Below, in pieces: positions 1 through 64,000 of a DNA stretch of 64,000 bases. A model generated the notes under the pieces. It had not been told where the DNA came from. It ran no database searches and saw only the letters and a program-made list of their open reading frames with translations. The DNA is taken from the NCBI RefSeq assembly GCF_002844235.1, contig NZ_PGTS01000002.1, positions 248,001 to 312,000 of the forward strand, written 5' to 3'. Numbering within the stretch: the first letter of the stretch is position 1; each line of letters opens with the position of its first letter. A program made the translations under genes and the position numbers. This DNA comes from Thalassospira povalilytica (GTDB lineage Bacteria; Pseudomonadota; Alphaproteobacteria; Rhodospirillales; Thalassospiraceae).

Positions 1-1
1 C

Positions 2-1012
2 GACGATGACGGCGAACTGTCCGAAGATGGCGGGCAGGGGACTGCGTCCGAGTTCGAGATGCCACCCGGGCATCATCTTGGCCTTGGGACCCGTTTGCGT
101 GCCAAGTGGGAAGGCTATGACGACCCGATTGAATATTATCTGCTTCAGCTTGAAATAGACGCCTATGCCGACTGGTTGCGCAAAATGCGTGTTTGGCTGG
201 CGCGTCCGGTTGAACCGGAACTGGGCGAACTTGACCTTGATGATGAAATCGGGCGGTGGCCGCCCGAGCGAATCAGGCTGTATGACAAGCTGTTTGATCA
301 CGGGATCATGATCCCGGGCGGGCATGATTACGCCCTTGAACTCGCAAAGCCGCTTGCGCTGGATGAAACGCTCAGCTGTCTTGAAATCGGGGCAAAGCTT
401 GGCGGGGTTGCGCGTGTTCTGGCGGACCGGCTTGGCGTTTGGGTAACCGCCTATGAGCAGGATGGGGAACTGGCACTGTTGGGGATGGAGCGATCCGTTC
501 ATGCCGGTGTCCAGAAAAAGGTCCCCGTTCAGAAATTCGATCCCGAAAAGCCCGAACTGCGCAAAGGCTATTTCAACGTCGTCTATTCGTTCGGGGAACT
601 TTACAAGGTGCCGGGCAAAGAGACGTTTCTGGGCGAACTGGCCGGGACGTTGCGCGAACAGGGCCAGATTCTTTTGACCGACTATGTCCTGACCCGCGAT
701 CTTGACGAGGACGGGCTTGCGCAATGGGCCAAGCTCGAAGGGGATGATCTTTTCCCCTGGACCGCACAGGAATACAAATCCCGTCTTGGGCAGCTCAAAT
801 TTGATATCCGCATCGCCAAGGATGAGTCGGAAACCCATCTTGTGCATATCAAACAGGCCTGGATGACCATGCTGTCGGATATTCAGAAAAGCGGTTTGGA
901 CCCCGATGTGATGGATTATCTGCTTCCAGAGATGGAAATGTGGATGAATCGCGTAAAAATGCTTGAAAATGGCTCGCTGGCCTTTTATCGGTTCTACGCA
1001 ACGATCAACTGA
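2..1012 (+). CDS. SAM-dependent methyltransferase-like protein, 5' end cut by window
   Basis: The reading frame is open to the left edge of the window, so the gene probably starts outside it; the first internal ATG is at 59. Numbered from that ATG, the region around residues 105-140 looks like a Rossmann methyltransferase core: a motif-I-like stretch CLEIGAKLGG followed by an acidic residue in AYEQD, where SAM ribose would bind. A later segment, LREQGQILLTDYVL, fits the strand after the SAM site. The N-terminal 90 residues and C-terminal third are not recognised. Substrate is unknown; the fold assignment is by motif only. Confidence 0.6.
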   Translation, partial: DDDGELSEDGGQGTASEFEMPPGHHLGLGTRLRAKWEGYDDPIEYYLLQLEIDAYADWLRKMRVWLARPVEPELGELDLDDEIGRWPPERIRLYDKLFDHGIMIPGGHDYALELAKPLALDETLSCLEIGAKLGGVARVLADRLGVWVTAYEQDGELALLGMERSVHAGVQKKVPVQKFDPEKPELRKGYFNVVYSFGELYKVPGKETFLGELAGTLREQGQILLTDYVLTRDLDEDGLAQWAKLEGDDLFPWTAQEYKSRLGQLKFDIRIAKDESETHLVHIKQAWMTMLSDIQKSGLDPDVMDYLLPEMEMWMNRVKMLENGSLAFYRFYATIN

Positions 1013-1090
1013 TCGCTCAGGTTTCAGACTGCTGCAGGCGACTTTGACGGGATTTGTTCCAATTTCTGTCGCCGCAACCTGTTTTTAGTG

Positions 1091-1119
1091 TTGACAGGGG
1101 CATGTCGTACTTCTATTTT
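1091..1119 (+). promoter_or_regulatory. Sigma-70 type promoter for rpmJ
   Basis: TTGACA at 1091-1096 and TATTTT at 1114-1119 are separated by exactly 17 bases. The pair lies about 40 bases upstream of rpmJ and after the stop of the methyltransferase gene, so rpmJ is probably transcribed on its own. Confidence 0.75.
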
Positions 1120-1160
1120 CCGGCTTCCTCGAAGGGGCCAAGTTTCTAAGGTTTAAGATT

Positions 1161-1286
1161 ATGAAGATCCGGAACTCATTGAAATCCGCGAAGCTGCGGG
1201 AAAAAGGCTGCCGTATCGTGCGCCGCCGTGGCCGCGTATACGTGATCAATAAAAAGAACCCGCGTTTCAAGGCACGCCAGGGTTAA
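1161..1286 (+). CDS. rpmJ: 50S ribosomal protein L36 (long, zinc-free type)
   Basis: This 41-residue protein begins [17 protein letters not shown] and ends NPRFKARQG, the signature of the alphaproteobacterial L36. It is a very basic component of the large ribosomal subunit. Unlike the 37-38 residue form, it lacks the full set of Cys/His zinc ligands (only one Cys is present) and has the usual extra residues of the long, zinc-independent type. It is too short for many gene finders. It has its own promoter upstream and a hairpin terminator just downstream, so it is monocistronic. Confidence 0.95.
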
Positions 1287-1316
1287 TTCCCGGTACCTTG
1301 TTCTCAAAGGTTTTAC

Positions 1317-1357
1317 AAAACGCCGCATCGGTTCATCCAATGCGGCGTTTTGTTTTT
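1317..1357 (+). terminator. Rho-independent terminator of rpmJ
   Basis: AAAACGCCGCAT (1317-1328) pairs perfectly with ATGCGGCGTTTT (1340-1351), and the arm runs into further T residues. It sits 30 bases after the rpmJ stop. Confidence 0.85.
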
Positions 1358-1381
1358 CATGTTTGTCACGATGGCAAAATC

Positions 1382-1420
1382 AAAGGCGACCGCAGTTTCA
1401 ATATTGCGGTCGCCTTTTTT
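1382..1420. terminator. Bidirectional terminator between rpmJ and the cyclase gene
   Basis: A 13-base perfect stem, AAAGGCGACCGCA (1382-1394) with its complement at 1405-1417, is followed by six T residues on the plus strand and by TTTGATTTT on the minus strand. It can back up the rpmJ terminator and stop leftward transcription of the adenylate cyclase gene, whose stop codon is at 1443. Confidence 0.75.
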
Positions 1421-1442
1421 ATCGATGGTGTGTGGGGGCTGC

Positions 1443-3281
1443 TTACCCGTTTGTGGTGAACAGTTCGGTTTTGCTGTGACGGCCCCGCAACAGAACATCA
1501 CCGGCCTTGATGACGCGGTTCGGATCGGTCAGCAGGTTGCGTGTGCTGTCTGAAATCAGAATGCGCGTGCCCAGCACCTTGTTTTCCTGTTCAAGACGCG
1601 ATGCGGTATTGACCGCATCCCCATGCACGGTAAAGGACAGGCGTGCCTTGGCCCCGACATTCCCGGCCACCATTGTTCCGGTATTCACCCCGCAGCGCAC
1701 CTGAATGTTCAATCCTTCAAAGGTGCGGTTCGAGACTTCGTTTTGCAGGGCGATTGCGCTGTCGAGCGCGGCATCGGCGTGATGTTCAAGATCATCAAAC
1801 ACGTTATAGACCGCAAGGATCGCATCCCCCTGAAACTGGGTGATGATGCCGCCATGTGATTCGATAATCTGCGTTGCGCAATCAAAGTAATCATTGAGCA
1901 TTGCAATGATCTGGTTCGGATGCAGGCTTTCACACATGGATGTGAAATGGGCAATGTCGATGAACAGAACCGTTGCTTCGGATTGTTGCGGCGGCAGGAC
2001 CCCGGAATCATTTCCCGATGCCAGAAGCTTTTTGGCAATCGATTGGGGCACGAATTTACCAAACAGGCTTGTGATGCGTTCGCGGTCGTGAACCGCCATC
2101 ATCATGTGATTGAACGATCGTGCCGCATCGTCATATTCACGGATACGGCTGCCCGACAGTTGCGGCACATCGATTGATGCGATGTCGTCATCTTCAAATG
2201 CGCGCGCGGCGGCTGCAAACCGGCGGATCGGTTTGGTGAATTGTTTGGACAGTATGATCGCAACAATAACAGCCAGAATAAACACCCCGCCACCAAGGAT
2301 CGAGGCCAGAACAAGCCTGTCCCATTCATCATCAAACAATTCTTCGGTGAAATGCATGCCGATGATGACCGGCGAGATCGGCGCATTGAGAACCTGACGG
2401 GTGACGATCAGATGGTATCTGCCATCAACTTCAAGCCCCGCCAGACGCAGCCCGGTATTCTGGCGGGCATCCTTTTCGTCGGTCCTGATGCGTTCGGACT
2501 TGCCGATATTTGCCAGAACCGGGTCGCCGATATCATGAATGGTCGGCAATGGAATCGGGCTTCGGGCAATATCGGCCCCGTTGATCAGCTTGTTGGCGGT
2601 ATTTTCACCCCAGTCGCGCAAATCGGGATGGGCCATCACGCGATTGCCACCGATCAGGATAAAAGGCGTTCCGGGTAAATCTTCACGGCCGCGAATCAGG
2701 CTTTCCGACAGATTGGACAGCGAAAGATACTGTATGAAGGTACCAAGATAGTGCCCGTCATAAAAAAGCGGCACCCAGCTGGTCAGGACCGTGCGATTGA
2801 AATACGGATCCCAGCGCGGGAAACCGGTGCGGTTGGCGACCGGGCCACGAATTTGTGCCAGTTCCGAAAACAGCATGTCATCCTGGGGCAGGGTGCGGCG
2901 TATTTCGCTCATATCATCGGGATTAAAACCGATAAATTGCCGATCACCGGTTACCAGACCATAGGCCATCACATCCATATCCGCCGCCGCCAGCGCCCGC
3001 ATGGCGTTGGTCCAGCCGTACTGGAAGCTTGGATCAAGATTGCCATCGGCAACCTGTCGGGCGACCCAGTTGGACCGTTCGTCGACTTCGCTCATGCGTT
3101 CATGCATGGTGCGCTGAACCGATGTCAGATCGATATCGGCCAGCATAACCCAAAGATTGCGGGTGTTTTCATAGGCCGTGCCAAGGCCGACATAAAGGGC
3201 AAGGCCAACGCCAAAGACACTGGTGCCGATAAAACTGGCAAGAAGAACAGAAAGGACAGAATATCTGCGTTTGGATGTCAC
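1443..3281 (-). CDS. Membrane class III adenylate/guanylate cyclase with periplasmic sensor and HAMP
   Basis: The 612-residue protein has a transmembrane segment at about 8-31, a periplasmic Cache-like sensor region up to about 320, a second transmembrane segment (about 325-346), a HAMP linker (about 350-400) and a C-terminal cyclase domain. Cyclase motifs are intact: LFIDIAHFT near residue 440 and FQGDAILAVY near 483 supply the two metal-binding aspartates, and HGDAVNTASRLE near 553 has the Asn/Arg pair that stabilises the transition state. It should make cAMP (less likely cGMP) in response to an external ligand that cannot be read from the sequence. It is a single gene, convergent with rpmJ. 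Confidence 0.88.
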   Translation of the reverse strand: MTSKRRYSVLSVLLASFIGTSVFGVGLALYVGLGTAYENTRNLWVMLADIDLTSVQRTMHERMSEVDERSNWVARQVADGNLDPSFQYGWTNAMRALAAADMDVMAYGLVTGDRQFIGFNPDDMSEIRRTLPQDDMLFSELAQIRGPVANRTGFPRWDPYFNRTVLTSWVPLFYDGHYLGTFIQYLSLSNLSESLIRGREDLPGTPFILIGGNRVMAHPDLRDWGENTANKLINGADIARSPIPLPTIHDIGDPVLANIGKSERIRTDEKDARQNTGLRLAGLEVDGRYHLIVTRQVLNAPISPVIIGMHFTEELFDDEWDRLVLASILGGGVFILAVIVAIILSKQFTKPIRRFAAAARAFEDDDIASIDVPQLSGSRIREYDDAARSFNHMMMAVHDRERITSLFGKFVPQSIAKKLLASGNDSGVLPPQQSEATVLFIDIAHFTSMCESLHPNQIIAMLNDYFDCATQIIESHGGIITQFQGDAILAVYNVFDDLEHHADAALDSAIALQNEVSNRTFEGLNIQVRCGVNTGTMVAGNVGAKARLSFTVHGDAVNTASRLEQENKVLGTRILISDSTRNLLTDPNRVIKAGDVLLRGRHSKTELFTTNG

Positions 3282-3326
3282 TCGGTTTTCTTTCTGACAA
3301 GAGGTTCCCCAACCTCAACTGGCATC

Positions 3327-3764
3327 TTAGCGGCGATCGAACTTGGTTGAAAGGATGATTGAACTTGAAGTGCGTTTTATCCCGCTAAGCCCGCCGATCC
3401 GGTCAAGCACACCGTCAAGTTCTTCCGGTGTGTCGGCGGCAACTTCGGCAATCAGATCATATTCCCCCGATATCGCCAGACACCGGATGCAATGCGGTAT
3501 TTTCTGCAAGGCACCGACCACGCCCGCAGACTGTTTTTGTTCAAGCTGGATCATGACTTCGGCCAGAAGAACCGGGCGTGCCGCATCACCAAGCTGCACC
3601 GTATAGCCGGTAATGGTTTGTGATTTTTCCAGCCGTTCGAGGCGTTCCTGAACGGCGCTGCGCGACAGGCCGACTTCGCGCGCAAGGGCGGCAGTCGGAA
3701 TGCGGGCATTTTCCTGCAATTTGGCGATCAGACGGCGGTCGGTTTCATCAAGGCGACGTTTCAT
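3327..3764 (-). CDS. Lrp/AsnC family transcriptional regulator
   Basis: This is an Lrp-type regulator of 145 residues: an N-terminal helix-turn-helix (LAREVGLSRSAVQERLERL) and a C-terminal RAM/AsnC ligand domain ending in a beta strand typical of the family. The frame is open further upstream to 3851, but the internal Met at 3764 (MKRRLDETDRRLIAKLQ) matches where the family normally starts, so I chose it. It is divergent from the saccharopine-dehydrogenase-like gene at 3930, which it probably controls in response to an amino acid such as lysine; that link is inferred from position. Confidence 0.88.
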   Translation of the reverse strand: MKRRLDETDRRLIAKLQENARIPTAALAREVGLSRSAVQERLERLEKSQTITGYTVQLGDAARPVLLAEVMIQLEQKQSAGVVGALQKIPHCIRCLAISGEYDLIAEVAADTPEELDGVLDRIGGLSGIKRTSSSIILSTKFDRR

Positions 3765-3929
3765 CGGTGATACCCATAAAAATGACGGGTTATTCAATTG
3801 TTTTGACAGTATTGCCGGGTTGCAAGCGTTAGTCCAGCGGCGGAGCATCAAGGGGTAAACAACAAAACGTTATCAGGGCAGCAACGACATCCATCGCAAA
3901 GGTGTCAGTTCAGTCGGGAGTGAGAGAAA

Positions 3930-5012
3930 ATGAAAAAGATTTTGATTCTTGGTGCGGGCAAAATCGGCCGTATGGCGGCAGTCATGCTCAATGAAAGTGG
4001 CGACTATGCGGTGACGCTTGCCGATGCCAATGGCGAAATGCTTGAATTTTGTGCCCAGGATCATGCGGCAACCCTGATCAAGGTCGATGTTACCGATGAG
4101 GCCGCCCTGACCGACGTGGCAACCGGGCATGACGCCATTTTGTCGACATGCCCGTTCTATCTTAATGTCGCGATTGCCCGGGTCGCACGCGCGGTTGGGG
4201 CATCCTATTTCGATGTGACCGAAGATGTCGAAACCACCCGTGCTATTCGTGAAATTTCCAAAGGTGCGGCTGGTGCGTTCGTACCGCAATGTGGTTTGGC
4301 ACCGGGATTCATTTCAATCGCCGCCCATGATCTGTTCAAACGGTTTGATACGGTCAAAAAGCTGCGTCTGCGCGTCGGTGCATTGCCGCAAAACCCGACC
4401 AACCGGTTGAAATATAACCTGACCTGGTCAACCGATGGCCTAATCAATGAATACCTTAATCCGTGCGAGGCGATCCTGAATGGCAAGCGCGTCGAAGTCT
4501 TGCCGCTTGAAGGTTATGAACGCTTCACCATTGATGGCACGGAGTATGAGGCCTTCAACACATCGGGCGGGGTTGGGGCGCTTTGTGACATGCTCGAAGG
4601 CAAGGTGGACAACCTTGATTACAAGACTGTGCGGTATCCTGGGCATCAGGAAATCCTGAAAATCCTGATCGAAGATCTGCGTCTTGGCGAACGTCCCGAC
4701 ATGATGAAGGAAATCTTTGAAAATGCCCTGCCGGTAACCCAGCAGGATGTCATTGTGATCTTTGCTGATGCGGTCGGGACCCGTAATGGCGAGCTGTGCG
4801 AAGAAAACTTTATCCGCAAGGTGCATGGCACGGAAATCGGTGGCAAAAAATGGTCCGCGATCCAGATCACGACATCCGCGGGGCTTTGCGCGGTGATGGA
4901 TATGGTGATGACGTCCAAATTGCCCGGCTCCGGTTATGTCCGGCAGGAAGAAGTCGGTCTGGATGATCTGCTTTCGAACCGGTTCGGGCGTTATTATGCC
5001 AACCGGGCATAG
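3930..5012 (+). CDS. Saccharopine dehydrogenase family protein (possible lysine 6-dehydrogenase)
   Basis: The 360-residue protein opens with an NAD(P)-binding Rossmann motif, ILGAGKIG at residues 6-13, followed by an acidic residue in TLADANGEM. The body matches the saccharopine dehydrogenase superfamily, including the CGLAPGF segment near residue 121. Single-domain members of this length include saccharopine reductases and lysine 6-dehydrogenase; choosing between them is not possible here. A divergent Lrp regulator next door supports a role in amino acid (probably lysine) catabolism. A strong hairpin terminator follows, so the gene is transcribed alone. Confidence 0.8.
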   Translation: MKKILILGAGKIGRMAAVMLNESGDYAVTLADANGEMLEFCAQDHAATLIKVDVTDEAALTDVATGHDAILSTCPFYLNVAIARVARAVGASYFDVTEDVETTRAIREISKGAAGAFVPQCGLAPGFISIAAHDLFKRFDTVKKLRLRVGALPQNPTNRLKYNLTWSTDGLINEYLNPCEAILNGKRVEVLPLEGYERFTIDGTEYEAFNTSGGVGALCDMLEGKVDNLDYKTVRYPGHQEILKILIEDLRLGERPDMMKEIFENALPVTQQDVIVIFADAVGTRNGELCEENFIRKVHGTEIGGKKWSAIQITTSAGLCAVMDMVMTSKLPGSGYVRQEEVGLDDLLSNRFGRYYANRA

Positions 5013-5087
5013 GGTCCGTTTCCGGTTTTGAGTGACGGCTTGAAGTGCCGTTTCAGGCGCAAAGATAACCGTGTGATGATTTTCCAG

Positions 5088-5120
5088 AAAAATCCCCCGA
5101 CTGTAGTTCGGGGGATTTTT
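5088..5120 (+). terminator. Rho-independent terminator
   Basis: AAATCCCCCGA and TCGGGGGATTT form a perfect stem with a seven-base loop, ending in a T run. It is 75 bases after the dehydrogenase stop. The rest of the gap up to 5269 shows nothing else I can support. Confidence 0.85.
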
Positions 5121-5269
5121 GTTTGTTTTCAGGTGTTTATTTTAATCTTGTTTGTTCCGACTTCAGAAAGGGGCGCATATTCCTGAAACGCGTTACAGAT
5201 TTGATCGGCCGGGCATGGTCAGGGCCGATTATTTGTGGCAAAGACGTGGTTTGTTAACGCTTGGCCCTT

Positions 5270-7750
5270 ATGGTGGCCGGTAATCGCACTCTTTATCGCA
5301 ACAGGTATTCCTTGTCTGATTTTGACGCTCCTTACCGAACTGCGTGGGGCTTGTATGAAGCAGGCCAGCTGGCGGAGGCAGAAGTTGCCTGCCGCAAGCT
5401 GATCCATGCCTATCCACAAGCCGCAGAAGCCATGCATCTGGCTGGCCTGGTCGCAGCCCGACAGGGAAATCAAACTCTTGCGGCGGAACGGATGGGGCGG
5501 GCGGCAATTGCCGATGCCAACAGTGCGGAAATTCAACATGATCATGCGCAGGCCTTAAAGGCGATCGGCAAATTGCGCGAAGCGGTTGGCGCTTTCAAGC
5601 GGGCCATCCGGCTGTGTCCGGATGCACCGGCGCTATATTGCAATATCGCCAATACGTACCGGCAACTTGATGAGTTGCAGGATGCGCGCGAAAATTATGA
5701 ATACGCGCTGGAACTTGCCCCGGATATTGCCGAAATTCACGCCAACTATGCCGCGTGTCTTTATGCGATGGGCGACATTCCCGGTGCCGAGACATCCTGT
5801 TTGGCCGCCCTTAAAATGCGCGATGATATTGTCAATGCGCTGGTGCTGATCGGCCAGATCCGGCTTGATCAGGGACGCACGGTATCGGCAAGCGAACCCT
5901 TGCGCCGCGCCCTGACACTGGAGCCGGGAAACCAGCGTGCCCTGACTGCATACGGTGATGCCTTGTTCCGGCTTGGCCAGTTTGCCGGTGCACAGCATTG
6001 CTTGCGTCAGGTTCTTGCCCTTGATCCCGATGATGCCAAAGCACGGCGCACATTGGCGCGTCTTAACTTGCGGGTCGGACAGGGGACCGAGGCAATCGGT
6101 GCGCTTGAACCGCTTGTTGCGGCCAATCCGAATGATCCCCAATTGCTGCTGATGATGGGCGAGGCGCTAAGTCTTGTTGGCCGTCATAGCGAAGCCGTCG
6201 AACGGTTCGGCGCAGCCATCGGGGCTGGTGGCGGTGATGACGCAGTTTTCAGACTGGCAGTCGAACTTGCCGAGGAAGGCGACACCGCGTCAGCCCAGTC
6301 TGTTTTGCAAAACGGTATCGACCGCAAAATCGCAGCCGGTGAAAACACCGCACTGTTTCGAACCGCACGTCGTTTGTTGTTTGCGCCGGTTCCAACCAAT
6401 ATTGCGGCCCAGAATGACGAAGTCATTCGTGATCTGCTTGATGACACACTTGATGACGATGCCATTGAACCTGATTTGGCCTTTGTCGCATCCGATCGCA
6501 TTGACCCGGCAATCCTGACGCGGTTCCCGCCGGTCTGGCGTGCGGCCCTGCGTCCGGAAGGTGACAAGCAGTTGCGCGCCGTCGGGCATTATTGGGAACG
6601 GCTGGTTTCGGGCTATGATGTTCCCAATGTTGATCCCGGAAAACCCCGGCAAGGGGGCAAGATCCGCCTTGGGATCGTGTCGGCCAATATGTGTGATAAC
6701 GGGATTGGTCGCTGGATTTTGGGGCTTGTTGATGCGATTGATCGTGACCGGTTTGATGTTACGGTCATCCGTCCGCCAACCGGCGAAGATGATATTACGT
6801 CGCGGATTGACGAACATGCCGATCTGGTCGTGCCGTTGCCGCTTGATCCGCTGCATTCGGCCCGGGTGATTTCCGGGCTTGATCTTGATGTGTTGCATTA
6901 TGCCGATCCGCAGGCCGATGCCTATACCATGTTGCTGGCAAGCTGGCGTCTGGCACCGGTGCAAATTTCCGGTGGCGGGATTGCCGCGACCAGTGGTCTT
7001 TCAAATATTGACTATCACCTGATCGCCGAAGACTGGGAAACGGCCGGTGGCGAAAAACGGTTCAGTGAAAAACTGATCCGGTTGCCGGGACTGTTTGTTA
7101 ATGCGACACCGCCCGAAAATGTCGACATGACGCCGACGGAACTGCAACGGCTTTGGCGGTTGGCACAGGACAGAAACACCTATCTGTGTCCGCAGCCGCT
7201 TGATGTTTTGACGGCCGATTTTGATCCGCTGATTGCGGAAATCCTGCGTCTTGATGAAACGGCTGAACTGTTGCTGATTGCACCCGAACGCGACAGCTGG
7301 GATGCGGCATGGGGACGGCGTTTTGCGGTGAACTATGCCGATGTCGCAGGACGCATGCGGTTTGTCAATGTGCGCAGCCGCGCCGATTTGCTGTCGCTGC
7401 TTTGCGCGGTGGATGTGGTTCTTGAAAGTCCGGCATGGAATGACGCGATGCTGGCCTTTGACTGTCTGGGGCTTGGTGTGCCGCTGGTGACATTGCCGGG
7501 CAGTGCCGCACGGTCGCGTCGCAGCCACACCTGTTACCGCCAGATATCGGTGTTTGATTGCGTCGCCTACCATTCCGCGGATTACGTCGATACCGCCCTA
7601 ACACTCGCAACGGACAAGCGCCGCCGATCCGTCGTCTCCCACGCAATCAAAAGCCGGTCACATATCCTGTTTGGCCAAAAATCATCCTTTGATGCCTATA
7701 TGCAGTTCCTTGAGGAATGCATTGCCGTTCCGGCTGAAAACGTCGGATGA
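5270..7750 (+). CDS. TPR protein with O-GlcNAc transferase-like (GT41) C-terminal domain
   Basis: Residues from about 20 to 340 are a run of roughly nine tetratricopeptide repeats, for example the copy ending YEYALELAPDIAEIHANYA. After a linker of about 100 residues, the C-terminal part (about 450-820) resembles bacterial GT41 (SPINDLY/OGT) proteins: a GKIRLGIVSANM strand, a LDLDVLHYADPQADA segment, and FDCLGLGVPLVTLPG near the end, equivalent to the nucleotide-sugar-binding region. It may glycosylate a protein with a UDP-sugar, but the usual catalytic His was not confirmed. An upstream in-frame TTG at 5261 is an alternative start; neither has a clear ribosome binding site. Confidence 0.72.
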   Translation: MVAGNRTLYRNRYSLSDFDAPYRTAWGLYEAGQLAEAEVACRKLIHAYPQAAEAMHLAGLVAARQGNQTLAAERMGRAAIADANSAEIQHDHAQALKAIGKLREAVGAFKRAIRLCPDAPALYCNIANTYRQLDELQDARENYEYALELAPDIAEIHANYAACLYAMGDIPGAETSCLAALKMRDDIVNALVLIGQIRLDQGRTVSASEPLRRALTLEPGNQRALTAYGDALFRLGQFAGAQHCLRQVLALDPDDAKARRTLARLNLRVGQGTEAIGALEPLVAANPNDPQLLLMMGEALSLVGRHSEAVERFGAAIGAGGGDDAVFRLAVELAEEGDTASAQSVLQNGIDRKIAAGENTALFRTARRLLFAPVPTNIAAQNDEVIRDLLDDTLDDDAIEPDLAFVASDRIDPAILTRFPPVWRAALRPEGDKQLRAVGHYWERLVSGYDVPNVDPGKPRQGGKIRLGIVSANMCDNGIGRWILGLVDAIDRDRFDVTVIRPPTGEDDITSRIDEHADLVVPLPLDPLHSARVISGLDLDVLHYADPQADAYTMLLASWRLAPVQISGGGIAATSGLSNIDYHLIAEDWETAGGEKRFSEKLIRLPGLFVNATPPENVDMTPTELQRLWRLAQDRNTYLCPQPLDVLTADFDPLIAEILRLDETAELLLIAPERDSWDAAWGRRFAVNYADVAGRMRFVNVRSRADLLSLLCAVDVVLESPAWNDAMLAFDCLGLGVPLVTLPGSAARSRRSHTCYRQISVFDCVAYHSADYVDTALTLATDKRRRSVVSHAIKSRSHILFGQKSSFDAYMQFLEECIAVPAENVG

Positions 7751-7780
7751 ATTTACCGATCCACGACAGGCGCTGATAAA

Positions 7781-8284
7781 TCAGCTTAACGCGTCAATGT
7801 CGGCTTCGGACAGTGCGGCGGGGACGATTGTCAGGGGCAGGCGGAGCTGACCGACAGTGTCGCTTTTGGTCAGTGCCGTGATCAGTGGTCCTGGGCCTTC
7901 GGATGTGGTGCCGGCCGCAAGAACAAGAATGGAAATCTGTTCTTCTTCTTCCAGAAGGTTCAGCAACTCGTCCTTGAGACGACCTTCGCGAATGAACAGA
8001 AGCGGCATTGTGCCGGTTTGTTCATGCACATAGGCGGCAAGTTCATTGACCCGTGATTCGGCTTCTTCGCGGGCTTCTTCCTTCATCAGGTCACCAACCG
8101 CCATCCAGTGCTGGAATTCGGCCGGTTCAATGACGCTAAGCAGGGCAACGCGGCCGCCGGTATGTTGGGCGCGGCGGCATGCATAACGCAACGCCTTGGT
8201 CATTTCATCGCTGTCATCAATAACAACAAGAAATGTTCGGTTGGACGTGGCGCGGAGTTCCTGATCGGCATCGTATGACGTCAT
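7781..8284 (-). CDS. Universal stress protein (UspA family)
   Basis: The 167-residue protein has the Usp fold pattern: a first strand FLVVIDDSDEMTKALRYA, the stress-signal strand VALLSVIEP, and a C-terminal LPLTIVPA strand. The glycine-rich ATP loop GxxGxG(S/T) is not seen in its normal form (TTSEGPGPLITALTKS lies there), so ATP binding is uncertain. It is a single cytoplasmic domain, convergent with the TPR gene with only 30 bases between, and preceded by a 265-base non-coding gap that should hold its promoter. Confidence 0.85.
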   Translation of the reverse strand: MTSYDADQELRATSNRTFLVVIDDSDEMTKALRYACRRAQHTGGRVALLSVIEPAEFQHWMAVGDLMKEEAREEAESRVNELAAYVHEQTGTMPLLFIREGRLKDELLNLLEEEEQISILVLAAGTTSEGPGPLITALTKSDTVGQLRLPLTIVPAALSEADIDALS

Positions 8285-8520
8285 ATGGGTTCTCTGAATA
8301 GTTTCCTGTGCCGGGTCTGATGCATGGTTGCGTGGGGCAATGGATCACCCGGATATTAGAGCATGTTGCATCAAGTGTGCCGTAAATCCGGCACGGTTTC
8401 CAAGTGGTTTTTATCGCAATCGGGAAAGTTTCATACTGTGCATGCGCACAATAAATCATGCTGCACATGCGTTGTTGGAGGCCGTGAAAGTGCGGAGATG
8501 AGAATGCCCAAATCGGCGTT

Positions 8521-8547
8521 GGAGCCGGTGGAGCCGGTGGAACCGGG
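8521..8547. repeat. Short tandem repeat, three 9-base units
   Basis: GGAGCCGGT occurs twice in tandem (8521-8529, 8530-8538) followed by a diverged third unit GGAACCGGG (8539-8547), ending two bases from the stop codon of the TIGR02186-like gene. The remaining part of the 8285-8549 gap holds a small inverted repeat TGTGCATGCGCACA at 8437-8450 and nothing else recognisable. Confidence 0.6.
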
Positions 8548-8549
8548 AA

Positions 8550-9317
8550 CTAGCGTTTGCGGAATGCCACACTGGCGATCCAGCCGGCAATGACGGCAAT
8601 GATCACCGCAATAATGCCATAGAGCGCCGAATAGCGATGGGCGAATTCATAGACTTCGGCACTGACCCCGGTTTTGGAAACAACCAGCGGCGTGGTCTTT
8701 ACACTGGCGATACGGCCATCACGGATCAGATAGACATTGATCGTATAGGTCCCGGTCGGGGTGTTGGCCGGGAAATGGATGTCGGTTCGAAACAGCTGGT
8801 TTGACAGGAAGCTGATTTTTGCCGGACGCTGGTTGAACAAACCGGCATTCTGCATGTTGCGAACCAGCGCATCGCGATAGACTTTCTGATCGGCATCAGG
8901 ATTGTCGGACACGGCAATAAAACGCTGGTTGTCCAGGCCGATGCGGTAATCCTGAAGAATGTTTTGCGGGGCGATGATATCCATCGGGCGATTGGACGCG
9001 CTGGCATAATAGGCCGGAACATTTTTATAGCGCGCGCTTTCAGCATTCACCCAGATGCCGACTTTACGCTCCTTGCGACGGACAACCATGTCCTGATCGG
9101 GGCCGCGTACGGTCACGATGACATCGCCTTCGTTCTGGACTGCACCAAACAACAAGACGTCAGTACCGGTAAAGCCGGTGGTGATCGCCACCAGATGGTT
9201 TGACAAATCCACGACAAGCGGATCGGCCAAGGCGCGTTTCATTGGTGTGCTAGTCGCAATGACAGCGAATGCCGAAAGACAGATCGATGCGATAAACCGT
9301 GCCGATAGGGACATCAC
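8550..9317 (-). CDS. TIGR02186-like membrane-anchored protein next to TauE/SafE exporter
   Basis: The 255-residue protein has an N-terminal signal sequence (about residues 1-31, ending ALA), a periplasmic beta-rich body (DPLVVDLSNHLVAITTGFTG onward) and one C-terminal transmembrane helix (about 232-250) followed by RKR. This matches from memory the conserved alphaproteobacterial family TIGR02186, whose genes sit next to sulfite exporter TauE/SafE genes. Its start codon overlaps the stop of the exporter gene by four bases, so the two are translationally coupled. Function is unknown; a role as partner of the exporter is inferred from the constant pairing. Confidence 0.75.
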   Translation of the reverse strand: MMSLSARFIASICLSAFAVIATSTPMKRALADPLVVDLSNHLVAITTGFTGTDVLLFGAVQNEGDVIVTVRGPDQDMVVRRKERKVGIWVNAESARYKNVPAYYASASNRPMDIIAPQNILQDYRIGLDNQRFIAVSDNPDADQKVYRDALVRNMQNAGLFNQRPAKISFLSNQLFRTDIHFPANTPTGTYTINVYLIRDGRIASVKTTPLVVSKTGVSAEVYEFAHRYSALYGIIAVIIAVIAGWIASVAFRKR

Positions 9318-10234
9318 AGATCCCCCGGCATGATGGAATAAAGTTCGTCAGGCTCGATCACCAGATCAAACAGAAGTTTGAGGCATACCGACAGGACCAG
9401 CAGCCCCAGAAGCGCACGCAGGTGTTCCGCCTTGAGCCGCGCACCGAACTGGGCGCCGAACTGGGCGCCGATCACACCACCGATCAGAAGCAGGATGGCC
9501 AGTGCAACGTCAACCGTCTGGGTCTGAACCGATTGCAGGAAGGTAACGTTGGCCGTGACAAAGATGATCTGAAACAGCGAAGTTCCGATCACCACCCCGG
9601 TCGGCATGCCCAGCAGATAAATCATCGCCGGAACCATGACAAAGCCGCCACCAACCCCCATCAAGGCGGTCAGCATGCCGACAAAGAACCCGACAGCCAG
9701 TGGCAAAAGCGCACTGATATACAGGCCCGAGCGATAAAACCGCATCTTGAAGGGCAGGCCGTGGATAAAGCTGTGCTGGTGTTTTTTTGATCGACGGATC
9801 GGGCCTTTGCGCCGGGTTCTGAAAATTGCCCGGGTTGCTTCAAGCAACATCATCCCGCCGATAATGCCAAGGAAGATGACATAGCAAAGAGAAATCACAA
9901 GGTCGATCTGACCCAGCGAACGCAACCAGGCAAAGACCCAGACACCAACCGTCGACCCGACAATACCGCCCGCCAGCAGCACAAGGCCCATCTTGATGTC
10001 AACATTGCCACGGCGCCAATGCGCAAACACGCCAGACACCGACGATGCGACAATCTGGTTCGCAGCTGTCGCCACAGATACAGCGGGGGGAATGCCATAA
10101 AAAATCAAAAGAGGGGTAATCAGAAAACCGCCGCCAACGCCGAACAGGCCGGACAAAAAGCCAACTCCGCCGCCCAGTCCCAAAATCAGAAATATATTTA
10201 CCGATATTTCGGCAATAGGGAGATAGATTTGCAT
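9314..10234 (-). CDS. TauE/SafE family sulfite/organosulfonate exporter
   Basis: This 306-residue integral membrane protein has about eight hydrophobic segments and the two TauE/SafE signature repeats: FLSGLFGVGGGFLITPLL near the N-terminus and FFVGMLTALMGVGGGFVMVP in the second half. Such proteins are thought to export sulfite or sulfonates. I start at the internal Met at 10234 (MQIYLPIAEISVN), where family members begin; the frame is open back to 10309 but the extra stretch is not membrane-like. It is divergent from a TusA-like gene, which suggests shared sulfur regulation. Confidence 0.86.
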   Translation of the reverse strand: MQIYLPIAEISVNIFLILGLGGGVGFLSGLFGVGGGFLITPLLIFYGIPPAVSVATAANQIVASSVSGVFAHWRRGNVDIKMGLVLLAGGIVGSTVGVWVFAWLRSLGQIDLVISLCYVIFLGIIGGMMLLEATRAIFRTRRKGPIRRSKKHQHSFIHGLPFKMRFYRSGLYISALLPLAVGFFVGMLTALMGVGGGFVMVPAMIYLLGMPTGVVIGTSLFQIIFVTANVTFLQSVQTQTVDVALAILLLIGGVIGAQFGAQFGARLKAEHLRALLGLLVLSVCLKLLFDLVIEPDELYSIMPGDL

Positions 10235-10303
10235 TGCGGGCAGGCTAACAGCGTTTGATTGATTGTTGTTTTTCAGTCTAACATATTGTGCAAATGCAAC
10301 AAT

Positions 10304-10315
10304 CGCCAATTGGCG
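10304..10315. promoter_or_regulatory. 12-base perfect palindrome between sulfur genes (candidate operator)
   Basis: CGCCAATTGGCG reads the same on both strands and lies in the short divergent gap between the exporter (start 10234) and the TusA-like gene (start 10356). Just before it, ATTGTGCAAATGCAACAAT (10286-10304) is a second, imperfect inverted repeat. Either could bind a regulator acting on both genes; no regulator is identified. Confidence 0.4.
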
Positions 10316-10355
10316 CTATATCAGACCGATTTCCGATTTTTTTATAAGGTCGTTC

Positions 10356-10607
10356 ATGTCGTCATCTTCAAGTGATAAATTTGATCTAATTCTCGATGCA
10401 CGAGGATTGATTTGTCCCATGCCAGTGCTTAAGGCGAAGAAATCCCTGCGTGATGTACCGGACGGGGGTGTTTTGAAAGTTCTGGCAACGGATCCCGGAT
10501 CCGTTGCGGATATGAAGTCTTTTTGTGAAATGACCGGCAATCGCCTGATTTCTTCGGATCAGGAAGACGATGTCTTTATCTATTTCATTGAAAAAACGGT
10601 TTCCTGA
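10356..10607 (+). CDS. TusA-like sulfurtransferase
   Basis: The 83-residue protein has the TusA/SirA signature LDARGLICPMPVLKAKKSL, with the CPxP cysteine that carries persulfide sulfur, and the downstream VLATDPGSVADM and FC segments of the fold. Such proteins relay sulfur for tRNA thiolation, molybdenum cofactor or sulfur oxidation. The ATG at 10356 is preceded by AAGG at a good distance, which decides the start over upstream in-frame codons. It is divergent from the TauE/SafE exporter pair, pointing to a sulfur-handling role. Confidence 0.9.
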   Translation: MSSSSSDKFDLILDARGLICPMPVLKAKKSLRDVPDGGVLKVLATDPGSVADMKSFCEMTGNRLISSDQEDDVFIYFIEKTVS

Positions 10608-10687
10608 CAATGGGTTGATGGTATTGCCACCAAGCGCCACGTTCGCATGCCACACCTGATTTATCCTGCCTTTTGAAAGAAATATCG

Positions 10688-11200
10688 ATGACCAGGACTT
10701 CCAGCGATCTGGAATGGATTGTTTGCCATTTTGACGCGATGACGCCCCACCAGGTTCACAGTCTGCTGCAATTGCGTCAGCAGATTTTTATCATCGAACA
10801 GGACTGTATTTTTCCTGAAATTGATGGCCTTGATCCGATCTGCACCCATCTTCTGGCTGTTGACAAGGCCAAAAACGGACGTGACGTTCTGGCCGCAGCA
10901 CGCATTGTTGCGCCCGGTGTTGATCCGGGACATGCCGAACAGGGCGACCGTCCAGCCATCGGGCGTGTGGTCACAAGCGAAAAACTGCGTGGGCAGGGGA
11001 TCGGGCGGAGCCTTATGGCCCGTGCGATCGATGTTTGCGCGCAGGAATTCGGGGGCAAGCCGATCTATCTGAATGCGCAGCTTTACCTGAAGGCATTCTA
11101 TCAAAGTCTTGGATTTGTTCAGTTTGGCGACGTCTATGAAGAAGACGGCATTCCCCATATCTGTATGGAACGCCCGGTCATGGACCAGGCGTCCCGATAA
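10688..11200 (+). CDS. ElaA-type GNAT acetyltransferase
   Basis: This 170-residue protein resembles ElaA: LLQLRQQIFIIEQDCIFPEIDG near the start and the acetyl-CoA loop GRVVTSEKLRGQGIGRSLM (R-G-Q-G-I-G) in the middle, then YLKAFYQSLGFVQFG at the end. It transfers an acetyl group from acetyl-CoA to an unknown acceptor. The ATG at 10688 is preceded by GAAAGA; a TTG at 10673 is an alternative. It is 80 bases downstream of the TusA-like gene and may be cotranscribed. Confidence 0.85.
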   Translation: MTRTSSDLEWIVCHFDAMTPHQVHSLLQLRQQIFIIEQDCIFPEIDGLDPICTHLLAVDKAKNGRDVLAAARIVAPGVDPGHAEQGDRPAIGRVVTSEKLRGQGIGRSLMARAIDVCAQEFGGKPIYLNAQLYLKAFYQSLGFVQFGDVYEEDGIPHICMERPVMDQASR

Positions 11201-11239
11201 TCAGATTATATGGAAATCAGCACCCGCGACGGGGGGATG

Positions 11240-12616
11240 TTAACGCAGCCCGGTGGTCGCCATACCGGTAAAGAATTCAAGCTGCCAGTTCATGTCATCT
11301 TCGCTTAGCGGGTATTGGTTGCCGTTGCGTGGATTAAGGGTCTGGCTTGGCGGTACGTGACCAAGCTTGACCTGAATCTTCACTGCAAGATCAGCCGGCA
11401 GGCCGGCCTTCCATGCCAGTGAAACGACACCCTTTGCCGAATGTGTATTCAGAACCTTGGTTACGGCTTCTGGCGGAATACCGGCCAGAACTGCAAGCGA
11501 TGCGCGGGCAAATTTGACGTCATTGGCCGCAAGGGCCTTGGCGACTTCCTTATCGGTCAGTTTTTTCTTTGCATGAAGGGCAAGGGCCTTTTCAAAGGCC
11601 GGTTCGCCGTCTTCTTCTGCTTCTTCGTTTGACGCGGCGTCGCCCGCAGAAGCCGGTTGGGCTTTTTCGCCCTTTTTGTTTTTGACCGATGGTGCGTTTT
11701 CGGCGGCGTCGTCGCGTTTTTCAAACTCGCCAGATGCGATACGGCGTTGAACCACTTCGCGAACGGCTTCAAGCTGATCTTTTTTTAGGTCCTTACGGCG
11801 TTCCAGTACGCTGATCAGGTTTTCGGCGACAAATCGCGCAAGTTTCCCGGCTGCGGTCGGCGGCAGTTTCGGACGGTTGACCAGCGGCTGGTGCCATTCC
11901 GGATAATCCGGTGCGCGGTCAATCAGCTGATCGAGCGTTTCTTCACGGATTTGTGCGGACTTGTTGCCAAGAAGGTGCGAAATCGCATCCTTGTCGCTGC
12001 TTGCTGCAATGGCATCGGCAAGTTTTTCGCCGACATTGCGCCGACGTGACACAAAGCTCAGTGCCCCGCGGCCAGAACTGCCTTCAATAATTTCCAGAAG
12101 ATCTTCTTCGGTCAGGACCGGGGAATACTGAAGGACAGGTCCGCAAACGACGCTTTCGGCATCGCGGGCAAGCTGCTGAATGATTGGTTGCGGGGCTTCG
12201 GCAATATCCTTGAGCGTCTCGGAAATGACCTGACGGACATGCACGGCCTGGTCACGTGCGAGCTTGTCGAGCGCCTCATAGGTCATGCGGCGCAATTTGT
12301 CGGTTTCGTTGGGGGTCAGACCCGCCGAAAGATGGGCGATTTTTTCAGCAAGGCTGCCACGGACGCTGTCATCGACGTCATCGGTCAGAAGGACATCGGC
12401 CTGAATCGGCGTTGCTTCGTTGGCCGCAATGTGACGACGCACCGAGGAATCATTGTCAGATGCCAGGAAATACAGGATTTCGGGCCGGGTGTCATGGCGC
12501 TGGGCAAGTTTGCCGCGCACATTGGCATCCGGGCTGGCGGCCATTTCCTTGGCTTCGTCATAGGTGATCGGGGTTTCGCGCCGCTTGGTGAATACCCGCT
12601 GTAAAAATCCCTTCAT
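11240..12616 (-). CDS. DUF2336-like helical-repeat protein
   Basis: The 458-residue soluble protein has repeated helical units with HEAT-like patterning over residues 20-300 (DANVRGKLAQRHDTRPEIL, DSSVRRHIAANEATPIQADV, DSVRGSLAEKIAHLS), which fits the alphaproteobacterial DUF2336 family. A charged, low-complexity linker (about 300-345) leads to a C-terminal helical domain. No catalytic motif is visible. It is the last gene of a leftward block with three c-di-GMP genes and starts 12 bases after the GGDEF protein's stop, so a scaffold or adaptor role in that signalling is a reasonable inference, not shown. Confidence 0.7.
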   Translation of the reverse strand: MKGFLQRVFTKRRETPITYDEAKEMAASPDANVRGKLAQRHDTRPEILYFLASDNDSSVRRHIAANEATPIQADVLLTDDVDDSVRGSLAEKIAHLSAGLTPNETDKLRRMTYEALDKLARDQAVHVRQVISETLKDIAEAPQPIIQQLARDAESVVCGPVLQYSPVLTEEDLLEIIEGSSGRGALSFVSRRRNVGEKLADAIAASSDKDAISHLLGNKSAQIREETLDQLIDRAPDYPEWHQPLVNRPKLPPTAAGKLARFVAENLISVLERRKDLKKDQLEAVREVVQRRIASGEFEKRDDAAENAPSVKNKKGEKAQPASAGDAASNEEAEEDGEPAFEKALALHAKKKLTDKEVAKALAANDVKFARASLAVLAGIPPEAVTKVLNTHSAKGVVSLAWKAGLPADLAVKIQVKLGHVPPSQTLNPRNGNQYPLSEDDMNWQLEFFTGMATTGLR

Positions 12617-12628
12617 TGGGCATTCCTC

Positions 12629-14377
12629 CTAATCTTCGATCTTTGCCGGCTCTTCCGAGCCGGGTGCGGCAGCGATGCCAAAGCGACCTTTTCCATGTTT
12701 CTTGACCTGATACATGGTTTGATCTGCGCGTTGTACAAGTTGCTGCAGGTTTTCTTTCGAACCTGGTTCATGAACAGCAATCCCGACCGATATTCCAAGC
12801 GGGTGGTCCTTGTCGCCCGAATACTGGCCAAGGATCGCGCTTTCCTTCATCAACAGCCGTGCGCGTCCCGAAGCCGCAGAAACATCGGCACCTTCGAGCC
12901 ACAGCACGAATTCGTCCCCGCCAAGACGGGCAATCAGATCGGCCGGGCGGACATTGTCCTGAAGAACACGGGTCAGGGCGAGGATAGCCTCGTCACCGGT
13001 CTGGTGACCGTGAATGTCATTGACCATCTTGAAGTTGTCCATATCGACATACATCAAGGCAGCCGGGGCGCGTTCACGCTGAAGACGGCTGTGGCGTCGT
13101 TTGAGTTCCTCGAAGAATGCGCGACGGTTCAAAAGCCCGGTCATCCCGTCGGTCCGTGACAGGGTCAGGATGCGTTCATGCTGGATGGCCTGTTCAATGG
13201 CAATGCCGACCTGATCGGATACTTCGGTCATGATGGCACGTTCGCCGTCAGTCGGTTCGGGGTGATCGGCGGAAAACAGGAAAATCACAGCGCCATTGTT
13301 GCGCTGATGATAATGGCAGCGCAGGGCATGAATACGATACTGGCCCATATGGGCATCAAAGGTATCGGTCGAATTTTGCAACTGGCTTAAGGCCTGTTTT
13401 GCAATGTGGCTGGCTTCGGGGTTTTCGTCGCCCGCTGCAATTTCAAGTTCATCTGTTTCATCATTGCGTTTGAAAATGATGCAGTTTGAACAGGCAAGGG
13501 CCCGCGTGCTGGCCTCTGACGCGCCCTTAAGAACCAGAAGCGGATCGATTTCATCACGCATGGTCCGCACGATATAGGTCATCAGGCGGTCGCGGTTTCG
13601 GGCTGTTGCGACTTCGCTTTCGCGGCGGCGCTGTTCGGTAATGTCATGGGCAAGCCCGCGCGTCCCGGTCCAGCGTCCATCGCGCGAATAAACCGGGGTC
13701 GAGGATACCGAAAGACAGGCATCCTTGCCGTTGGACCGGCGGAACCAGACCGGAACATCGCGCACGGCCTTCTGACTGCGAAACACATGTTCGCTGTCCT
13801 GATCGGCGGTATCGAGAAGAAAGTTTTGCGGAAACCGTCCGACAATATCATCGGCACGGTATCCCAGCGCACCGCGCGGCGACACGAAAATGAATTTCCC
13901 CGTGTCGTCGGTTTCCCATGCAAAGGCCGATGATACTTCGACAATGTCGCGGTAACGCTGGCGCGAGTCAATCAATGCTTCGCGAAGGTTGCGATCCATA
14001 CTGACATCACGCGGCAGGATCATCACCTGATTGTTGGTGGTCGGAAGGGCGGTCAGTTCGAGCGTCGCAGTGCCGCGCTGTACTTCAAATGTCATCATTT
14101 CGACGACCCCGCCCGGCGTGGTCAGGGTGCGGCGGATCAACTGATAGATTTCAGGGAACAGCCCGTCACGGATACCTTTGGCAAAGCCGACGGCATTCTT
14201 GTTGGCAAAAAGCGGCACACCATGTGAATCCATCACAATGACCGGTGCCTCGGCCTGTGCCATCACCTTGGGATCAAGGGTAAACACATCCGCATCATAT
14301 CTGGTCAGATCATCTTGCGGGTCGGTTGCGGCGGTTTTGGCATCAACGGGGGCATCAACAGGATGGCGCGGCGTCAT
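12629..14377 (-). CDS. Diguanylate cyclase with PAS and GAF-like sensor domains
   Basis: The 582-residue protein lacks membrane segments. It carries a PAS domain (about 35-125), a second PAS with PAC-like extension (about 140-255), a GAF-like region (about 265-395, VLKGASEASTRALACSNCIIF) and a C-terminal GGDEF domain. The active-site motif GGDEF is intact (about 486-490), and R-P-A-D five residues before it is a complete product-inhibition I-site. It should make c-di-GMP from GTP under control of a cytoplasmic signal. Its start codon overlaps the EAL gene's stop by four bases, so a synthase and a putative phosphodiesterase are coupled in translation. Confidence 0.9.
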   Translation of the reverse strand: MTPRHPVDAPVDAKTAATDPQDDLTRYDADVFTLDPKVMAQAEAPVIVMDSHGVPLFANKNAVGFAKGIRDGLFPEIYQLIRRTLTTPGGVVEMMTFEVQRGTATLELTALPTTNNQVMILPRDVSMDRNLREALIDSRQRYRDIVEVSSAFAWETDDTGKFIFVSPRGALGYRADDIVGRFPQNFLLDTADQDSEHVFRSQKAVRDVPVWFRRSNGKDACLSVSSTPVYSRDGRWTGTRGLAHDITEQRRRESEVATARNRDRLMTYIVRTMRDEIDPLLVLKGASEASTRALACSNCIIFKRNDETDELEIAAGDENPEASHIAKQALSQLQNSTDTFDAHMGQYRIHALRCHYHQRNNGAVIFLFSADHPEPTDGERAIMTEVSDQVGIAIEQAIQHERILTLSRTDGMTGLLNRRAFFEELKRRHSRLQRERAPAALMYVDMDNFKMVNDIHGHQTGDEAILALTRVLQDNVRPADLIARLGGDEFVLWLEGADVSAASGRARLLMKESAILGQYSGDKDHPLGISVGIAVHEPGSKENLQQLVQRADQTMYQVKKHGKGRFGIAAAPGSEEPAKIED

Positions 14378-16314
14378 AGGCTTCCTCCTGTTGCAGTCGA
14401 AATGTTCAAATCATTTTCTCCGGCGTCGGTATCGCACTTGCCCGACTGCAGTTTTTCAAAACACGCTTTGCTGCTGATCGTAACGGGCGGGCCAAGGTGA
14501 TAGCCTTGACCATAATCAATGCCCAGATCACGGACCATCTCATAACTGGCCTGATCATGGATCATTTCGGCAATGGTGTGGATGCCAAGATCATTGCAAA
14601 GAAGGGCCGTCGCCTTAAGGAAAGCACGTCCTTTGGGATTGGCAAGGGCGGTGCGCATGGCCCCGCCATCAAATTTGATGATATCGACGTCAAGCGCGCT
14701 CAAATATTCAAAGTTCGCAGCCCCGGCACCAAAATCATCAAGGCAGATTTCATGGCCGCGTTCGCGCAGCACCTGCAAGCCGTTATTGACGTCATCAAGA
14801 GCACGAATGCGCGATGTTTCGGTTACTTCAAACAGCACCCGGTGCGGCGCGATGTCATAACGATCCAGCAATTCCGCCAGAGCCGGAAGGAAGCCCGCCT
14901 GTTCAAGTGAATGGCCCGAAAGGTTGACGGCAACCGGATGGGGGATGTTTTGTGCATTGTCGCGCAAATGATCAAGAACCTTGCCGCACATCGCCAGATC
15001 AAATTCGGTAATCAGGCCGGTGCCCTCGGCAAAATGGATGATCTGATCAACCGCAAGCGGACTGTTTCCAATGTTGAAGCGTGCAAGGGCCTCAAAATGA
15101 TGCATTTCCTGGCTGCGCAAATGGACAATCGGTTGCAGGGCGACGGCAAATGACCCGTTTTCGACAATTTCCCGAAAAGCGCGCACCGATTTCAGTGTTT
15201 CATTGATCAGGTGCGGCAGGCTGGCCGAAAGACGCGCGGCAGTGACATCGTTCTGTGCCTTGCGCTGCATGCGATTAAGCGCATAGGCAACCGCGCGGGT
15301 AAGGTTGGTGTCGCGATCATTTTCGTCATTATCGGTATCGAAATGATGAATGTTGCGCGCACTTTCATAATCGCTGCCAAACAGGTCATTGGCGTTCTTT
15401 TGCCGGGTCGTCTTTTCGCCAGAACCGGGATTGTTGGTCAGGGATGCCAGCCCGCCACCGGCCGGGGCAGATGTGTCATCCTGTGTCCCGCCGGTCACCG
15501 GTTCTTCAAGATCGGCACGAAGCGCACTGGCATAGGCAACAATCCGTCGTTCAAGTTCAATCATCGGCTCGTCAACCGGATGAATTTTTGCCGACCGGCC
15601 AGGGGCAACAAGATCGGATGCGCTTAGTGATGACAGCCGTTTGGCCCCGATGCCGATCAGGCGTGCCAGTTCATTGGTCGCCGCTGTTTCCGCCTGTGAT
15701 CGCGATGCAGCCAGGTTTTCAAGAACCACCAGTGCTTCGCTGTGATACGACCCGGCATCCTTGTTGCTGAGAAGGGCGGTTTGCCGCGTTTCGGCCTGCT
15801 GATTCTGGCGGATGACCGCGTTTTGCAAAATGATGCGGTCAATCCCCGATCGTGCACGGGGACGAATGGCGCGATGACGGGCGGCGATGTAATAGCGGCT
15901 TGACGGATCGGCGATCATATAACCGCTTAGCGACAGCGGGACCGCTTCCTGAACGGGTTGATCGTCGGCTTCGCAAAGCTGGAAATCCAGATCGAGTTCT
16001 TCGAGGCGTTTGAGCCCGTTGCTTGTATGCAGATAGGCACGCAGAAGCGGGCGTTCCGATTTGACGACAATTTTTTCAAGTGCCTCGCCAATCAGTCGGT
16101 CCGGCGTACAGCCCAAAAGACTTTCGGTCGCACCGGCGACAAACAGGATATAGCCGTTTTCATCCACTTCCAGCAGCATGTCGGCCCAGCAAAACGCCAT
16201 GGCGGCCAAAAGGTCCTGGTCATTTGTTTCCGCAGAATAGCTGGTGCTGTCTGTCATTTGTGAACCGTCATTCTCAAGCCGCCTGATCATTCTTGTTGCA
16301 GCATTCGCCGCCAT
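14374..16314 (-). CDS. PAS-EAL c-di-GMP phosphodiesterase-like protein
   Basis: An N-terminal PAS domain (about 30-125) is followed by a long low-complexity linker and a C-terminal EAL domain (about 385-620). EAL motifs are largely present: FEALARF near 405, VNLSGHSL, EVTETS, LDDFGAGAANFEYL, IIKFDGG and YGQGYHLG near 601. The usual A-E-G-V-E motif reads AEMIH here, so the second Glu is lost, which may reduce activity. The start is uncertain: in-frame Mets at 16290 and 16257 (MTDSTSYSAETN) are alternatives to 16314, none with a strong ribosome binding site. It lies between two GGDEF genes in the same orientation. Confidence 0.85.
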   Translation of the reverse strand: MAANAATRMIRRLENDGSQMTDSTSYSAETNDQDLLAAMAFCWADMLLEVDENGYILFVAGATESLLGCTPDRLIGEALEKIVVKSERPLLRAYLHTSNGLKRLEELDLDFQLCEADDQPVQEAVPLSLSGYMIADPSSRYYIAARHRAIRPRARSGIDRIILQNAVIRQNQQAETRQTALLSNKDAGSYHSEALVVLENLAASRSQAETAATNELARLIGIGAKRLSSLSASDLVAPGRSAKIHPVDEPMIELERRIVAYASALRADLEEPVTGGTQDDTSAPAGGGLASLTNNPGSGEKTTRQKNANDLFGSDYESARNIHHFDTDNDENDRDTNLTRAVAYALNRMQRKAQNDVTAARLSASLPHLINETLKSVRAFREIVENGSFAVALQPIVHLRSQEMHHFEALARFNIGNSPLAVDQIIHFAEGTGLITEFDLAMCGKVLDHLRDNAQNIPHPVAVNLSGHSLEQAGFLPALAELLDRYDIAPHRVLFEVTETSRIRALDDVNNGLQVLRERGHEICLDDFGAGAANFEYLSALDVDIIKFDGGAMRTALANPKGRAFLKATALLCNDLGIHTIAEMIHDQASYEMVRDLGIDYGQGYHLGPPVTISSKACFEKLQSGKCDTDAGENDLNISTATGGSL

Positions 16315-16472
16315 TATCAGATAGCGATCTTACTAAGGATATGAAGGATTTGCACTTCATAAGCCAAAAAAAACGGGCAGCCACAAAAGATTGCCCCGAT
16401 AGCGGGAAAAATCGGCCCCCGAGACAGCTGTAAAGTCGTGAAAAGACTGGAAAGAATGCAACAAGGCGCGGC

Positions 16473-17192
16473 TTAGGCCGCGTCGTTGTCTTTTTTGGCC
16501 GGAATGGCTTTTTCACGTGCGGCATGCTTCTGGACATACATCGCCTGATCAGCGGCGCGAATCAGGTCGGAAATGTCACTTTTGGCATTATAAACCGTGT
16601 AGCCAAAGCTTGCCTTGATCGCCAATGCCTTTCCCTGCCAGATCAGCGGGAATCGCACGGTTGCCTGTTGAAGCTGTGCAATGCGTTTCTGGGCAGCTTC
16701 CGGGCTGCTTCCGGTCATCAGAATGGCGAATTCATCCCCGCCAAACCGTGCGACAAAGTCATCGGAACGGGTATGGGTACGCAGATTCTGTCCGAAATGG
16801 CGCAAAACAGCATCACCGGCGGCATGACCATGTTCGTCATTGATTTCCTTGAACCCGTCAAGGTCGGCAATCACCATCAAGCCGCGTTCGGCAGTGCGTG
16901 CTGCACGTGCCAATGCCTCGCGGGTACGCCGCATGAAACCACGGCGGTTATAAAGGCCGGTCAACTCGTCGGTTTCGACCATCAGTTCAAGTTGACGAAT
17001 GCGGTTCTGCTGCTGATCCAGGCGGTTTTGCATATCACGCGCCAGATCAACAAGAGTCGACAGAGCATTACTTTGCTCGGTAACCTCACTGGCGCGATTG
17101 TTAATCGCGGTCTGCTGCTGAAAATCAGCGGCAAGTTCCATGAGCAATTCTATCTGCGACTTTTCCATGTGCCGTCTTGTAATCAATGACAT
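16473..17192 (-). CDS. Diguanylate cyclase (coiled coil plus GGDEF)
   Basis: The 239-residue soluble protein has an N-terminal helical region likely to form a coiled coil (about 10-75) and a GGDEF domain. GGDEF is intact (about 150-154), and R-S-D-D lies five residues before it, giving an I-site; DELTGLYNRRGF begins the domain. It has no recognisable sensor domain, so activation probably depends on dimer state or a partner. An internal Met at 17168 is an alternative start. It is 158 bases upstream of the EAL gene; that gap has no visible feature. Confidence 0.9.
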   Translation of the reverse strand: MSLITRRHMEKSQIELLMELAADFQQQTAINNRASEVTEQSNALSTLVDLARDMQNRLDQQQNRIRQLELMVETDELTGLYNRRGFMRRTREALARAARTAERGLMVIADLDGFKEINDEHGHAAGDAVLRHFGQNLRTHTRSDDFVARFGGDEFAILMTGSSPEAAQKRIAQLQQATVRFPLIWQGKALAIKASFGYTVYNAKSDISDLIRAADQAMYVQKHAAREKAIPAKKDNDAA

Positions 17193-17314
17193 TGGATGGT
17201 GAAACCCTTAAAAGGATGTCTATCGTTGTATCGTTGATCGCGTTACAAGAACCTTAACGTGGCACGAAAGAATTTGTGTCCAAAGAGAATCGTTCACGCA
17301 CAGGAGAACGACCG

Positions 17315-17623
17315 ATGCAAAACCGGTTGATGGTTGGGTTTACTAAGAAAATTGCGGTAATTGGCATTGCGCTGGCGCTGTCTGCATGCTCATTCCTGCA
17401 AAAAGATAATTTTACCGTTGTTGGTGAAATTACGGATCACGGCAACGAATGTGTGACTTTCCGTGCCGAAGATGGAACGCTTTATGCGCTTGCCAACAAG
17501 GCAAGCCGATTCCGTCCGGGGGACAAGGTCCGTGTAACCGGACATATGGCATTGATGACGACCTGTACCGAAGCAACGACCCTGATCGTTGACAAGATCG
17601 TCATGCTGTCGCCAGGAAACTGA
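17315..17623 (+). CDS. Small lipoprotein of unknown function
   Basis: This is a 102-residue protein with a lipoprotein signal: positively charged start, hydrophobic segment IAVIGIALAL and lipobox LSAC with Cys25 as the lipidated residue. The mature part (VVGEITDHGNECVTFRAEDG, then FRPGDKVRVTGHMA) looks like a small beta-barrel, OB-like fold; a DUF5818-type assignment is possible but from memory only. Start at 17315 is decided by AGGAGA 9 bases upstream. It is convergent with the SPOR gene and stands alone. Confidence 0.72.
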   Translation: MQNRLMVGFTKKIAVIGIALALSACSFLQKDNFTVVGEITDHGNECVTFRAEDGTLYALANKASRFRPGDKVRVTGHMALMTTCTEATTLIVDKIVMLSPGN

Positions 17624-17685
17624 GCCGCAAAAAAAAAATCAGAATATTGTGCCAACCATTGGTGCCTGCGATCGCTTTTGATCGC

Positions 17686-18525
17686 TCAGCGATGGGATGC
17701 AAAGCAATCGGTGCCGTCAGCTTTCAGCTGGCGGCATTGTTGTTTGGCACCATCAAAGGTGGCAAAGCCGGTCAGTTGAAGCCGGTGATAAACCCCTTTA
17801 ACGCCAAGATTGGCAGAGACGATCTGTTTGGTGTGCGATTTTGACAGGGTGGGGTAACGCACCAAGAAACTTGCCCAGTAACTTTCAGCCGAAATCGTGT
17901 CACGAAAAGCACCCAGCTGGATCAGATAGCGCCCGTTTGGATCATGCTTTGCCGTTTCGGGCGGCGTCACGGTCGGTTGCGCGGCGCGCGTTGCAACAAC
18001 CGTATCTATAACCTGCTTTGCGGGAGCCGTCGTCGCTGTTTGGTGGCTGGTTGCCACGGGTGCGGGATTGGCGGTGTTGTTTGTCGCCGCCGGTGGTTTG
18101 GTTATGACGGTGGTGGCTGCTGGCGTCGGCTTGTCGGGTGTTTTGCGGACTGTCGCCGGGCGCGCTCTGCTTGGCGTTGTGCCGGTAAGTTCTTGATAAT
18201 ACTGATTGGCAAGTGACGGGATGTCCGCGTCATCAATGACGGTATCACTGGCCGGGATCGTTCCCGGAAGCAGGCTGAGCGGTTGATTGCGCAAGACCGG
18301 TTGTGATGCATGGGCGGGAAGATCATTCGGGATGATGTCCGCCCCGGTTGGGAATTCGGTCATTTCGCTGGTTTGTGCCGCTACGTCGGAAATGACCGTG
18401 ACATTCAAGGCCAGCAACGCAACCAGACCAATCAAAGAAAAAAGACCACCCCGCCGATCAAAATTGCCAGAAGCATGCGGCATGGCTGCCGCATTGTCTG
18501 GCTGATCGTGGAGTGGTCCTTTCAT
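17686..18525 (-). CDS. SPOR-domain membrane protein
   Basis: The 279-residue protein has a cytoplasmic N-terminus of about 27 residues, one transmembrane helix (about 28-46, FSLIGLVALLALNVTVI), a long Pro/Thr/Ala-rich periplasmic linker and a C-terminal SPOR domain (about 200-275, GRYLIQLGAFRDTISAESYW). SPOR domains bind denuded peptidoglycan glycans, often at division sites. It starts three bases before the end of the Lon-like gene's reading, in the same orientation, so the two are probably cotranscribed; no functional connection is known. Confidence 0.85.
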   Translation of the reverse strand: MKGPLHDQPDNAAAMPHASGNFDRRGGLFSLIGLVALLALNVTVISDVAAQTSEMTEFPTGADIIPNDLPAHASQPVLRNQPLSLLPGTIPASDTVIDDADIPSLANQYYQELTGTTPSRARPATVRKTPDKPTPAATTVITKPPAATNNTANPAPVATSHQTATTAPAKQVIDTVVATRAAQPTVTPPETAKHDPNGRYLIQLGAFRDTISAESYWASFLVRYPTLSKSHTKQIVSANLGVKGVYHRLQLTGFATFDGAKQQCRQLKADGTDCFASHR

Positions 18526-18527
18526 TG

Positions 18528-20912
18528 TTACATCTCCGCGCGCGGGGGATAGGCATATCGGTCACGCAATATCTGGTCATTCCTGCGCAGACGTTCCATG
18601 GCTTTGCCATAGACGCTGTCTTCCGGATACTGGCTGTCCGGACGATCACCGGATGGCATGCCGGTCAGAAGTTCGACCGCGTCATTGATGTGCTCGACAG
18701 TCCAGATATTGAACTTGCCCTGGCGGATTGCCTGAACGACTTCTTCGCGCAGGACCACATTTTCAGCATTGGCCTGCGGAATGATCACGCCCTGATCCCC
18801 GGTGAAGCCCTGATCGGCACAAATCCGATAGAACCCTTCGATCTTGTGCGAAATACCGCCAACCGGCTGCGCTTCGCCGAACTGGTTCATCGATCCAGTG
18901 ATGCCGATATTCTGGCGCATCGGTACGTGCGAGATCGCCGATATGATGGCACACAGCTCAGCCATTGATGCCGAATCGCCTTCGATGCCGCCATAGTTCT
19001 GTTCGAACGTGACATTACAGGCAAAGGAAAGCGGGAAGTCCTGGGCAAAGCGCGATTTCAGGAACCCTTCAATCGTCATGACCGACTTCTGTTGCAGCGG
19101 ACCGGACATATCGACCATGCGTTCGATATTGAGAACCCCGAGACTGCCGACATAAGACCGTGCCGACACACGGGCCGGAAGACCAAAGGCATGATCGCCA
19201 TAATCCAGGACGGTCAATGCATTGACCTGCCCGACAACCGCGCCATAGCTGTCAATCAGGATTTCGCGGCGCTGGACCCGTTCGTGCGATTTGTCTTCAA
19301 GACGGGAATTACGGTGACGACGTTCCTCAATAGCGCGTCTGACGTCGGCTGCACGGATGCTTTCGCGACCATCGGCCCTGGCAAGGGCGCCGGCCTCGAT
19401 CGCGACATCTTCAACCCGTTCGATCTGGGCGGTCAGTTTGTCGCGTTCACCCGCCCAGCGCGCGGCCTGACCCAAAAGCTGGCGGATTGCACCGTTATCG
19501 ACCGGAATGCCCGACCGGGCGAGGGCGGATTCGCGCAACAAGCCGGTATAGATCGATATGTTGCGGCCGGCGGCTGGCATATCCGCATCAATGTCGGCCT
19601 TGACCCGGAAATGGTTTCGAAAATCGACATCGAGCGAAAAGAACGTGTAATAGAATTTCGGCGCGCCAACGATCACGACCTTAAGGTCAAGCGGGATCGG
19701 ACGCGGTTCGGGGGCGCCGGCCGTCGGGGCACCGCCCTTATGGGTTTCCTCGATGCGGATTTCACGGTCACGCAGGGCCGCCTTCAGAAACCCCCAGCAT
19801 TCTTCATGTTCAAGCAGGCTTTCCGCACGCAGAACCAGAACCCCGCCATTGGCACGATGAAGCGCGCCCGGTTTGATCAGGCTGAAATGCGGATGCATGC
19901 CGCCGCCCATCGGGCGGTACTGAATTTGCCCGAAAAGATTGTCGTAGCTTGGGCTTGGTTCAAGAACGACATCGGGATGCGTATCGCGCGAATGATCAAT
20001 CAGAAGATTGACCGCATAGCGATCATCGACGGTTTCCGGGATCTTGCCATCGCCGCTTTCGATGGCGGGCTGATCGCTGGCTTCTTCGAACGCGTCGATA
20101 TTATCAAGGATGTCTTTTTCAAGCGCTTCGAACCACGCCTTAAGACCCGGGCTTGTGAACTTGTCGCGCAGCTTTTTGATGCGCGGTTTCAAAACGACTT
20201 TGGCGGCACTGCGACGCAGACTGTCGAGTGTATCGGCAATCTGTTCTTCAAGATCGCGGGTCGAAAGAAGGGTTTTACGGGCTTCTTCGGCAACCTCTTC
20301 AAAGGCGTCTTCGGCCTCGTTTCGGCGTTCCTTGGGGATTTCATCAAGGGATACCGGTTCGCCGTCTTCGTTCAGGGCGACGATCATCACGCCTTTTTCG
20401 TTTTCCTGAACATCCAGTCCCCGTTCACGGGCATATTCACGTAGCGCATCGAATTTTTCGCGCAGCTGGGTGCGGGCTTCTTCGGTCTGGGTCTGGGTTT
20501 CGGTCAGATGGGCCGGGGCGTTAAAGGCCGACGCAAATGCTTCGCGCAGATGGGAAATCAGGGTTTCCATCGCAGACAAAAGCTTGCGACCTTCGCCCGC
20601 GGGCAGGGCATAGGGGCGCGGACGGTTGGTGCGCGAAAAATTGTTCAGATAAACCCAGTCATCCGGGGCTGAACGTTCTTCCATGGCCTTGTTCAGATAA
20701 TCAAGGGTCGCGGTCATACGGCCCGCGCGATCCAGACCAAGAACAAAGATGTTAAAGCCCGGCTCGGACATGGAAAGTCCGAATTTCAGGGCCTCTGCGG
20801 CACGGTAGTGCGAGGAAAAATCGAAGATTTTCGGATGCTGGTCTTTATGAGGGCTGCGAATACGGAAATGCGGAAAACCGCAATCTTCTGCGTCAAGGCG
20901 GGAAACTGGCAT
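18528..20912 (-). CDS. Lon-related S16 family ATP-dependent protease
   Basis: This 794-residue protein matches the Lon-related putative protease family: an N-terminal ATPase-like part with a coiled-coil insert (about 140-270), an AAA lid region and a C-terminal Lon proteolytic domain. The catalytic Ser lies in EGDSASMAELCAI near residue 646 and the Lys in GGISHKIEGFY near 688, so the Ser-Lys dyad is intact. The Walker A region reads FVLGLDRAGRMTA rather than GxxGxGKT, a degenerate loop common in this subfamily. I start at MPVSRLDAEDCGF (20912), typical for the family; the frame extends to 20990. Confidence 0.87.
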   Translation of the reverse strand: MPVSRLDAEDCGFPHFRIRSPHKDQHPKIFDFSSHYRAAEALKFGLSMSEPGFNIFVLGLDRAGRMTATLDYLNKAMEERSAPDDWVYLNNFSRTNRPRPYALPAGEGRKLLSAMETLISHLREAFASAFNAPAHLTETQTQTEEARTQLREKFDALREYARERGLDVQENEKGVMIVALNEDGEPVSLDEIPKERRNEAEDAFEEVAEEARKTLLSTRDLEEQIADTLDSLRRSAAKVVLKPRIKKLRDKFTSPGLKAWFEALEKDILDNIDAFEEASDQPAIESGDGKIPETVDDRYAVNLLIDHSRDTHPDVVLEPSPSYDNLFGQIQYRPMGGGMHPHFSLIKPGALHRANGGVLVLRAESLLEHEECWGFLKAALRDREIRIEETHKGGAPTAGAPEPRPIPLDLKVVIVGAPKFYYTFFSLDVDFRNHFRVKADIDADMPAAGRNISIYTGLLRESALARSGIPVDNGAIRQLLGQAARWAGERDKLTAQIERVEDVAIEAGALARADGRESIRAADVRRAIEERRHRNSRLEDKSHERVQRREILIDSYGAVVGQVNALTVLDYGDHAFGLPARVSARSYVGSLGVLNIERMVDMSGPLQQKSVMTIEGFLKSRFAQDFPLSFACNVTFEQNYGGIEGDSASMAELCAIISAISHVPMRQNIGITGSMNQFGEAQPVGGISHKIEGFYRICADQGFTGDQGVIIPQANAENVVLREEVVQAIRQGKFNIWTVEHINDAVELLTGMPSGDRPDSQYPEDSVYGKAMERLRRNDQILRDRYAYPPRAEM

Positions 20913-21130
20913 CTGCTGACTTTCTGCTGCCCAAGATAACAAATCATCGGGGCAATTTGCGCCCCGCAGCATATCTTGGAAGCAAGGCAATCACGTGGTC
21001 AAGCGTTGCGTGCGGAAATTGTTGAAATGGCGACAGGAAACCCGAAACCACCCGGCTGTTGCCGCGCGATAGTACCGCCTGCAAACGTCATCAAAGCCAT
21101 GTTGATGGAACAAGATCCGGTGCCGAGGCT

Positions 21131-22588
21131 TTAGATCACGGCAGCATTGCCGAAGTCGCTGCTTTTGAGCAACCGGTCGACAATCTGTACACCGCGACGC
21201 AACCGTTCGGCGGATCGTTCAGCCCCGAAACACAAACGCAACCCGCGCGGCACATGGCCAACGGAAAACTGTTGGGCTGCGGTCAAAAGAACACCGCTAT
21301 TGGCAGCATTCATGACCAGTTCGCCCGGATCAATATGATCGGGCAGTTCAAGCCAGATATGATAGTTGGTCGGGTGGAAGCGGACGTCATATCCCTTAAG
21401 GGTTCCAAGAATGACGGCCAGGCGCTGGGCGGCTTCATTGCGGTGCCAGGCTTCGTATTGGGCAAGGCTGCCATCCATGATCATTCGGGTGACCAGTTCC
21501 AGATTGATGGTCGATACCATCCAGCAGGTCGATCGAATGGCGCTGGCCAGTTTGCCGATCATTTCGCCGGGTGCATGGATATAACCAACCCGCAAACCGC
21601 CGCCGATGCTTTTGGATACGCCATCAAGATAGATGCTGCGTTCCGGGGCAAAGCACGACAGGGGCGGCGGTGCGTCCGGATCAAGGAAATGATAAATGCC
21701 GTCTTCAATCAGTGTCAGATCATATTTGCGCAGGATTTCGGCGATTTCGATCCGGCGTTGCTGATCCATGGTGCTGCACAGCGGATTATGCAGGGTCGGC
21801 ATCAGGTAAATTGCGCGCGGACTTTGCGTGCGACAGATATTTTCAAGGGCTTCGGGAAGGATGCCCTGATCATCCATGGCGACACCGCGCAGACGGAATT
21901 GCAGCAAATTGGCCAAACTGCGCAGGTTCGGATAGGTCAGTTCTTCGCATAAAACAAGATCGCCGGGACGAACTGTTGCCAGAAGCGATACGGTCATGCC
22001 GTGCTGGACACCCGCGGTCGGCAGGACGCGTTCGGGATTGTCATCAAGTCCAACCCGACCGGCGGCGTGGGCCAATGCTTCGCGCTGGTGGGCAACCCCG
22101 TATTCCGACTTATAGGACACCATATCGTCAATCGGCATGGTGCCGGCAATTTCAAGCAATGTCTGACGAATGTGACCTTCCTGCGGGGGCAGGGGGCAAT
22201 TCATTCGAAAATTGATCGGCCCGGTGTCTTCGCTGTCATCAGCGGCACCATGGGCAAAGGCCGGTTTGCGGCCCATCTGGGCAAGGTTGTTGGTAAAAGC
22301 CATCGGGATGGGCGCAGTTGCGGCCATGTCGAGTTCGGACTGAATGTTATCAAGAACATAAGTCCCGCGTCCGACTTCGCCGGCGACAAGTCCCAATCTT
22401 TCCGCTTCGCGGTAGGATCGCGTAATCGTGCCGACTGTCACGCCCAGATGATAGGCAAGGTCGCGGTGGGTTGGCAGTCGGTCACCCGGTTTAAGGGAGC
22501 CATCCTTGACTGCTTCGCGAATGGCCTGCGCGATCTGTCGGTAAACAGGACCGCCGGCTTCTGAAAGGTTGGGGAGCCACATTGTCAT
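21131..22588 (-). CDS. MocR-type regulator (GntR HTH plus aminotransferase fold)
   Basis: The 485-residue protein has an N-terminal GntR winged helix (about 15-78, YRQIAQAIREAVKDGSLKPG) and a class I aminotransferase-like domain with a PLP lysine in YLDGVSKSIGGGLRVGYI. MocR proteins sense amino acid or vitamin B6-related ligands through PLP and usually control a divergent gene set. Here the divergent set is DUF1127, a dehydratase-like, a decarboxylase and a PhzF gene. An inverted repeat overlaps its start codon, consistent with self-repression. It is not clearly PdxR or GabR. Confidence 0.88.
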   Translation of the reverse strand: MTMWLPNLSEAGGPVYRQIAQAIREAVKDGSLKPGDRLPTHRDLAYHLGVTVGTITRSYREAERLGLVAGEVGRGTYVLDNIQSELDMAATAPIPMAFTNNLAQMGRKPAFAHGAADDSEDTGPINFRMNCPLPPQEGHIRQTLLEIAGTMPIDDMVSYKSEYGVAHQREALAHAAGRVGLDDNPERVLPTAGVQHGMTVSLLATVRPGDLVLCEELTYPNLRSLANLLQFRLRGVAMDDQGILPEALENICRTQSPRAIYLMPTLHNPLCSTMDQQRRIEIAEILRKYDLTLIEDGIYHFLDPDAPPPLSCFAPERSIYLDGVSKSIGGGLRVGYIHAPGEMIGKLASAIRSTCWMVSTINLELVTRMIMDGSLAQYEAWHRNEAAQRLAVILGTLKGYDVRFHPTNYHIWLELPDHIDPGELVMNAANSGVLLTAAQQFSVGHVPRGLRLCFGAERSAERLRRGVQIVDRLLKSSDFGNAAVI

Positions 22589-22626
22589 GGTGACAATGTT
22601 TAAATTGACACAATAACAATGTCAAT
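22581..22626. promoter_or_regulatory. Two inverted repeats, candidate MocR operators
   Basis: ATTGTCATGGTGACAAT (22581-22597) is a perfect 7-base inverted repeat with a 3-base centre, covering the mocR start codon. ATTGACA (22604-22610) and TGTCAAT (22620-22626) form a second perfect repeat with a 9-base spacer. Both share the half-site ATTGWCA, as does TGACAAAACAAT nearby. They lie in the divergent gap between mocR and the DUF1127 gene, where a MocR protein would be expected to bind. Binding itself is inferred. Confidence 0.6.
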
Positions 22627-22667
22627 GACAAAACAATATCGAGACAATTAACCGATAGGAGATGGAA

Positions 22668-22952
22668 ATGGTAAATTGTAACGATACAATCCAGCTTCCC
22701 GATATTCATGTCACGGATCGCGCACTGACCAAGGGCAAGCAGGGCAACAAGCCTGTGACCTGGCGCGCGGCAATGGCTGGTATTGCAATCTCTGCTATCG
22801 AGTTTGTTGCGCGTCTGCAATCGCGTGCGCGCAACCGTCATGCGATACAATTGCTTGACGATCATATGCTTAAGGATGTCGGGCTGTCGCGTGCAGACAT
22901 TGACACCGAACTGTCAAAGCCATTCTGGAACGGCTTGCCACCGCGCGGCTAG
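22668..22952 (+). CDS. DUF1127 (YjiS-like) small protein
   Basis: The 94-residue protein ends in the DUF1127 motif: RHAIQLLDDHMLKDVGLSRADIDTEL, a short helical region found in many small alphaproteobacterial proteins and linked in some to RNA turnover and phosphate or stress responses. The N-terminal half is less conserved. Start at 22668 is chosen because TAGGAG sits six bases before it; the ATG at 22662 would abut the ribosome binding site. It is the first gene of the set divergent from the MocR regulator. Confidence 0.88.
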   Translation: MVNCNDTIQLPDIHVTDRALTKGKQGNKPVTWRAAMAGIAISAIEFVARLQSRARNRHAIQLLDDHMLKDVGLSRADIDTELSKPFWNGLPPRG

Positions 22953-22965
22953 CCACCCCGCGCGT

Positions 22966-22998
22966 GACGGAGGCACGCGCTCCCATCGTGCCTCCGTC
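22966..22998 (+). other. Strong RNA hairpin between DUF1127 and dehydratase genes
   Basis: GACGGAGGCACG (22966-22977) pairs perfectly with CGTGCCTCCGTC (22987-22998), a 12-base stem with a nine-base loop. There is no T run after it, so it is not a standard terminator; it could protect or attenuate the messenger within the operon. Confidence 0.65.
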
Positions 22999-23061
22999 CG
23001 GTTCCGGGATCGATGTTCGGGTCAATTGTCTTTATCTGCCGAATTCAGGGATACAATGTGA

Positions 23062-24024
23062 ATGTTCAGTCTGACCGAATTGCGTGATGCAGCCGCATTT
23101 GTTCTTAATTTTGTTGCGCCGACCCCGACAATCCATTGGCCGCTTCTTGATCGGGCGACGGGATTGTCCCTGTATGTCAAACATGAAAATCATACCCGGC
23201 TGGGCGCGTTCAAAATTCGCGGTGGTTTGACCTTTTGCCGGTATCTGGGGCGGCTGCCCGATACTGCGCGCGGTATTGTTTCGGCAACGCGGGGCAATCA
23301 CGGACAAAGTCTTGCCCATGCGGCCAGTCGTTTCGGAATGGCGGCAACCATTATTGTTCCGCACGGCAATTCTGTTGAAAAGAATGCGGCCATGCGGGCC
23401 TGGGGTGCCGAGGTGATCGAGCATGGCGACGATTTTCAGGCCGCAGCAGAATTTGCACATAGCTATGCCGCAAGCGAAGGGGCGGTCATGGTTCCGCCTT
23501 TCCATCCGGAACTTGTGCGTGGTGTTGCTTCATATGGGCTGGAACTGTTTGACGATATCAAGGGGCTTGATCGCGTTTACGTTCCCGTTGGAATGGGGTC
23601 GGGGATCTGTTCGCTGATTGCGGTGCGCGATGCGTTGGGCCTTGATACGGAAATTGTCGGGGTGGTTGCCTGTGGCGCAGATGCCGTGCGTCAGTCTTTT
23701 CTGGCCGGAAAGGTGATCAATACACCCGTTGCTGATACATTTGCCGATGGTGTGGCATGTCGAAGCCCCGACCCCAGGGTGATTGAAATCATCACAAAGG
23801 GCGCAGCCGACATTGTTGCCGTCAGTGATGATCAGATCGCAGATGCCATGCGTCTTTATTTCAGTTGCTGTCACACTCTGGCCGAGGGGGCCGGTGCGGT
23901 GCCGCTGGCCGCGGCAATTGCCGAACGTGATCGCAATATTGGCAAAAAAGTCGCCCTTGTCCTGACCGGGGCCAATATCGACCGGGCCGACTTTGCCCGC
24001 ATCCTTTCGGGAGACGAAAGATGA
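23062..24024 (+). CDS. Threonine dehydratase-like PLP enzyme
   Basis: This 320-residue fold-type II PLP enzyme has the PLP lysine in LGAFKIRGG near residue 52, the Asn-containing SATRGNHGQSLAHA loop and a glycine-rich phosphate-binding loop VGMGSGICSL. It belongs to the threonine/serine dehydratase family, single domain without ACT regulatory region; the exact substrate cannot be told and could be a hydroxy-amino acid other than threonine. Its stop overlaps the decarboxylase start (ATGA at 24021), so the two are coupled. It lies in the MocR-linked set. Confidence 0.82.
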   Translation: MFSLTELRDAAAFVLNFVAPTPTIHWPLLDRATGLSLYVKHENHTRLGAFKIRGGLTFCRYLGRLPDTARGIVSATRGNHGQSLAHAASRFGMAATIIVPHGNSVEKNAAMRAWGAEVIEHGDDFQAAAEFAHSYAASEGAVMVPPFHPELVRGVASYGLELFDDIKGLDRVYVPVGMGSGICSLIAVRDALGLDTEIVGVVACGADAVRQSFLAGKVINTPVADTFADGVACRSPDPRVIEIITKGAADIVAVSDDQIADAMRLYFSCCHTLAEGAGAVPLAAAIAERDRNIGKKVALVLTGANIDRADFARILSGDER

Positions 24025-25451
24025 CCTATCGTTCAAATCGTGCGCCACTCAGCCCCACTGAGGACGCGCGTCATCTCATGTTTGATGACCTTGAAAAGCT
24101 TGGTCGTATCCTGGTGGAAACCGGTGATGTCGCCCATGGCTTTATTCAGGGGGCGGATGACATGGATGTGACCTGTCGCGATTTCTCTGCTTTTGACCCC
24201 TCGCGCCCCTTATCAAGGCAGGGAAGCGGCACGCTTGATGCGTTGCGGGCAGCCAAGGAAGAAATTCTGCCGCTGCTCGCCGCATCAATCGGACCCCGTT
24301 ATCTTGGATTTGTTACCGGCGGTACCACCCCGGCGGCCCTTGTCGGCGACTGGCTGGCATCCGCGGTCGATCAGAATGCGACCGGCCCGGAAGGATCGGT
24401 CAATGCCGCCGTCGAGGAACAGGTCATCAACTGGCTATGTGATATCGGCAATCTGCCCCGAGACCGGTTTGATGGTGTGCTGACCACCGGGGCTACGGTT
24501 TCCAATCTTTTGGGATTGGTCACGGCCCGGCAATGGTGCGGCGAGCAGGTCGGTGTCAATATTGATGCGGATGGTGCGTCGGTATTGCCCGATCTTGCGA
24601 TCTTTGCGGCAAGTCCGCATGCCAGCATGATCAAGGACCTGTCGATAACCGGGATTGGTCGAAACAGTTTTATCAAGGTCGCCACACTCCCGGGGACCGA
24701 GGAAACGGATCTTTCTGACCTTAGGGCAAAGCTTGAAGCCAGCGACGCGCGCGCAAAGATTGTCATTGCCTCGGCAGGGACGGTCAATGCCACCGATTTT
24801 GATGACTTGAATGCGATTGCCGATTTGTGTGCGGCATTTGGGGCATGGTTGCATGTTGATGCCGCATTCGGTTTCTTTGCCGCACTTGATGATCGCAGGG
24901 CACATTTTCTGTCCGGTTTGGAGCGTGCGGATTCCATAACGTCTGACGGGCATAAATGGCTCAATGTGCCCTATGATTGCGGGATATTCCTGACCCGGCA
25001 TATTTCGGTATTGGAAACCTGCTGCCGTGCCTTTGCCCCGTATCTTGAGACCAAGGCAATCGGCAACAGCTATATCAATCGGGGCGTCGAAAATTCCCGA
25101 CGGTTTCGGGCCTTGCCGCTTTGGATGACGATGATGGCCTATGGCATTGACGGAATGGCGGCGGTCATCCGGGCCAATTGCGATCAGGCGGCCGATCTGG
25201 CCATGTGGGTGCGCACGCATGAAAAACTTGAATTGCTGCGCGAACCGAAACTCAATGTCACGATGTTCGCATCCGTTGGCAGCGATGATGACAATCGTGC
25301 CTTGCTTGATCGGATCAATGCGGGCGGGAAGACCTTTTTGACACCGACGATTTATGGCGGGCGGTTCGGTTTCCGCGCGGCCTTTTCAAACTGGCGGACG
25401 CAGGATCACGATCTTGCCATCGTCAAGCAAGCAATCGAGATGGCTCTTTGA
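24021..25451 (+). CDS. Group II PLP-dependent amino acid decarboxylase
   Basis: The 476-residue protein has the group II decarboxylase pattern: WLHVDAAFGFFAAL (Asp binding the PLP ring nitrogen) and SDGHKWLNVPYDCG near residue 305-315, with the Schiff-base Lys. It resembles aromatic-L-amino-acid/glutamate decarboxylases, but the substrate is not determined. It overlaps the upstream dehydratase gene by four bases. With PhzF downstream and MocR upstream, it suggests a pathway for breakdown or conversion of a specific amino acid. Confidence 0.85.
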   Translation: MTYRSNRAPLSPTEDARHLMFDDLEKLGRILVETGDVAHGFIQGADDMDVTCRDFSAFDPSRPLSRQGSGTLDALRAAKEEILPLLAASIGPRYLGFVTGGTTPAALVGDWLASAVDQNATGPEGSVNAAVEEQVINWLCDIGNLPRDRFDGVLTTGATVSNLLGLVTARQWCGEQVGVNIDADGASVLPDLAIFAASPHASMIKDLSITGIGRNSFIKVATLPGTEETDLSDLRAKLEASDARAKIVIASAGTVNATDFDDLNAIADLCAAFGAWLHVDAAFGFFAALDDRRAHFLSGLERADSITSDGHKWLNVPYDCGIFLTRHISVLETCCRAFAPYLETKAIGNSYINRGVENSRRFRALPLWMTMMAYGIDGMAAVIRANCDQAADLAMWVRTHEKLELLREPKLNVTMFASVGSDDDNRALLDRINAGGKTFLTPTIYGGRFGFRAAFSNWRTQDHDLAIVKQAIEMAL

Positions 25452-25517
25452 TCCGAATTTCTCTAGGTTCGGATAGCATGAGAAAAGCAGAACTTTCCGT
25501 CTTCAGGATACCAAGAT

Positions 25518-26345
25518 ATGACCACCCAGACTTTGCCGATCTATCAGATTGATGCCTTTACCGACATGCTGTTTGCCGGCAACCCGGCGGCGGTTGTGCC
25601 CTTGTCGGGTTGGCTTGCCGATGATGTTTTGCAGAAAATCGCCATGGAAAACAATCTGTCGGAAACCGCATTCTTTGTTCCGTGTGATGACAAGGATGAC
25701 GCCGATTTTCACATCCGCTGGTTTACCCCGACGGTGGAGGTACCGCTTTGCGGGCATGCAACCCTTGCCAGCGCGTTTGTGATTTTCAACCATCTTGGTT
25801 TCAAGTCGGACTTGCTCAAGCTGCAAAGCAAAAGCGGCATTTTGACGGCCCGGCGCGATCATGATGCGATCGTCCTCGACTTTCCCAAACAACCGATCAA
25901 GGCCAACGAAATTCCGCAAGATGTGCTGACGGCACTTGGTGGTGCCAAACCGGTTGAGTCCTATGTCGTTGCCAGTCGTGATACCGACATTGTTGCCGTC
26001 TATGACAATGCAAAAACCGTGCGGGATATGGCGCCCGATATGTCGGTGCTTGGCCGCCTGACCGGACGCGGGGTGATCGTGACCGCACCGGGGGACAAGA
26101 CCGGGCTTGATATGATTTCACGCTTTTTCGTGCCGGCGATCGGGATCAATGAGGACCCGGTGACGGGCTATATGCATTGTGTGGTGGCCCCTTATTGGTC
26201 GGACAAGCTTGGTCAGGAAGATGTCGTCGGATATCAGGCATCTGCACGCGGCGGGGTTGTTGCATGCAAGGTTGCGGGCGACCGGGTCGAGCTGAAGGGC
26301 GAGGCCGTCCTGTATCTTAAGGGCGAAATTGTCGTGCCGGCGTAA
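25518..26345 (+). CDS. PhzF family isomerase/epimerase
   Basis: The 275-residue protein shows the PhzF signature: QIDAFTDMLFAGNPAAVVPL at the start, the catalytic Glu in NLSETAFFV, and WFTPTVEVPLCGHATLA, with a second domain carrying GINEDPVTGYMHC. PhzF proteins isomerise cyclic or unsaturated acids without cofactor; most homologues outside phenazine clusters have unknown substrates, and no phenazine genes are here. It is 66 bases after the decarboxylase and is followed by a terminator, so it ends the MocR-linked unit. Confidence 0.88.
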   Translation: MTTQTLPIYQIDAFTDMLFAGNPAAVVPLSGWLADDVLQKIAMENNLSETAFFVPCDDKDDADFHIRWFTPTVEVPLCGHATLASAFVIFNHLGFKSDLLKLQSKSGILTARRDHDAIVLDFPKQPIKANEIPQDVLTALGGAKPVESYVVASRDTDIVAVYDNAKTVRDMAPDMSVLGRLTGRGVIVTAPGDKTGLDMISRFFVPAIGINEDPVTGYMHCVVAPYWSDKLGQEDVVGYQASARGGVVACKVAGDRVELKGEAVLYLKGEIVVPA

Positions 26346-26373
26346 AATGCGGCATTCAGTTTCAAAGCACAGG

Positions 26374-26403
26374 GCGGGCAACAGGATTGTTGTCCGCTTT
26401 TTT
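26374..26403 (+). terminator. Rho-independent terminator after phzF-like gene
   Basis: GCGGGCAACA (26374-26383) pairs with TGTTGTCCGC (26388-26397), one G-U pair, with a GGAT loop and then six T residues. The remaining gap to 26618 has nothing else clear except the ribosome binding site AGGGG before the next gene. Confidence 0.85.
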
Positions 26404-26618
26404 GTTTGCGAAAACCATATGGAAAACAGCGGTTTTTCATTGGCCGGTTCGTACCGATTAATCCGCATTGAACCGCCGCGACGCTGTTTTTTTATTGACC
26501 GGCCCATAGGGCTTTCGTCTAAGTAAAGGCAAAATACGATGAATGCGGGCAGGGCGCAGGGATAAAATTCCGTGCCTGAAACCGCAAAGGGTGCTGGTTT
26601 TACAGGGGTAGATTTATC

Positions 26619-28490
26619 GTGATCGAAAGTGTTGTCGCCAGTTCTGCGACGCCAATGCAGATGTGGGTGGTCCTGGCACTTGTTGCCGGGTCGCTTGTCC
26701 TGTACGGGCTTGAGCGCATTTCGCTTGAACTGACCAGCATGGCGCTGATTGCGACCCTGTTGCTGTTTTTCGAATTCTTCCCGTTGCTTGACGGCAATGG
26801 TGAAAACCTGCTGGGTGCGGACACGATTATGTCCGGCTTTGCCAACCCGGCATTGTTGACGGTTCTGTCCCTGCTTGTTGTCGGGCAGGGGATGGTACTT
26901 ACCGGTGGTGTCAGTTATATCGCCGGCCTGATCACCGAACATGGCGGCAAGAACGCAGCCGTTGCGATTTTTATCGGCCTGTTCGTGGTTATGCTGATGT
27001 CGGCATTCCTGAACAATACGCCGGTTGTTGTTATCTTTATCCCGATCATTCAGGCCCTGGCAGAGCGGATTGAACGTTCGCCAAGTGCCCTTATGATCCC
27101 GCTTTCCTATGCCGCCATTCTGGGCGGGATGACCACCCTGATCGGTTCGTCAACCAACCTTCTGGTTTCCAGTTCCCTGATCGAACTTGGCATGCCGGGG
27201 CTGGAATTCTTTGAATTCACGACGGTTGGCAGTGTCTTGGCGATTACCGGTTTTGTCTATGTTCTGTTCATTGCGCCGCGGCTTTTGCCGGCCCTGGCAT
27301 CAATGCGCAGCAAGCTTGCCAATCCGGACAGCAGCGGCAAACAGTTCATTGCCCAGATCACGGTCGGCCCGGCATCGCAAATGATCGGAACCCGTCCGGT
27401 TGCAGGTTTTTTCAAAAACCTGCCCAACATCACCATTCAAATGATCGTGCGTCGCGAACATGCCGAATTGCCGCCATTTGAAAGTGATATGGAAATTCAG
27501 GCGGGCGATGTTCTGGTTGTTGCGGCGACCCGCAAGGCCCTGACCGAGGCCCTTCAGAAGGACCCGGGGCTTCTGCATGCCGATGCTGCTGCCGTCAGTG
27601 GCGATGGCGAGGAAACGCCACAAAAATCGACCCAGCTTCTGGCCGAAGTGATGTTGCCGCCCGGTTCGCGTCTGATCGGGTTTAACCTTGAACAGATCGG
27701 TTTCCGCTATCAGTACAAATGTCTTGTTCTGGGTATTCAGCGCCGTTCGCGCATGATCCGTACCCAAATGACGGAAATCCGCCTTGAGGCCGGGGACGTC
27801 TTGCTGGTGCAGGGGCGTTCCGAAGATGTCGAGGCACTTCGTACCATTCGTGATGTGGTGTTGCTGGAATGGTCGACGCGCACCTTGCCGCGTCCGTTCC
27901 ATGCCCGCCGTGCAGCAACCATTTTCCTTGGTGTGATTGCGCTTGCTGCGACAGGCATTGTTCCGATCATGGTTTCAAGCTTCATCGGTGCGGGGCTTAT
28001 GATTGCATCCGGGGCGCTCAATTTGCGGCAGGCATCGCGCGCGATTGATCGCAAGATCGTGCTGCTGGTTGCAGCCGCATTGGCGTTGGGCAATGCGTTG
28101 CAATTGACTGGTGGGGCGGAATTCGTTGCCGATCAGTTGTTGACGGTGACACGCGGGGCCCCGGCACCGGTCATCCTGTCATTGTTCTTCCTGATTGTTG
28201 CGGCCTTTACCAATGTATTGTCGAACAATGCCTGTGCGGTTCTGTTTACGCCGATTGGAATCGGCATGGCCCAGCAACTTGGCGTGCCACCGCATGTCTT
28301 TGCAATTGCGGTGGTGATGGCCGCGAACTGTTCGTTTGCGTCGCCCGTTGGCTATCAAACCAACCTGCTTGTCATGGGGCCGGGGCATTACCGGTTTATC
28401 GATTTCCTTAAGGCCGGAACGCCGTTGATTGTGTTGTTGTGGATTGCATTCAGCCTGTTTGCGCCGTGGTATTACGACATCCCGTTTTGA
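26619..28490 (+). CDS. SLC13 family permease with two RCK_C (TrkA-C) domains
   Basis: The 623-residue protein has about five to six membrane helices in the first 230 residues, a cytoplasmic central part with two TrkA-C domains (about 235-330 and 345-435), then five to six helices. Paired transporter motifs FLNNTPVVVIFIP with GSSTNLLVSS and, in the second half, LSNNACAVLFTPIG with SPVGYQTNLLVMGPG fit divalent anion:sodium symporters of the SLC13/CitT type; the soluble domains probably sense a nucleotide or ion. The substrate could be sulfate or a dicarboxylate. The gene starts with GTG at 26619, supported by CAGGGG upstream. Confidence 0.86.
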   Translation: MIESVVASSATPMQMWVVLALVAGSLVLYGLERISLELTSMALIATLLLFFEFFPLLDGNGENLLGADTIMSGFANPALLTVLSLLVVGQGMVLTGGVSYIAGLITEHGGKNAAVAIFIGLFVVMLMSAFLNNTPVVVIFIPIIQALAERIERSPSALMIPLSYAAILGGMTTLIGSSTNLLVSSSLIELGMPGLEFFEFTTVGSVLAITGFVYVLFIAPRLLPALASMRSKLANPDSSGKQFIAQITVGPASQMIGTRPVAGFFKNLPNITIQMIVRREHAELPPFESDMEIQAGDVLVVAATRKALTEALQKDPGLLHADAAAVSGDGEETPQKSTQLLAEVMLPPGSRLIGFNLEQIGFRYQYKCLVLGIQRRSRMIRTQMTEIRLEAGDVLLVQGRSEDVEALRTIRDVVLLEWSTRTLPRPFHARRAATIFLGVIALAATGIVPIMVSSFIGAGLMIASGALNLRQASRAIDRKIVLLVAAALALGNALQLTGGAEFVADQLLTVTRGAPAPVILSLFFLIVAAFTNVLSNNACAVLFTPIGIGMAQQLGVPPHVFAIAVVMAANCSFASPVGYQTNLLVMGPGHYRFIDFLKAGTPLIVLLWIAFSLFAPWYYDIPF

Positions 28491-28542
28491 TCGGGTTTTG
28501 ATCCCGTATGGGCAATCAGCCCATGATGATTTTCAGATAATG

Positions 28543-28566
28543 GCCAGCCATGCAAAATTGGCTGGC
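28543..28566 (+). terminator. Possible weak terminator after the SLC13 gene
   Basis: GCCAGCCA (28543-28550) and TGGCTGGC (28559-28566) form a perfect 8-base stem with an 8-base loop, followed by TTGTCTGTGT, a broken T tract. Confidence 0.5.
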
Positions 28567-28585
28567 TTGTCTGTGTCGAAGGCGT

Positions 28586-28613
28586 TTGACTTTTGCCTTT
28601 GTGTCAATAGGAT
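28586..28613 (+). promoter_or_regulatory. Candidate promoter of serC
   Basis: TTGACT (28586-28591) and TAGGAT (28608-28613) are separated by 16 bases, about 65 bases before the serC start. Confidence 0.45.
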
Positions 28614-28676
28614 CAGCCCCCTAATTTGATCGGGAATGATCCGGCCGGATCGTTCCAGCTGCTCAGGAATATGCCG

Positions 28677-29867
<1,191 letters not shown>

Positions 29868-30028
29868 GAAACATTTCGTACGTATTATTTGCGTTTTTGG
29901 GGTTTTCCCCGTTGCCCTGTCCGGCACAACGCGGTAGTAACCGCTACCGGATAGTGAGCCTTGAGTAATCCTTGGGGCATTATCGAGCCTGATTGAATTT
30001 GCGCGCCTCGTCCGGGAAAGCACACAAA

Positions 30029-31195
30029 ATGACCGAACTCGCCAGGAAAGCACTTTTGCCCGCCGGCCTGCAGGATGTCCTGCCGGGAACCGCTGCGCGG
30101 GAAGCCGAAATCCGCGAAAAGCTGATGGCCAGTCTGGCACATGCAGGCTATGACCGTGTGAAAACGCCGCTGGTCGAGTTTGAAGAAAGCCTGCTCGAAG
30201 GGGCAGCACCGGAACTGGCAACCCAGACCTTCCGTCTTATGGATCCTGAATCGCGCCGCATGATGGGGCTGCGTTCGGACATGACCCCGCAGGTCGGTCG
30301 TATTGCCGCCACCCGTCTTGGCGATGCGCCGCGGCCGTTGCGTTTGTCCTATTCCGGAGATGTGTTGCGGATCAAGGGATCGCACCTGCGCCCGGAACGT
30401 CAGTTCGCACAGGTTGGTGCGGAACTTATTGGCGTTTCGAGTGCCGCAGCCGATACCGAGATTGTTCTGCTGGCGCTTGAAGCACTTGAAACCATTGGTC
30501 TTGCCGATGTCTCGGTTGACCTGAACCTGCCGACATTGCCCGTACGCCTGTTTGATGCATTTGGTGTGTCGCGTGATGATCGCGAAGCCCTGACCGAGGC
30601 GCTTGAACGTCGCGATGTTGCGGCCCTTCGGGTTATGGATGGCAAGGTTACCGATGTGCTTGTTGCCTTGCTTGAGGCGGCCGGTCCGGCGACAACGGCG
30701 TTGCCAAAGCTTAAAAAGCTCGAACTGCCGTTGGGCGCATCCGAGGAACTTTATCGTCTGATCGATGTTGCGGAACGCATTCTGGCATCCGATCTTGATG
30801 CGGCCCTGACCATTGATCCGGTTGAAATGGCCGGTTTCCGTTATCAGACCGGTGTCAGCTTTACCCTGTTTGCCCGCAATGTCCGTGGTGAGATCGGGCG
30901 TGGCGGCCGTTACCGGGCCGGCGGCGCATCGGGTGAAGCAGCGACCGGCATGTCGCTTTATATGGATAGTATTTTGCGTGGACTTCCGGATGCGAAACCG
31001 GTGGAACGGGTTTACCTTCCGCTTGGTACCCCGCAGCGAGAAGCCCGCAAATTGCGTGCCGAAGGCCATTACACGGTTGCTGCCCTTGAAGGTGCTGCCG
31101 AGGCCAAAACAGAAGACGGTGCGCGCGTCGAAGCGCGCCGCATGGGCTGTGATTACATTTATCTTGGCGGCCAGGTCGTGCCGCTGAACGCTTAG
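30029..31195 (+). CDS. hisZ: ATP phosphoribosyltransferase regulatory subunit
   Basis: The 388-residue protein is a histidyl-tRNA-synthetase-like paralogue: [19 protein letters not shown], motif 2 [16 protein letters not shown], and [13 protein letters not shown] near the C-terminus, but it lacks the anticodon-binding domain of a true HisRS. HisZ joins short HisG to form the first enzyme of histidine synthesis and conveys feedback by histidine. I start at the ATG at 30029; an in-frame TTG at 29993 is less likely. hisG is not in this window. It is followed 49 bases later by purA. Confidence 0.92.
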
Positions 31196-31244
31196 GGTCT
31201 GGACCCTAACTGAACGAACTTTTTATCGCGCAAGGAGTTTTGCG

Positions 31245-32540
31245 ATGACCAATGTTGCCGTGATCGGTTCCCAGTGGGGGGACGAAGGTAAAGGCAAGAT
31301 CGTCGACTGGCTGTCCGAACGGGCCGATGTCGTTGTGCGTTTCCAGGGTGGTCATAACGCCGGTCATACTTTGGTGATCGATGGCGTGACCTATAAACTC
31401 AGCCTGCTGCCGTCCGGCATTGTTCGCCAGAACAAGCTGTCTGTAATCGGCAACGGCGTTGTTGTTGATCCTTGGGCGTTGCTTGCCGAAATCGGCCGCC
31501 TGAAAGAGCAGGGCGTGGATATCACCCCGGAAAACCTGCGTCTGGCGGAAAACGCCTGCCTGATCCTGCCGCTGCATGGCAATCTGGATCGTGCACGCGA
31601 AGCAGCGGCATCGGGTGACAACAAGATCGGCACCACCGGTCGCGGTATCGGCCCGGCTTATGAAGACCGTGTTGGTCGTCGTGCGATCCGCGTTGGTGAT
31701 CTGGCTGATGTTGATCTGCTTGAGGCAAAGGTTGAAAACCTTCTGACCCACCATAATGCGCTTCTGCGTGGTCTTGGTCAGCCGGAAGTCGACGGGGCAG
31801 AGCTTCTTGCCCAGCTTAAGGAAATCGCGCCGAAAATCCTGCCGTTCTCTGACACCGTCTGGAAATCGCTGAACCAGTTCAAGGAAGCTGGCAAGCGTAT
31901 TCTGTTTGAAGGTGCCCAGGGCACGATGCTTGACATTGATCACGGTACTTATCCGTTCGTGACGTCTTCAAACACGGTATCGGGGCAGGCCGCTGCCGGT
32001 TCCGGTATGGGCCCGTCCGGTGTTGGTTATGTTCTTGGTATCACCAAGGCCTATACCACCCGTGTCGGCGAAGGACCGTTCCCGTCCGAACTGTTTGACG
32101 CAGATGGCGAACGTCTTGGCGAACGTGGCCGTGAATTCGGCGTTGTGACCGGCCGTAAACGTCGTTGTGGCTGGTTTGATGCCGCACTGGTGCGCCAGTC
32201 GGTCAAAGTCAACGGCATCACCGGCATCGCACTGACCAAGCTTGACGTGCTTGACGGTTTTGATGAAATCAAGATCTGCACCGGCTATGACATTGACGGA
32301 AAGATCTATGATCATCTTCCGGCCAACCAGCGACTTCAGGCCAAGGCAAAGCCGGTTTATGAAACCATCGAAGGCTGGTCGGAAACGACCATGGGTGCGC
32401 GCAGCTGGGCTGATCTTCCGGCAGCAGCCATCAAATATGTTCGCCGCATCGAAGAACTGATCGAAGCGCCGGTGGCATTGCTGTCAACCAGCCCGGAACG
32501 TGATGACACCATTCTGGTTCACGACCCGTTCAGCGCCTGA
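31245..32540 (+). CDS. purA: Adenylosuccinate synthetase
   Basis: The 431-residue protein has the full PurA signature: [18 protein letters not shown] with the GTP loop GDEGKGK and catalytic Asp, GGHNAGHT with the catalytic His, and [10 protein letters not shown]. It joins IMP and aspartate using GTP, the first committed step to AMP. Length is standard. AAGGAG lies 9 bases before the ATG. A strong terminator follows at 32565. Confidence 0.98.
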
Positions 32541-32564
32541 TACAGGGTTTGTGCATCGCACAGC

Positions 32565-32596
32565 AAAAGCCACCAGTTCCGACTGGTGGCTTTTTT
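32565..32596 (+). terminator. Rho-independent terminator of purA
   Basis: AAAAGCCACCAGT and ACTGGTGGCTTTT form a perfect stem around a TCCG loop, ending in six T residues, 25 bases after the purA stop. The rest of the gap to 32788 holds no clear feature. Confidence 0.9.
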
Positions 32597-32788
32597 CGTT
32601 TTGTCTGAATGTGTTGTCGCATGCAGGCCCGGTGTGCCGGTCGCATAACAGCTTGCTCGTGTGGCGTATCAGAAGTATCGTTTTATCAACCTTTTGACGG
32701 TAGCGTACTGAATGTCGCGTCAGGATGACGGTTCATCAGATCATGCGCGTCACCAAATAACGATAACTCGTAAAGAAATATCGGGATC

Positions 32789-34933
32789 ATGGCAGAGCAA
32801 GCAGAAGACCAGGAACAGGAAGTTTCGAGCGGTGCTGCGCGAGAACCAGTGATGGATGCGCCGGGCGGCGGTGCGCCTGCGCCCGAAGAACCCGATGAAG
32901 CCAACCCCGAAGCCGGTCCGGAAAATGTCGAGTTTTCAACCGGCGGCAAAAGCATCGAAATCGGCAATTTCCGGGTCTTTCTTGATCTGCGTATGCCGGA
33001 ATTTGATATGGGCCCGTGCAAGGCCTATTCCGCTGATAATTTACGCCGCGATGAAGGCAGTGCGTTTGCGGTTGTTGCCGACCCGGCCTTGCCAACCCGT
33101 CAGGAACATATCAACTTTCTGACCGGTATGCATATGGCAGGTCAGATTGACCTGCTTGACAGCGAGATTGCCTATTGGCCGCCATTCGGGCGCAACACCA
33201 TGGTGTTGTTCTATGAAAAGCCCGCTGGCGGTCGTGTCGTCACTGGTGAAAGCAAAAAGGCGACCATCGACGAACATGAAATCGGCACAGTGGTCATCGA
33301 ACCGCTTATGGGTGTGTTGCAGTCCTTTGGCGAAAAAAATCTGGCACATCGCAATATTCGTGCTGGCAACCTGTTTTATGCTGACCCGTTGCGCCAGAAA
33401 GTCGTTCTGGGGGATTGTGCTGCGACACCGCCGGGCTATGCCCAGCCGCTTGTCTATGAAACAACCGCCAGAATGAGCGCCGATGCCGCAGGTCGCGGAT
33501 CGGGTACCATCATGGACGATCTGTATGCCCTGGGCATGACATTGGCGGAACTCGGGATCGGTCACCGTCCGCTCAGCAAACTGGGCGATCAGGAGATCAT
33601 GGATCTCAAACTGGCAAAGGGATCGTTTCAGGCAATTGCATCACAGGAAAGATTGCCACTGGTTCTGATCGAGCCGGTTCGCGGATTGCTTTGTGATGAT
33701 CCCGAAGAACGCTGGGGCTTTGCCGAACTGAATGCATGGCTGGACGGTCGCCGGACCAAGCCGGTACAGGCCAATAGCGAAAAACGCGCCGCACGATCCC
33801 AGAACCTGTCGGGGCGTGACTACTATACCGTGCGTTCCCTTGCCCAAGGTATGGCAAAGAACTGGGTCAGTGCACTTGCGCCATTGCGCGACGGCACGAT
33901 CGAGATTTGGCTGCGGCGCGGTCTTGGCGACAATGACCGGGCCAAGGCACTTGCAGATGCCATGCGGCAGTTGCAATGGGCAGGCGCGGACAAGCGTGCG
34001 GCCGAGGATGTTCTGGTCGCACGTGCTATCCTGATCATGGATCATCAGGGACCGGTCCGGTTCAAGGGCTTTTCGGCCATGGTCGATGGTCTTGGATATA
34101 TGTTGTCCTATGACGTGCAGCATGGACGTGGCCCACAGCGATTTGCCGATGTGATCGTCCGCGATATTCCGGCCTACTGGTTTGGCCGCCAGGAAGGCTT
34201 CAGCCCGGAAATTCAAAAGCTTCAGCAGGTATATAAAAACCTGCGCTATTACGTTCAGCAACAAAGTGCCGGTTATGGCTATGAGCGTTGTCTTTACGCG
34301 CTTGTGCGCAACCAGCATTGCCTGAGCCCGATGATCGAACAGGAATATGTTGTTGAAATTTCGCAACTTCTTCCAGCACTCGAAAAGGCAGCGGAAAGTG
34401 CGTCTGAAGACAGCTGGCCGGTGGATCGCCATATTGCTGCATTCATCGCCACCCGTCTTGAAGATGATATCGAAGGCCAGTTGATGGCCATGCAAAACCC
34501 GTCTGACGAGGTCGAATACAGCCGCGCCATCATCAGTATGCTGGCGATTGTGCAATGGCGTCACGGACCGGACAATTTGCAAAATCTGTCGCACTGGGTG
34601 GCGCGGCTTATGGAACCGGCCATCAAGGTATTCCACAGCAAGGCGCGTCGGGAACGGGTTGAAACCGAAATCCCGAAACTGGCCAAGCGCGGCAATCTGG
34701 TGGAGCTTTACAACCTGATCAACGATGAACAGGAACGCCGCAAGGATCAGTCCGAATTTGTCGAGGCCGTGGCTGAATATTCCGAAGCCGAAAGCGAGGT
34801 TTTTGACCTTGAATCTTCGGGGCCGGCGCGATTGGAACTTGCGGAAAAAGTCGGTCAGCAGGCCGCAGCATTCGCATCAACCATGATCGCGCTGCTGACG
34901 GTATCGGCACTGTTCTTGATGCATATCTTTTAA
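32789..34933 (+). CDS. Tail-anchored protein-kinase-like protein (predicted pseudokinase)
   Basis: The 714-residue protein has a disordered acidic N-terminus (about 1-50), a kinase-like domain (about 55-330), a long helical region (about 350-690) and one C-terminal membrane helix (about 694-712), so it should be tail-anchored with everything else in the cytoplasm. Kinase landmarks are degenerate: the ATP-binding Lys expected in AFAVVADPALP is absent, HRD reads H-R-N (AHRNIRAGNLF, near 187-189), and DFG reads D-C-A (VVLGDCAATPPG). The structural DDLYALGMTLAEL is kept. Catalysis is unlikely; binding or scaffolding is more plausible. It is nine bases ahead of a small membrane protein gene. Confidence 0.7.
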   Translation: MAEQAEDQEQEVSSGAAREPVMDAPGGGAPAPEEPDEANPEAGPENVEFSTGGKSIEIGNFRVFLDLRMPEFDMGPCKAYSADNLRRDEGSAFAVVADPALPTRQEHINFLTGMHMAGQIDLLDSEIAYWPPFGRNTMVLFYEKPAGGRVVTGESKKATIDEHEIGTVVIEPLMGVLQSFGEKNLAHRNIRAGNLFYADPLRQKVVLGDCAATPPGYAQPLVYETTARMSADAAGRGSGTIMDDLYALGMTLAELGIGHRPLSKLGDQEIMDLKLAKGSFQAIASQERLPLVLIEPVRGLLCDDPEERWGFAELNAWLDGRRTKPVQANSEKRAARSQNLSGRDYYTVRSLAQGMAKNWVSALAPLRDGTIEIWLRRGLGDNDRAKALADAMRQLQWAGADKRAAEDVLVARAILIMDHQGPVRFKGFSAMVDGLGYMLSYDVQHGRGPQRFADVIVRDIPAYWFGRQEGFSPEIQKLQQVYKNLRYYVQQQSAGYGYERCLYALVRNQHCLSPMIEQEYVVEISQLLPALEKAAESASEDSWPVDRHIAAFIATRLEDDIEGQLMAMQNPSDEVEYSRAIISMLAIVQWRHGPDNLQNLSHWVARLMEPAIKVFHSKARRERVETEIPKLAKRGNLVELYNLINDEQERRKDQSEFVEAVAEYSEAESEVFDLESSGPARLELAEKVGQQAAAFASTMIALLTVSALFLMHIF

Positions 34934-34942
34934 GGGATCGAC

Positions 34943-35422
34943 ATGGCAAAAGGTAAAAGCACCAAAAAGGGCGGCCGCAGCGCATTTTCCGGTTTGTCCG
35001 TGGTTGCATCTGCTGTGCTGCTATTCATGGTCGCCCTGCCGACCTTTGTGACATTGGTGGTCGGCTTGTTGCCGTCGCTGGTCGCGTTCATTTTCGATCG
35101 CAGCCCGGGCCGGACCATGGCGCGTTGTGTGTTTGGTCTGAATTTTTCCGGTGTCGCACCCTATATCCTTGAACTGTGGCAAGTGCCGTCGCAAACGGTG
35201 GGCGGTGCGACCCAGCAGATCTTTCAGCCACTGGCATTATCAATCATGTACGGGGCGGCGGGCCTTGGCTGGTTGTTGTATCTTGCGATGCCGCCGATCG
35301 TTGCCAATGTGCTTAATCTTTCTGCCCAGCGCCGGGTAGGGGAGCTTCGCAAAAAACAGCGTGCCCTGATCAAAACCTGGGGCGACAGCCTGATCAAGGA
35401 AGTCGACCGGTCCGGGAACTGA
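34943..35422 (+). CDS. Small multi-pass membrane protein, partner of the pseudokinase gene
   Basis: The 159-residue protein has a basic N-terminus (MAKGKSTKKGG), two close hydrophobic segments (about 17-36 and 38-53), one or two more (about 92-124) and a basic cytoplasmic C-terminus (RRVGELRKKQRALIK). I do not recognise the family. It begins nine bases after the pseudokinase stop with AAGGGA upstream, so the two are cotranscribed and likely act together at the inner membrane. A convergent terminator and rpoH follow. Confidence 0.68.
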   Translation: MAKGKSTKKGGRSAFSGLSVVASAVLLFMVALPTFVTLVVGLLPSLVAFIFDRSPGRTMARCVFGLNFSGVAPYILELWQVPSQTVGGATQQIFQPLALSIMYGAAGLGWLLYLAMPPIVANVLNLSAQRRVGELRKKQRALIKTWGDSLIKEVDRSGN

Positions 35423-35463
35423 TCATGCCATGATGTTTTGATCCGACCCACATCATCGATGAC

Positions 35464-35493
35464 ATAAAAAACGGCGGACAATTTGTCCGCCGT
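35464..35493 (-). terminator. Rho-independent terminator of rpoH
   Basis: ACGGCGGACA (35471-35480) and TGTCCGCCGT (35484-35493) form a perfect stem; on the minus strand the arm is followed by a T run (from the A run at 35465-35471). It lies 40 bases after the rpoH stop, in the convergent gap. Confidence 0.88.
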
Positions 35494-35530
35494 AGTTCGT
35501 TGCAAGGGGGAAGAGGGCTGGTAAGCACCA

Positions 35531-36397
35531 TTAGTGTGGCAGATCGCTGTGGATCGATTTACGGACTTTTTCAAAGGCCCGGACTTCGATCTGCCGGATG
35601 CGTTCGCGTGAAATACCATAGGCGACACTGAGGTTTTCCAGAGTAACCGGGCTTTCAAGCAGGCGACGCTGGGTCAGAATGTCACGTTCGCGATCGTTAA
35701 GATGCGACATGGCACTTTTAAGCATATTCATCCGTTGCAGGAATTCTTCACGTTTGCCGTAAAGGGTTTCCTGGTCTTCGTCGTCGCTTTCGATCCAGTC
35801 GACCCATTCACCATCGCCGTCAACACGGACAGGTGCATTGAGCGAATGATCAGGACCGGCAAGGCGACGGTTCATCATAATCACGTCATCTTCGGAAACA
35901 TTCAGCTTGGTCGCGATGAGTTCGACCTGTTCTGGTAACAGATCCCCTTCATCAATCGCCTGCATCTGGCTTTTGAGTTTGCGAAGATTAAAGAACAATT
36001 TCTTCTGCGCGGCCGTGGTGCCCATTTTCACAAGCGACCAGGAATGTAGGATGTATTCCTGAATGGCTGCGCGGATCCACCACATGGCGTAGGTTGCAAG
36101 CCGGAAACCCTTGTCAGGGTCAAAACGTTTGACAGATTGCAGCAGGCCCACGTTGCCTTCGGAAATCAATTCATTCAAAGGCAGACCATAGCCGCGATAG
36201 CTCATGGCAATCTTGGCAACCAGTCGCAGATGGCTTGTAATCAGTTTTTCCGCCGACTTGTCACAATCGTTGTCGCGGAAATTGCATGCGTACGTCGTTT
36301 CCTGTTCGGGGGTAAGCATCGGGTAACGTCGGATACGCTGCAAATATACAGTCAGACCATCCTGAGAGATTACTGGCAGAGCATTTCCCTGTTTCAT
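35531..36397 (-). CDS. rpoH: RNA polymerase sigma-32 factor
   Basis: The 288-residue protein has sigma regions 1.2, 2 and 4; region 2.3 ends YAMWWIRAAIQEYILHSWSL, and the RpoH box QKKLFFNLRKLK, specific to heat-shock sigma factors, follows it. Region 4.2 (VAYGISRERIRQIEVRAFEKVR) is intact. It directs transcription of chaperone and protease genes. GGGAGG precedes the ATG, and a good sigma-70 promoter lies 57-84 bases upstream. It is downstream of rluD on the same strand. Confidence 0.97.
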   Translation of the reverse strand: MKQGNALPVISQDGLTVYLQRIRRYPMLTPEQETTYACNFRDNDCDKSAEKLITSHLRLVAKIAMSYRGYGLPLNELISEGNVGLLQSVKRFDPDKGFRLATYAMWWIRAAIQEYILHSWSLVKMGTTAAQKKLFFNLRKLKSQMQAIDEGDLLPEQVELIATKLNVSEDDVIMMNRRLAGPDHSLNAPVRVDGDGEWVDWIESDDEDQETLYGKREEFLQRMNMLKSAMSHLNDRERDILTQRRLLESPVTLENLSVAYGISRERIRQIEVRAFEKVRKSIHSDLPH

Positions 36398-36453
36398 TGA
36401 AGCCTCCCGTTATGCTTCGATCAAGTGCTGTTATCCCCTAGCACTGACTAAAC

Positions 36454-36481
36454 CTTATACGAGGGTATTAGATGGCGTCAA
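36454..36481 (-). promoter_or_regulatory. Sigma-70 promoter of rpoH
   Basis: On the minus strand TTGACG (36476-36481) and TATAAG (36454-36459) are 16 bases apart, upstream of rpoH and just after the rluD stop, so rpoH has its own promoter. Confidence 0.72.
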
Positions 36482-36506
36482 TTATTTTTTGACCATAAAG
36501 TTTAAT

Positions 36507-37505
36507 CTACACTATCCCTTGGGATAGGTTTAGGCTCTCAATCAATGCGTTCAAGTCGTCGGGAAGGGGTGCTGTTGTCGATATATATTCCCCGGTGCGA
36601 GGGTGAATAAATCCCAGAGTTCTGGCGTGTAGAGCCTGTTTGTTGAATGCGTTCAGAAGTTCTTGCGTCTCCAAGTTGCACTTCTGTGAATTTTTATTCC
36701 TGCCGTAAACTGGATCACACACAAGTGAGTGGCCGATATGGGTCATATGCACCCGAATTTGGTGGGTTCGGCCGGTCGCAAGACGGCATTCAACCAGAGA
36801 TGCTAACGAGTCGTCTCTGAACTGAAGTGTTTTGTAGTGGGTTAGTGCATATTTTCCGCCGGTTCTAAGAACCGTCATTTTCTTGCGGTTGCGCGGACTT
36901 CTGCCGATATTGCCTTCGATATCACCGGCAAGCGGACGCGGAATCCCCCACACAACCGCAAGGTACGCTCGATCGATATTTTCCTTATCCTCGGAAAACA
37001 GGGTCGAAAGGGCGCGGTGGGCCGTATCGTTTTTGGCAACGACCATCGCGCCGCTGGTATCCTTGTCCAGTCGGTGGACGATGCCGGGTCGCTTGACCCC
37101 GCCAATCCCCGAAAGACTATCGCCGCAATGGGCCAGAAGCGCATTGACCAGCGTACCGCTTTCATTTCCGGCCGCCGGATGGACAACCATCCCCGCCGGT
37201 TTGTTGATCACCAGAAGGTCATCATCTTCATAGAGGACATCAAGTTTGATGTTTTCGGCAATCGGCTCGGCCGGTTCGGCCGGCGGAATGACAAGTTCAA
37301 ACACGTCATCCTGTTTGACTTTGGCCGACATCTTGCGCGCGACATCGCCATTCACGCGCAGATGACCATCTTCGATCAATGCCTTGATGCGGGATCGGGA
37401 CTGATCCGGCCAGGCCACAGCCAGCACCTTGTCAAGGCGCGCACCTTCGTCCTGGGCCGTTGCAATATAGCGGAGTTCTTCTGGCATCTGGTCGCTACTG
37501 GTCAT
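36507..37505 (-). CDS. rluD: 23S rRNA pseudouridine synthase RluD-like
   Basis: The 332-residue protein has an N-terminal S4 RNA-binding domain (LDKVLAVAWPDQSRSRIKALIEDGHLRVNG, split) and a RluA-family catalytic domain with the active-site Asp in HRLDKDTSG. The RATGRTHQIRVH-type motif is present as LATGRTHQIRVH. It probably forms pseudouridines in helix 69 of 23S rRNA. The frame is open upstream to 37592; I start at MTSSDQMPEELRYIA (37505). It precedes rpoH on the same strand, with rpoH under its own promoter. Confidence 0.9.
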   Translation of the reverse strand: MTSSDQMPEELRYIATAQDEGARLDKVLAVAWPDQSRSRIKALIEDGHLRVNGDVARKMSAKVKQDDVFELVIPPAEPAEPIAENIKLDVLYEDDDLLVINKPAGMVVHPAAGNESGTLVNALLAHCGDSLSGIGGVKRPGIVHRLDKDTSGAMVVAKNDTAHRALSTLFSEDKENIDRAYLAVVWGIPRPLAGDIEGNIGRSPRNRKKMTVLRTGGKYALTHYKTLQFRDDSLASLVECRLATGRTHQIRVHMTHIGHSLVCDPVYGRNKNSQKCNLETQELLNAFNKQALHARTLGFIHPRTGEYISTTAPLPDDLNALIESLNLSQGIV

Positions 37506-37823
37506 CAATGTCTTGCAGTCTGATTTCGATATGCAGTGTAACAGGTTATGCTTTGTGCTGGCAGCTTGTAGCTGTTTTATGCCCGATTGCAATGAAATGC
37601 CGTCATGATCCCGGGGATGAGGCCGCTTCGTGTGCGCGCGGGAATACGGAAACCATCAAAAGGAGCGATCCAATACACAGGGCACGACAAAGGGCGCGGC
37701 CCGTTTATGTTGTGATCTTGCAATTGTCGGTGCTTGCAGCTATGGCCTTGGGATGTGTTTTGCGTGATCGGGGCAGTTGACCGGCCATGCTGATGTCAAA
37801 CAGATGGGTTGGTTGGAAACAAG

Positions 37824-38210
37824 ATGCGTTTAGTTAAGGCCTTGGTTGTGTTCATGGGGGTGCTGATCGTGATCGGCATCGGGCTTGTTGCCTATGGGCT
37901 GTCACTTGATAAAAACGCCAAGGAAGCAGATAGCACCGATACGGGGCAGGCGCCTTCGGTTCCGATCGCTGGCCTTGATAACGGCCCGCAGGTGGCGACC
38001 GGATTTTCCGGTGCACCCGTCATCCCGGATTTTGGTGACATCACTATCGATATTGCACCTGGCGAAGTGCTGGTCGCTTATTCCGTTCAGGGAACACAGG
38101 CAATCCTGCATATCGAAGGCCCGGATGGACTTGGTGCGCGTCTTGTTATTGTGTCGCTGACCGATAAAAAGGTCCTTGGTCGTATTGTTTTGAATGCTGA
38201 CGGCCAATAG
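37824..38210 (+). CDS. DUF6476-like single-pass membrane protein
   Basis: This 128-residue protein has one N-terminal transmembrane helix (about 3-26, LVKALVVFMGVLIVIGIGLVAYGL) and a small periplasmic domain with VAYSVQGTQAILHIEGPDG and a final VLGRIVLNADGQ. It resembles the DUF6476 family, whose genes often lie divergent from rluD as here; that is from memory. Start at 37824 has GGAAAC before it; a TTG at 37809 is the alternative. It may share a transcript with the JAMM peptidase gene. Confidence 0.65.
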   Translation: MRLVKALVVFMGVLIVIGIGLVAYGLSLDKNAKEADSTDTGQAPSVPIAGLDNGPQVATGFSGAPVIPDFGDITIDIAPGEVLVAYSVQGTQAILHIEGPDGLGARLVIVSLTDKKVLGRIVLNADGQ

Positions 38211-38268
38211 GGTTTGCGCAGGCGATCAGACAGGCCAAGAAGGGCAGGACAAACAGGATAGCGGCAGC

Positions 38269-38763
38269 ATGACAAATCAGAAAGCCTGCGACACCGGCGA
38301 TCATTCGGCTGTCATTCTGTCTGCTGACCTGCATCAGGAAATGTGCAATCTGGCCGCAATGCAATGGCCGGAAGAATGCTGTGGGCTTCTTGTTGCGTCA
38401 AAGCAGACACCAAACCGGATCCGTCGGGTGGTGGCAGCACGCAATGTTGCCGATGATCCGCTCAGAACCTTTGAAATTGATCCGCAAACCCTGATTGATA
38501 CCTATCGTCTGGCCCGTCAAAGCGGTGACGAGGTGGTGGGCTGCTTTCATTCGCATCCAAATGGCAGTGTCTTGCCCTCAACAACGGATCGTGGTCGTGC
38601 CGATGTGGACGGTTTTTTGTGGCTGATAATTGCCACTGACAATTCCGGGGTTCTGGACAGCCGCATGTATCGCGCACATCATCAGAAGCCGACAAACGGG
38701 CAGGACGGCGATGTTATTCGCTATTTCCGGCGATGTGTTCTGACGGATGGCAACCCGTCGTGA
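38269..38763 (+). CDS. M67 (JAMM/MPN+) family metallopeptidase
   Basis: The 164-residue protein carries a complete JAMM motif: the catalytic Glu in WPEECCGLL and HSHPNGSVLPSTTD, giving H-x-H-x7-S-x2-D for zinc. Bacterial single-domain members trim or process ubiquitin-like sulfur carriers such as ThiS or MoaD relatives, but no such partner gene is near. Start at MTNQKACDTG (38269) is preceded by AGGA. It follows the DUF6476-like gene by 58 bases and is convergent with the HD-GYP gene. Confidence 0.85.
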   Translation: MTNQKACDTGDHSAVILSADLHQEMCNLAAMQWPEECCGLLVASKQTPNRIRRVVAARNVADDPLRTFEIDPQTLIDTYRLARQSGDEVVGCFHSHPNGSVLPSTTDRGRADVDGFLWLIIATDNSGVLDSRMYRAHHQKPTNGQDGDVIRYFRRCVLTDGNPS

Positions 38764-38781
38764 TTTATGCAACCGGCAAAG

Positions 38782-39879
38782 TCAGCCGGTTTGATTGATC
38801 AGATCGGCAACATTGTCGGGAATTGAGGTGTGCTTTTTCATCACGGTTTCGAGCGCCAGCACCAGTGCCAGTTCGACCTTGCCTTCCTTGCCCATCGATT
38901 TCAGGATCGAGAGTGATTTTTCGATACTAAATCGTGGCTTGTAGGCACGTTCTTCAAGCAACGCCCCCATGATATCGCAAATCGTAAGAATACGCGTCAG
39001 ATCGGGAATGGCGTCCGCCGTCAACCCATCGGGGTAGCCGCTGCCATCAAGATATTCGTGATGGTGTCTGACACTATGAAGGACGGCAGGGTCAAGGTTG
39101 CCCTGTTCAGACAGCTTCTTGTACCCTTCGACAGGATGGCGTTTGATGATCTCGAACTCTTCGGGGGTAAGTTCCCCCGGCTTGTCGAGGATCGTGTCCG
39201 AAATCCAGATCTTGCCAATATCGTGCAGAAGCCCGGCCTCGGTCAGTTTGGCGACGTCGGTTTTGCTCATGCCCGTACTTTGTGCAAAGGCACAGGCAAT
39301 ACCGGTCACCAGCAAGATGTGCTGGAAGGTTGACTGATGATAGACGCGCACCGTGCTTAGCCATTCCGAAATGCCCAGATCGGCAATGGCAGTTGCGATA
39401 TTCTGGCCGGCCTCGTTGATCTGTTTCAGATCGACGGGCTGATTGCTGGTGATTTTGTCAAAGCTGTTCTGGATGGCTTTTGCTGCCAGCTGTGTGGTCG
39501 CGGTTGCAGTCTTGCCCGTCATGCCATAGGCCGTGCGACGGTCTTCGATATAAGTCGCTAGCGACTTTTCCGATAACGGCTTGAGAATGGTTTTGCGCGC
39601 GCCAAGTGCTGTGGCCTGCAACTCGTCTTGAAGATTGCCCTTGCCGATTGCAATAATCTGGTCCGAGCCGCGCTCCGATACTTTGCGAAAGGCCCGAAGC
39701 CTGGCAATCATGTCCGGGTTCTGAAGATCGACATCTATGATCAGCGACATGATATCAGCCGGGATCGGCTTTGCCGGATCAAGCAGGCACAGATCAAACC
39801 CCATCAAGCTTTCCGGAAGCAAGTGACGGTGGTCCTGATCGCACAGGACGTGAATTATGTTTACGTTATCTTGCGGCAC
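38782..39879 (-). CDS. HD-GYP domain protein with degenerate receiver-like N-terminus
   Basis: The 365-residue protein has an N-terminal alpha/beta region (about 1-115) resembling a receiver domain without the phospho-acceptor pattern, then an HD-GYP domain (about 180-340): LLHDIGK near 218, HPVEGYK, and HHEYLDGSGYPDGL. These are the metal and c-di-GMP signature residues. The downstream D-x-x-D-A-L motif reads ICDIMGAL, with Gly in place of the second Asp, so activity may be altered. It probably degrades c-di-GMP, adding to the cluster at 11-17 kb. It stands alone. Confidence 0.85.
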   Translation of the reverse strand: MPQDNVNIIHVLCDQDHRHLLPESLMGFDLCLLDPAKPIPADIMSLIIDVDLQNPDMIARLRAFRKVSERGSDQIIAIGKGNLQDELQATALGARKTILKPLSEKSLATYIEDRRTAYGMTGKTATATTQLAAKAIQNSFDKITSNQPVDLKQINEAGQNIATAIADLGISEWLSTVRVYHQSTFQHILLVTGIACAFAQSTGMSKTDVAKLTEAGLLHDIGKIWISDTILDKPGELTPEEFEIIKRHPVEGYKKLSEQGNLDPAVLHSVRHHHEYLDGSGYPDGLTADAIPDLTRILTICDIMGALLEERAYKPRFSIEKSLSILKSMGKEGKVELALVLALETVMKKHTSIPDNVADLINQTG

Positions 39880-39957
39880 GGTCCCGACGCTTGCTCAATC
39901 TGTTCAAATCCCCTTCTTATCGAGTTAAAGTAGAAGAATGCGAAATTCAAGTGTTGG

Positions 39958-40995
39958 CTAGTCGTTGCTATGCACCGACAGGGCGTCAAGAATCTGTTTT
40001 TTGCCAATGGTTCCGATGGGGTGATTGTCGTGGCCCGTTACCGTGATTGCGGTATCCGAGCCAAGTGCCACAGGCAGGATATCCTCAAGCCGGGTGTCGT
40101 AGCGTACCACATGCGCGGTTGAAAACCCGTCCGTGCCGGATGCCGGTTTTATCGGTTCCATGATGCTTCTGGCACGCAGGACCTTGCCCCGGTTCACATC
40201 CCGGGTAAAGGCCTGCACATAGGCGTCAGCCGGGTTAAGAACGATTTCTTCGGGTCGGCCGACCTGGATGAGTTTCCCGTCCTTGAGAATGGCAATCCGG
40301 TCACCGATCTTGAGTGCCTCGTCAAGGTCATGGGTGATGAAGACAATGGTCTTGTGCAGTTCGGCCTGAAGCTTCATCAACTCGTCCTGCATGTCCGATC
40401 TGATCAGGGGGTCAAGGGCGGAAAAAGCCTCGTCCATCAAAAGGACTTCCGGGTCGGTGGCGAGTGCCCGGGCAAGGCCAACACGCTGTTGCATGCCACC
40501 TGAAAGCTGATCGGGGAACTTGGCTTCGTATCCGGCAAGCCCGACGCGATCAATCCATTTGCTTGCGGCTGCTTCGCGGGTTTTGCGATCAGTGCCCTGG
40601 ATTTCGAGCCCATAGGCGACATTGTCCATCACATTGCGATGGGGGAGCAACCCGAACCGTTGAAACACCATGCCAAGCCGCTTGCGACGAAATGCATTCA
40701 GGGTCGGGATATCCATCGACAGAATATCTTCGCCGCCAAACGATACCTGGCCTGCGGTTGGATCAATCAGGCGATTAAGATGGCGGATCAATGTCGATTT
40801 TCCGGACCCCGAAAGGCCCATGACCACAAATGTTTCGCCCTGTTCAACTGACAGGGACACATCATGAAGGCCCACTGTGTTGCCGGTCTTTGCAAGGATT
40901 TCTTCCTTGTCCGAACCGGCCTTTGCCAGTTCAAGTGCAGCATTTGGATCGGGACCGAATATTTTGAAAATATTGCGTATTTCGATATAGCTCAT
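39958..40995 (-). CDS. Glycine betaine/proline ABC transporter ATPase (second set)
   Basis: The 345-residue ATPase shows Walker [10 protein letters not shown], signature LSGGMQQRV and Walker [13 protein letters not shown], and the ProV/OpuAA-type N-terminus MSYIEIRNIFKIFGPDP. A short C-terminal CBS-like part follows. It powers import of glycine betaine or a related osmolyte. Its start overlaps the permease stop by four bases (ATGA). This pair has no adjacent binding protein; it may use the one at 42066, beyond a terminator, or that at 47246. Confidence 0.9.
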   Translation of the reverse strand: MSYIEIRNIFKIFGPDPNAALELAKAGSDKEEILAKTGNTVGLHDVSLSVEQGETFVVMGLSGSGKSTLIRHLNRLIDPTAGQVSFGGEDILSMDIPTLNAFRRKRLGMVFQRFGLLPHRNVMDNVAYGLEIQGTDRKTREAAASKWIDRVGLAGYEAKFPDQLSGGMQQRVGLARALATDPEVLLMDEAFSALDPLIRSDMQDELMKLQAELHKTIVFITHDLDEALKIGDRIAILKDGKLIQVGRPEEIVLNPADAYVQAFTRDVNRGKVLRARSIMEPIKPASGTDGFSTAHVVRYDTRLEDILPVALGSDTAITVTGHDNHPIGTIGKKQILDALSVHSND

Positions 40996-41858
40996 TGCCC
41001 GTCCTCCGCACTTGATGTGCGCTGGGATCGCTTGCCATAGGCCTGGCCGATCCGGTCAAAGACGACCGCCAGAAGCACAATCGCAATGCCGGCTTCCATG
41101 CCTGCGCCGACATCAAGGCGCTGGATACCCATCAGGACCTGCTCGCCAAGGCCGCGTGCACCGATCATGGACGCAATCACCACCATTGAAATGGACATCA
41201 TGGTTGTCTGGTTGATGCCGGCCATGATGTTGGGAAGGGCAAGCGGCAGCTGAACACCAAACAGGATCTGTTTGCGACTGGCGCCGAACGAACGTGATGC
41301 TTCAAGAACTTCGGGATCGACCAGACGAATACCAAGATCGGTCAGGCGAATGACCGGTGGCGCGGCATAGATCACGGTGGCCAGAATGGCCGGTACCTTA
41401 CCCAGCCCGAACAACATCAGGGCCGGGATCAGATACACAAAGCTTGGCATGGTCTGCATGGTATCCAGGACAGGCAGCATAATGGCGCGCAACCGGTTGG
41501 ACATTGCCATTGCGATACCGACCGGAACCCCGATAACGACTGAAAGCGAGGTCGCAACAATCATCAGGGCAAGGGTTTGCATCGCCTTGTCCCAAAGGCC
41601 CAGCGTGCCGATGACAAACATCGCGATCACAAGGCCGGCAACCAGCTTCCAGTTCTTGCTGGCATGCCAGGTGATGGCAGCAATCGCAATCAGGATCAGC
41701 CACCATGGCGCACCACGCAGAAGCTGTTCCAGCGCGACCAGAATGGTCAGCAAGCTGTCGGCAAAGGCCTCGAACGCTGTGCCATAATTGATGACCAGCC
41801 AATCAACGAACTGATTGACCCACTTGCCCAAAGGCACATTCAATTGTTCCGGAAACAT
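40992..41858 (-). CDS. Glycine betaine/proline ABC transporter permease (second set)
   Basis: The 288-residue permease has about six to seven transmembrane helices and the ProW signature ASRSFGASRKQILFGVQLPLALPNIMAG (shown in part) near residue 190, the EAA loop that contacts the ATPase. A DTMQTMPSFVYLIP segment matches betaine permeases. It precedes its ATPase with a four-base overlap. Upstream lies a palindrome that could regulate the pair separately from the three-gene set. Confidence 0.9.
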   Translation of the reverse strand: MFPEQLNVPLGKWVNQFVDWLVINYGTAFEAFADSLLTILVALEQLLRGAPWWLILIAIAAITWHASKNWKLVAGLVIAMFVIGTLGLWDKAMQTLALMIVATSLSVVIGVPVGIAMAMSNRLRAIMLPVLDTMQTMPSFVYLIPALMLFGLGKVPAILATVIYAAPPVIRLTDLGIRLVDPEVLEASRSFGASRKQILFGVQLPLALPNIMAGINQTTMMSISMVVIASMIGARGLGEQVLMGIQRLDVGAGMEAGIAIVLLAVVFDRIGQAYGKRSQRTSSAEDGQ

Positions 41859-41920
41859 GGCGACGGCAGGCCCGTGTTGCTCAAAAAATCAATGAGTTTG
41901 AAAGCCTAACAAGTTCGATC

Positions 41921-41938
41921 TTTACATGCGACTGTAAA
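41921..41938. promoter_or_regulatory. Inverted repeat upstream of second betaine permease
   Basis: TTTACATGCGACTGTAAA contains perfect TTTACA/TGTAAA arms with a six-base centre, 63 bases before the permease start. Its spacing fits a dimeric repressor site; the regulator is unknown. Confidence 0.5.
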
Positions 41939-41981
41939 TCGAGCGATGCCTGACATCTCCTGACAGTTTTTGGTTGGTCCG

Positions 41982-42018
41982 CAAAAAAACACCCCGCAGA
42001 ATTTGATCTGCGGGGTGT
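41982..42018 (-). terminator. Rho-independent terminator of the first betaine transporter operon
   Basis: ACACCCCGCAGA (41989-42000) and TCTGCGGGGTGT (42007-42018) form a perfect 12-base stem; on the minus strand it is followed by seven T residues. It lies 48 bases after the binding-protein stop and separates that operon from the second permease-ATPase pair. Confidence 0.92.
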
Positions 42019-42065
42019 CTGGTCTTTCAAATCAGGCGGATGCCTGAATGAACGGCTTGCCGGAT

Positions 42066-43082
42066 TTACTTCGCAGCAGCGCGAGCTTCTTCAAGCCAGC
42101 CATCAAAGATTTCACGATGTGCCTTGATCCAGGCATCAGCGTGACGGCCGATGTCTTCGGCGGACTTTTCACCATCGCGCATGCGCAGGTTCTGAGCCGA
42201 AATGTCATTGGCCGAAACTTCCATGACTTCAAACAGCTTGGCTGCTGCCGGGTTGGCTTCTGCCCATGCCTTGTTGGCGATGATCTGCTGGTTGTTGACC
42301 TGGAAACCGAAGTCCGAACCATCCGGAAGGGAGGTGTCGGCATCTTTACGTTCACCCGGAAGCGACGAGAACGGCACCTGCAACCAGGTTACGTCTTTGC
42401 CCGGAACCAGAACGCCCGAAACCCAGTACGGGGTCCAGGTGTAATACAGGATCGATTCACCGGCTTTGTAACGGGTGATGGTATCGGCGATGATGGCCGA
42501 ATAGGAACCCTGATTGTGGGTTACGGTGTCACGAAGGCCGTATGCATCAAGGTGATGTTCGATCACGCCTTCACAGCCCCAGCCCGGGTTGCAACCCGAA
42601 AGGTCAGCTTTGCCGTCGCCATTATTGTCGAACAGTTTGGCAATTTCCGGATCAGCAAGCTGGCTGACATTGGTGATGTTGTATTTGTCGGCGGTTTTCT
42701 TGTCGATCAGGTAGCCCTGAAGTGCGCCCGGCGAATATACGCCCTTGCGATAGATTTTCTCGTCACCGCCAGCAGCCGTGTAGAAATCGGCATGAAGCGG
42801 GTTCCAGTGGTCAGCCAGGAAAGTTGCATCGCCGTTGCCGATGGCAACGTGACCGGCAGCATATTCGATTTCCTGGATCGGCTTGACGTCATAGCCCAGT
42901 TCTTCAAGCGCCTTCATGACCAGAAGGGTCTGGAAGGTTTCTTCGGCGATCGAGCTTTTGAGCGGCTGAACTTCGACGCCTTTGCCCGGCATATGATGAT
43001 CGGCAAATGCAGCACCGGTCATCAGCATGGAGCCGGTAACGGCAATCGCAGCGCCGGTTGTCAGTTTTTTGAGGATCGTCAT
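42066..43082 (-). CDS. Glycine betaine/L-proline ABC transporter binding protein (ProX-like)
   Basis: The 338-residue protein has a signal peptide ending GAAFA (about residue 27) and an OpuAC-type body: [24 protein letters not shown] and [17 protein letters not shown], where Trp/Tyr residues form the aromatic cage for quaternary amines. ACCAGGAG precedes the ATG. It is the third gene of the set with the ATPase at 44301 and permease at 43184, same strand, and is followed by a strong terminator. Confidence 0.92.
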
Positions 43083-43183
43083 GAGCTTCTCCTGGTTTTA
43101 ATGAGCCTCGGACAGTTTATCTGTCCCTGTTCTCCAAGCTGACGGAACCGTTCTGGTCCCGTCAGCTATCTCGTTGTTCGGTA

Positions 43184-44308
43184 TTATTTCTTGCCAAGGA
43201 TCGACCGTACGACAGCAGCAGGGCCGCTTTCATACCAGTGACGGGTTCCCTTGGATCGCTGGTCGCGGCCCAGCGCCTGGGTCATGCGGTCAAGGACAAT
43301 CGCCAGAAGGACGATGCCGATGCCGCCAACCGTTGCCAAACCCATATCCAGTCGGCCGATGCCACGCAGGACCATCTGACCCAGGCCGCCAACTGCAATC
43401 ATCGAGGCAATCACAACCATCGACAGCGCCAGCATCAGCGTCTGGTTAACACCGGCCATGATGGTCGGCATCGCGAGCGGAAGTTGAACCCGGAACAGAA
43501 GCTGTTTCGGGCTGGCACCAAATGACCGCGCAGCTTCAACCAGATCACCGGGGACCTGTCGGATGCCAAGAATGGTCAGGCGGATCAGCGGCGGCAGGGC
43601 AAAAATGATGGTAACCACCACGCCCGGCACGTTGCCGATGCCAAACAGCATGACAATCGGCACCAGATAAACGAAGGCCGGTGTTGTCTGCATGGCATCA
43701 AGGATCGGACGCACGGCATTGGATGCGCGTTCGTTACGCGCCAGCCAGATACCGGTCGGAAGGCCAATCACCACACAGAAAAAGACCGATGTGATGACAA
43801 GTGACAGCGTCACCATTGCTTCGGACCACGCACCGATCAGACCAACCGCGATCATTGATGCCAATGTTCCGATGGCCAGACGACGTCCGGCAAGCTGCCA
43901 GGCAATCAGCGCCATGATGATGATGACAAGGATCGCCGGGGTTGCTTGCAGCCCGGCTTCAACACCGCTCAGAACCGCATCAATCGGCCAGCGGATGGCC
44001 TGGAAGACGCTTCGGAAATTCTCGACAATCCATTCAAGACCGTCATTGACCCAGCCATCAAGCGGGATCAGCGCATCCTGGAACGGGTGGAAAATGTCAA
44101 AATGCTTTTCCGGGGCAGGGGCCGCGTTTGACAGCCAGTCAGACGATGCTGCGGCATCGCCACCGGTGCTGCCGCCCGGGCCGCTTGCCGTGGCATCCGG
44201 GCTTGCGCTTCCCCACGGGTTGCTGGTTGTGCTTGTCGCGGATGAACCCGCACTGTCAGCGGAGCCGGCCTCTGTGCTCTGGCCCCAAGGATTACTGGTA
44301 TCAGCCAT
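43184..44308 (-). CDS. Glycine betaine/proline ABC transporter permease (first set)
   Basis: The permease has a long Ser/Gly/Ala-rich cytoplasmic N-terminus (about 1-80) like ProW of enterics, then six to seven membrane helices, with the EAA loop [19 protein letters not shown] near residue 275. I start at [10 protein letters not shown] (44308), which has AAGGAG nine bases before it and overlaps the ATPase stop by eight bases; a start at 44332 is possible. It works with the ATPase at 44301 and the ProX-like protein at 42066. Confidence 0.92.
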
Positions 44309-45506
44309 TGGTGCCGTCTCCTTCTCGGTCAAGGGTGGCCAACAGGTTGGCTTTCTTGATCACGCCCATGTATTTGCCGTCTTCTGCGATGACGGGAACG
44401 CCGCATGGTGCATGCGCAACCGTCCCGATCAGATCGGAAAGCGGTGTGTCATGGGAAACCGGTTCGACATTTGGCAGGAAGGCTGCCGACAGTTTGTCCG
44501 CACCTGATTTGATGGCTTCGTCAAGGCTGTCGACAGAAATGATTCCATGGAAATCAAGCTTGTCACCGACGATATAGCCATATTCGCGGTCTTCATTGCG
44601 CAGACGGTTAAGGGCGGTCTTAAGGCCAACGCCTTCGCGTTCGATAACCGTGACCTGACGTTTTGACGCAATGTCTTTGGCGCTCAGAATGGTGGAAACA
44701 TCAACGCCGCGGAAGAACGATTTGACGTAGTCATTCGCCGGGTTATTTAGGATTTCTTCCGGGCTGCCGACCTGAACCACAATCCCGCCTTCCATAATGG
44801 CAATGCGGTCGCCAATGCGCATGGCTTCGTCAAGATCATGCGAAATGAAAATAATCGTGCGTTTGTGTTCACGCTGAAGCGTAAGCAGCTCGTCCTGCAT
44901 TTCTGTCCGGATCAGTGGATCAAGTGCGGAAAATGCTTCGTCCATCAGCATGACTGCCGGGTCATTGGCCAGTGCGCGGGCAAGACCGACGCGCTGCTGC
45001 ATGCCGCCGGAAAGTTCATCCGGATAGGAATTGGCATGGGCCTTGAGGCCAACCTGATCAAGAGCGGCAAGGGCGCGTTCATGACGCTCGGCCTCGTCAA
45101 CGCCAGCCAGTTCAAGGCCAAAGGCAGCATTATCAATGACGGACAGATGCGGCATCAGGGCAAATGACTGGAAAACCATGGCCATGTCGCTGCGGCGCAG
45201 GGCGCGCAATTCTTCGTCCGACATGGCGGCAATATCGACGCCATCATACAAAACCTGACCCGATGTCGGTTCAATAAGGCGGTTCAAAAGCCGCACCAGG
45301 GTGGATTTTCCCGATCCCGACAGGCCCATCACCACAAAAATTTCACCTTCATGGACGGTAAAATTGGCGCCACAGACACCGACGGTCTGGCCGGTCTTGT
45401 CGAAAATTTCGTCCTTGTCGATACCGTCATTGATCATTTGCATGGCCTGATCAGGATGGTCGCCAAAGACTTTATAGAGGTCTTTTACAACGATTTTTTC
45501 GGTCAT
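44301..45506 (-). CDS. Glycine betaine/proline ABC transporter ATPase (first set)
   Basis: The 401-residue protein has Walker [10 protein letters not shown], signature LSGGMQQRV, Walker [13 protein letters not shown], and a C-terminal tandem CBS region (about 285-395), which in OpuA-type transporters senses ionic strength. It is the full-length ProV type, longer than the second ATPase at 39958 by some 55 residues. It begins the operon ATPase-permease-binding protein and is divergent from the MarR-type regulator. Confidence 0.93.
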
Positions 45507-45694
45507 GAGCCCTTATCGAATTTTGGCGATGAACATCTTGAATCCCGCCAGGACAAAACGTTGGCGCGATCATGGTGCCCGTCGGATTTTTTTCATTGTG
45601 AAACCCGCATTGCGCCTTTGGACCGGATGGCCGCCAGGCGCAGGTTCCCCCAAGTCTCGTTATATTCGTTAAGGCGATAGTTACAGCTCAAAAC

Positions 45695-45714
45695 ATTTGA
45701 TGTCAAATTATAAT
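45695..45714. promoter_or_regulatory. Palindrome and -10 element before the marR-like gene
   Basis: ATTTGATGTCAAAT (45695-45708) is a perfect inverted repeat directly followed by TATAAT (45709-45714), a consensus -10. A repressor on the palindrome would block this promoter, as in MarR self-control. No good -35 hexamer is visible. The rest of the 45507-45759 gap has no further feature I can support. Confidence 0.55.
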
Positions 45715-45759
45715 GGCGTTAAGTTGAGCGCAACGAAGAACGGAAGGAGCCGCATCAAG

Positions 45760-46260
45760 ATGGGGTCGGAACAGCCAAAGCGTAAGGAATTTCTCGATGT
45801 TCTTGTCGCATTGCGACAGATTATCCGGGCAACGGATCTTCATTCAAAACATGTGATGAAGGTTTGTGGTCTTACGGTTCCGCAGCTGGTTGTGTTGCTT
45901 GCGATCGAAGAACTTGGTGCGGTTACTGTGCGTGAAATATCTCGCCACGTGTCGCTTAGTCAGGCGACGGTAACCACAATTCTGAACCGTCTTGAAGAAC
46001 GCGGCTTTATCGTGCGCACGCGCAATGCCAGCGACAAACGTGTCGTCAATAGCAGCCTGACCGACAAGGGGCGGGAAGTTCTGATCAATACGCCACCTTT
46101 GATGGATGGCCATTTCATGTTGCGCTATGAAATGCTTGATCTGGATGAACGCAAGCAGATCCTTGACTCGTTGCAGCATGTTGCCCGTTTGATGGACGCG
46201 ACCGAAGTCGATCCAAGGCCGCCGACCCGAACAGATGGTTCTTCGTCTTATGGTGATTGA
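45760..46260 (+). CDS. MarR family transcriptional regulator
   Basis: The 166-residue protein is a MarR winged-helix regulator: DVLVALRQIIRATDLHSKHVM dimerisation helix (split), recognition region VREISRHVSLSQATVTTILNRLEERG and wing IVRTRNASDKRVVNSSLTDKG. I start at the ATG at 45760, supported by AAGGAG ten bases upstream; earlier codons at 45697 and 45700 would overlap the palindrome. It is divergent from the betaine transporter operon and, like EctR-type regulators of osmolyte genes, may repress it; that is inference from position. Confidence 0.85.
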   Translation: MGSEQPKRKEFLDVLVALRQIIRATDLHSKHVMKVCGLTVPQLVVLLAIEELGAVTVREISRHVSLSQATVTTILNRLEERGFIVRTRNASDKRVVNSSLTDKGREVLINTPPLMDGHFMLRYEMLDLDERKQILDSLQHVARLMDATEVDPRPPTRTDGSSSYGD

Positions 46261-46342
46261 TGGCCATTCACCAATGGCATACGGGCAGGCAGGGCAGCAG
46301 ATGGCCCAAGTATTTTATGTCCGCGTGCCGGGTTAATTCAGT

Positions 46343-46534
46343 TCATTTTTCGGTTTCATCCAAATTCTGTTTCAGACGATCAAAAATTGCCTGAATTTGT
46401 TTCGGGCTTGCGCCGGTGAGGGTGGAACACTCGTTCGCATCGCAACCGGCTGCCATATAGTTTAATGCATTTGACACCGCGATCGCTTCGTCGCGTGTAA
46501 GCAACAGTGATATTTTGCTGTCATGCTCTGACAT
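46343..46534 (-). CDS. Small protein of unknown function, 63 residues
   Basis: The product (MSEHDSKISLLLTRDEAIAV at the start) is soluble and mostly helical, with two Cys (CDANEC) in the middle and a charged C-terminal helix. No family is recognised. It is likely real because AAGGAA sits six bases before the ATG and the amino acid composition is ordinary. It is convergent with the marR-like gene and lies downstream of a hairpin after the secreted protein gene. Confidence 0.6.
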   Translation of the reverse strand: MSEHDSKISLLLTRDEAIAVSNALNYMAAGCDANECSTLTGASPKQIQAIFDRLKQNLDETEK

Positions 46535-46571
46535 TTCGGGTTCCTTGCAGTTTTGATCGGTTTCGGTTTGT

Positions 46572-46596
46572 CATGCCCGGCTGCGTGCCGGGCATG
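46572..46596. terminator. Hairpin, possible terminator of the secreted protein gene
   Basis: CATGCCCGGC (46572-46581) and GCCGGGCATG (46587-46596) form a perfect 10-base stem with a five-base loop, but without a proper T run on either strand. It lies 28 bases after the stop of the gene at 46624. Confidence 0.55.
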
Positions 46597-46623
46597 ATTA
46601 TTAAAATCCATTCCTGTCAGGTG

Positions 46624-47058
46624 TCATTTTTGCTGGTTGTAATAGGTAACACCATCCGTGGGGCGAAATGCCGTGCCGCAATCACCTGCATTCGCATTGG
46701 TGATGATGATTGTGCCGGTACGGCTGTCCCAGTATGCCGCGCGGCTATTGGCAAGCGACTTGTTTTCGCTGGGCGCGTCCAGAATGCCCTTCAGGAAAGT
46801 TGCAAACTCGCCGGCACTGGCGATGGTGGCGTCCGGAAAAGCCAGATTGTCAATGACTTTTCCCTTAACAAATTCGTCCTTGTGTTTGGTATAGGCATGC
46901 CCGTTTGCGATCGTCGTGGCAAAGGCGGAATTGGTGGTGGCCGTGCAAGAAGCTGCATGCGATGGGGAAGGTACAACGACCGCACCAAGCGCAATCATGA
47001 TCCCGGCCATGATCACGTGGCGCGCAAGACCACGCAAGGCATCAAAACGGATTTTCAT
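46624..47058 (-). CDS. Small secreted protein of unknown function
   Basis: The 144-residue protein has a signal peptide (about 1-35, ending PSHAA) and a mature domain of about 109 residues with two Cys that could form a disulfide. The C-terminal stretch AAYWDSRTGTIIITNANAGD and then GTAFRPTDG resembles, from memory, the last strand region of some secreted bacterial RNase-type toxin domains, though no catalytic residue is confirmed. No immunity-like gene is identified for certain; the 63-residue gene at 46343 is the only neighbour. Function is open. Confidence 0.6.
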   Translation of the reverse strand: MKIRFDALRGLARHVIMAGIMIALGAVVVPSPSHAASCTATTNSAFATTIANGHAYTKHKDEFVKGKVIDNLAFPDATIASAGEFATFLKGILDAPSENKSLANSRAAYWDSRTGTIIITNANAGDCGTAFRPTDGVTYYNQQK

Positions 47059-47152
47059 CTCTGTTTCCTTTGGTTGTTTTCACTTGGAAAATGAGCTGAG
47101 TTAGCCCGTCAGGATGACGCGATGCCGGAATGGATGTGATGGCAGGGAAAAA

Positions 47153-47192
47153 ATGCGCAAAAAATATGGGGCGGAAAATGATCCGCCCCATA
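47153..47192 (-). terminator. Rho-independent terminator of the OpuAC-type gene
   Basis: TATGGGGCGG (47165-47174) and CCGCCCCATA (47183-47192) form a perfect stem with an eight-base loop; on the minus strand it is followed by a T-rich run. It is 54 bases past the stop of the binding-protein gene at 47246. Confidence 0.9.
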
Positions 47193-47245
47193 CATCAAAA
47201 TCAGTCGTTTACAGTGCCTTTTGCAAGGTTGCTTTACACAGCAGC

Positions 47246-48280
47246 TTACAAAGCGGCCTCAACCCGGGCGGCGACCTTTTCCGGCACCCAGGCTTTCCAT
47301 ACATCCGGTTTTTGTTTCAGGAAATAAAGTGCCGCGCCTTCGGGCTTTTCGTTGTTTTCCTGCATATAAGCCAGCATTTCCGAAACAAGTGCATTACTGG
47401 TCTCATAATGGGTCAGGAACTCGATCAGTTTCGGTGCGGATTTCATGAAGCCGGAATTGACACCGACCGTCACCGTGCTTTGCGGATATGCGGTTGCCTT
47501 CTTCGGGGAAGGATCGGTTTTCAGCGCATCAAAAATGGTCTGGTCATAGGCCGGTTCTTCGAGCCGATAGCTGTCATAAAGCCCCATGACCCAGGTCGGT
47601 CCCCAGTAATAATAAAGTGCCGGCTTGCCGCGTTTATGCGCAGATGCGATTGCCGCGGAAAGTGCCGCACCGGTGCCGGGGCGGAAATTGGTAAAGCTGT
47701 CATCAAGCTGATAGGCCGAAAGCTTTGCCGAGTTGACCTTTTCACATACCCAACCCGACGGGCAGTTATAAAAGCGCCCCTTGCCGGGTTCTTCGGGATC
47801 TTCAAACAAGGATGCATATTTCGGCAGATCATCAACCGATTTCAGATCCGGTGCCATCGGCTCGATCCCGCGTGCGGCATCGCCTTCGATCACATAGCGC
47901 GGAACAAACCATCCTTCGACAGCATCGTCAAAATTTACCCCGATCTGGCTGACGGTTCCGGCTGCCTCTGCCTTTTTCCAGGCATCAGCCACATTGTCGC
48001 GCCAGATTTCCATGACGACATCAACATCGCCTTTGCCGGCACCGGTCAAAAGCGGAATGACGTCACCGGGCAGGGCATCGGTTTTGCAGCCATACCCCTT
48101 TTCGATGATGAACCGTGCAACGGCATTGTGAAAAAGCGCACTGTCATAATTCAGGCCGGCAAACATGACGGGGCGATCAATTTCGCATGTCGCGTCCTGT
48201 GCCTGTGCGGTTGAAATGAATGTGGAAAATGCAAGGCCAGCGGCCATCAGCATTGCGGCTCCGGTAGGCAGGGTTTTCAT
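47246..48280 (-). CDS. Orphan glycine betaine-type ABC binding protein (OpuAC family)
   Basis: The 344-residue protein has a signal peptide (ending AQAQ, about residue 28) and an OpuAC-like body: FAGLNYDSALFHNAVARFI, VMEIWRDNVADAW, YYYWGPTWVMGLY, with aromatic residues able to bind a quaternary amine. Sequence is clearly different from the ProX-like protein at 42066. It has its own terminator and no adjacent permease or ATPase, so it may feed the second ATPase-permease pair at 39958-41858 or another system elsewhere. The ligand could be betaine, choline or proline betaine. Confidence 0.88.
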   Translation of the reverse strand: MKTLPTGAAMLMAAGLAFSTFISTAQAQDATCEIDRPVMFAGLNYDSALFHNAVARFIIEKGYGCKTDALPGDVIPLLTGAGKGDVDVVMEIWRDNVADAWKKAEAAGTVSQIGVNFDDAVEGWFVPRYVIEGDAARGIEPMAPDLKSVDDLPKYASLFEDPEEPGKGRFYNCPSGWVCEKVNSAKLSAYQLDDSFTNFRPGTGAALSAAIASAHKRGKPALYYYWGPTWVMGLYDSYRLEEPAYDQTIFDALKTDPSPKKATAYPQSTVTVGVNSGFMKSAPKLIEFLTHYETSNALVSEMLAYMQENNEKPEGAALYFLKQKPDVWKAWVPEKVAARVEAAL

Positions 48281-48628
48281 CCTTCTGTCCCTTCGTGGTT
48301 GCGGTCCGGAATCGCATCAAATGCACTGCTTTTGCCCGATATTTGCGTGACTCATCCTGGTAGGTCCCCCGATGAAGCCGACAGTGCCCCTGATACAGGT
48401 GGTTAAAGTCCCATGCGCAAGTTTAACCGGGCGCGCAAAATGGATGCAACCCCCGGTGCGTCAGTTAACCATGATGTGATCCCGGTCAGTTGCAGCCATG
48501 ATGACAGGTTGCTCCTGACAATGATGGCAGTAGATGTCAGCTATACTAGATAGAATTCATGCCGATATTCCCGTGAAATCCGGTCTGCTTGCCGTTATGG
48601 TGGGCAAAACAAACCTGTGGGGCCCGCG
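48281..48628. other. 348-base non-coding divergent gap
   Basis: This region between the orphan binding protein and the exonuclease holds promoters for both. A TATACT (48542-48547) about 80 bases before the exonuclease could be a -10, without a good -35 at the normal distance. CTGACA (48515-48520) and TGTCAG (48535-48540) form an inverted repeat with a 14-base spacer just before it. I see no small gene or RNA gene. Confidence 0.5.
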
Positions 48629-49462
48629 ATGATGCATTCCAGTCTGTTCGTCTTTGATATTGAAACCGTTCCCGACATTGATGTTTTGCCGCAACTGACC
48701 GGTGAAACGGCACCTGATCCGGAAACCGGACGGAAGATGCTCGAAGATTATCATCTGGAAATCACCAGCGGTCGCAATGGGTTCCCCCGTCAACCGTTTC
48801 ACAAGGTTGTTGCGATCAGTTTTCTGCGTGCAACCATCCAGCGCGATGGTGATCTTGAAATGTACGAGATCGAAGAATTGCGGTCCGGCGGGGATCTGAC
48901 ATCCGAGGAAAAGGATCTCGTGAACGGGTTCTTTGCCTATTGCGGAAAGCTTTATCCCAGACTGGTCAGCTTCAATGGCCGGGGGTTTGATTTGCCGGTT
49001 CTGAAATACCGCGCGATGAAGCATGGCGTTACGGCGCGCTGGCTGCATCAGACATCGAACAAATGGGAAAACTACACATCCCGTTACGCACCGAACTGGC
49101 ATTGTGACCTTGCCGAAGTACTGTCTGATTACGGTGCATCAGCCCGCACCAAGATGAATGAAGTATGTGCCGCACTGGATTTGCCGGGCAAGACCGGTGT
49201 TGATGGCAGCAAGGTCTCGGACATGTTTGACAATGGCGAGATCGATGGCATTCGCCGTTATTGTGAAACAGATGTGCTCAATACCTATTTGCTGTATCTG
49301 CGCCATGCCCTGCATACCGGGCTGACCGATCATGACGGATATAATCACGCGATCAATCTGACAGTTGGCTGGCTTGAAGAACGGGCAGGGGACATTCCCG
49401 CCTATCAGGAATTTCTGGATGCATGGCGCGCCTCAAGCGGCGGGTCGTTCAACGTTCTCTAG
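48629..49462 (+). CDS. Predicted 3'-5' exonuclease, PolB-related
   Basis: The 277-residue protein matches the predicted PolB-like 3'-5' exonuclease family: Exo I FVFDIETVPD, Exo II SFNGRGFDLPVL and Exo III YCETDVLNTYLLY, supplying the four acidic metal ligands. It is an exonuclease alone, without polymerase domain. Role is unknown; DNA repair or nucleic acid turnover is likely. ATG at 48629 and 48632 are both possible starts; GTG at 48617 is less so. It is a single gene. Confidence 0.85.
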   Translation: MMHSSLFVFDIETVPDIDVLPQLTGETAPDPETGRKMLEDYHLEITSGRNGFPRQPFHKVVAISFLRATIQRDGDLEMYEIEELRSGGDLTSEEKDLVNGFFAYCGKLYPRLVSFNGRGFDLPVLKYRAMKHGVTARWLHQTSNKWENYTSRYAPNWHCDLAEVLSDYGASARTKMNEVCAALDLPGKTGVDGSKVSDMFDNGEIDGIRRYCETDVLNTYLLYLRHALHTGLTDHDGYNHAINLTVGWLEERAGDIPAYQEFLDAWRASSGGSFNVL

Positions 49463-49567
49463 GAGTTCAAGCATTCTTTCAATGCGGGATGCGATGGAGT
49501 GATGTGAATCACACTGCGGGCGGCCTTAGGATGAAACCTTATTGAAATGATGGCGGATTGCTCTTAA

Positions 49568-49597
49568 TTGCAAGCGCGGTTGCAAATTAATTGCAAC
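49568..49597. promoter_or_regulatory. Fur-like palindrome before the iron uptake cluster
   Basis: GTTGCAAATTAATTGCAAC (49579-49597) has perfect GTTGCAA/TTGCAAC arms with a five-base AT centre, 19 bases in all, the size of a Fur box. A further TTGCAA at 49568-49573 gives three copies spaced 11-12 bases, allowing two overlapping sites. It lies 46 bases before the first ferric-iron binding protein gene. TTGCAA half-sites fit alphaproteobacterial Fur-family sites from memory. Confidence 0.65.
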
Positions 49598-49642
49598 TTC
49601 ATGGGAGTTGAGACGTAATCACGTTCAATAGGGATCGTTCAG

Positions 49643-50659
49643 ATGGAAATCAGGAAATTGATCGGTGGTGCCGTATTCGGTGCGACCACCTTTGCAGCAG
49701 CCATTGCCAGCGCACAGGAAGTGAATGTTTATTCCCTTCGCCAGGAATTCCTGGTCGAGCCGCTGTTTGAAAAATTCACCGAACAGACGGGCGTTAAGGT
49801 CAATGTGATCTTTGCGGAAAAAGGTCTGGTCGAACGTATCAAGCAGGAAGGGGCGAACAGCCCGGCCGACATTCTGATGACGGTCGACATCAGCCGTATC
49901 CAGCAGGCTGTTGATGCCGGCGTAACCGAAGCCGTTTCCAATGATGTCATCAATGGCAACATCCCGGCGCATCTGCGTGATCCCGAGGGTCACTGGTTTG
50001 CGCTGACCCAGCGTGGTCGTGCGATCTATGCGTCCAAGGACCGCGTCGCCGAAGGTGAAATCACCTCTTACGAAGATCTGGCAGACCCGAAATGGGAAGG
50101 CAAAATCTGCACCCGTTCCGGCACGCATGTTTATAACGTTGCGCTGTTTGCATCGATGATTGCTGTTCATGGCGAAGAAAAAGCCAAAGAATGGCTCGAA
50201 GGTTTGAAAAACAACCTTGCCCGCAAGCCGCAGGGCAATGACCGCGCCCAGGTAAAGGCGATCAAGGAAGGCGTTTGTGACCTCGCGATCGGCAATACCT
50301 ATTACTATGGCAAGATGCTCGACAACGACGAGCAGCGCCCGTGGGCAGAGTCGGTCAATATCGTCTTCCCGAACCAGGCAGATCGTGGCATGTCGATGAA
50401 CATCTCGGGCATGAGCCTGATCAAGGATGGCCCGAACCGCGAAAACGCCGTGAAGCTGATGGAATTCCTGACCGGCGATGTTGCTCAGCAAATCTATGCA
50501 GAGGTCAATTACGAATACCCCGTCAAGCCGGGTGTCGAATGGGCCGAGAACGTCAAATCCTGGGGCACCTTCAAGGCTGACGAACTGCCGCTTTCCGATA
50601 TTGCACGTCTTAGCCCGGATGCGATTAAGCTGGTCGATACGGTCGGCTACAACGAATAG
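49643..50659 (+). CDS. Ferric-iron ABC transporter binding protein, copy 1
   Basis: The 338-residue protein has a signal peptide (about 1-24, ending ASAQ) and an FbpA/FutA-type body starting EVNVYSLRQEFLVEPLF. The iron-binding tyrosines are in IGNTYYYGKML near residue 218. It captures Fe3+ in the periplasm for the ABC permease. It is the first of three tandem paralogues, lies right after a Fur-like palindrome and is followed by a terminator, so it may be the most expressed copy under iron limitation. Confidence 0.93.
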   Translation: MEIRKLIGGAVFGATTFAAAIASAQEVNVYSLRQEFLVEPLFEKFTEQTGVKVNVIFAEKGLVERIKQEGANSPADILMTVDISRIQQAVDAGVTEAVSNDVINGNIPAHLRDPEGHWFALTQRGRAIYASKDRVAEGEITSYEDLADPKWEGKICTRSGTHVYNVALFASMIAVHGEEKAKEWLEGLKNNLARKPQGNDRAQVKAIKEGVCDLAIGNTYYYGKMLDNDEQRPWAESVNIVFPNQADRGMSMNISGMSLIKDGPNRENAVKLMEFLTGDVAQQIYAEVNYEYPVKPGVEWAENVKSWGTFKADELPLSDIARLSPDAIKLVDTVGYNE

Positions 50660-50687
50660 ATCGCTGCTTCTGAAAGCAGAATTTTCG

Positions 50688-50715
50688 AAGGGATGGCTCA
50701 TTGCCATCCCTTTTT
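50688..50715 (+). terminator. Rho-independent terminator after iron binding protein copy 1
   Basis: AAGGGATGGC and GCCATCCCTT form a perfect 10-base stem with a five-base loop and end in a T run, 29 bases after the stop. Confidence 0.9.
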
Positions 50716-50894
50716 CATATTTGTGGTTAGGATGGCCAAAAAGCCGCATTTGTCCGCATGTCAGCCCTTTAACATCGAAAATCTGTGCTTTCGGGCTTGC
50801 AAGAACCGGGCTCTGGCCTTTAATTTCGCCGACGGCGAATACAAATCATTCCTAATTGCTGTTTGTTCGCACAGCACATCCACAAGAGGCATTC

Positions 50895-51920
50895 ATGATT
50901 TTTCTGCGCAAAACGGTCTATGGTCTGGTCGCGGCGGCAATGGGACTTTCGATGGTTCAGGGCGCCAATGCAGCAGAAGAAGTGAATGTCTATTCGTTAC
51001 GACAGCCATTCCTGATCGAACCGATGTTCAAGCGATTTACCGAAGAAACCGGCATTCGGGTCAATACGCTGTTTTCGCAAAGCGGACTGGTTGAACGGAT
51101 CAAGCATGAAGGGCGCAACAGTCCTGCCGACCTGCTTTTGACGGTTGATATCGGTCGTATTCAGGATGCCGTTGATGCCGATATCGCCCAGCCGCTGACA
51201 AGTGACGTGCTCGAAGCAAACATCCCGGACCAGTTTCGCGATGAAAACGAATTGTGGGTCGGTCTGACGACCCGTGCGCGTGTGCTTTACACATCCCTTG
51301 ACCGGGTCGCACCGGATGCGATTTCCACCTACGAGGAGCTGGCCGATCCGAAATGGAAAGGCCGGATATGTGTGCGGTCGGGCATGCATGTTTATAACAT
51401 CGCGCTGATCGCATCGATGATTGCCCATCACGGCGAAGAATATACAAAAACCTGGCTGATATCGGTGAAGGAAAATCTGGCGCGTAAGCCCCAGGGTGCC
51501 GATATCGACCAGATCGAGGCCGTCTCGCAGGGCGTATGTGATCTGGCGATCGGCAATTCCTATTACTACGGCAAGATGCTGGATGACCCGAACAAGGCCC
51601 CGGCAGCAAAACAGGTGCGCATTGTCTTCCCGAACCAGGGTGACCGGGGTACGCATGTCAATATTTCGGGTGTTGCCCTGATGAAACATGCCCCGAACAA
51701 GGAAAACGCCATCAAGCTGGTCGAGTTCCTGGCAGGCGATGAAGCCCAGCACATGTATGCCGACGTCAATTTCGAATATCCGGTGAAGCCGGGTGTGGCA
51801 TGGTCGGAAATGGTGCGGTCCTGGGGCACCTTTACCCATGATGAACTGTCTTTGAACAAGATCGCCGAAAATCGTGGTGCGGCCATTCGTCTGATCGATG
51901 AAGTCGGCTTTAACGAATAA
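50895..51920 (+). CDS. Ferric-iron ABC transporter binding protein, copy 2
   Basis: This 341-residue paralogue has a signal peptide ending ANAAE and keeps the same landmarks as copy 1: EVNVYSLRQPFLIEPMF at the mature start and IGNSYYYGKML for iron binding. Start at 50895 is fixed by AGAGG six bases upstream. It follows the terminator of copy 1, so it needs its own promoter in the 50716-50894 gap, where none is obvious. A hairpin without T run follows. Confidence 0.92.
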   Translation: MIFLRKTVYGLVAAAMGLSMVQGANAAEEVNVYSLRQPFLIEPMFKRFTEETGIRVNTLFSQSGLVERIKHEGRNSPADLLLTVDIGRIQDAVDADIAQPLTSDVLEANIPDQFRDENELWVGLTTRARVLYTSLDRVAPDAISTYEELADPKWKGRICVRSGMHVYNIALIASMIAHHGEEYTKTWLISVKENLARKPQGADIDQIEAVSQGVCDLAIGNSYYYGKMLDDPNKAPAAKQVRIVFPNQGDRGTHVNISGVALMKHAPNKENAIKLVEFLAGDEAQHMYADVNFEYPVKPGVAWSEMVRSWGTFTHDELSLNKIAENRGAAIRLIDEVGFNE

Positions 51921-51937
51921 ATTCATCACGCCATAAC

Positions 51938-51960
51938 GCCCCTATCTTCCGGATAGGGGC
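51938..51960 (+). other. Hairpin between iron binding protein copies 2 and 3
   Basis: GCCCCTATC (51938-51946) pairs perfectly with GATAGGGGC (51952-51960), followed by GGCGAG instead of a T run. It may slow exonucleases or attenuate transcription between the two genes. Confidence 0.6.
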
Positions 51961-52060
51961 GGCGAGCTGGTTGGTATAATTGATTTGTCTGAATTGATTT
52001 CCCGGACATATTGGGCAACTATGTCCAGATTGATGTGGTTGGGGAACATGGCGCGGGTTG

Positions 52061-53077
52061 ATGGCTGGCAGTTACGTTCAAAGGATGATTTTCGGATGTC
52101 TGCTGGCGTTGGGAATGGGCACATCCGCGCAGGCCGGCAATGAAGTCAATGTCTATACCGAACGCCAGCCGCAATTCATTCAGCCTGTCTTTGATCGCTT
52201 TACCAAAGCAACAGGAATTCGCGTTAACGTCCTGTATTCTCAAACAGATTTGGTCGACCGAATTCGACGCGAGCATGAATCAACCCCGGCCGATATCCTG
52301 ATTGCTGTGAATGTCGGGCGCCTGGTCGAGGCGGCAAATGCCGATATCGCATCACCGATTACATCACCAATCGTCGATGAAAACATTCCCACGACATATC
52401 GCGATACCAACAATCTTTGGGTCGGGCTGACATCGCGGGCACGGGTATTGGTCACCCCGCGTCAGGCCGGAAACCAGATGCAAATCGAAAGTTACGAGGA
52501 ACTGGCCAATCCGCAATGGCGAGGCAAGATCTGCATCCGGTCGGGATATCACGTCTATAATACCGGCCTTGTGGCATCGATGCTTGCGCATCACGGGCCG
52601 GAATATACCCGAAACTGGCTGCGCTATGTTAAGGGCAATCTGGCGCGCAAACCCCAGGGCGGCGATGCCGATCAGATTGCGGCGGTCGCACGCGGGGAAT
52701 GCAGTGTCGCGATTGCAAATTCCTATTACTACGGAAAAATGCTGGATGATCCGGCCACGCGCAAGGATGCCAGCAGGGTCCAGATTGTCTTTCCCAACCA
52801 GAAATCCACTGGCACCCACGTCAATATCACCGGTGTGGTATTGATGAAGCGGGCCCCGAACCGTGAAAATGCGCTGAAACTGATCGAATTCATGTCGAGC
52901 AACGAAATCCAGCACGTATATGCCGCGGTCAATTTTGAATATCCGGTCGGGATCGTCTGGCCGGAAATGTTGCGTTCATGGGGTGAATTCACCTCTGAAC
53001 ATTTGCCTTTAACCGTCATTGCAGGCTATCAGGATTTGGCGAAACAGCTTCTTGATGAAGTGGCCTTTGACGACTGA
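52061..53077 (+). CDS. Ferric-iron ABC transporter binding protein, copy 3
   Basis: The 338-residue paralogue has a signal peptide ending SAQAG (about residue 25) and the same body with EVNVYTERQPQFIQPVF and IANSYYYGKML; it is the most diverged of the three. The end overlaps the permease gene if the latter starts at 53055, so copy 3 and permease are coupled and form the core transporter pair. Start at 52061 is chosen to keep an Arg before the hydrophobic segment; a Met at 52085 is possible. Confidence 0.9.
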   Translation: MAGSYVQRMIFGCLLALGMGTSAQAGNEVNVYTERQPQFIQPVFDRFTKATGIRVNVLYSQTDLVDRIRREHESTPADILIAVNVGRLVEAANADIASPITSPIVDENIPTTYRDTNNLWVGLTSRARVLVTPRQAGNQMQIESYEELANPQWRGKICIRSGYHVYNTGLVASMLAHHGPEYTRNWLRYVKGNLARKPQGGDADQIAAVARGECSVAIANSYYYGKMLDDPATRKDASRVQIVFPNQKSTGTHVNITGVVLMKRAPNRENALKLIEFMSSNEIQHVYAAVNFEYPVGIVWPEMLRSWGEFTSEHLPLTVIAGYQDLAKQLLDEVAFDD

Positions 53078-54851
53078 GACGGAAACTGCCTTGAACAACG
53101 CATGCCACACGCCAAAGGACGAGGATATCCGTCCCGCCGCAGTTACTGAAACGTTTGATCCGATGCGCACGCCCAGCGGCAATCCTGCTATGCGCTGGTT
53201 GCCGCGCGGACAATCGGCTGTCTGGCTGATCGGGGCCTTTGTCATTGCGATGATGGTGGCAGCCCCGATTATCGCCGTGGCCTATCTGGCATTCTTCCCG
53301 ACAGAGAATATCTGGCCGCATCTGGCATCGACCATGTTGCCGCGTTATGTCAAAAACACGGCCGTACTGATGCTTGGTGTCGGTGTTGGTGTGACATTGC
53401 TTGGCGTTTCATCGGCCTGGGTTGTTACGATGTGCAAACTTCCGGGCAAGCGGTTCTTTGAATGGGCCATGCTTCTGCCGATGGCGGTGCCGGCCTATAT
53501 CGTTGCCTATGTCTATACGGATCTGTTGGAATATGCCGGACCGGTGCAACGGTTATTGCGTGATATTTTTGGCTGGTCATCAGCGGCAGATTACTGGTTC
53601 CCCGATATCCGTACCAAGGGCGGGGCTATCCTTGTTCTTAGTCTGACACTTTATCCCTATGTTTACATGCTAGCACGCGCAGCGTTTCTGGCGCAGTCAA
53701 TCTGCGTGATCGAAGCAGCCCGCGTTCTTGGCCGCAGTGCATGGAGCTCGTTTGTCACCGTTGCATTGCCATTGGCTCGCCCGGCGATTGTTGTCGGTGT
53801 TGTCATTGCGCTGATGGAAACGCTGAACGATTTCGGCACCATTGATTTCTTTGCGGTGCATACCCTGACAGCCGGGGTGTTTAATGTATGGCTTGGCATG
53901 GGCAATGCCGGTGGTGCGGCACAGATTGCGCTGACGATGCTGGCGGTGGTTATTGCGCTTCTGGTGATTGAACGCTATTCGCGCCGTCGCCAGCGCTTCC
54001 ACGATACAACCAACCGGTATCAGGAACTGCCGGGCTATGATCTTGGGCCGATGGCAAAAACCGGGGCGCTGGCAATCTGCATTTTGCCGATTGTGCTGGG
54101 CTTTGTTGTCCCGTCGATGGTGCTGATTTATTATTCGGTCGGCTATTTTGATCAAAGCTGGACGGCAGATTTCTTTGAATTTGCCGGTAACAGTCTGGTG
54201 GTGTCGGGGCTTGCCACGGCGTTGGCGGTTGGATGTGCATTGTTCATGGCCTATGCGTTGCGGTTATTCCCGCAACCATTCCTGAAATTCTTCGTGCGGT
54301 TGTCATCTGTGGGCTATGCCGTGCCTGGCGCAGTTCTGGCGATCGGGGTTCTGATCCCGTTTGCACGATTTGACAATGCGCTGGATGCTGTCATGCGCGA
54401 TACGTTCGGGATTTCGACTGGTTTGTTGCTGAGCGGGACGGTGTTTGCGCTTGTTTTTGCCTATGCGGTGCGGTTCATGGCGGTGTCGTATGGTTCGATC
54501 GAAGCTGCCTTGGGCAAGGTGCGGCCAAGCATGGATGACGCAGCAAGGACCCTTGGCGAAAGTCCCTGGGGAACGCTGAAACGTATTCATTTTCCGATGG
54601 TGCGGGGCGGCATTCTGGCGGCATCCGTACTGGTGTTTGTCGATGGCATGAAAGAACTACCGGCAACATTGATTTTGCGCCCATTCAATTTCGATACATT
54701 GGCAACCCATGTCTATCAGTTTGCCAAGGACGAGATGATCGAACAGGCCGCCCTTGGTGCGCTGACCATCGTTCTTGTCGGTGTGGTGCCTGTGATCATG
54801 CTAAGCCGTGCCATTTCAAAATCCCGCCCGGGCCATGGTGGCGAGTCCTGA
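53055..54851 (+). CDS. Ferric-iron ABC transporter permease, fused two-domain
   Basis: The protein (598 residues from 53055) has about 12 transmembrane helices in two homologous permease halves. Each carries an EAA loop: EAARVLGRSAWSSFVTVALP near residue 220 and DDAARTLGESPWGTLKRIHF near 510. This is the FbpB type of iron transporter. The start is uncertain: ATG at 53055 overlaps copy 3, and a TTG at 53091 after ACGGAAAC is possible. No ATPase (FbpC) gene follows; moeA starts 35 bases later. Confidence 0.9.
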   Translation: MKWPLTTETETALNNACHTPKDEDIRPAAVTETFDPMRTPSGNPAMRWLPRGQSAVWLIGAFVIAMMVAAPIIAVAYLAFFPTENIWPHLASTMLPRYVKNTAVLMLGVGVGVTLLGVSSAWVVTMCKLPGKRFFEWAMLLPMAVPAYIVAYVYTDLLEYAGPVQRLLRDIFGWSSAADYWFPDIRTKGGAILVLSLTLYPYVYMLARAAFLAQSICVIEAARVLGRSAWSSFVTVALPLARPAIVVGVVIALMETLNDFGTIDFFAVHTLTAGVFNVWLGMGNAGGAAQIALTMLAVVIALLVIERYSRRRQRFHDTTNRYQELPGYDLGPMAKTGALAICILPIVLGFVVPSMVLIYYSVGYFDQSWTADFFEFAGNSLVVSGLATALAVGCALFMAYALRLFPQPFLKFFVRLSSVGYAVPGAVLAIGVLIPFARFDNALDAVMRDTFGISTGLLLSGTVFALVFAYAVRFMAVSYGSIEAALGKVRPSMDDAARTLGESPWGTLKRIHFPMVRGGILAASVLVFVDGMKELPATLILRPFNFDTLATHVYQFAKDEMIEQAALGALTIVLVGVVPVIMLSRAISKSRPGHGGES

Positions 54852-54886
54852 AATCCAAATCACGTCAACGCGGGCAGGTAACATAG

Positions 54887-56140
54887 ATGCAAAATATCAA
54901 ACCCGGACTGACACTGCTTTCCGATGCGCTTGAAATCGCATTTTCCGAGGTGCCGGTCGCGCAACATATCGAAGAACGCCCCCTGACGGACTGTTATGGT
55001 GCCGTCCTGCGCGAAGATGTGATGGCCGGTTTCTCTGTGCCATCGGTCGATAATTCGGCCATGGATGGATATGCCGTGCGCTTTGCCGACTTGGCGACGG
55101 TTGACGGAACGATGCCCGTTGTCGGGACATCATTGGCCGGACATCCATATTTGGGCACCGTACCAGAAGGAACAGCCATCCGGATTGCCACCGGGGCCGC
55201 CATTCCCGGTGGGGCAGACTGCGTCATTATCCAGGAAAATGTCATCGCCGATCAGGATGAAACCGGCATCGAAATTGCCGGTGACGTGGTTGCCCGGACC
55301 CGGCGTCATCAGAACATCCGCTGGGCGGGTGAAGATATCAAAAAAGGTGATGTTGTCCTGCGTGCCGGAATGGTCTTGCGCCCACAGGATATCGCGATTG
55401 CCGCCGGGCAGGGGCGTGCCGGTCTGAAAGTCGCCCGTCCGCTTCGTGTTGCGGTCTTTTCAACCGGGGATGAATTGGCAAAACCGGGGGATCCGCTTCC
55501 ACCCGGGGGGATTTATGATTCCAACCGGTTTGCGATGATCGGCATGTTGCGCGACATCGGATGTCAGGTCACCGATCTTGGCCTGCTTGCGGATGATTTT
55601 GACGTGCTTGCCACCGCAATAGGAGACGCTGCCCAAAATCATGATGTGGTGATGACATCGGGCGGGGTGTCTGTGGGCAAGGCGGACTTGCTGAAACCGG
55701 TTGTCGACAAACTTGGTGAAATCACGGCCTGGAAGCTTGCCATCAAACCCGGAAAGCCGTTGATGCGTGGCCGGATTGGCCAATGCCTGGTCATCGGATT
55801 GCCGGGCAATCCTGTTTCGGTGCTGGTGTCCGGTCTGCTGTATGTTTTGCCACTGCTTCGTCATATGATGGGGGCGGAACGGTCGTGGAGTGAGCCTGTG
55901 CGCATTCCGGTTCGCGCCGGTTTTGATTTTCAGCGTGGGACCGGACGTCGTGAATGGCTGCGTGCGAGACTGATACAGACGGATGACGGTGAATTCGAAG
56001 CGGTCGCCTTTTCTTCGACCAGTTCGGGGATGCTATCATCCATGGTGTGGGCAGAAGGCCTGATTGAAATCCCTGAAAATTGCGGCAAGCTGTCCAAGGG
56101 CGATCAGGTTTTGTACCTGCCGCTGCGTGGTTTGCAATAA
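54887..56140 (+). CDS. moeA: Molybdopterin molybdenumtransferase
   Basis: The 417-residue protein has all MoeA landmarks: SVDNSAMDGYAVRFADL, RIATGAAIPGGADCVI, STGDELAKPGDPLPPGGIYDSN, MTSGGVSVGKADLLKP and GLPGNPVSVLVS. It inserts molybdate into molybdopterin-AMP to give the molybdenum cofactor. Length is standard. It starts 35 bases after the iron permease and may be on the same transcript, although functionally separate; no other moa/mob gene is in the window. Confidence 0.95.
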   Translation: MQNIKPGLTLLSDALEIAFSEVPVAQHIEERPLTDCYGAVLREDVMAGFSVPSVDNSAMDGYAVRFADLATVDGTMPVVGTSLAGHPYLGTVPEGTAIRIATGAAIPGGADCVIIQENVIADQDETGIEIAGDVVARTRRHQNIRWAGEDIKKGDVVLRAGMVLRPQDIAIAAGQGRAGLKVARPLRVAVFSTGDELAKPGDPLPPGGIYDSNRFAMIGMLRDIGCQVTDLGLLADDFDVLATAIGDAAQNHDVVMTSGGVSVGKADLLKPVVDKLGEITAWKLAIKPGKPLMRGRIGQCLVIGLPGNPVSVLVSGLLYVLPLLRHMMGAERSWSEPVRIPVRAGFDFQRGTGRREWLRARLIQTDDGEFEAVAFSSTSSGMLSSMVWAEGLIEIPENCGKLSKGDQVLYLPLRGLQ

Positions 56141-56226
56141 AGCGTCCAATAAGTGATCCATATCATTGCAATGACAGGTTTATTCCTGAATCCTTGCAGC
56201 CTTGTTGACGTGCAGGAGGAACGGGA

Positions 56227-57801
56227 ATGACCGTATCAGTTACGTTTTGTGGTGCCGCTGGCGGTGTGACCGGCTCGTGTTATCTGTTGCAGACCGACCA
56301 TGGTCAGTTTCTTGTCGATTGCGGCATGTTCCAGGGCAGCAAAACTGTCCGCGAACTGAACTATGGCCCGTTTCCGTTCAAGGCATCCGACATTTCAGCC
56401 GTTTTGTTGACCCACGCCCATATCGATCATTCCGGATTGTTGCCGAAACTGGTCAAGGCAGGCTTTGAAAATCACATTCTGGCGACCGAGCCGACCTGTG
56501 ATCTTCTGACCTATATGTTGCCAGATTCCGGATATATTCAGGAAAGCGAGGTCGAACGTCTTAACCGCCGCAATGCGCGCCGTGGACGTCCGGAAGTAAC
56601 CCCGATCTATACCCGCAAGGATGCCGAACAAACCTTGCAACGGCTCAAACCCGTCGAATATCACGAATGGATTGATGTCATCGACGGTGTGCGTGCCCGC
56701 TATTGGGATGCCGGGCATCTGCTGGGCTCGGCCTCGATCGAGGTTGAAGTCGCACCGGTCGGCAAGGAAACCAAACCGACCCGCATTCTGTTTTCGGGCG
56801 ATATCGGTACTGGCGAAGCCGTGTTTAACGAGGCACCCGAAGGCCCGTCTGATCTTGACTATCTGTTTGTCGAGACGACCTATGGTGATCGCAATCGCCC
56901 GAATGTCAGTGATGATGAACGCCGCGCCATGTTGGGCAAGGAAGTTCGTGATGCACTGAATGCCGGTGGCAACCTTGTCATTCCAAGCTTTGCCGTCGCC
57001 AGAACCCAGGAATTGCTGGTTGATCTTGCGCATCTGTTCAATCGCGGGCACTTGCCCGAGGCAAATGTCTTTGTCGACAGCCCGCTTGCGCAACATGCGA
57101 CAGACGTTTTTGCCCGTCATCTCAGTCATGAAGATGCGCGTGCCCTTGAACATCCGAAATTCCATATGGTTCCCGATGTCGAAGCCAGCAAACAACTGGC
57201 ACGGGTGACCAGCGGTGCGATCATTTTGTCGGCAAGCGGCATGTGTGATGCGGGTCGCATTCGCTATCATCTGAAAAACAATCTGTGGCGGGCCAACTGC
57301 ACCGTCTTGCTGGTCGGCTTCCAGGCCGCAGGATCATTCGGGCGTGTCTTGCAGAAGGGGGCAAAACATGTCCGCATTCATGGCGACGAGATCGAGGTCC
57401 ATGCCCGTATTCGCACGCTTGATGTCTATTCCGGTCACGCAGATCAGGACATGCTCTTGCGCTGGACCAAAGACAGACTACCTGTGGCCAAGCGCATTTT
57501 CCTTACCCATGGTGAAGAGGGCGCGCGAACTGCCTTCCAACAAGCGCTGATTGCCCATGACATACCTGTCGAAAAGATATCCCTGCCCATGCTTGATGAA
57601 ACAGTGACCTTGCAAAAGGGCACCTTGCATGTGGTTCAGCACAAGCCGAGACTTTCGGGTGAAGAACTGTCGCGTGATGATTGGCATAACATGTATGCCG
57701 GGACCATCACCGCGCTTTCCGAGAAGTTGCAGTCACTTGGCACACCAGCCGAAAGGCAGAAGCTGCTCGAAAAAGTCTTGCGCGATATCGGGTCAGTGTG
57801 A
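56227..57801 (+). CDS. CPSF-like metallo-beta-lactamase RNase
   Basis: The 524-residue protein has a metallo-beta-lactamase fold with zinc motif THAHIDHSG near residue 62, DAGHLLGSASIEVEV and FSGDIG, an inserted beta-CASP domain (ETTYGDRNRP onward) and a C-terminal RNA-metabolising motif ILSASGMCDAGRI with YSGHADQ. It belongs to the family of CPSF73/RNase J relatives (COG1236) and likely cleaves RNA as endo- or 5' exonuclease. It has no fixed partner gene here; AGGAGG precedes the ATG. Confidence 0.9.
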   Translation: MTVSVTFCGAAGGVTGSCYLLQTDHGQFLVDCGMFQGSKTVRELNYGPFPFKASDISAVLLTHAHIDHSGLLPKLVKAGFENHILATEPTCDLLTYMLPDSGYIQESEVERLNRRNARRGRPEVTPIYTRKDAEQTLQRLKPVEYHEWIDVIDGVRARYWDAGHLLGSASIEVEVAPVGKETKPTRILFSGDIGTGEAVFNEAPEGPSDLDYLFVETTYGDRNRPNVSDDERRAMLGKEVRDALNAGGNLVIPSFAVARTQELLVDLAHLFNRGHLPEANVFVDSPLAQHATDVFARHLSHEDARALEHPKFHMVPDVEASKQLARVTSGAIILSASGMCDAGRIRYHLKNNLWRANCTVLLVGFQAAGSFGRVLQKGAKHVRIHGDEIEVHARIRTLDVYSGHADQDMLLRWTKDRLPVAKRIFLTHGEEGARTAFQQALIAHDIPVEKISLPMLDETVTLQKGTLHVVQHKPRLSGEELSRDDWHNMYAGTITALSEKLQSLGTPAERQKLLEKVLRDIGSV

Positions 57802-57935
57802 GAGCAATTAGCTGGGAAAACAAAATGGCAAACCGGATTTGTACAAACGGATTTGCTTGCCAATAAGAGATATCATGTCACCCTGTGAGGTGGGGAGACA
57901 GGATATTAAGGATCACTACGCAGACGGGCGGGTAT

Positions 57936-59138
57936 ATGTCTATCGTGGGGAACTCCGGGTATCGGGTTCTAATTTACAGTCATGATACGTTTGGGCTCGG
58001 CCATCTGCGCCGTTGCCGCACAATTGCGCATGCGCTTGTGTCACGTCGTGATGATGTTTCTGTTCTTATCCTGTCCGGATCACCGATCATTGGCAGTTTC
58101 GAATTCCGTTCGCGAGTCGACTTTGTCCGTATTCCCGGTGTGATCAAACTGTCGAATGGGGAATATACGTCCCTTAATCTGAATATCGACGTTGATCAGA
58201 TCCTTGCGATGCGTGAATCGATCATTCAGCACACGGCCGATGTCTTCAATCCCGACATTTTCATCGTTGATAAGGAACCGCTTGGTCTTCGTGGTGAAGT
58301 GGAATCGACGCTTAAGATGTTGCGTCATCGACGGACCCGTCTGGTGATGGGCTTGCGTGATGTGATGGATGACCCGGCCAATCTGCGCGAAGAATGGGAT
58401 CGCAAACAATGTGTTCCGGCGCTGGCCGATCTGTATGACGAAATCTGGGTCTATGGTTTGCAGGAAATCTGTAATCCGCTCGAAGGGATTGATTTGCCGC
58501 CGGGTGTTGAAAACAAGATGGCCTATACCGGATATCTGCCGCGTACTGCAACACGCCGCCCGACCCCGGAACATGGTGCGCTTGGTCTTGAAGAACCCTA
58601 TTACCTGGTAACCACCGGTGGTGGCGGGGATGGTGTCAATCTGGTGGACTGGGTGATCAGTGCCTATGAAACCGACCCGACGATTGCTGTTCCATCGCTT
58701 GTTGTTCTGGGACCATTCATGGCGCCCGCAGAACAAAAGGCCTTCATGGAACGTGCCGAAAAGATTGAAAAGCTTTCGGTCATTACCTTTGATGCCAATG
58801 TCGAAATGCTGATGGATAAATCTGCCGGTGTCATTGCCATGGGCGGTTACAACACTTTCTGTGAAATCCTGTCGTTTGACAAGCCAGCAGTCATTGTACC
58901 GCGCACGGTGCCGCGTCTTGAGCAGTATGTGCGGGCATCGGCGGCCGAAAAGCTTGGCCTGATCAAGATGCTGACCGAAGATGGCGGGCGCGACCCACGC
59001 GAAATGGCCGATGCGCTTCGAGGACTGATCGATCAGCCCAAACCATCGCATGTGACGGTTCCGAACCTTATGGGCGGGCTGGATCGTGTCGGGGATCTTG
59101 TGGATCGCTGGCTTCCGCCACAAATGGCCGCAGAATAA
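57936..59138 (+). CDS. MurG-like (GT28 fold) glycosyltransferase, first gene of glycan operon
   Basis: The 400-residue protein has a GT-B fold: an N-terminal loop YSHDTFGLGHLRRCRTIAHAL typical of MurG-like enzymes, and a C-terminal donor-binding region MGGYNTFCEILSFDKPAVIVPR. The glycine-rich TTGGGGDG segment near residue 230 fits the domain junction. Start at 57936 (MSIVGNSGYRVL) is chosen; a GTG at 57885 is upstream in frame. It is the first of six genes packed with little or no space. Substrate and product are unknown. Confidence 0.8.
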   Translation: MSIVGNSGYRVLIYSHDTFGLGHLRRCRTIAHALVSRRDDVSVLILSGSPIIGSFEFRSRVDFVRIPGVIKLSNGEYTSLNLNIDVDQILAMRESIIQHTADVFNPDIFIVDKEPLGLRGEVESTLKMLRHRRTRLVMGLRDVMDDPANLREEWDRKQCVPALADLYDEIWVYGLQEICNPLEGIDLPPGVENKMAYTGYLPRTATRRPTPEHGALGLEEPYYLVTTGGGGDGVNLVDWVISAYETDPTIAVPSLVVLGPFMAPAEQKAFMERAEKIEKLSVITFDANVEMLMDKSAGVIAMGGYNTFCEILSFDKPAVIVPRTVPRLEQYVRASAAEKLGLIKMLTEDGGRDPREMADALRGLIDQPKPSHVTVPNLMGGLDRVGDLVDRWLPPQMAAE

Positions 59139-59157
59139 ATCATCGGGAACAAAGTTG

Positions 59158-60441
59158 ATGGAACGCGATAATCTGGCAATCGTGGTAAAGGGATATCCGC
59201 GATTGTCGGAGACCTTTATAGCGCAGGAAATTCTTGGCATTCAGCAGGCAGGCATTCCATATCGGATCGTGTCCCTGCGTCATCCGACCGACAAGAAACG
59301 CCACCCGATCAATGAGCGCATCACGGGCGCGGTCGATTATTTGCCTGAATATGCCTATCAGGAACCGATGCGGGTTCTGCGAGGTTGGCTTAAGGCCCGC
59401 AAAATGCCGGGATATCGCCGCGCGGTGAATATCTGGTGGCAGGACTATCGCCGGGATCGCACGGCCAATCGGGCACGACGTTTTGCCCAGGCGATGGTGA
59501 TGGCCGCTGAATTGCCGAGTGACATCACACGCATTTATGCCCACTTCCTGCATACCCCGGCTTCGGTGGCGCGCTATTGCGCGATCATGCGTGGTTTGCC
59601 ATGGTCGTGTTCGGCACACGCCAAGGACATCTATACCAGTGAAGACTGGGACATGCGCGAAAAGCTGCGCGATATGGATTGGCTGGTGACCTGTACCAAG
59701 GCCAATGTTGATTATCTGCGTACGCTTGCCGAAGACCCGGACAAGGTGGACCTGCTTTATCATGGGCTTGATTTTTCGCGCTTTCCCGAAGAATTGCCAA
59801 ACCGGCCGATGCGCGATGGCAGTGATCCGGAAAACCCGGTGACCATACTGTCGGTCGGTCGTCTGGTCGGCAAAAAGGGATATGACGATCTTTTGCGTGC
59901 GCTGGCAAAATTGCCAGACGGCTTGCATTGGCGGTTCATCCATATCGGCGGTGGCAGTGACAGCAAATATAAACAGCTGGCCTCAGAACTTGGCATTGCG
60001 GCGAAATGTGACTGGCGTGGCCCACGCGACCAGAAGGAAGTCATCGCGGCCTGTCAGTCATCGGACCTTTTCGTGCTGGCCAGCCGCATTGAACAGGATG
60101 GTGATCGGGACGGCTTGCCCAATGTCCTGATGGAAGCCCAGCTTTGTGGTCTTGCTGCGGTGTCGACGGCAATTTCGGCCATTCCGGAACTGCTTGTTGA
60201 CGGGGTGAATGGAAAACTTGTTCCGCAACGCAATCCCGATGCCCTGGCCGATGCCCTGCAAGTCGTCATTACCGATCCCGCGATGCGTGATGCCATGGGG
60301 CGCAATGGCAATGAAATTGTACGCCGCGACTTTTCATTTTATCGCGGCATGAAAGATCTGGCGCATCGTTTCGGTGTTTCAGATCCGCTTGTCGGTGACG
60401 GTTCCCCGAATTCGGACACTCATCAACCCGCCGCCCAGTAG
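59158..60441 (+). CDS. GT4 family glycosyltransferase
   Basis: The 427-residue protein begins with VVKGYPRLSETFIAQEILG, common in GT4 enzymes of exopolysaccharide pathways, and has the GT4 donor-site E-x7-E-like region DGLPNVLMEAQLCGLAAV near residue 320. It starts at ATG 59158, 19 bases after the MurG-like gene. It adds a sugar to a lipid- or glycan-linked acceptor of unknown identity. Confidence 0.85.
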   Translation: MERDNLAIVVKGYPRLSETFIAQEILGIQQAGIPYRIVSLRHPTDKKRHPINERITGAVDYLPEYAYQEPMRVLRGWLKARKMPGYRRAVNIWWQDYRRDRTANRARRFAQAMVMAAELPSDITRIYAHFLHTPASVARYCAIMRGLPWSCSAHAKDIYTSEDWDMREKLRDMDWLVTCTKANVDYLRTLAEDPDKVDLLYHGLDFSRFPEELPNRPMRDGSDPENPVTILSVGRLVGKKGYDDLLRALAKLPDGLHWRFIHIGGGSDSKYKQLASELGIAAKCDWRGPRDQKEVIAACQSSDLFVLASRIEQDGDRDGLPNVLMEAQLCGLAAVSTAISAIPELLVDGVNGKLVPQRNPDALADALQVVITDPAMRDAMGRNGNEIVRRDFSFYRGMKDLAHRFGVSDPLVGDGSPNSDTHQPAAQ

Positions 60442-60452
60442 GAGGCACGCGT

Positions 60453-61607
60453 TTGCAGGTTGCCTTTTATGCACCGCTGAAGCCAGTTGACCATCCGGTC
60501 CCGTCGGGTGACCGGCTTTTGGCGCGCCTGTTATGTGATGCGCTGCGCCATGCGGACATGAATGTCGATATTGCGGCGCGACTGCGCAGCCGGGTGGCGG
60601 ATGGCAGTGTTCTGAAACAGGCCCGGCTTGCCGAACTTGGTACGAAACTGGCCGGACGCCTGTTACGCCAATATCAATCAGGCTTTCGCCCGCGTCCCGA
60701 TGTCTGGTTTACCTATCATCTGTATTACAAGGCCCCGGACTGGATCGGGCCGATTGTCGCCAGTGCTCTTGATATTCCCTATGTCGTGGCCGAGGCATCC
60801 TTTGCACCCAAACGTGCTGGGGGTCCCTGGGCGCAAAGTCATGCGGCTGTTGAAACCGCGTTGCGCCATAGTCGCGCGGTCTTTTCGCTTAACCGTTCAG
60901 ACATGGTTTGTCTGCGCGATATTTGCCCTGACCAGGTCCTGCATTTCATTGCCCCGTTTACCCATGTTGAAAACTGGCAGATTTCCCACCGCCCACAGGT
61001 TGATCCCGCCTGTATTCGTCTTGTCACCACAGCGATGATGCGCGATGGCGACAAGCTTAGATCATTTGACCTCCTTGCGCGATCATTGGGGCGGTTGTTG
61101 CGTGATGGAATAGGGAACTGGCACCTGACCGTGATCGGGGATGGTCCGGCCCGCGACCGGGTCGAGGAGATGTTTGATCACGCCGGCATTACCCAAAACC
61201 ATGTCACACTGGCGGGCCTGTGTGTGCCTGATCAGACACGCGACATTCTGGGGCAATCCGATCTTTTTGTTTGGCCGGCAATTAACGAGGCTTTCGGGAT
61301 GGCGATGCTCGAAGCACAGGCCGCAGGGTTGCCTGTGCTGGCCGGGGATGCCGGGGGTGTTTCGGGGATCGTTTCCAATGGTGTGACCGGCTGGCTGGTT
61401 CCGGCGGGGGACGAGGATGCCTTTACCGATCGGCTTGCGCAATGTCTTGGCACGGACATATCGGCCCTGCGGTCCTTTGGGGCGGCCGGGGCATCAAAGG
61501 CAGTACAACATCACACAGTTTCAGCCGCATCGGACATTCTGGGCACCACATTGCGCGCGATCGTTGGTGATCATGCAGCGCAGGTCCCCGGGAAGGACGG
61601 CGCATGA
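60453..61607 (+). CDS. GT4 family glycosyltransferase, TTG start
   Basis: The 384-residue protein has an N-terminal AFYAPLKPVDHPVPSGDRLL segment and the GT4 motif EAFGMAMLEAQAAGLPVLAG, with the two donor-binding Glu seven residues apart, near residue 280. It starts with TTG at 60453, shown by a perfect AGGAGG eight bases upstream. It is 11 bases after the previous glycosyltransferase and overlaps the next gene by four bases. Confidence 0.88.
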   Translation: MQVAFYAPLKPVDHPVPSGDRLLARLLCDALRHADMNVDIAARLRSRVADGSVLKQARLAELGTKLAGRLLRQYQSGFRPRPDVWFTYHLYYKAPDWIGPIVASALDIPYVVAEASFAPKRAGGPWAQSHAAVETALRHSRAVFSLNRSDMVCLRDICPDQVLHFIAPFTHVENWQISHRPQVDPACIRLVTTAMMRDGDKLRSFDLLARSLGRLLRDGIGNWHLTVIGDGPARDRVEEMFDHAGITQNHVTLAGLCVPDQTRDILGQSDLFVWPAINEAFGMAMLEAQAAGLPVLAGDAGGVSGIVSNGVTGWLVPAGDEDAFTDRLAQCLGTDISALRSFGAAGASKAVQHHTVSAASDILGTTLRAIVGDHAAQVPGKDGA

Positions 61608-62206
61608 AAACGGTTCGGTTCGCGTTGCTGCGTCACGGGGTTACGGACTGGAATGCCCAAAAACGAATTCAGGGCCATTCCGACATATCGCTTCGCCCTG
61701 AAACGGTCGCAGCCTATCACGACAAAGCTTTACCCGCGTTATGGCAAAATGTTCCATGGTATTGCACACCACTGAAACGCACGCGTGAAACGGCCGCTGC
61801 ACTGGGCATCAAAACGGTCGATATCGCGCCGTCGCTGATCGAAATGAACTGGGGATCATGGGAAGGGCGCAAACTGGCCGATTTGCGGACCGAACTTGGT
61901 GATGCCATGCGGGACAATGAAGACCGTGGCTGGGACTTCCGGCCCGAAGGGGGCGAAAGTCCGCGGGACGTCGTCAGGCGTGTGGAAGACTTCCTGAAAG
62001 CCGGTTCAGATACGGTCTTTGGTGCCGTGACCCACAAGGGGGTTATTCGCGCGGTTTATGCCGCGGCCAAACCATGGAACATGATGGGAAAATGCCCGGA
62101 CAAGCTTGATTGGGATTGCCTTCATGTTTTTGACTGGTCAGATCGTGATGGGTTTTCAATCTGCAATCTGAATGTGCCCCTGGTCGCGCGAACAAAGGAA
62201 ACCTGA
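61604..62206 (+). CDS. Histidine phosphatase (phosphoglycerate mutase-like)
   Basis: The 200-residue protein has the RHG catalytic motif LLRHGVTDWNAQKRIQGHSD with the phospho-accepting His, the acid-containing MNWGSWEGRKL region, and the second His in VTHKGVIRAVY. It removes a phosphate from a small molecule; inside a glycan operon, a sugar or lipid phosphate is likely. It overlaps its neighbours on both sides (ATGA at 61604 and TGATG at 62206), so it is coupled to the glycosyltransferases. Confidence 0.85.
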   Translation: MKTVRFALLRHGVTDWNAQKRIQGHSDISLRPETVAAYHDKALPALWQNVPWYCTPLKRTRETAAALGIKTVDIAPSLIEMNWGSWEGRKLADLRTELGDAMRDNEDRGWDFRPEGGESPRDVVRRVEDFLKAGSDTVFGAVTHKGVIRAVYAAAKPWNMMGKCPDKLDWDCLHVFDWSDRDGFSICNLNVPLVARTKET

Positions 62207-63336
62207 TGGCGGACGTTTTTGTCTATGTGCAGCATCTTTTGGGAATTGGTCACGTTCGCCGGATGGCCCTGATCAACCGTGCGATCCGTGACCGCGGGCT
62301 TTCGGTTATGGTCGCAAGTGGCGGGGTCCCCGATGATGGACTTGATTTTGCAGCAGATCAGGTTACGCAGCTATCGCCATGCAAAACAGCCGACAGCAGC
62401 TTTTCAATCCTTGTCGATCCGAAGGGCAATCGTCTTGGCGATGACTGGAAAGAAACGCGCAAGGCCGAATTGCTGACGGCTTTTGTCGATGCCAGACCCA
62501 AGCTGCTATTGGTCGAGATGTTCCCGTTTGGACGCCGGGCATTTCGATTTGAACTGATCCCGTTATTCGAGGCCGCAAAGGCCGCAGGCATTCCGGTTGT
62601 CTGTTCTGTGCGTGATCTTCTGGTCCGCAAAAAGGACCCGGCAAAAACGCAGTGGATGGCAACCATCGCCAGAAAGTACCTGACAAGGGTGCTGGTACAT
62701 GGTGATCCGAACGTGTTTGATTTCGCACGCAGCTTTGAATGTGCCGAACAGATTGCCGATTTGATCACGCATACCGGATACGTCGCCGCCGATCCCGGTA
62801 TAAAAACAACTGCATCACGTTCGGGTGTTCTGGTATCTGCCGGCGGTGGTGCGGTTGGCGCGGAGCTGATCGAACTTGCCATTGCTGCGCGCCAGTATTC
62901 CGGGCCCTACGGGCAGGCGAAATGGGATATCGTTGCAGGACCGCATTTCCCGTCCGACCGGTTTAACAATATTGCATCAACGTTGCCTGACGGGATCGAA
63001 CTTCATCGGTTCCTGCCTGATTTTCGCGAACGGATGGCAAAGGCCGCTGTATCGGTGTCACAAGCCGGATATAATACGCTGATGGATGTGCTGTCGACGG
63101 CGACACCGGCTGTTATGGTGCCGTTTGCAGATGGCGGTGAAAGCGAACAGACAGAGCGTGCGGAAATTCTTTCAAAAGAAGGGGTTATTTCCCTGCTTGA
63201 TCTTGATGGCCTGTCTGCGCAATCATTGGCAAAATACATAGATCGCGCCAGCCAGCCGGCAAATGTCAGAATTGCCCTGGATGGCGCGCAAAAAACTGCG
63301 GCAATTATCGCAGGGATGATTAAGGGGCAGGTATGA
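62206..63336 (+). CDS. MurG-like (GT28 fold) glycosyltransferase, second copy
   Basis: The 376-residue protein is a relative of the first operon gene: YVQHLLGIGHVRRMALINRA at the N-terminus and SQAGYNTLMDVLSTATPAVMV at the donor site, with VSAGGGAVG near residue 210 at the domain junction. Having two enzymes of one family in one operon suggests two related linkages. It starts on the last base of the phosphatase stop and overlaps the deacetylase by four bases. Confidence 0.82.
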   Translation: MADVFVYVQHLLGIGHVRRMALINRAIRDRGLSVMVASGGVPDDGLDFAADQVTQLSPCKTADSSFSILVDPKGNRLGDDWKETRKAELLTAFVDARPKLLLVEMFPFGRRAFRFELIPLFEAAKAAGIPVVCSVRDLLVRKKDPAKTQWMATIARKYLTRVLVHGDPNVFDFARSFECAEQIADLITHTGYVAADPGIKTTASRSGVLVSAGGGAVGAELIELAIAARQYSGPYGQAKWDIVAGPHFPSDRFNNIASTLPDGIELHRFLPDFRERMAKAAVSVSQAGYNTLMDVLSTATPAVMVPFADGGESEQTERAEILSKEGVISLLDLDGLSAQSLAKYIDRASQPANVRIALDGAQKTAAIIAGMIKGQV

Positions 63337-64000
63337 GCAGTTGGGATCATTTGCGCACGGAGCTTGATCTGTGGCAGGCCGCAGGGCGTGTTGCCACGGC
63401 TTGGTGGCGCGATGATGATGCTGTGACCGTGACCCCGGAACTCGAAACCCTTCTTTCGTTTGAACAGAATTACAAGGTGCCCTTGGCACTGGCGGTTATC
63501 CCGGCCAACCTGCAGGATGATCTGGTTGAACGGCTGGCCGAAACGCTTGATACCCGCGTTTTGCAGCATGGCTGGTCCCATCAGAACCACATGCCCGAAG
63601 GTCGCAAGAAACAGGAGCTTGATGATGTTCGCGATATCTGTGCGGTGGTTGCGGACTTGCGACAGGGGTTTCATGTGCTGGAATCGCGGTTCGGAAACCG
63701 TTTCCTGCCGGTAATGGTGCCGCCATGGAACCGCATTGCAGATGATGTTGTAGCCGTGCTGCATTCACTTGGGTTTTGTGGGCTTAGCACCTTTAACCCG
63801 CGCAAAGTTGCCGAACCTGACAAGGGCCTGATACAGGTAAACACCCATGTCGATGTCATTGACTGGCGCGGGTCGCGCGGATTTGTCGGCGAAGACGCTG
63901 CCCTTGGCGCCATGGTGTCGCATCTGGCGGCCCGGCGAACAGGGCAGGTCGACAAGGCCGAGCCAACCGGCATTCTGACCCACCATCTTGTCCATGATCG
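63333..64000 (+). CDS. Polysaccharide deacetylase-like protein, 3' end cut by window
   Basis: The first 222 residues show a polysaccharide deacetylase (CE4) pattern: WWRDDDAVTVTPE with the catalytic Asp pair near residue 27, H-x3-H in HGWSHQNHMP for metal, PPWNRI, and THHLVHD at the edge. It would remove N-acetyl groups from a glycan. It begins in an ATGA overlap with the previous glycosyltransferase. The gene runs past the window, so the operon may be longer. Confidence 0.82.
   Translation, partial: MSSWDHLRTELDLWQAAGRVATAWWRDDDAVTVTPELETLLSFEQNYKVPLALAVIPANLQDDLVERLAETLDTRVLQHGWSHQNHMPEGRKKQELDDVRDICAVVADLRQGFHVLESRFGNRFLPVMVPPWNRIADDVVAVLHSLGFCGLSTFNPRKVAEPDKGLIQVNTHVDVIDWRGSRGFVGEDAALGAMVSHLAARRTGQVDKAEPTGILTHHLVHD

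Follow-up and report, generated by a model that had tools for sequence, protein, structure and literature searches.

In many alphaproteobacteria a conserved and apparently inactive kinase relative, the membrane-anchored pseudokinase PK, is accompanied by a small membrane protein (SMP), which suggests that the two form a membrane complex not described before. The two genes lie in a window of 64,000 nucleotides from Thalassospira povalilytica, which is the whole stretch of DNA analyzed here. PK (714 amino acids; 32789..34933, + strand) extends from an ATG at 32789 to a stop codon ending at 34933. SMP (159 amino acids; 34943..35422, + strand) begins with an ATG at 34943, nine bases 3′ of the PK stop codon, and its own stop ends at 35422. 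These positions, lengths and the nine-base gap, read from the open reading frame (ORF) list of the window, are those given in an initial annotation of this DNA. The identification of PK draws on its ORF, Pfam and PDB profile matches, a structure model and orthologs, and that of SMP on its ORF, a family alignment and co-occurrence with PK. We lean slightly toward a reading in which the two proteins make up one inner-membrane complex and PK is a nonphosphorylating scaffold or switch.

Domain layout of PK and SMP

The structure model of PK (mean pLDDT 85.3) predicts the two lobes of a protein kinase at residues 53–322 (32945..33754, + strand). A profile of 61 diverse PK-family members matches solved kinases with a best E-value of 4.2e-15, and the Pfam Pkinase model matches residues 137–314 with 20.4 bits, which is under its curated cut-off of 31.7. 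The initial annotation had proposed a kinase-like fold and suggested an HMM search of the kinase part; both the model and these matches bear the proposal out. The DDLYALG landmark is present at residues 243–249, and the motifs HRNIRAGN and LGDCA occupy residues 187–194 and 207–211. Among NCBIfam models, the best match of PK is the kinase domain of the class IV lanthionine synthetase LanL (36.6 bits, residues 169–359), which is far under the 650-bit cut-off and covers only model positions 303–488 of 851.

The kinase fold is followed by a C-terminal helical domain (residues 331–688; 33779..34852, + strand) that is modeled with confidence and for which no structural match was found. Of the "long helical regulatory region" first annotated here, the helical part stands, in the form of a well-ordered modeled domain. 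The protein ends in a predicted transmembrane helix at residues ∼689–711 (34853..34921, + strand), where the family-mean hydropathy reaches 2.19 in the segment starting at residue 692. G689, near its start, is found in 92% of the 61 diverse sequences. The single membrane helix claimed for the C terminus is a family-wide trait, since a hydrophobic helix lies within the last 45 residues in 175/180 PK-family ORFs (one of 181, longer than 800 amino acids, was left out of this count).

SMP carries three hydrophobic segments (residues 22–40, 60–78 and 98–116), as expected for the membrane protein it was proposed to be, and its family alignment has a conserved WG in the C-terminal stretch. No consistent sequence relative of SMP was found in Pfam or the PDB.

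Catalytic-site residues and known kinase families

Catalytic residues were aligned in 181 PK-family ORFs from 178 loci, of which 146 are distinct. These 146 include many close Thalassospira sequences, and the 61 diverse sequences served as a second set. In the register given by the profile alignment, V96 occupies the β3 lysine site, N189 the site of the HRD aspartate, and D209 that of the DFG aspartate. At the β3 site (A94-V95-V96; 33068..33076, + strand), the distinct orthologs have V (77), I (53), L (13), A (2) or R (1) and never K, and no lysine occurs at residues 95–97 in any of them. In the catalytic loop (H187-R-N-I-R-A-G-N194; 33347..33370, + strand), the position of the catalytic aspartate is filled by A in 77, N in 29 (including PK of the window), S in 21, G in 9, R in 3 and C in 2, with D, E, K, Q and M once each. 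Thus the loss of the ATP-site lysine and the replacement of HRD by HRN, both reported in the initial annotation, hold for PK and are accompanied by loss of these two residues across the family. The annotation had further listed DCA for DFG. The letters are correct, with G208-D209-C210 (33410..33418, + strand) as the DFG equivalent in the ortholog alignment, but the aspartate itself is retained, so that the triad loses the lysine and the HRD aspartate alone. Position 209 is D in 102, E in 36, P in 5 and Q in 3 of the 146 (acidic in 138).

Other parts of the site are kept. The metal-binding asparagine N194 is retained in 144/146 orthologs, H187 in 140, R191 in 139 and R188 in 127. The 61 diverse sequences give a similar picture, with the β3 lysine in none, the HRD aspartate in 1, N194 in 59, H187 in 58, R191 in 56, and residue 209 acidic in 54 (D 27, E 27). 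If a pseudokinase is taken to lack at least one of the β3 lysine, the HRD aspartate and the DFG aspartate, the family qualifies, as these are present in 0, 1 and 102 of the 146, respectively. The lysine and the HRD aspartate occur together in none of the 146. The sole distinct ortholog with the HRD aspartate (HGDIRPTN; locus L113, genome G443) still lacks the lysine and has Glu at the DFG aspartate position. The family has lost the catalytic base and the lysine but still has the asparagine, an acidic residue at 209, H187 and R191.

This pattern of retention leaves an unlikely alternative to be weighed: PK may still be an unusual enzyme that binds nucleotide through the asparagine, the acidic residue and conserved arginines and catalyzes another transfer reaction, in the manner of SelO or SidJ, which a review describes as pseudokinases with other chemistry (PMC12599244). 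The high counts for N194, acidic residue 209, R191 and H187 favor such an enzyme, as do the conservation of R104 (92% of the 61 diverse sequences) and of the catalytic loop, which is one of the best-conserved parts of the protein. Arginine-based ATP binding has also been modeled in DLHK kinases, according to the same review (PMC12599244). However, PK has no base at the HRD aspartate and no conserved N-lobe lysine, whereas SelO is described there as retaining the lysine (PMC12599244). No N-lobe position carries lysine in at least 30% of the 61 diverse sequences, which argues against a relocated lysine and sets PK apart from the WNK type, in which the catalytic lysine has moved to β2 (PMC12599244). 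A glycine loop was likewise not found within residues 53–145, where glycine occurs in at least half of the 61 sequences solely at 118 and 126.

The families named in the review include ActPs1–3, GLW, CP1, DYD and DLHK (PMC12599244). For DLHK kinases, a proteobacterial bSTK family that includes P. aeruginosa Q9I0B5, the motifs AVLT, Hrdlrpas and GFG are tabulated in one kinase, and the arginines modeled in ATP binding include one within the catalytic loop (PMC12599244). PK resembles them in its arginine at the catalytic-loop lysine position (HRxxRP) and in the lost β3 lysine. In contrast, the DLHK family as described keeps the HRD aspartate, does not span the membrane and often carries fused helicase domains (PMC12599244), whereas PK is tail-anchored and has a C-terminal domain of its own. 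Because the HRD aspartate is missing (present in 1/146) and a membrane helix is present (175/180), PK is not a DLHK member.

By their definitions (PMC12599244), GLW, ActPs2, DYD and CP1 are also distinct. GLW kinases have GLW for HRD, where PK keeps H187 (140/146) and R188 (127/146). ActPs2 kinases have Arg for the β3 lysine, Asn for the HRD aspartate and a mostly deleted DFG; in PK, Arg at position 96 is found in 1/146, Asn in 29/146, and D or E at 209 in 138/146. The Arg for the β3 lysine that marks DYD thus appears once in 146 here. CP1 has no transmembrane region, which sets it apart from PK with its tail helix, and is linked to the COG3899 domain; a Pfam scan of 25 PK-family members gave kinase-type and chance matches only. 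EssB/YukC, described in the review as a noncatalytic scaffold of Firmicutes type VII secretion (PMC12599244), is like PK a membrane pseudokinase, but it belongs to that secretion system. ActPs1 and ActPs3 are each marked by deletions of their own within the kinase domain.

MviN is a lipid II flippase. Like PK, it is a membrane protein that contains a degenerate kinase domain (ActPs3); according to the review, this pseudokinase domain is actinobacterial and has all three motifs degraded, whereas PK retains the asparagine and the acidic metal-site residue (PMC12599244).

Homologs with an intact Lys/HRD/DFG set had been named as evidence that would speak against a pseudokinase. There are none in the orthologous family, although they do exist outside it. 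Three proteins from other Pseudomonadota (L191–L193) are intact kinases with ILKF, ILKW or VIKY at β3, HRDIKPGN and DFG. Like PK, they continue past the kinase, and at least one segment there bears a weak similarity to the beginning of the helical domain; unlike PK, they keep the three catalytic elements, and their alignments stop before the family signatures described below. L191 adjoins ORFs that, judged by eye from their translations, resemble a PP2C phosphatase and a formylglycine-enzyme-type protein. Two very long proteins from other classes (L194 and L195) are DLHK-type by motif (β3 AVLT, HRDLRP and GFG), and their profile alignments to the PK family also run beyond the kinase domain. 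They are ∼2100–2400 amino acids in length with a degenerate kinase; besides the kinase, L194 contains DUF4011, AAA and nuclease domains, some of them of helicase type, and it scores under the cut-off of the NCBIfam model for anti-phage ProA. The out-of-class alignments extend into the beginning of the helical domain, no farther than profile position 455 of 678, but this part alone gives scores in only 3/6 proteins, and these are weak. The DLHK-like motifs and the alignments past the kinase suggest that PK is plausibly a degenerate branch beside DLHK.

Literature searches returned no paper that we recognized as being about the PK–SMP pair. PK is a solid pseudokinase family that is widespread in Alphaproteobacteria and apparently undescribed, set apart by definition from GLW, ActPs2, CP1, DYD and DLHK.

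Coupling, constraint and proposed mechanism

SMP lies directly 3′ of 134/146 distinct PK genes (tblastn within 1.5 kb), or of 169/181 with duplicates included, and a stricter ORF profile places it beside PK in 159/181. For six of the 12 PK genes without an adjacent SMP (L058, L073, L078, L082, L090 and L097), SMP is found elsewhere in the genome in every case. Among the others, L103 has an SMP match that falls within its PK ORF, which is over-long, L121 is at a contig end, the genome of L158 (G400) has SMP on another contig, and L146, L148 and L150 are second PK copies. In two genomes with a split pair, SMP adjoins rpoH and rluD (L209 and L212), and in G268 (L216) it adjoins rpoH. From these flanking genes, the locus appears to have broken between PK and SMP with both genes kept.

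Co-occurrence across genomes was surveyed with an SMP search that covered Alphaproteobacteria. In a class sample of 385 genomes, SMP is present in 135, namely in every one of the 131 with PK and in four more; two of the four have matches at contig ends (G131 and G144), and two have weak matches (G103, E = 1.5e-4; G449, E = 4.3e-4). Among 100 relatives, 84 have both genes and 13 neither. One has PK only (G052, at a contig end), and two have SMP only. Of the latter, G035 has its match at a contig end, and G097 is genuine: its locus (L204) reads hisZ-purA-SMP-rpoH-rluD, is otherwise intact and has no PK match in the stretch, and so is a real exception. The real pairing of the two genes, which a lack of co-occurrence in relatives would have undercut, is well supported by these counts.

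Duplicated pairs and evolutionary distances provide further evidence. Three loci (L139, L140 and L141) have the arrangement PK-SMP-PK-SMP. Between L139 and L140, which are from one genus, the first copies share 68% (PK) and 67% (SMP) identity and the second copies 75% and 71%, while copies within one genome share 44–46% (PK) and 30–36% (SMP). In 42 dereplicated loci drawn from 126 with one PK, PurA and SMP, PK and SMP distances correlate with ρ = 0.54 (partial 0.49 given PurA), a value reached by 0/2000 label permutations, and such a correlation can also stem from shared rate shifts. Together, these sequence comparisons are strong evidence that PK and SMP are functionally coupled.

The lone SMP of G097, and the four SMP matches with one PK match in each of G113 and G245 (one genus), make some PK-independent use of SMP seem likely. 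The extra SMP genes of the last two genomes (L217–L222) lie in other surroundings. We regard as quite unlikely the corresponding idea that SMP is itself a functional channel, transporter or sensor with PK as its accessory regulator, which would make the pair a regulated device in the membrane and not a scaffold. SMP without PK, SMP in excess and the strong constraint on SMP would fit this idea, but the protein is small, its clear hydrophobic segments number only three, and Pfam and the PDB gave no consistent sequence relative.

Rates of change were estimated within Thalassospira by comparing the window with five other genomes, and the ratios are rough since dS exceeds 1 (saturated) in most of the comparisons. 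The dN/dS values are 0.05–0.09 for the kinase part, 0.02–0.04 for the helical domain and 0.015–0.09 for SMP. For the tail helix, dN/dS is defined in four comparisons, where it lies between 0 and 0.03, and dN is 0 in the fifth. At the level of these estimates, purifying selection on both PK and SMP is shown. The near fixation of the tail helix within Thalassospira suggests that it packs specifically rather than being a mere anchor. Decay of an old kinase gene held beside SMP by synteny inertia could account for the lost catalytic residues. Nevertheless, this explanation is contradicted by the low ratios for the kinase part and helical domain (even with dS mostly saturated), by the presence of PK in 131/385 class genomes and by the retention of both genes after the pair has split, and we consider it exceedingly improbable.

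Two of the most constrained stretches lie in the helical domain: G495-x-G-x-E-R-x-x-Y503 ... C511-x-S513 (34271..34327, + strand) and D546-R-H548-I-A-A-F552 (34424..34444, + strand). Y503 and C511, together with D244 of the kinase part, are invariant in the 61 diverse sequences, and G495, G497, E499, S513, D546 and H548 are more than 95% conserved. Among eleven regions compared by mean information, residues 544–553 rank highest at 3.22 bits, with the catalytic loop at 3.0 and residues 494–516 at 2.78.

The likeliest mechanism for PK is that of a nonphosphorylating cytosolic scaffold or switch held at the inner membrane together with SMP. The two proteins would be subunits of one alphaproteobacterial inner-membrane complex, presumably in physical contact. 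The role suggested in the initial annotation, in membrane signaling or as an envelope scaffold, is a conjecture. PK would be cytosolic and held on its single tail helix, a topology suggested by hydropathy, and SMP would be a dedicated multi-pass membrane partner that touches at least this helix. The kinase domain would no longer phosphorylate; as a scaffold, either responsive to a ligand or purely structural, it would set the orientation of the helical domain at the C terminus. With its two signatures, the helical domain would be the likely output surface, toward which signaling would probably run. Several observations count against parts of this mechanism. They include the lone SMP of G097, the surplus of SMP in G113 and G245 and the second PK copies without an adjacent SMP (L146, L148 and L150). 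In addition, a fold with a purely structural role would hardly be expected to retain N194 and an acidic residue at 209, and the kinase C-lobe is on average more conserved (2.19 bits in the 61 diverse sequences) than the helical domain (1.63–1.86 bits). A bolder version, which we think rather improbable, makes PK–SMP an undescribed alphaproteobacterial membrane signaling device. In it, the degenerate kinase domain would have become a switch that senses nucleotide or metal and acts via the dedicated partner in the membrane on a helical effector domain of new fold, whose near-invariant Tyr, Cys, Asp and His might carry out a new chemistry.

Few studies have dealt with pseudokinases of bacteria. 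The PK family is strongly conserved, has a partner strongly supported by gene coupling and is present in Azospirillum, Magnetospirillum and Thalassospira. It also offers a confident model of a domain for which no structural match was found and related intact kinases for comparison, making it a clean test case for what bacterial pseudokinases do.

Distribution and genomic setting

PK is found in 85/100 relatives, in 131/385 genomes across Alphaproteobacteria and in 35/398 across the phylum. The initial annotation had asked whether the two genes stay adjacent across the Rhodospirillales; they do stay together, and the range is wider, about a third of the sampled alphaproteobacterial genomes. Among the named genera that carry PK are Thalassospira, Magnetospirillum, Telmatospirillum, Roseospira, Terasakiella, Azospirillum, Niveispirillum and Skermanella. 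Of the 35 phylum genomes with a match, 16 have one that is near full-length (with the gene split in G046), and all 16 are alphaproteobacterial. The other 19 match in the kinase region or somewhat beyond, and 2 of these are alphaproteobacterial and 17 from other classes. Against restriction to the class, full-length relatives also occur in some metagenome bins titled Stygiobacter, Candidatus Marinimicrobia or uncultured Gammaproteobacteria, titles that we tentatively take to be bin labels. Two Rhizobium plasmids have partial matches at 25–28% identity. A single PK match is found in 114/131 class genomes (at most three candidates scored each) and more than one in 17/131, some of which are pieces of one gene; with two or three candidates scored per genome in the class and phylum samples, copy numbers are lower bounds.

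The pair is preceded by hisZ and purA and followed by the convergent rpoH and then a pseudouridine synthase gene. These genes were recognized by their domains. In Azospirillum thermophilum the same locus is annotated with the names hisZ, purA and rpoH as well, and rluD is our label for the last gene. In a set of 108 loci, about half of them from Thalassospira and some of them short, purA lies 5′ on the same strand in 101/108 and rpoH is convergent within 2.5 kb in 70/108. Other surroundings are found in some loci, such as L056, L076, L094 and L154. Pattern matching identified a terminator-like hairpin 3′ of purA, between hisZ-purA and the pair (32565..32594, + strand; 13-pair stem, then a T run), and another between SMP and the convergent rpoH (35471..35493, − strand, that of rpoH; 10-pair stem, then a T run). 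Such sites number 5 within 32400–35600, compared with a mean of 3.7 in shuffled sequences. Judged from these sites, PK–SMP may be its own transcription unit.

The neighbors of PK–SMP are housekeeping genes and name no function. They bear on the idea that PK is an anti-phage defense kinase, which we consider very unlikely. Weak matches to NCBIfam MAD6 (20.3 bits) and PADLOC PD-T4-6 (E = 5e-06 at best) favor defense; the MAD6 cut-off is 460 bits, however, and the matches fall within the kinase part, as they would for any kinase. The conserved housekeeping neighborhood and the single match in most PK genomes also argue against it. Farther along the window, at 38194–38763, is a gene for a small Prok-JAB domain protein (74.1 bits).
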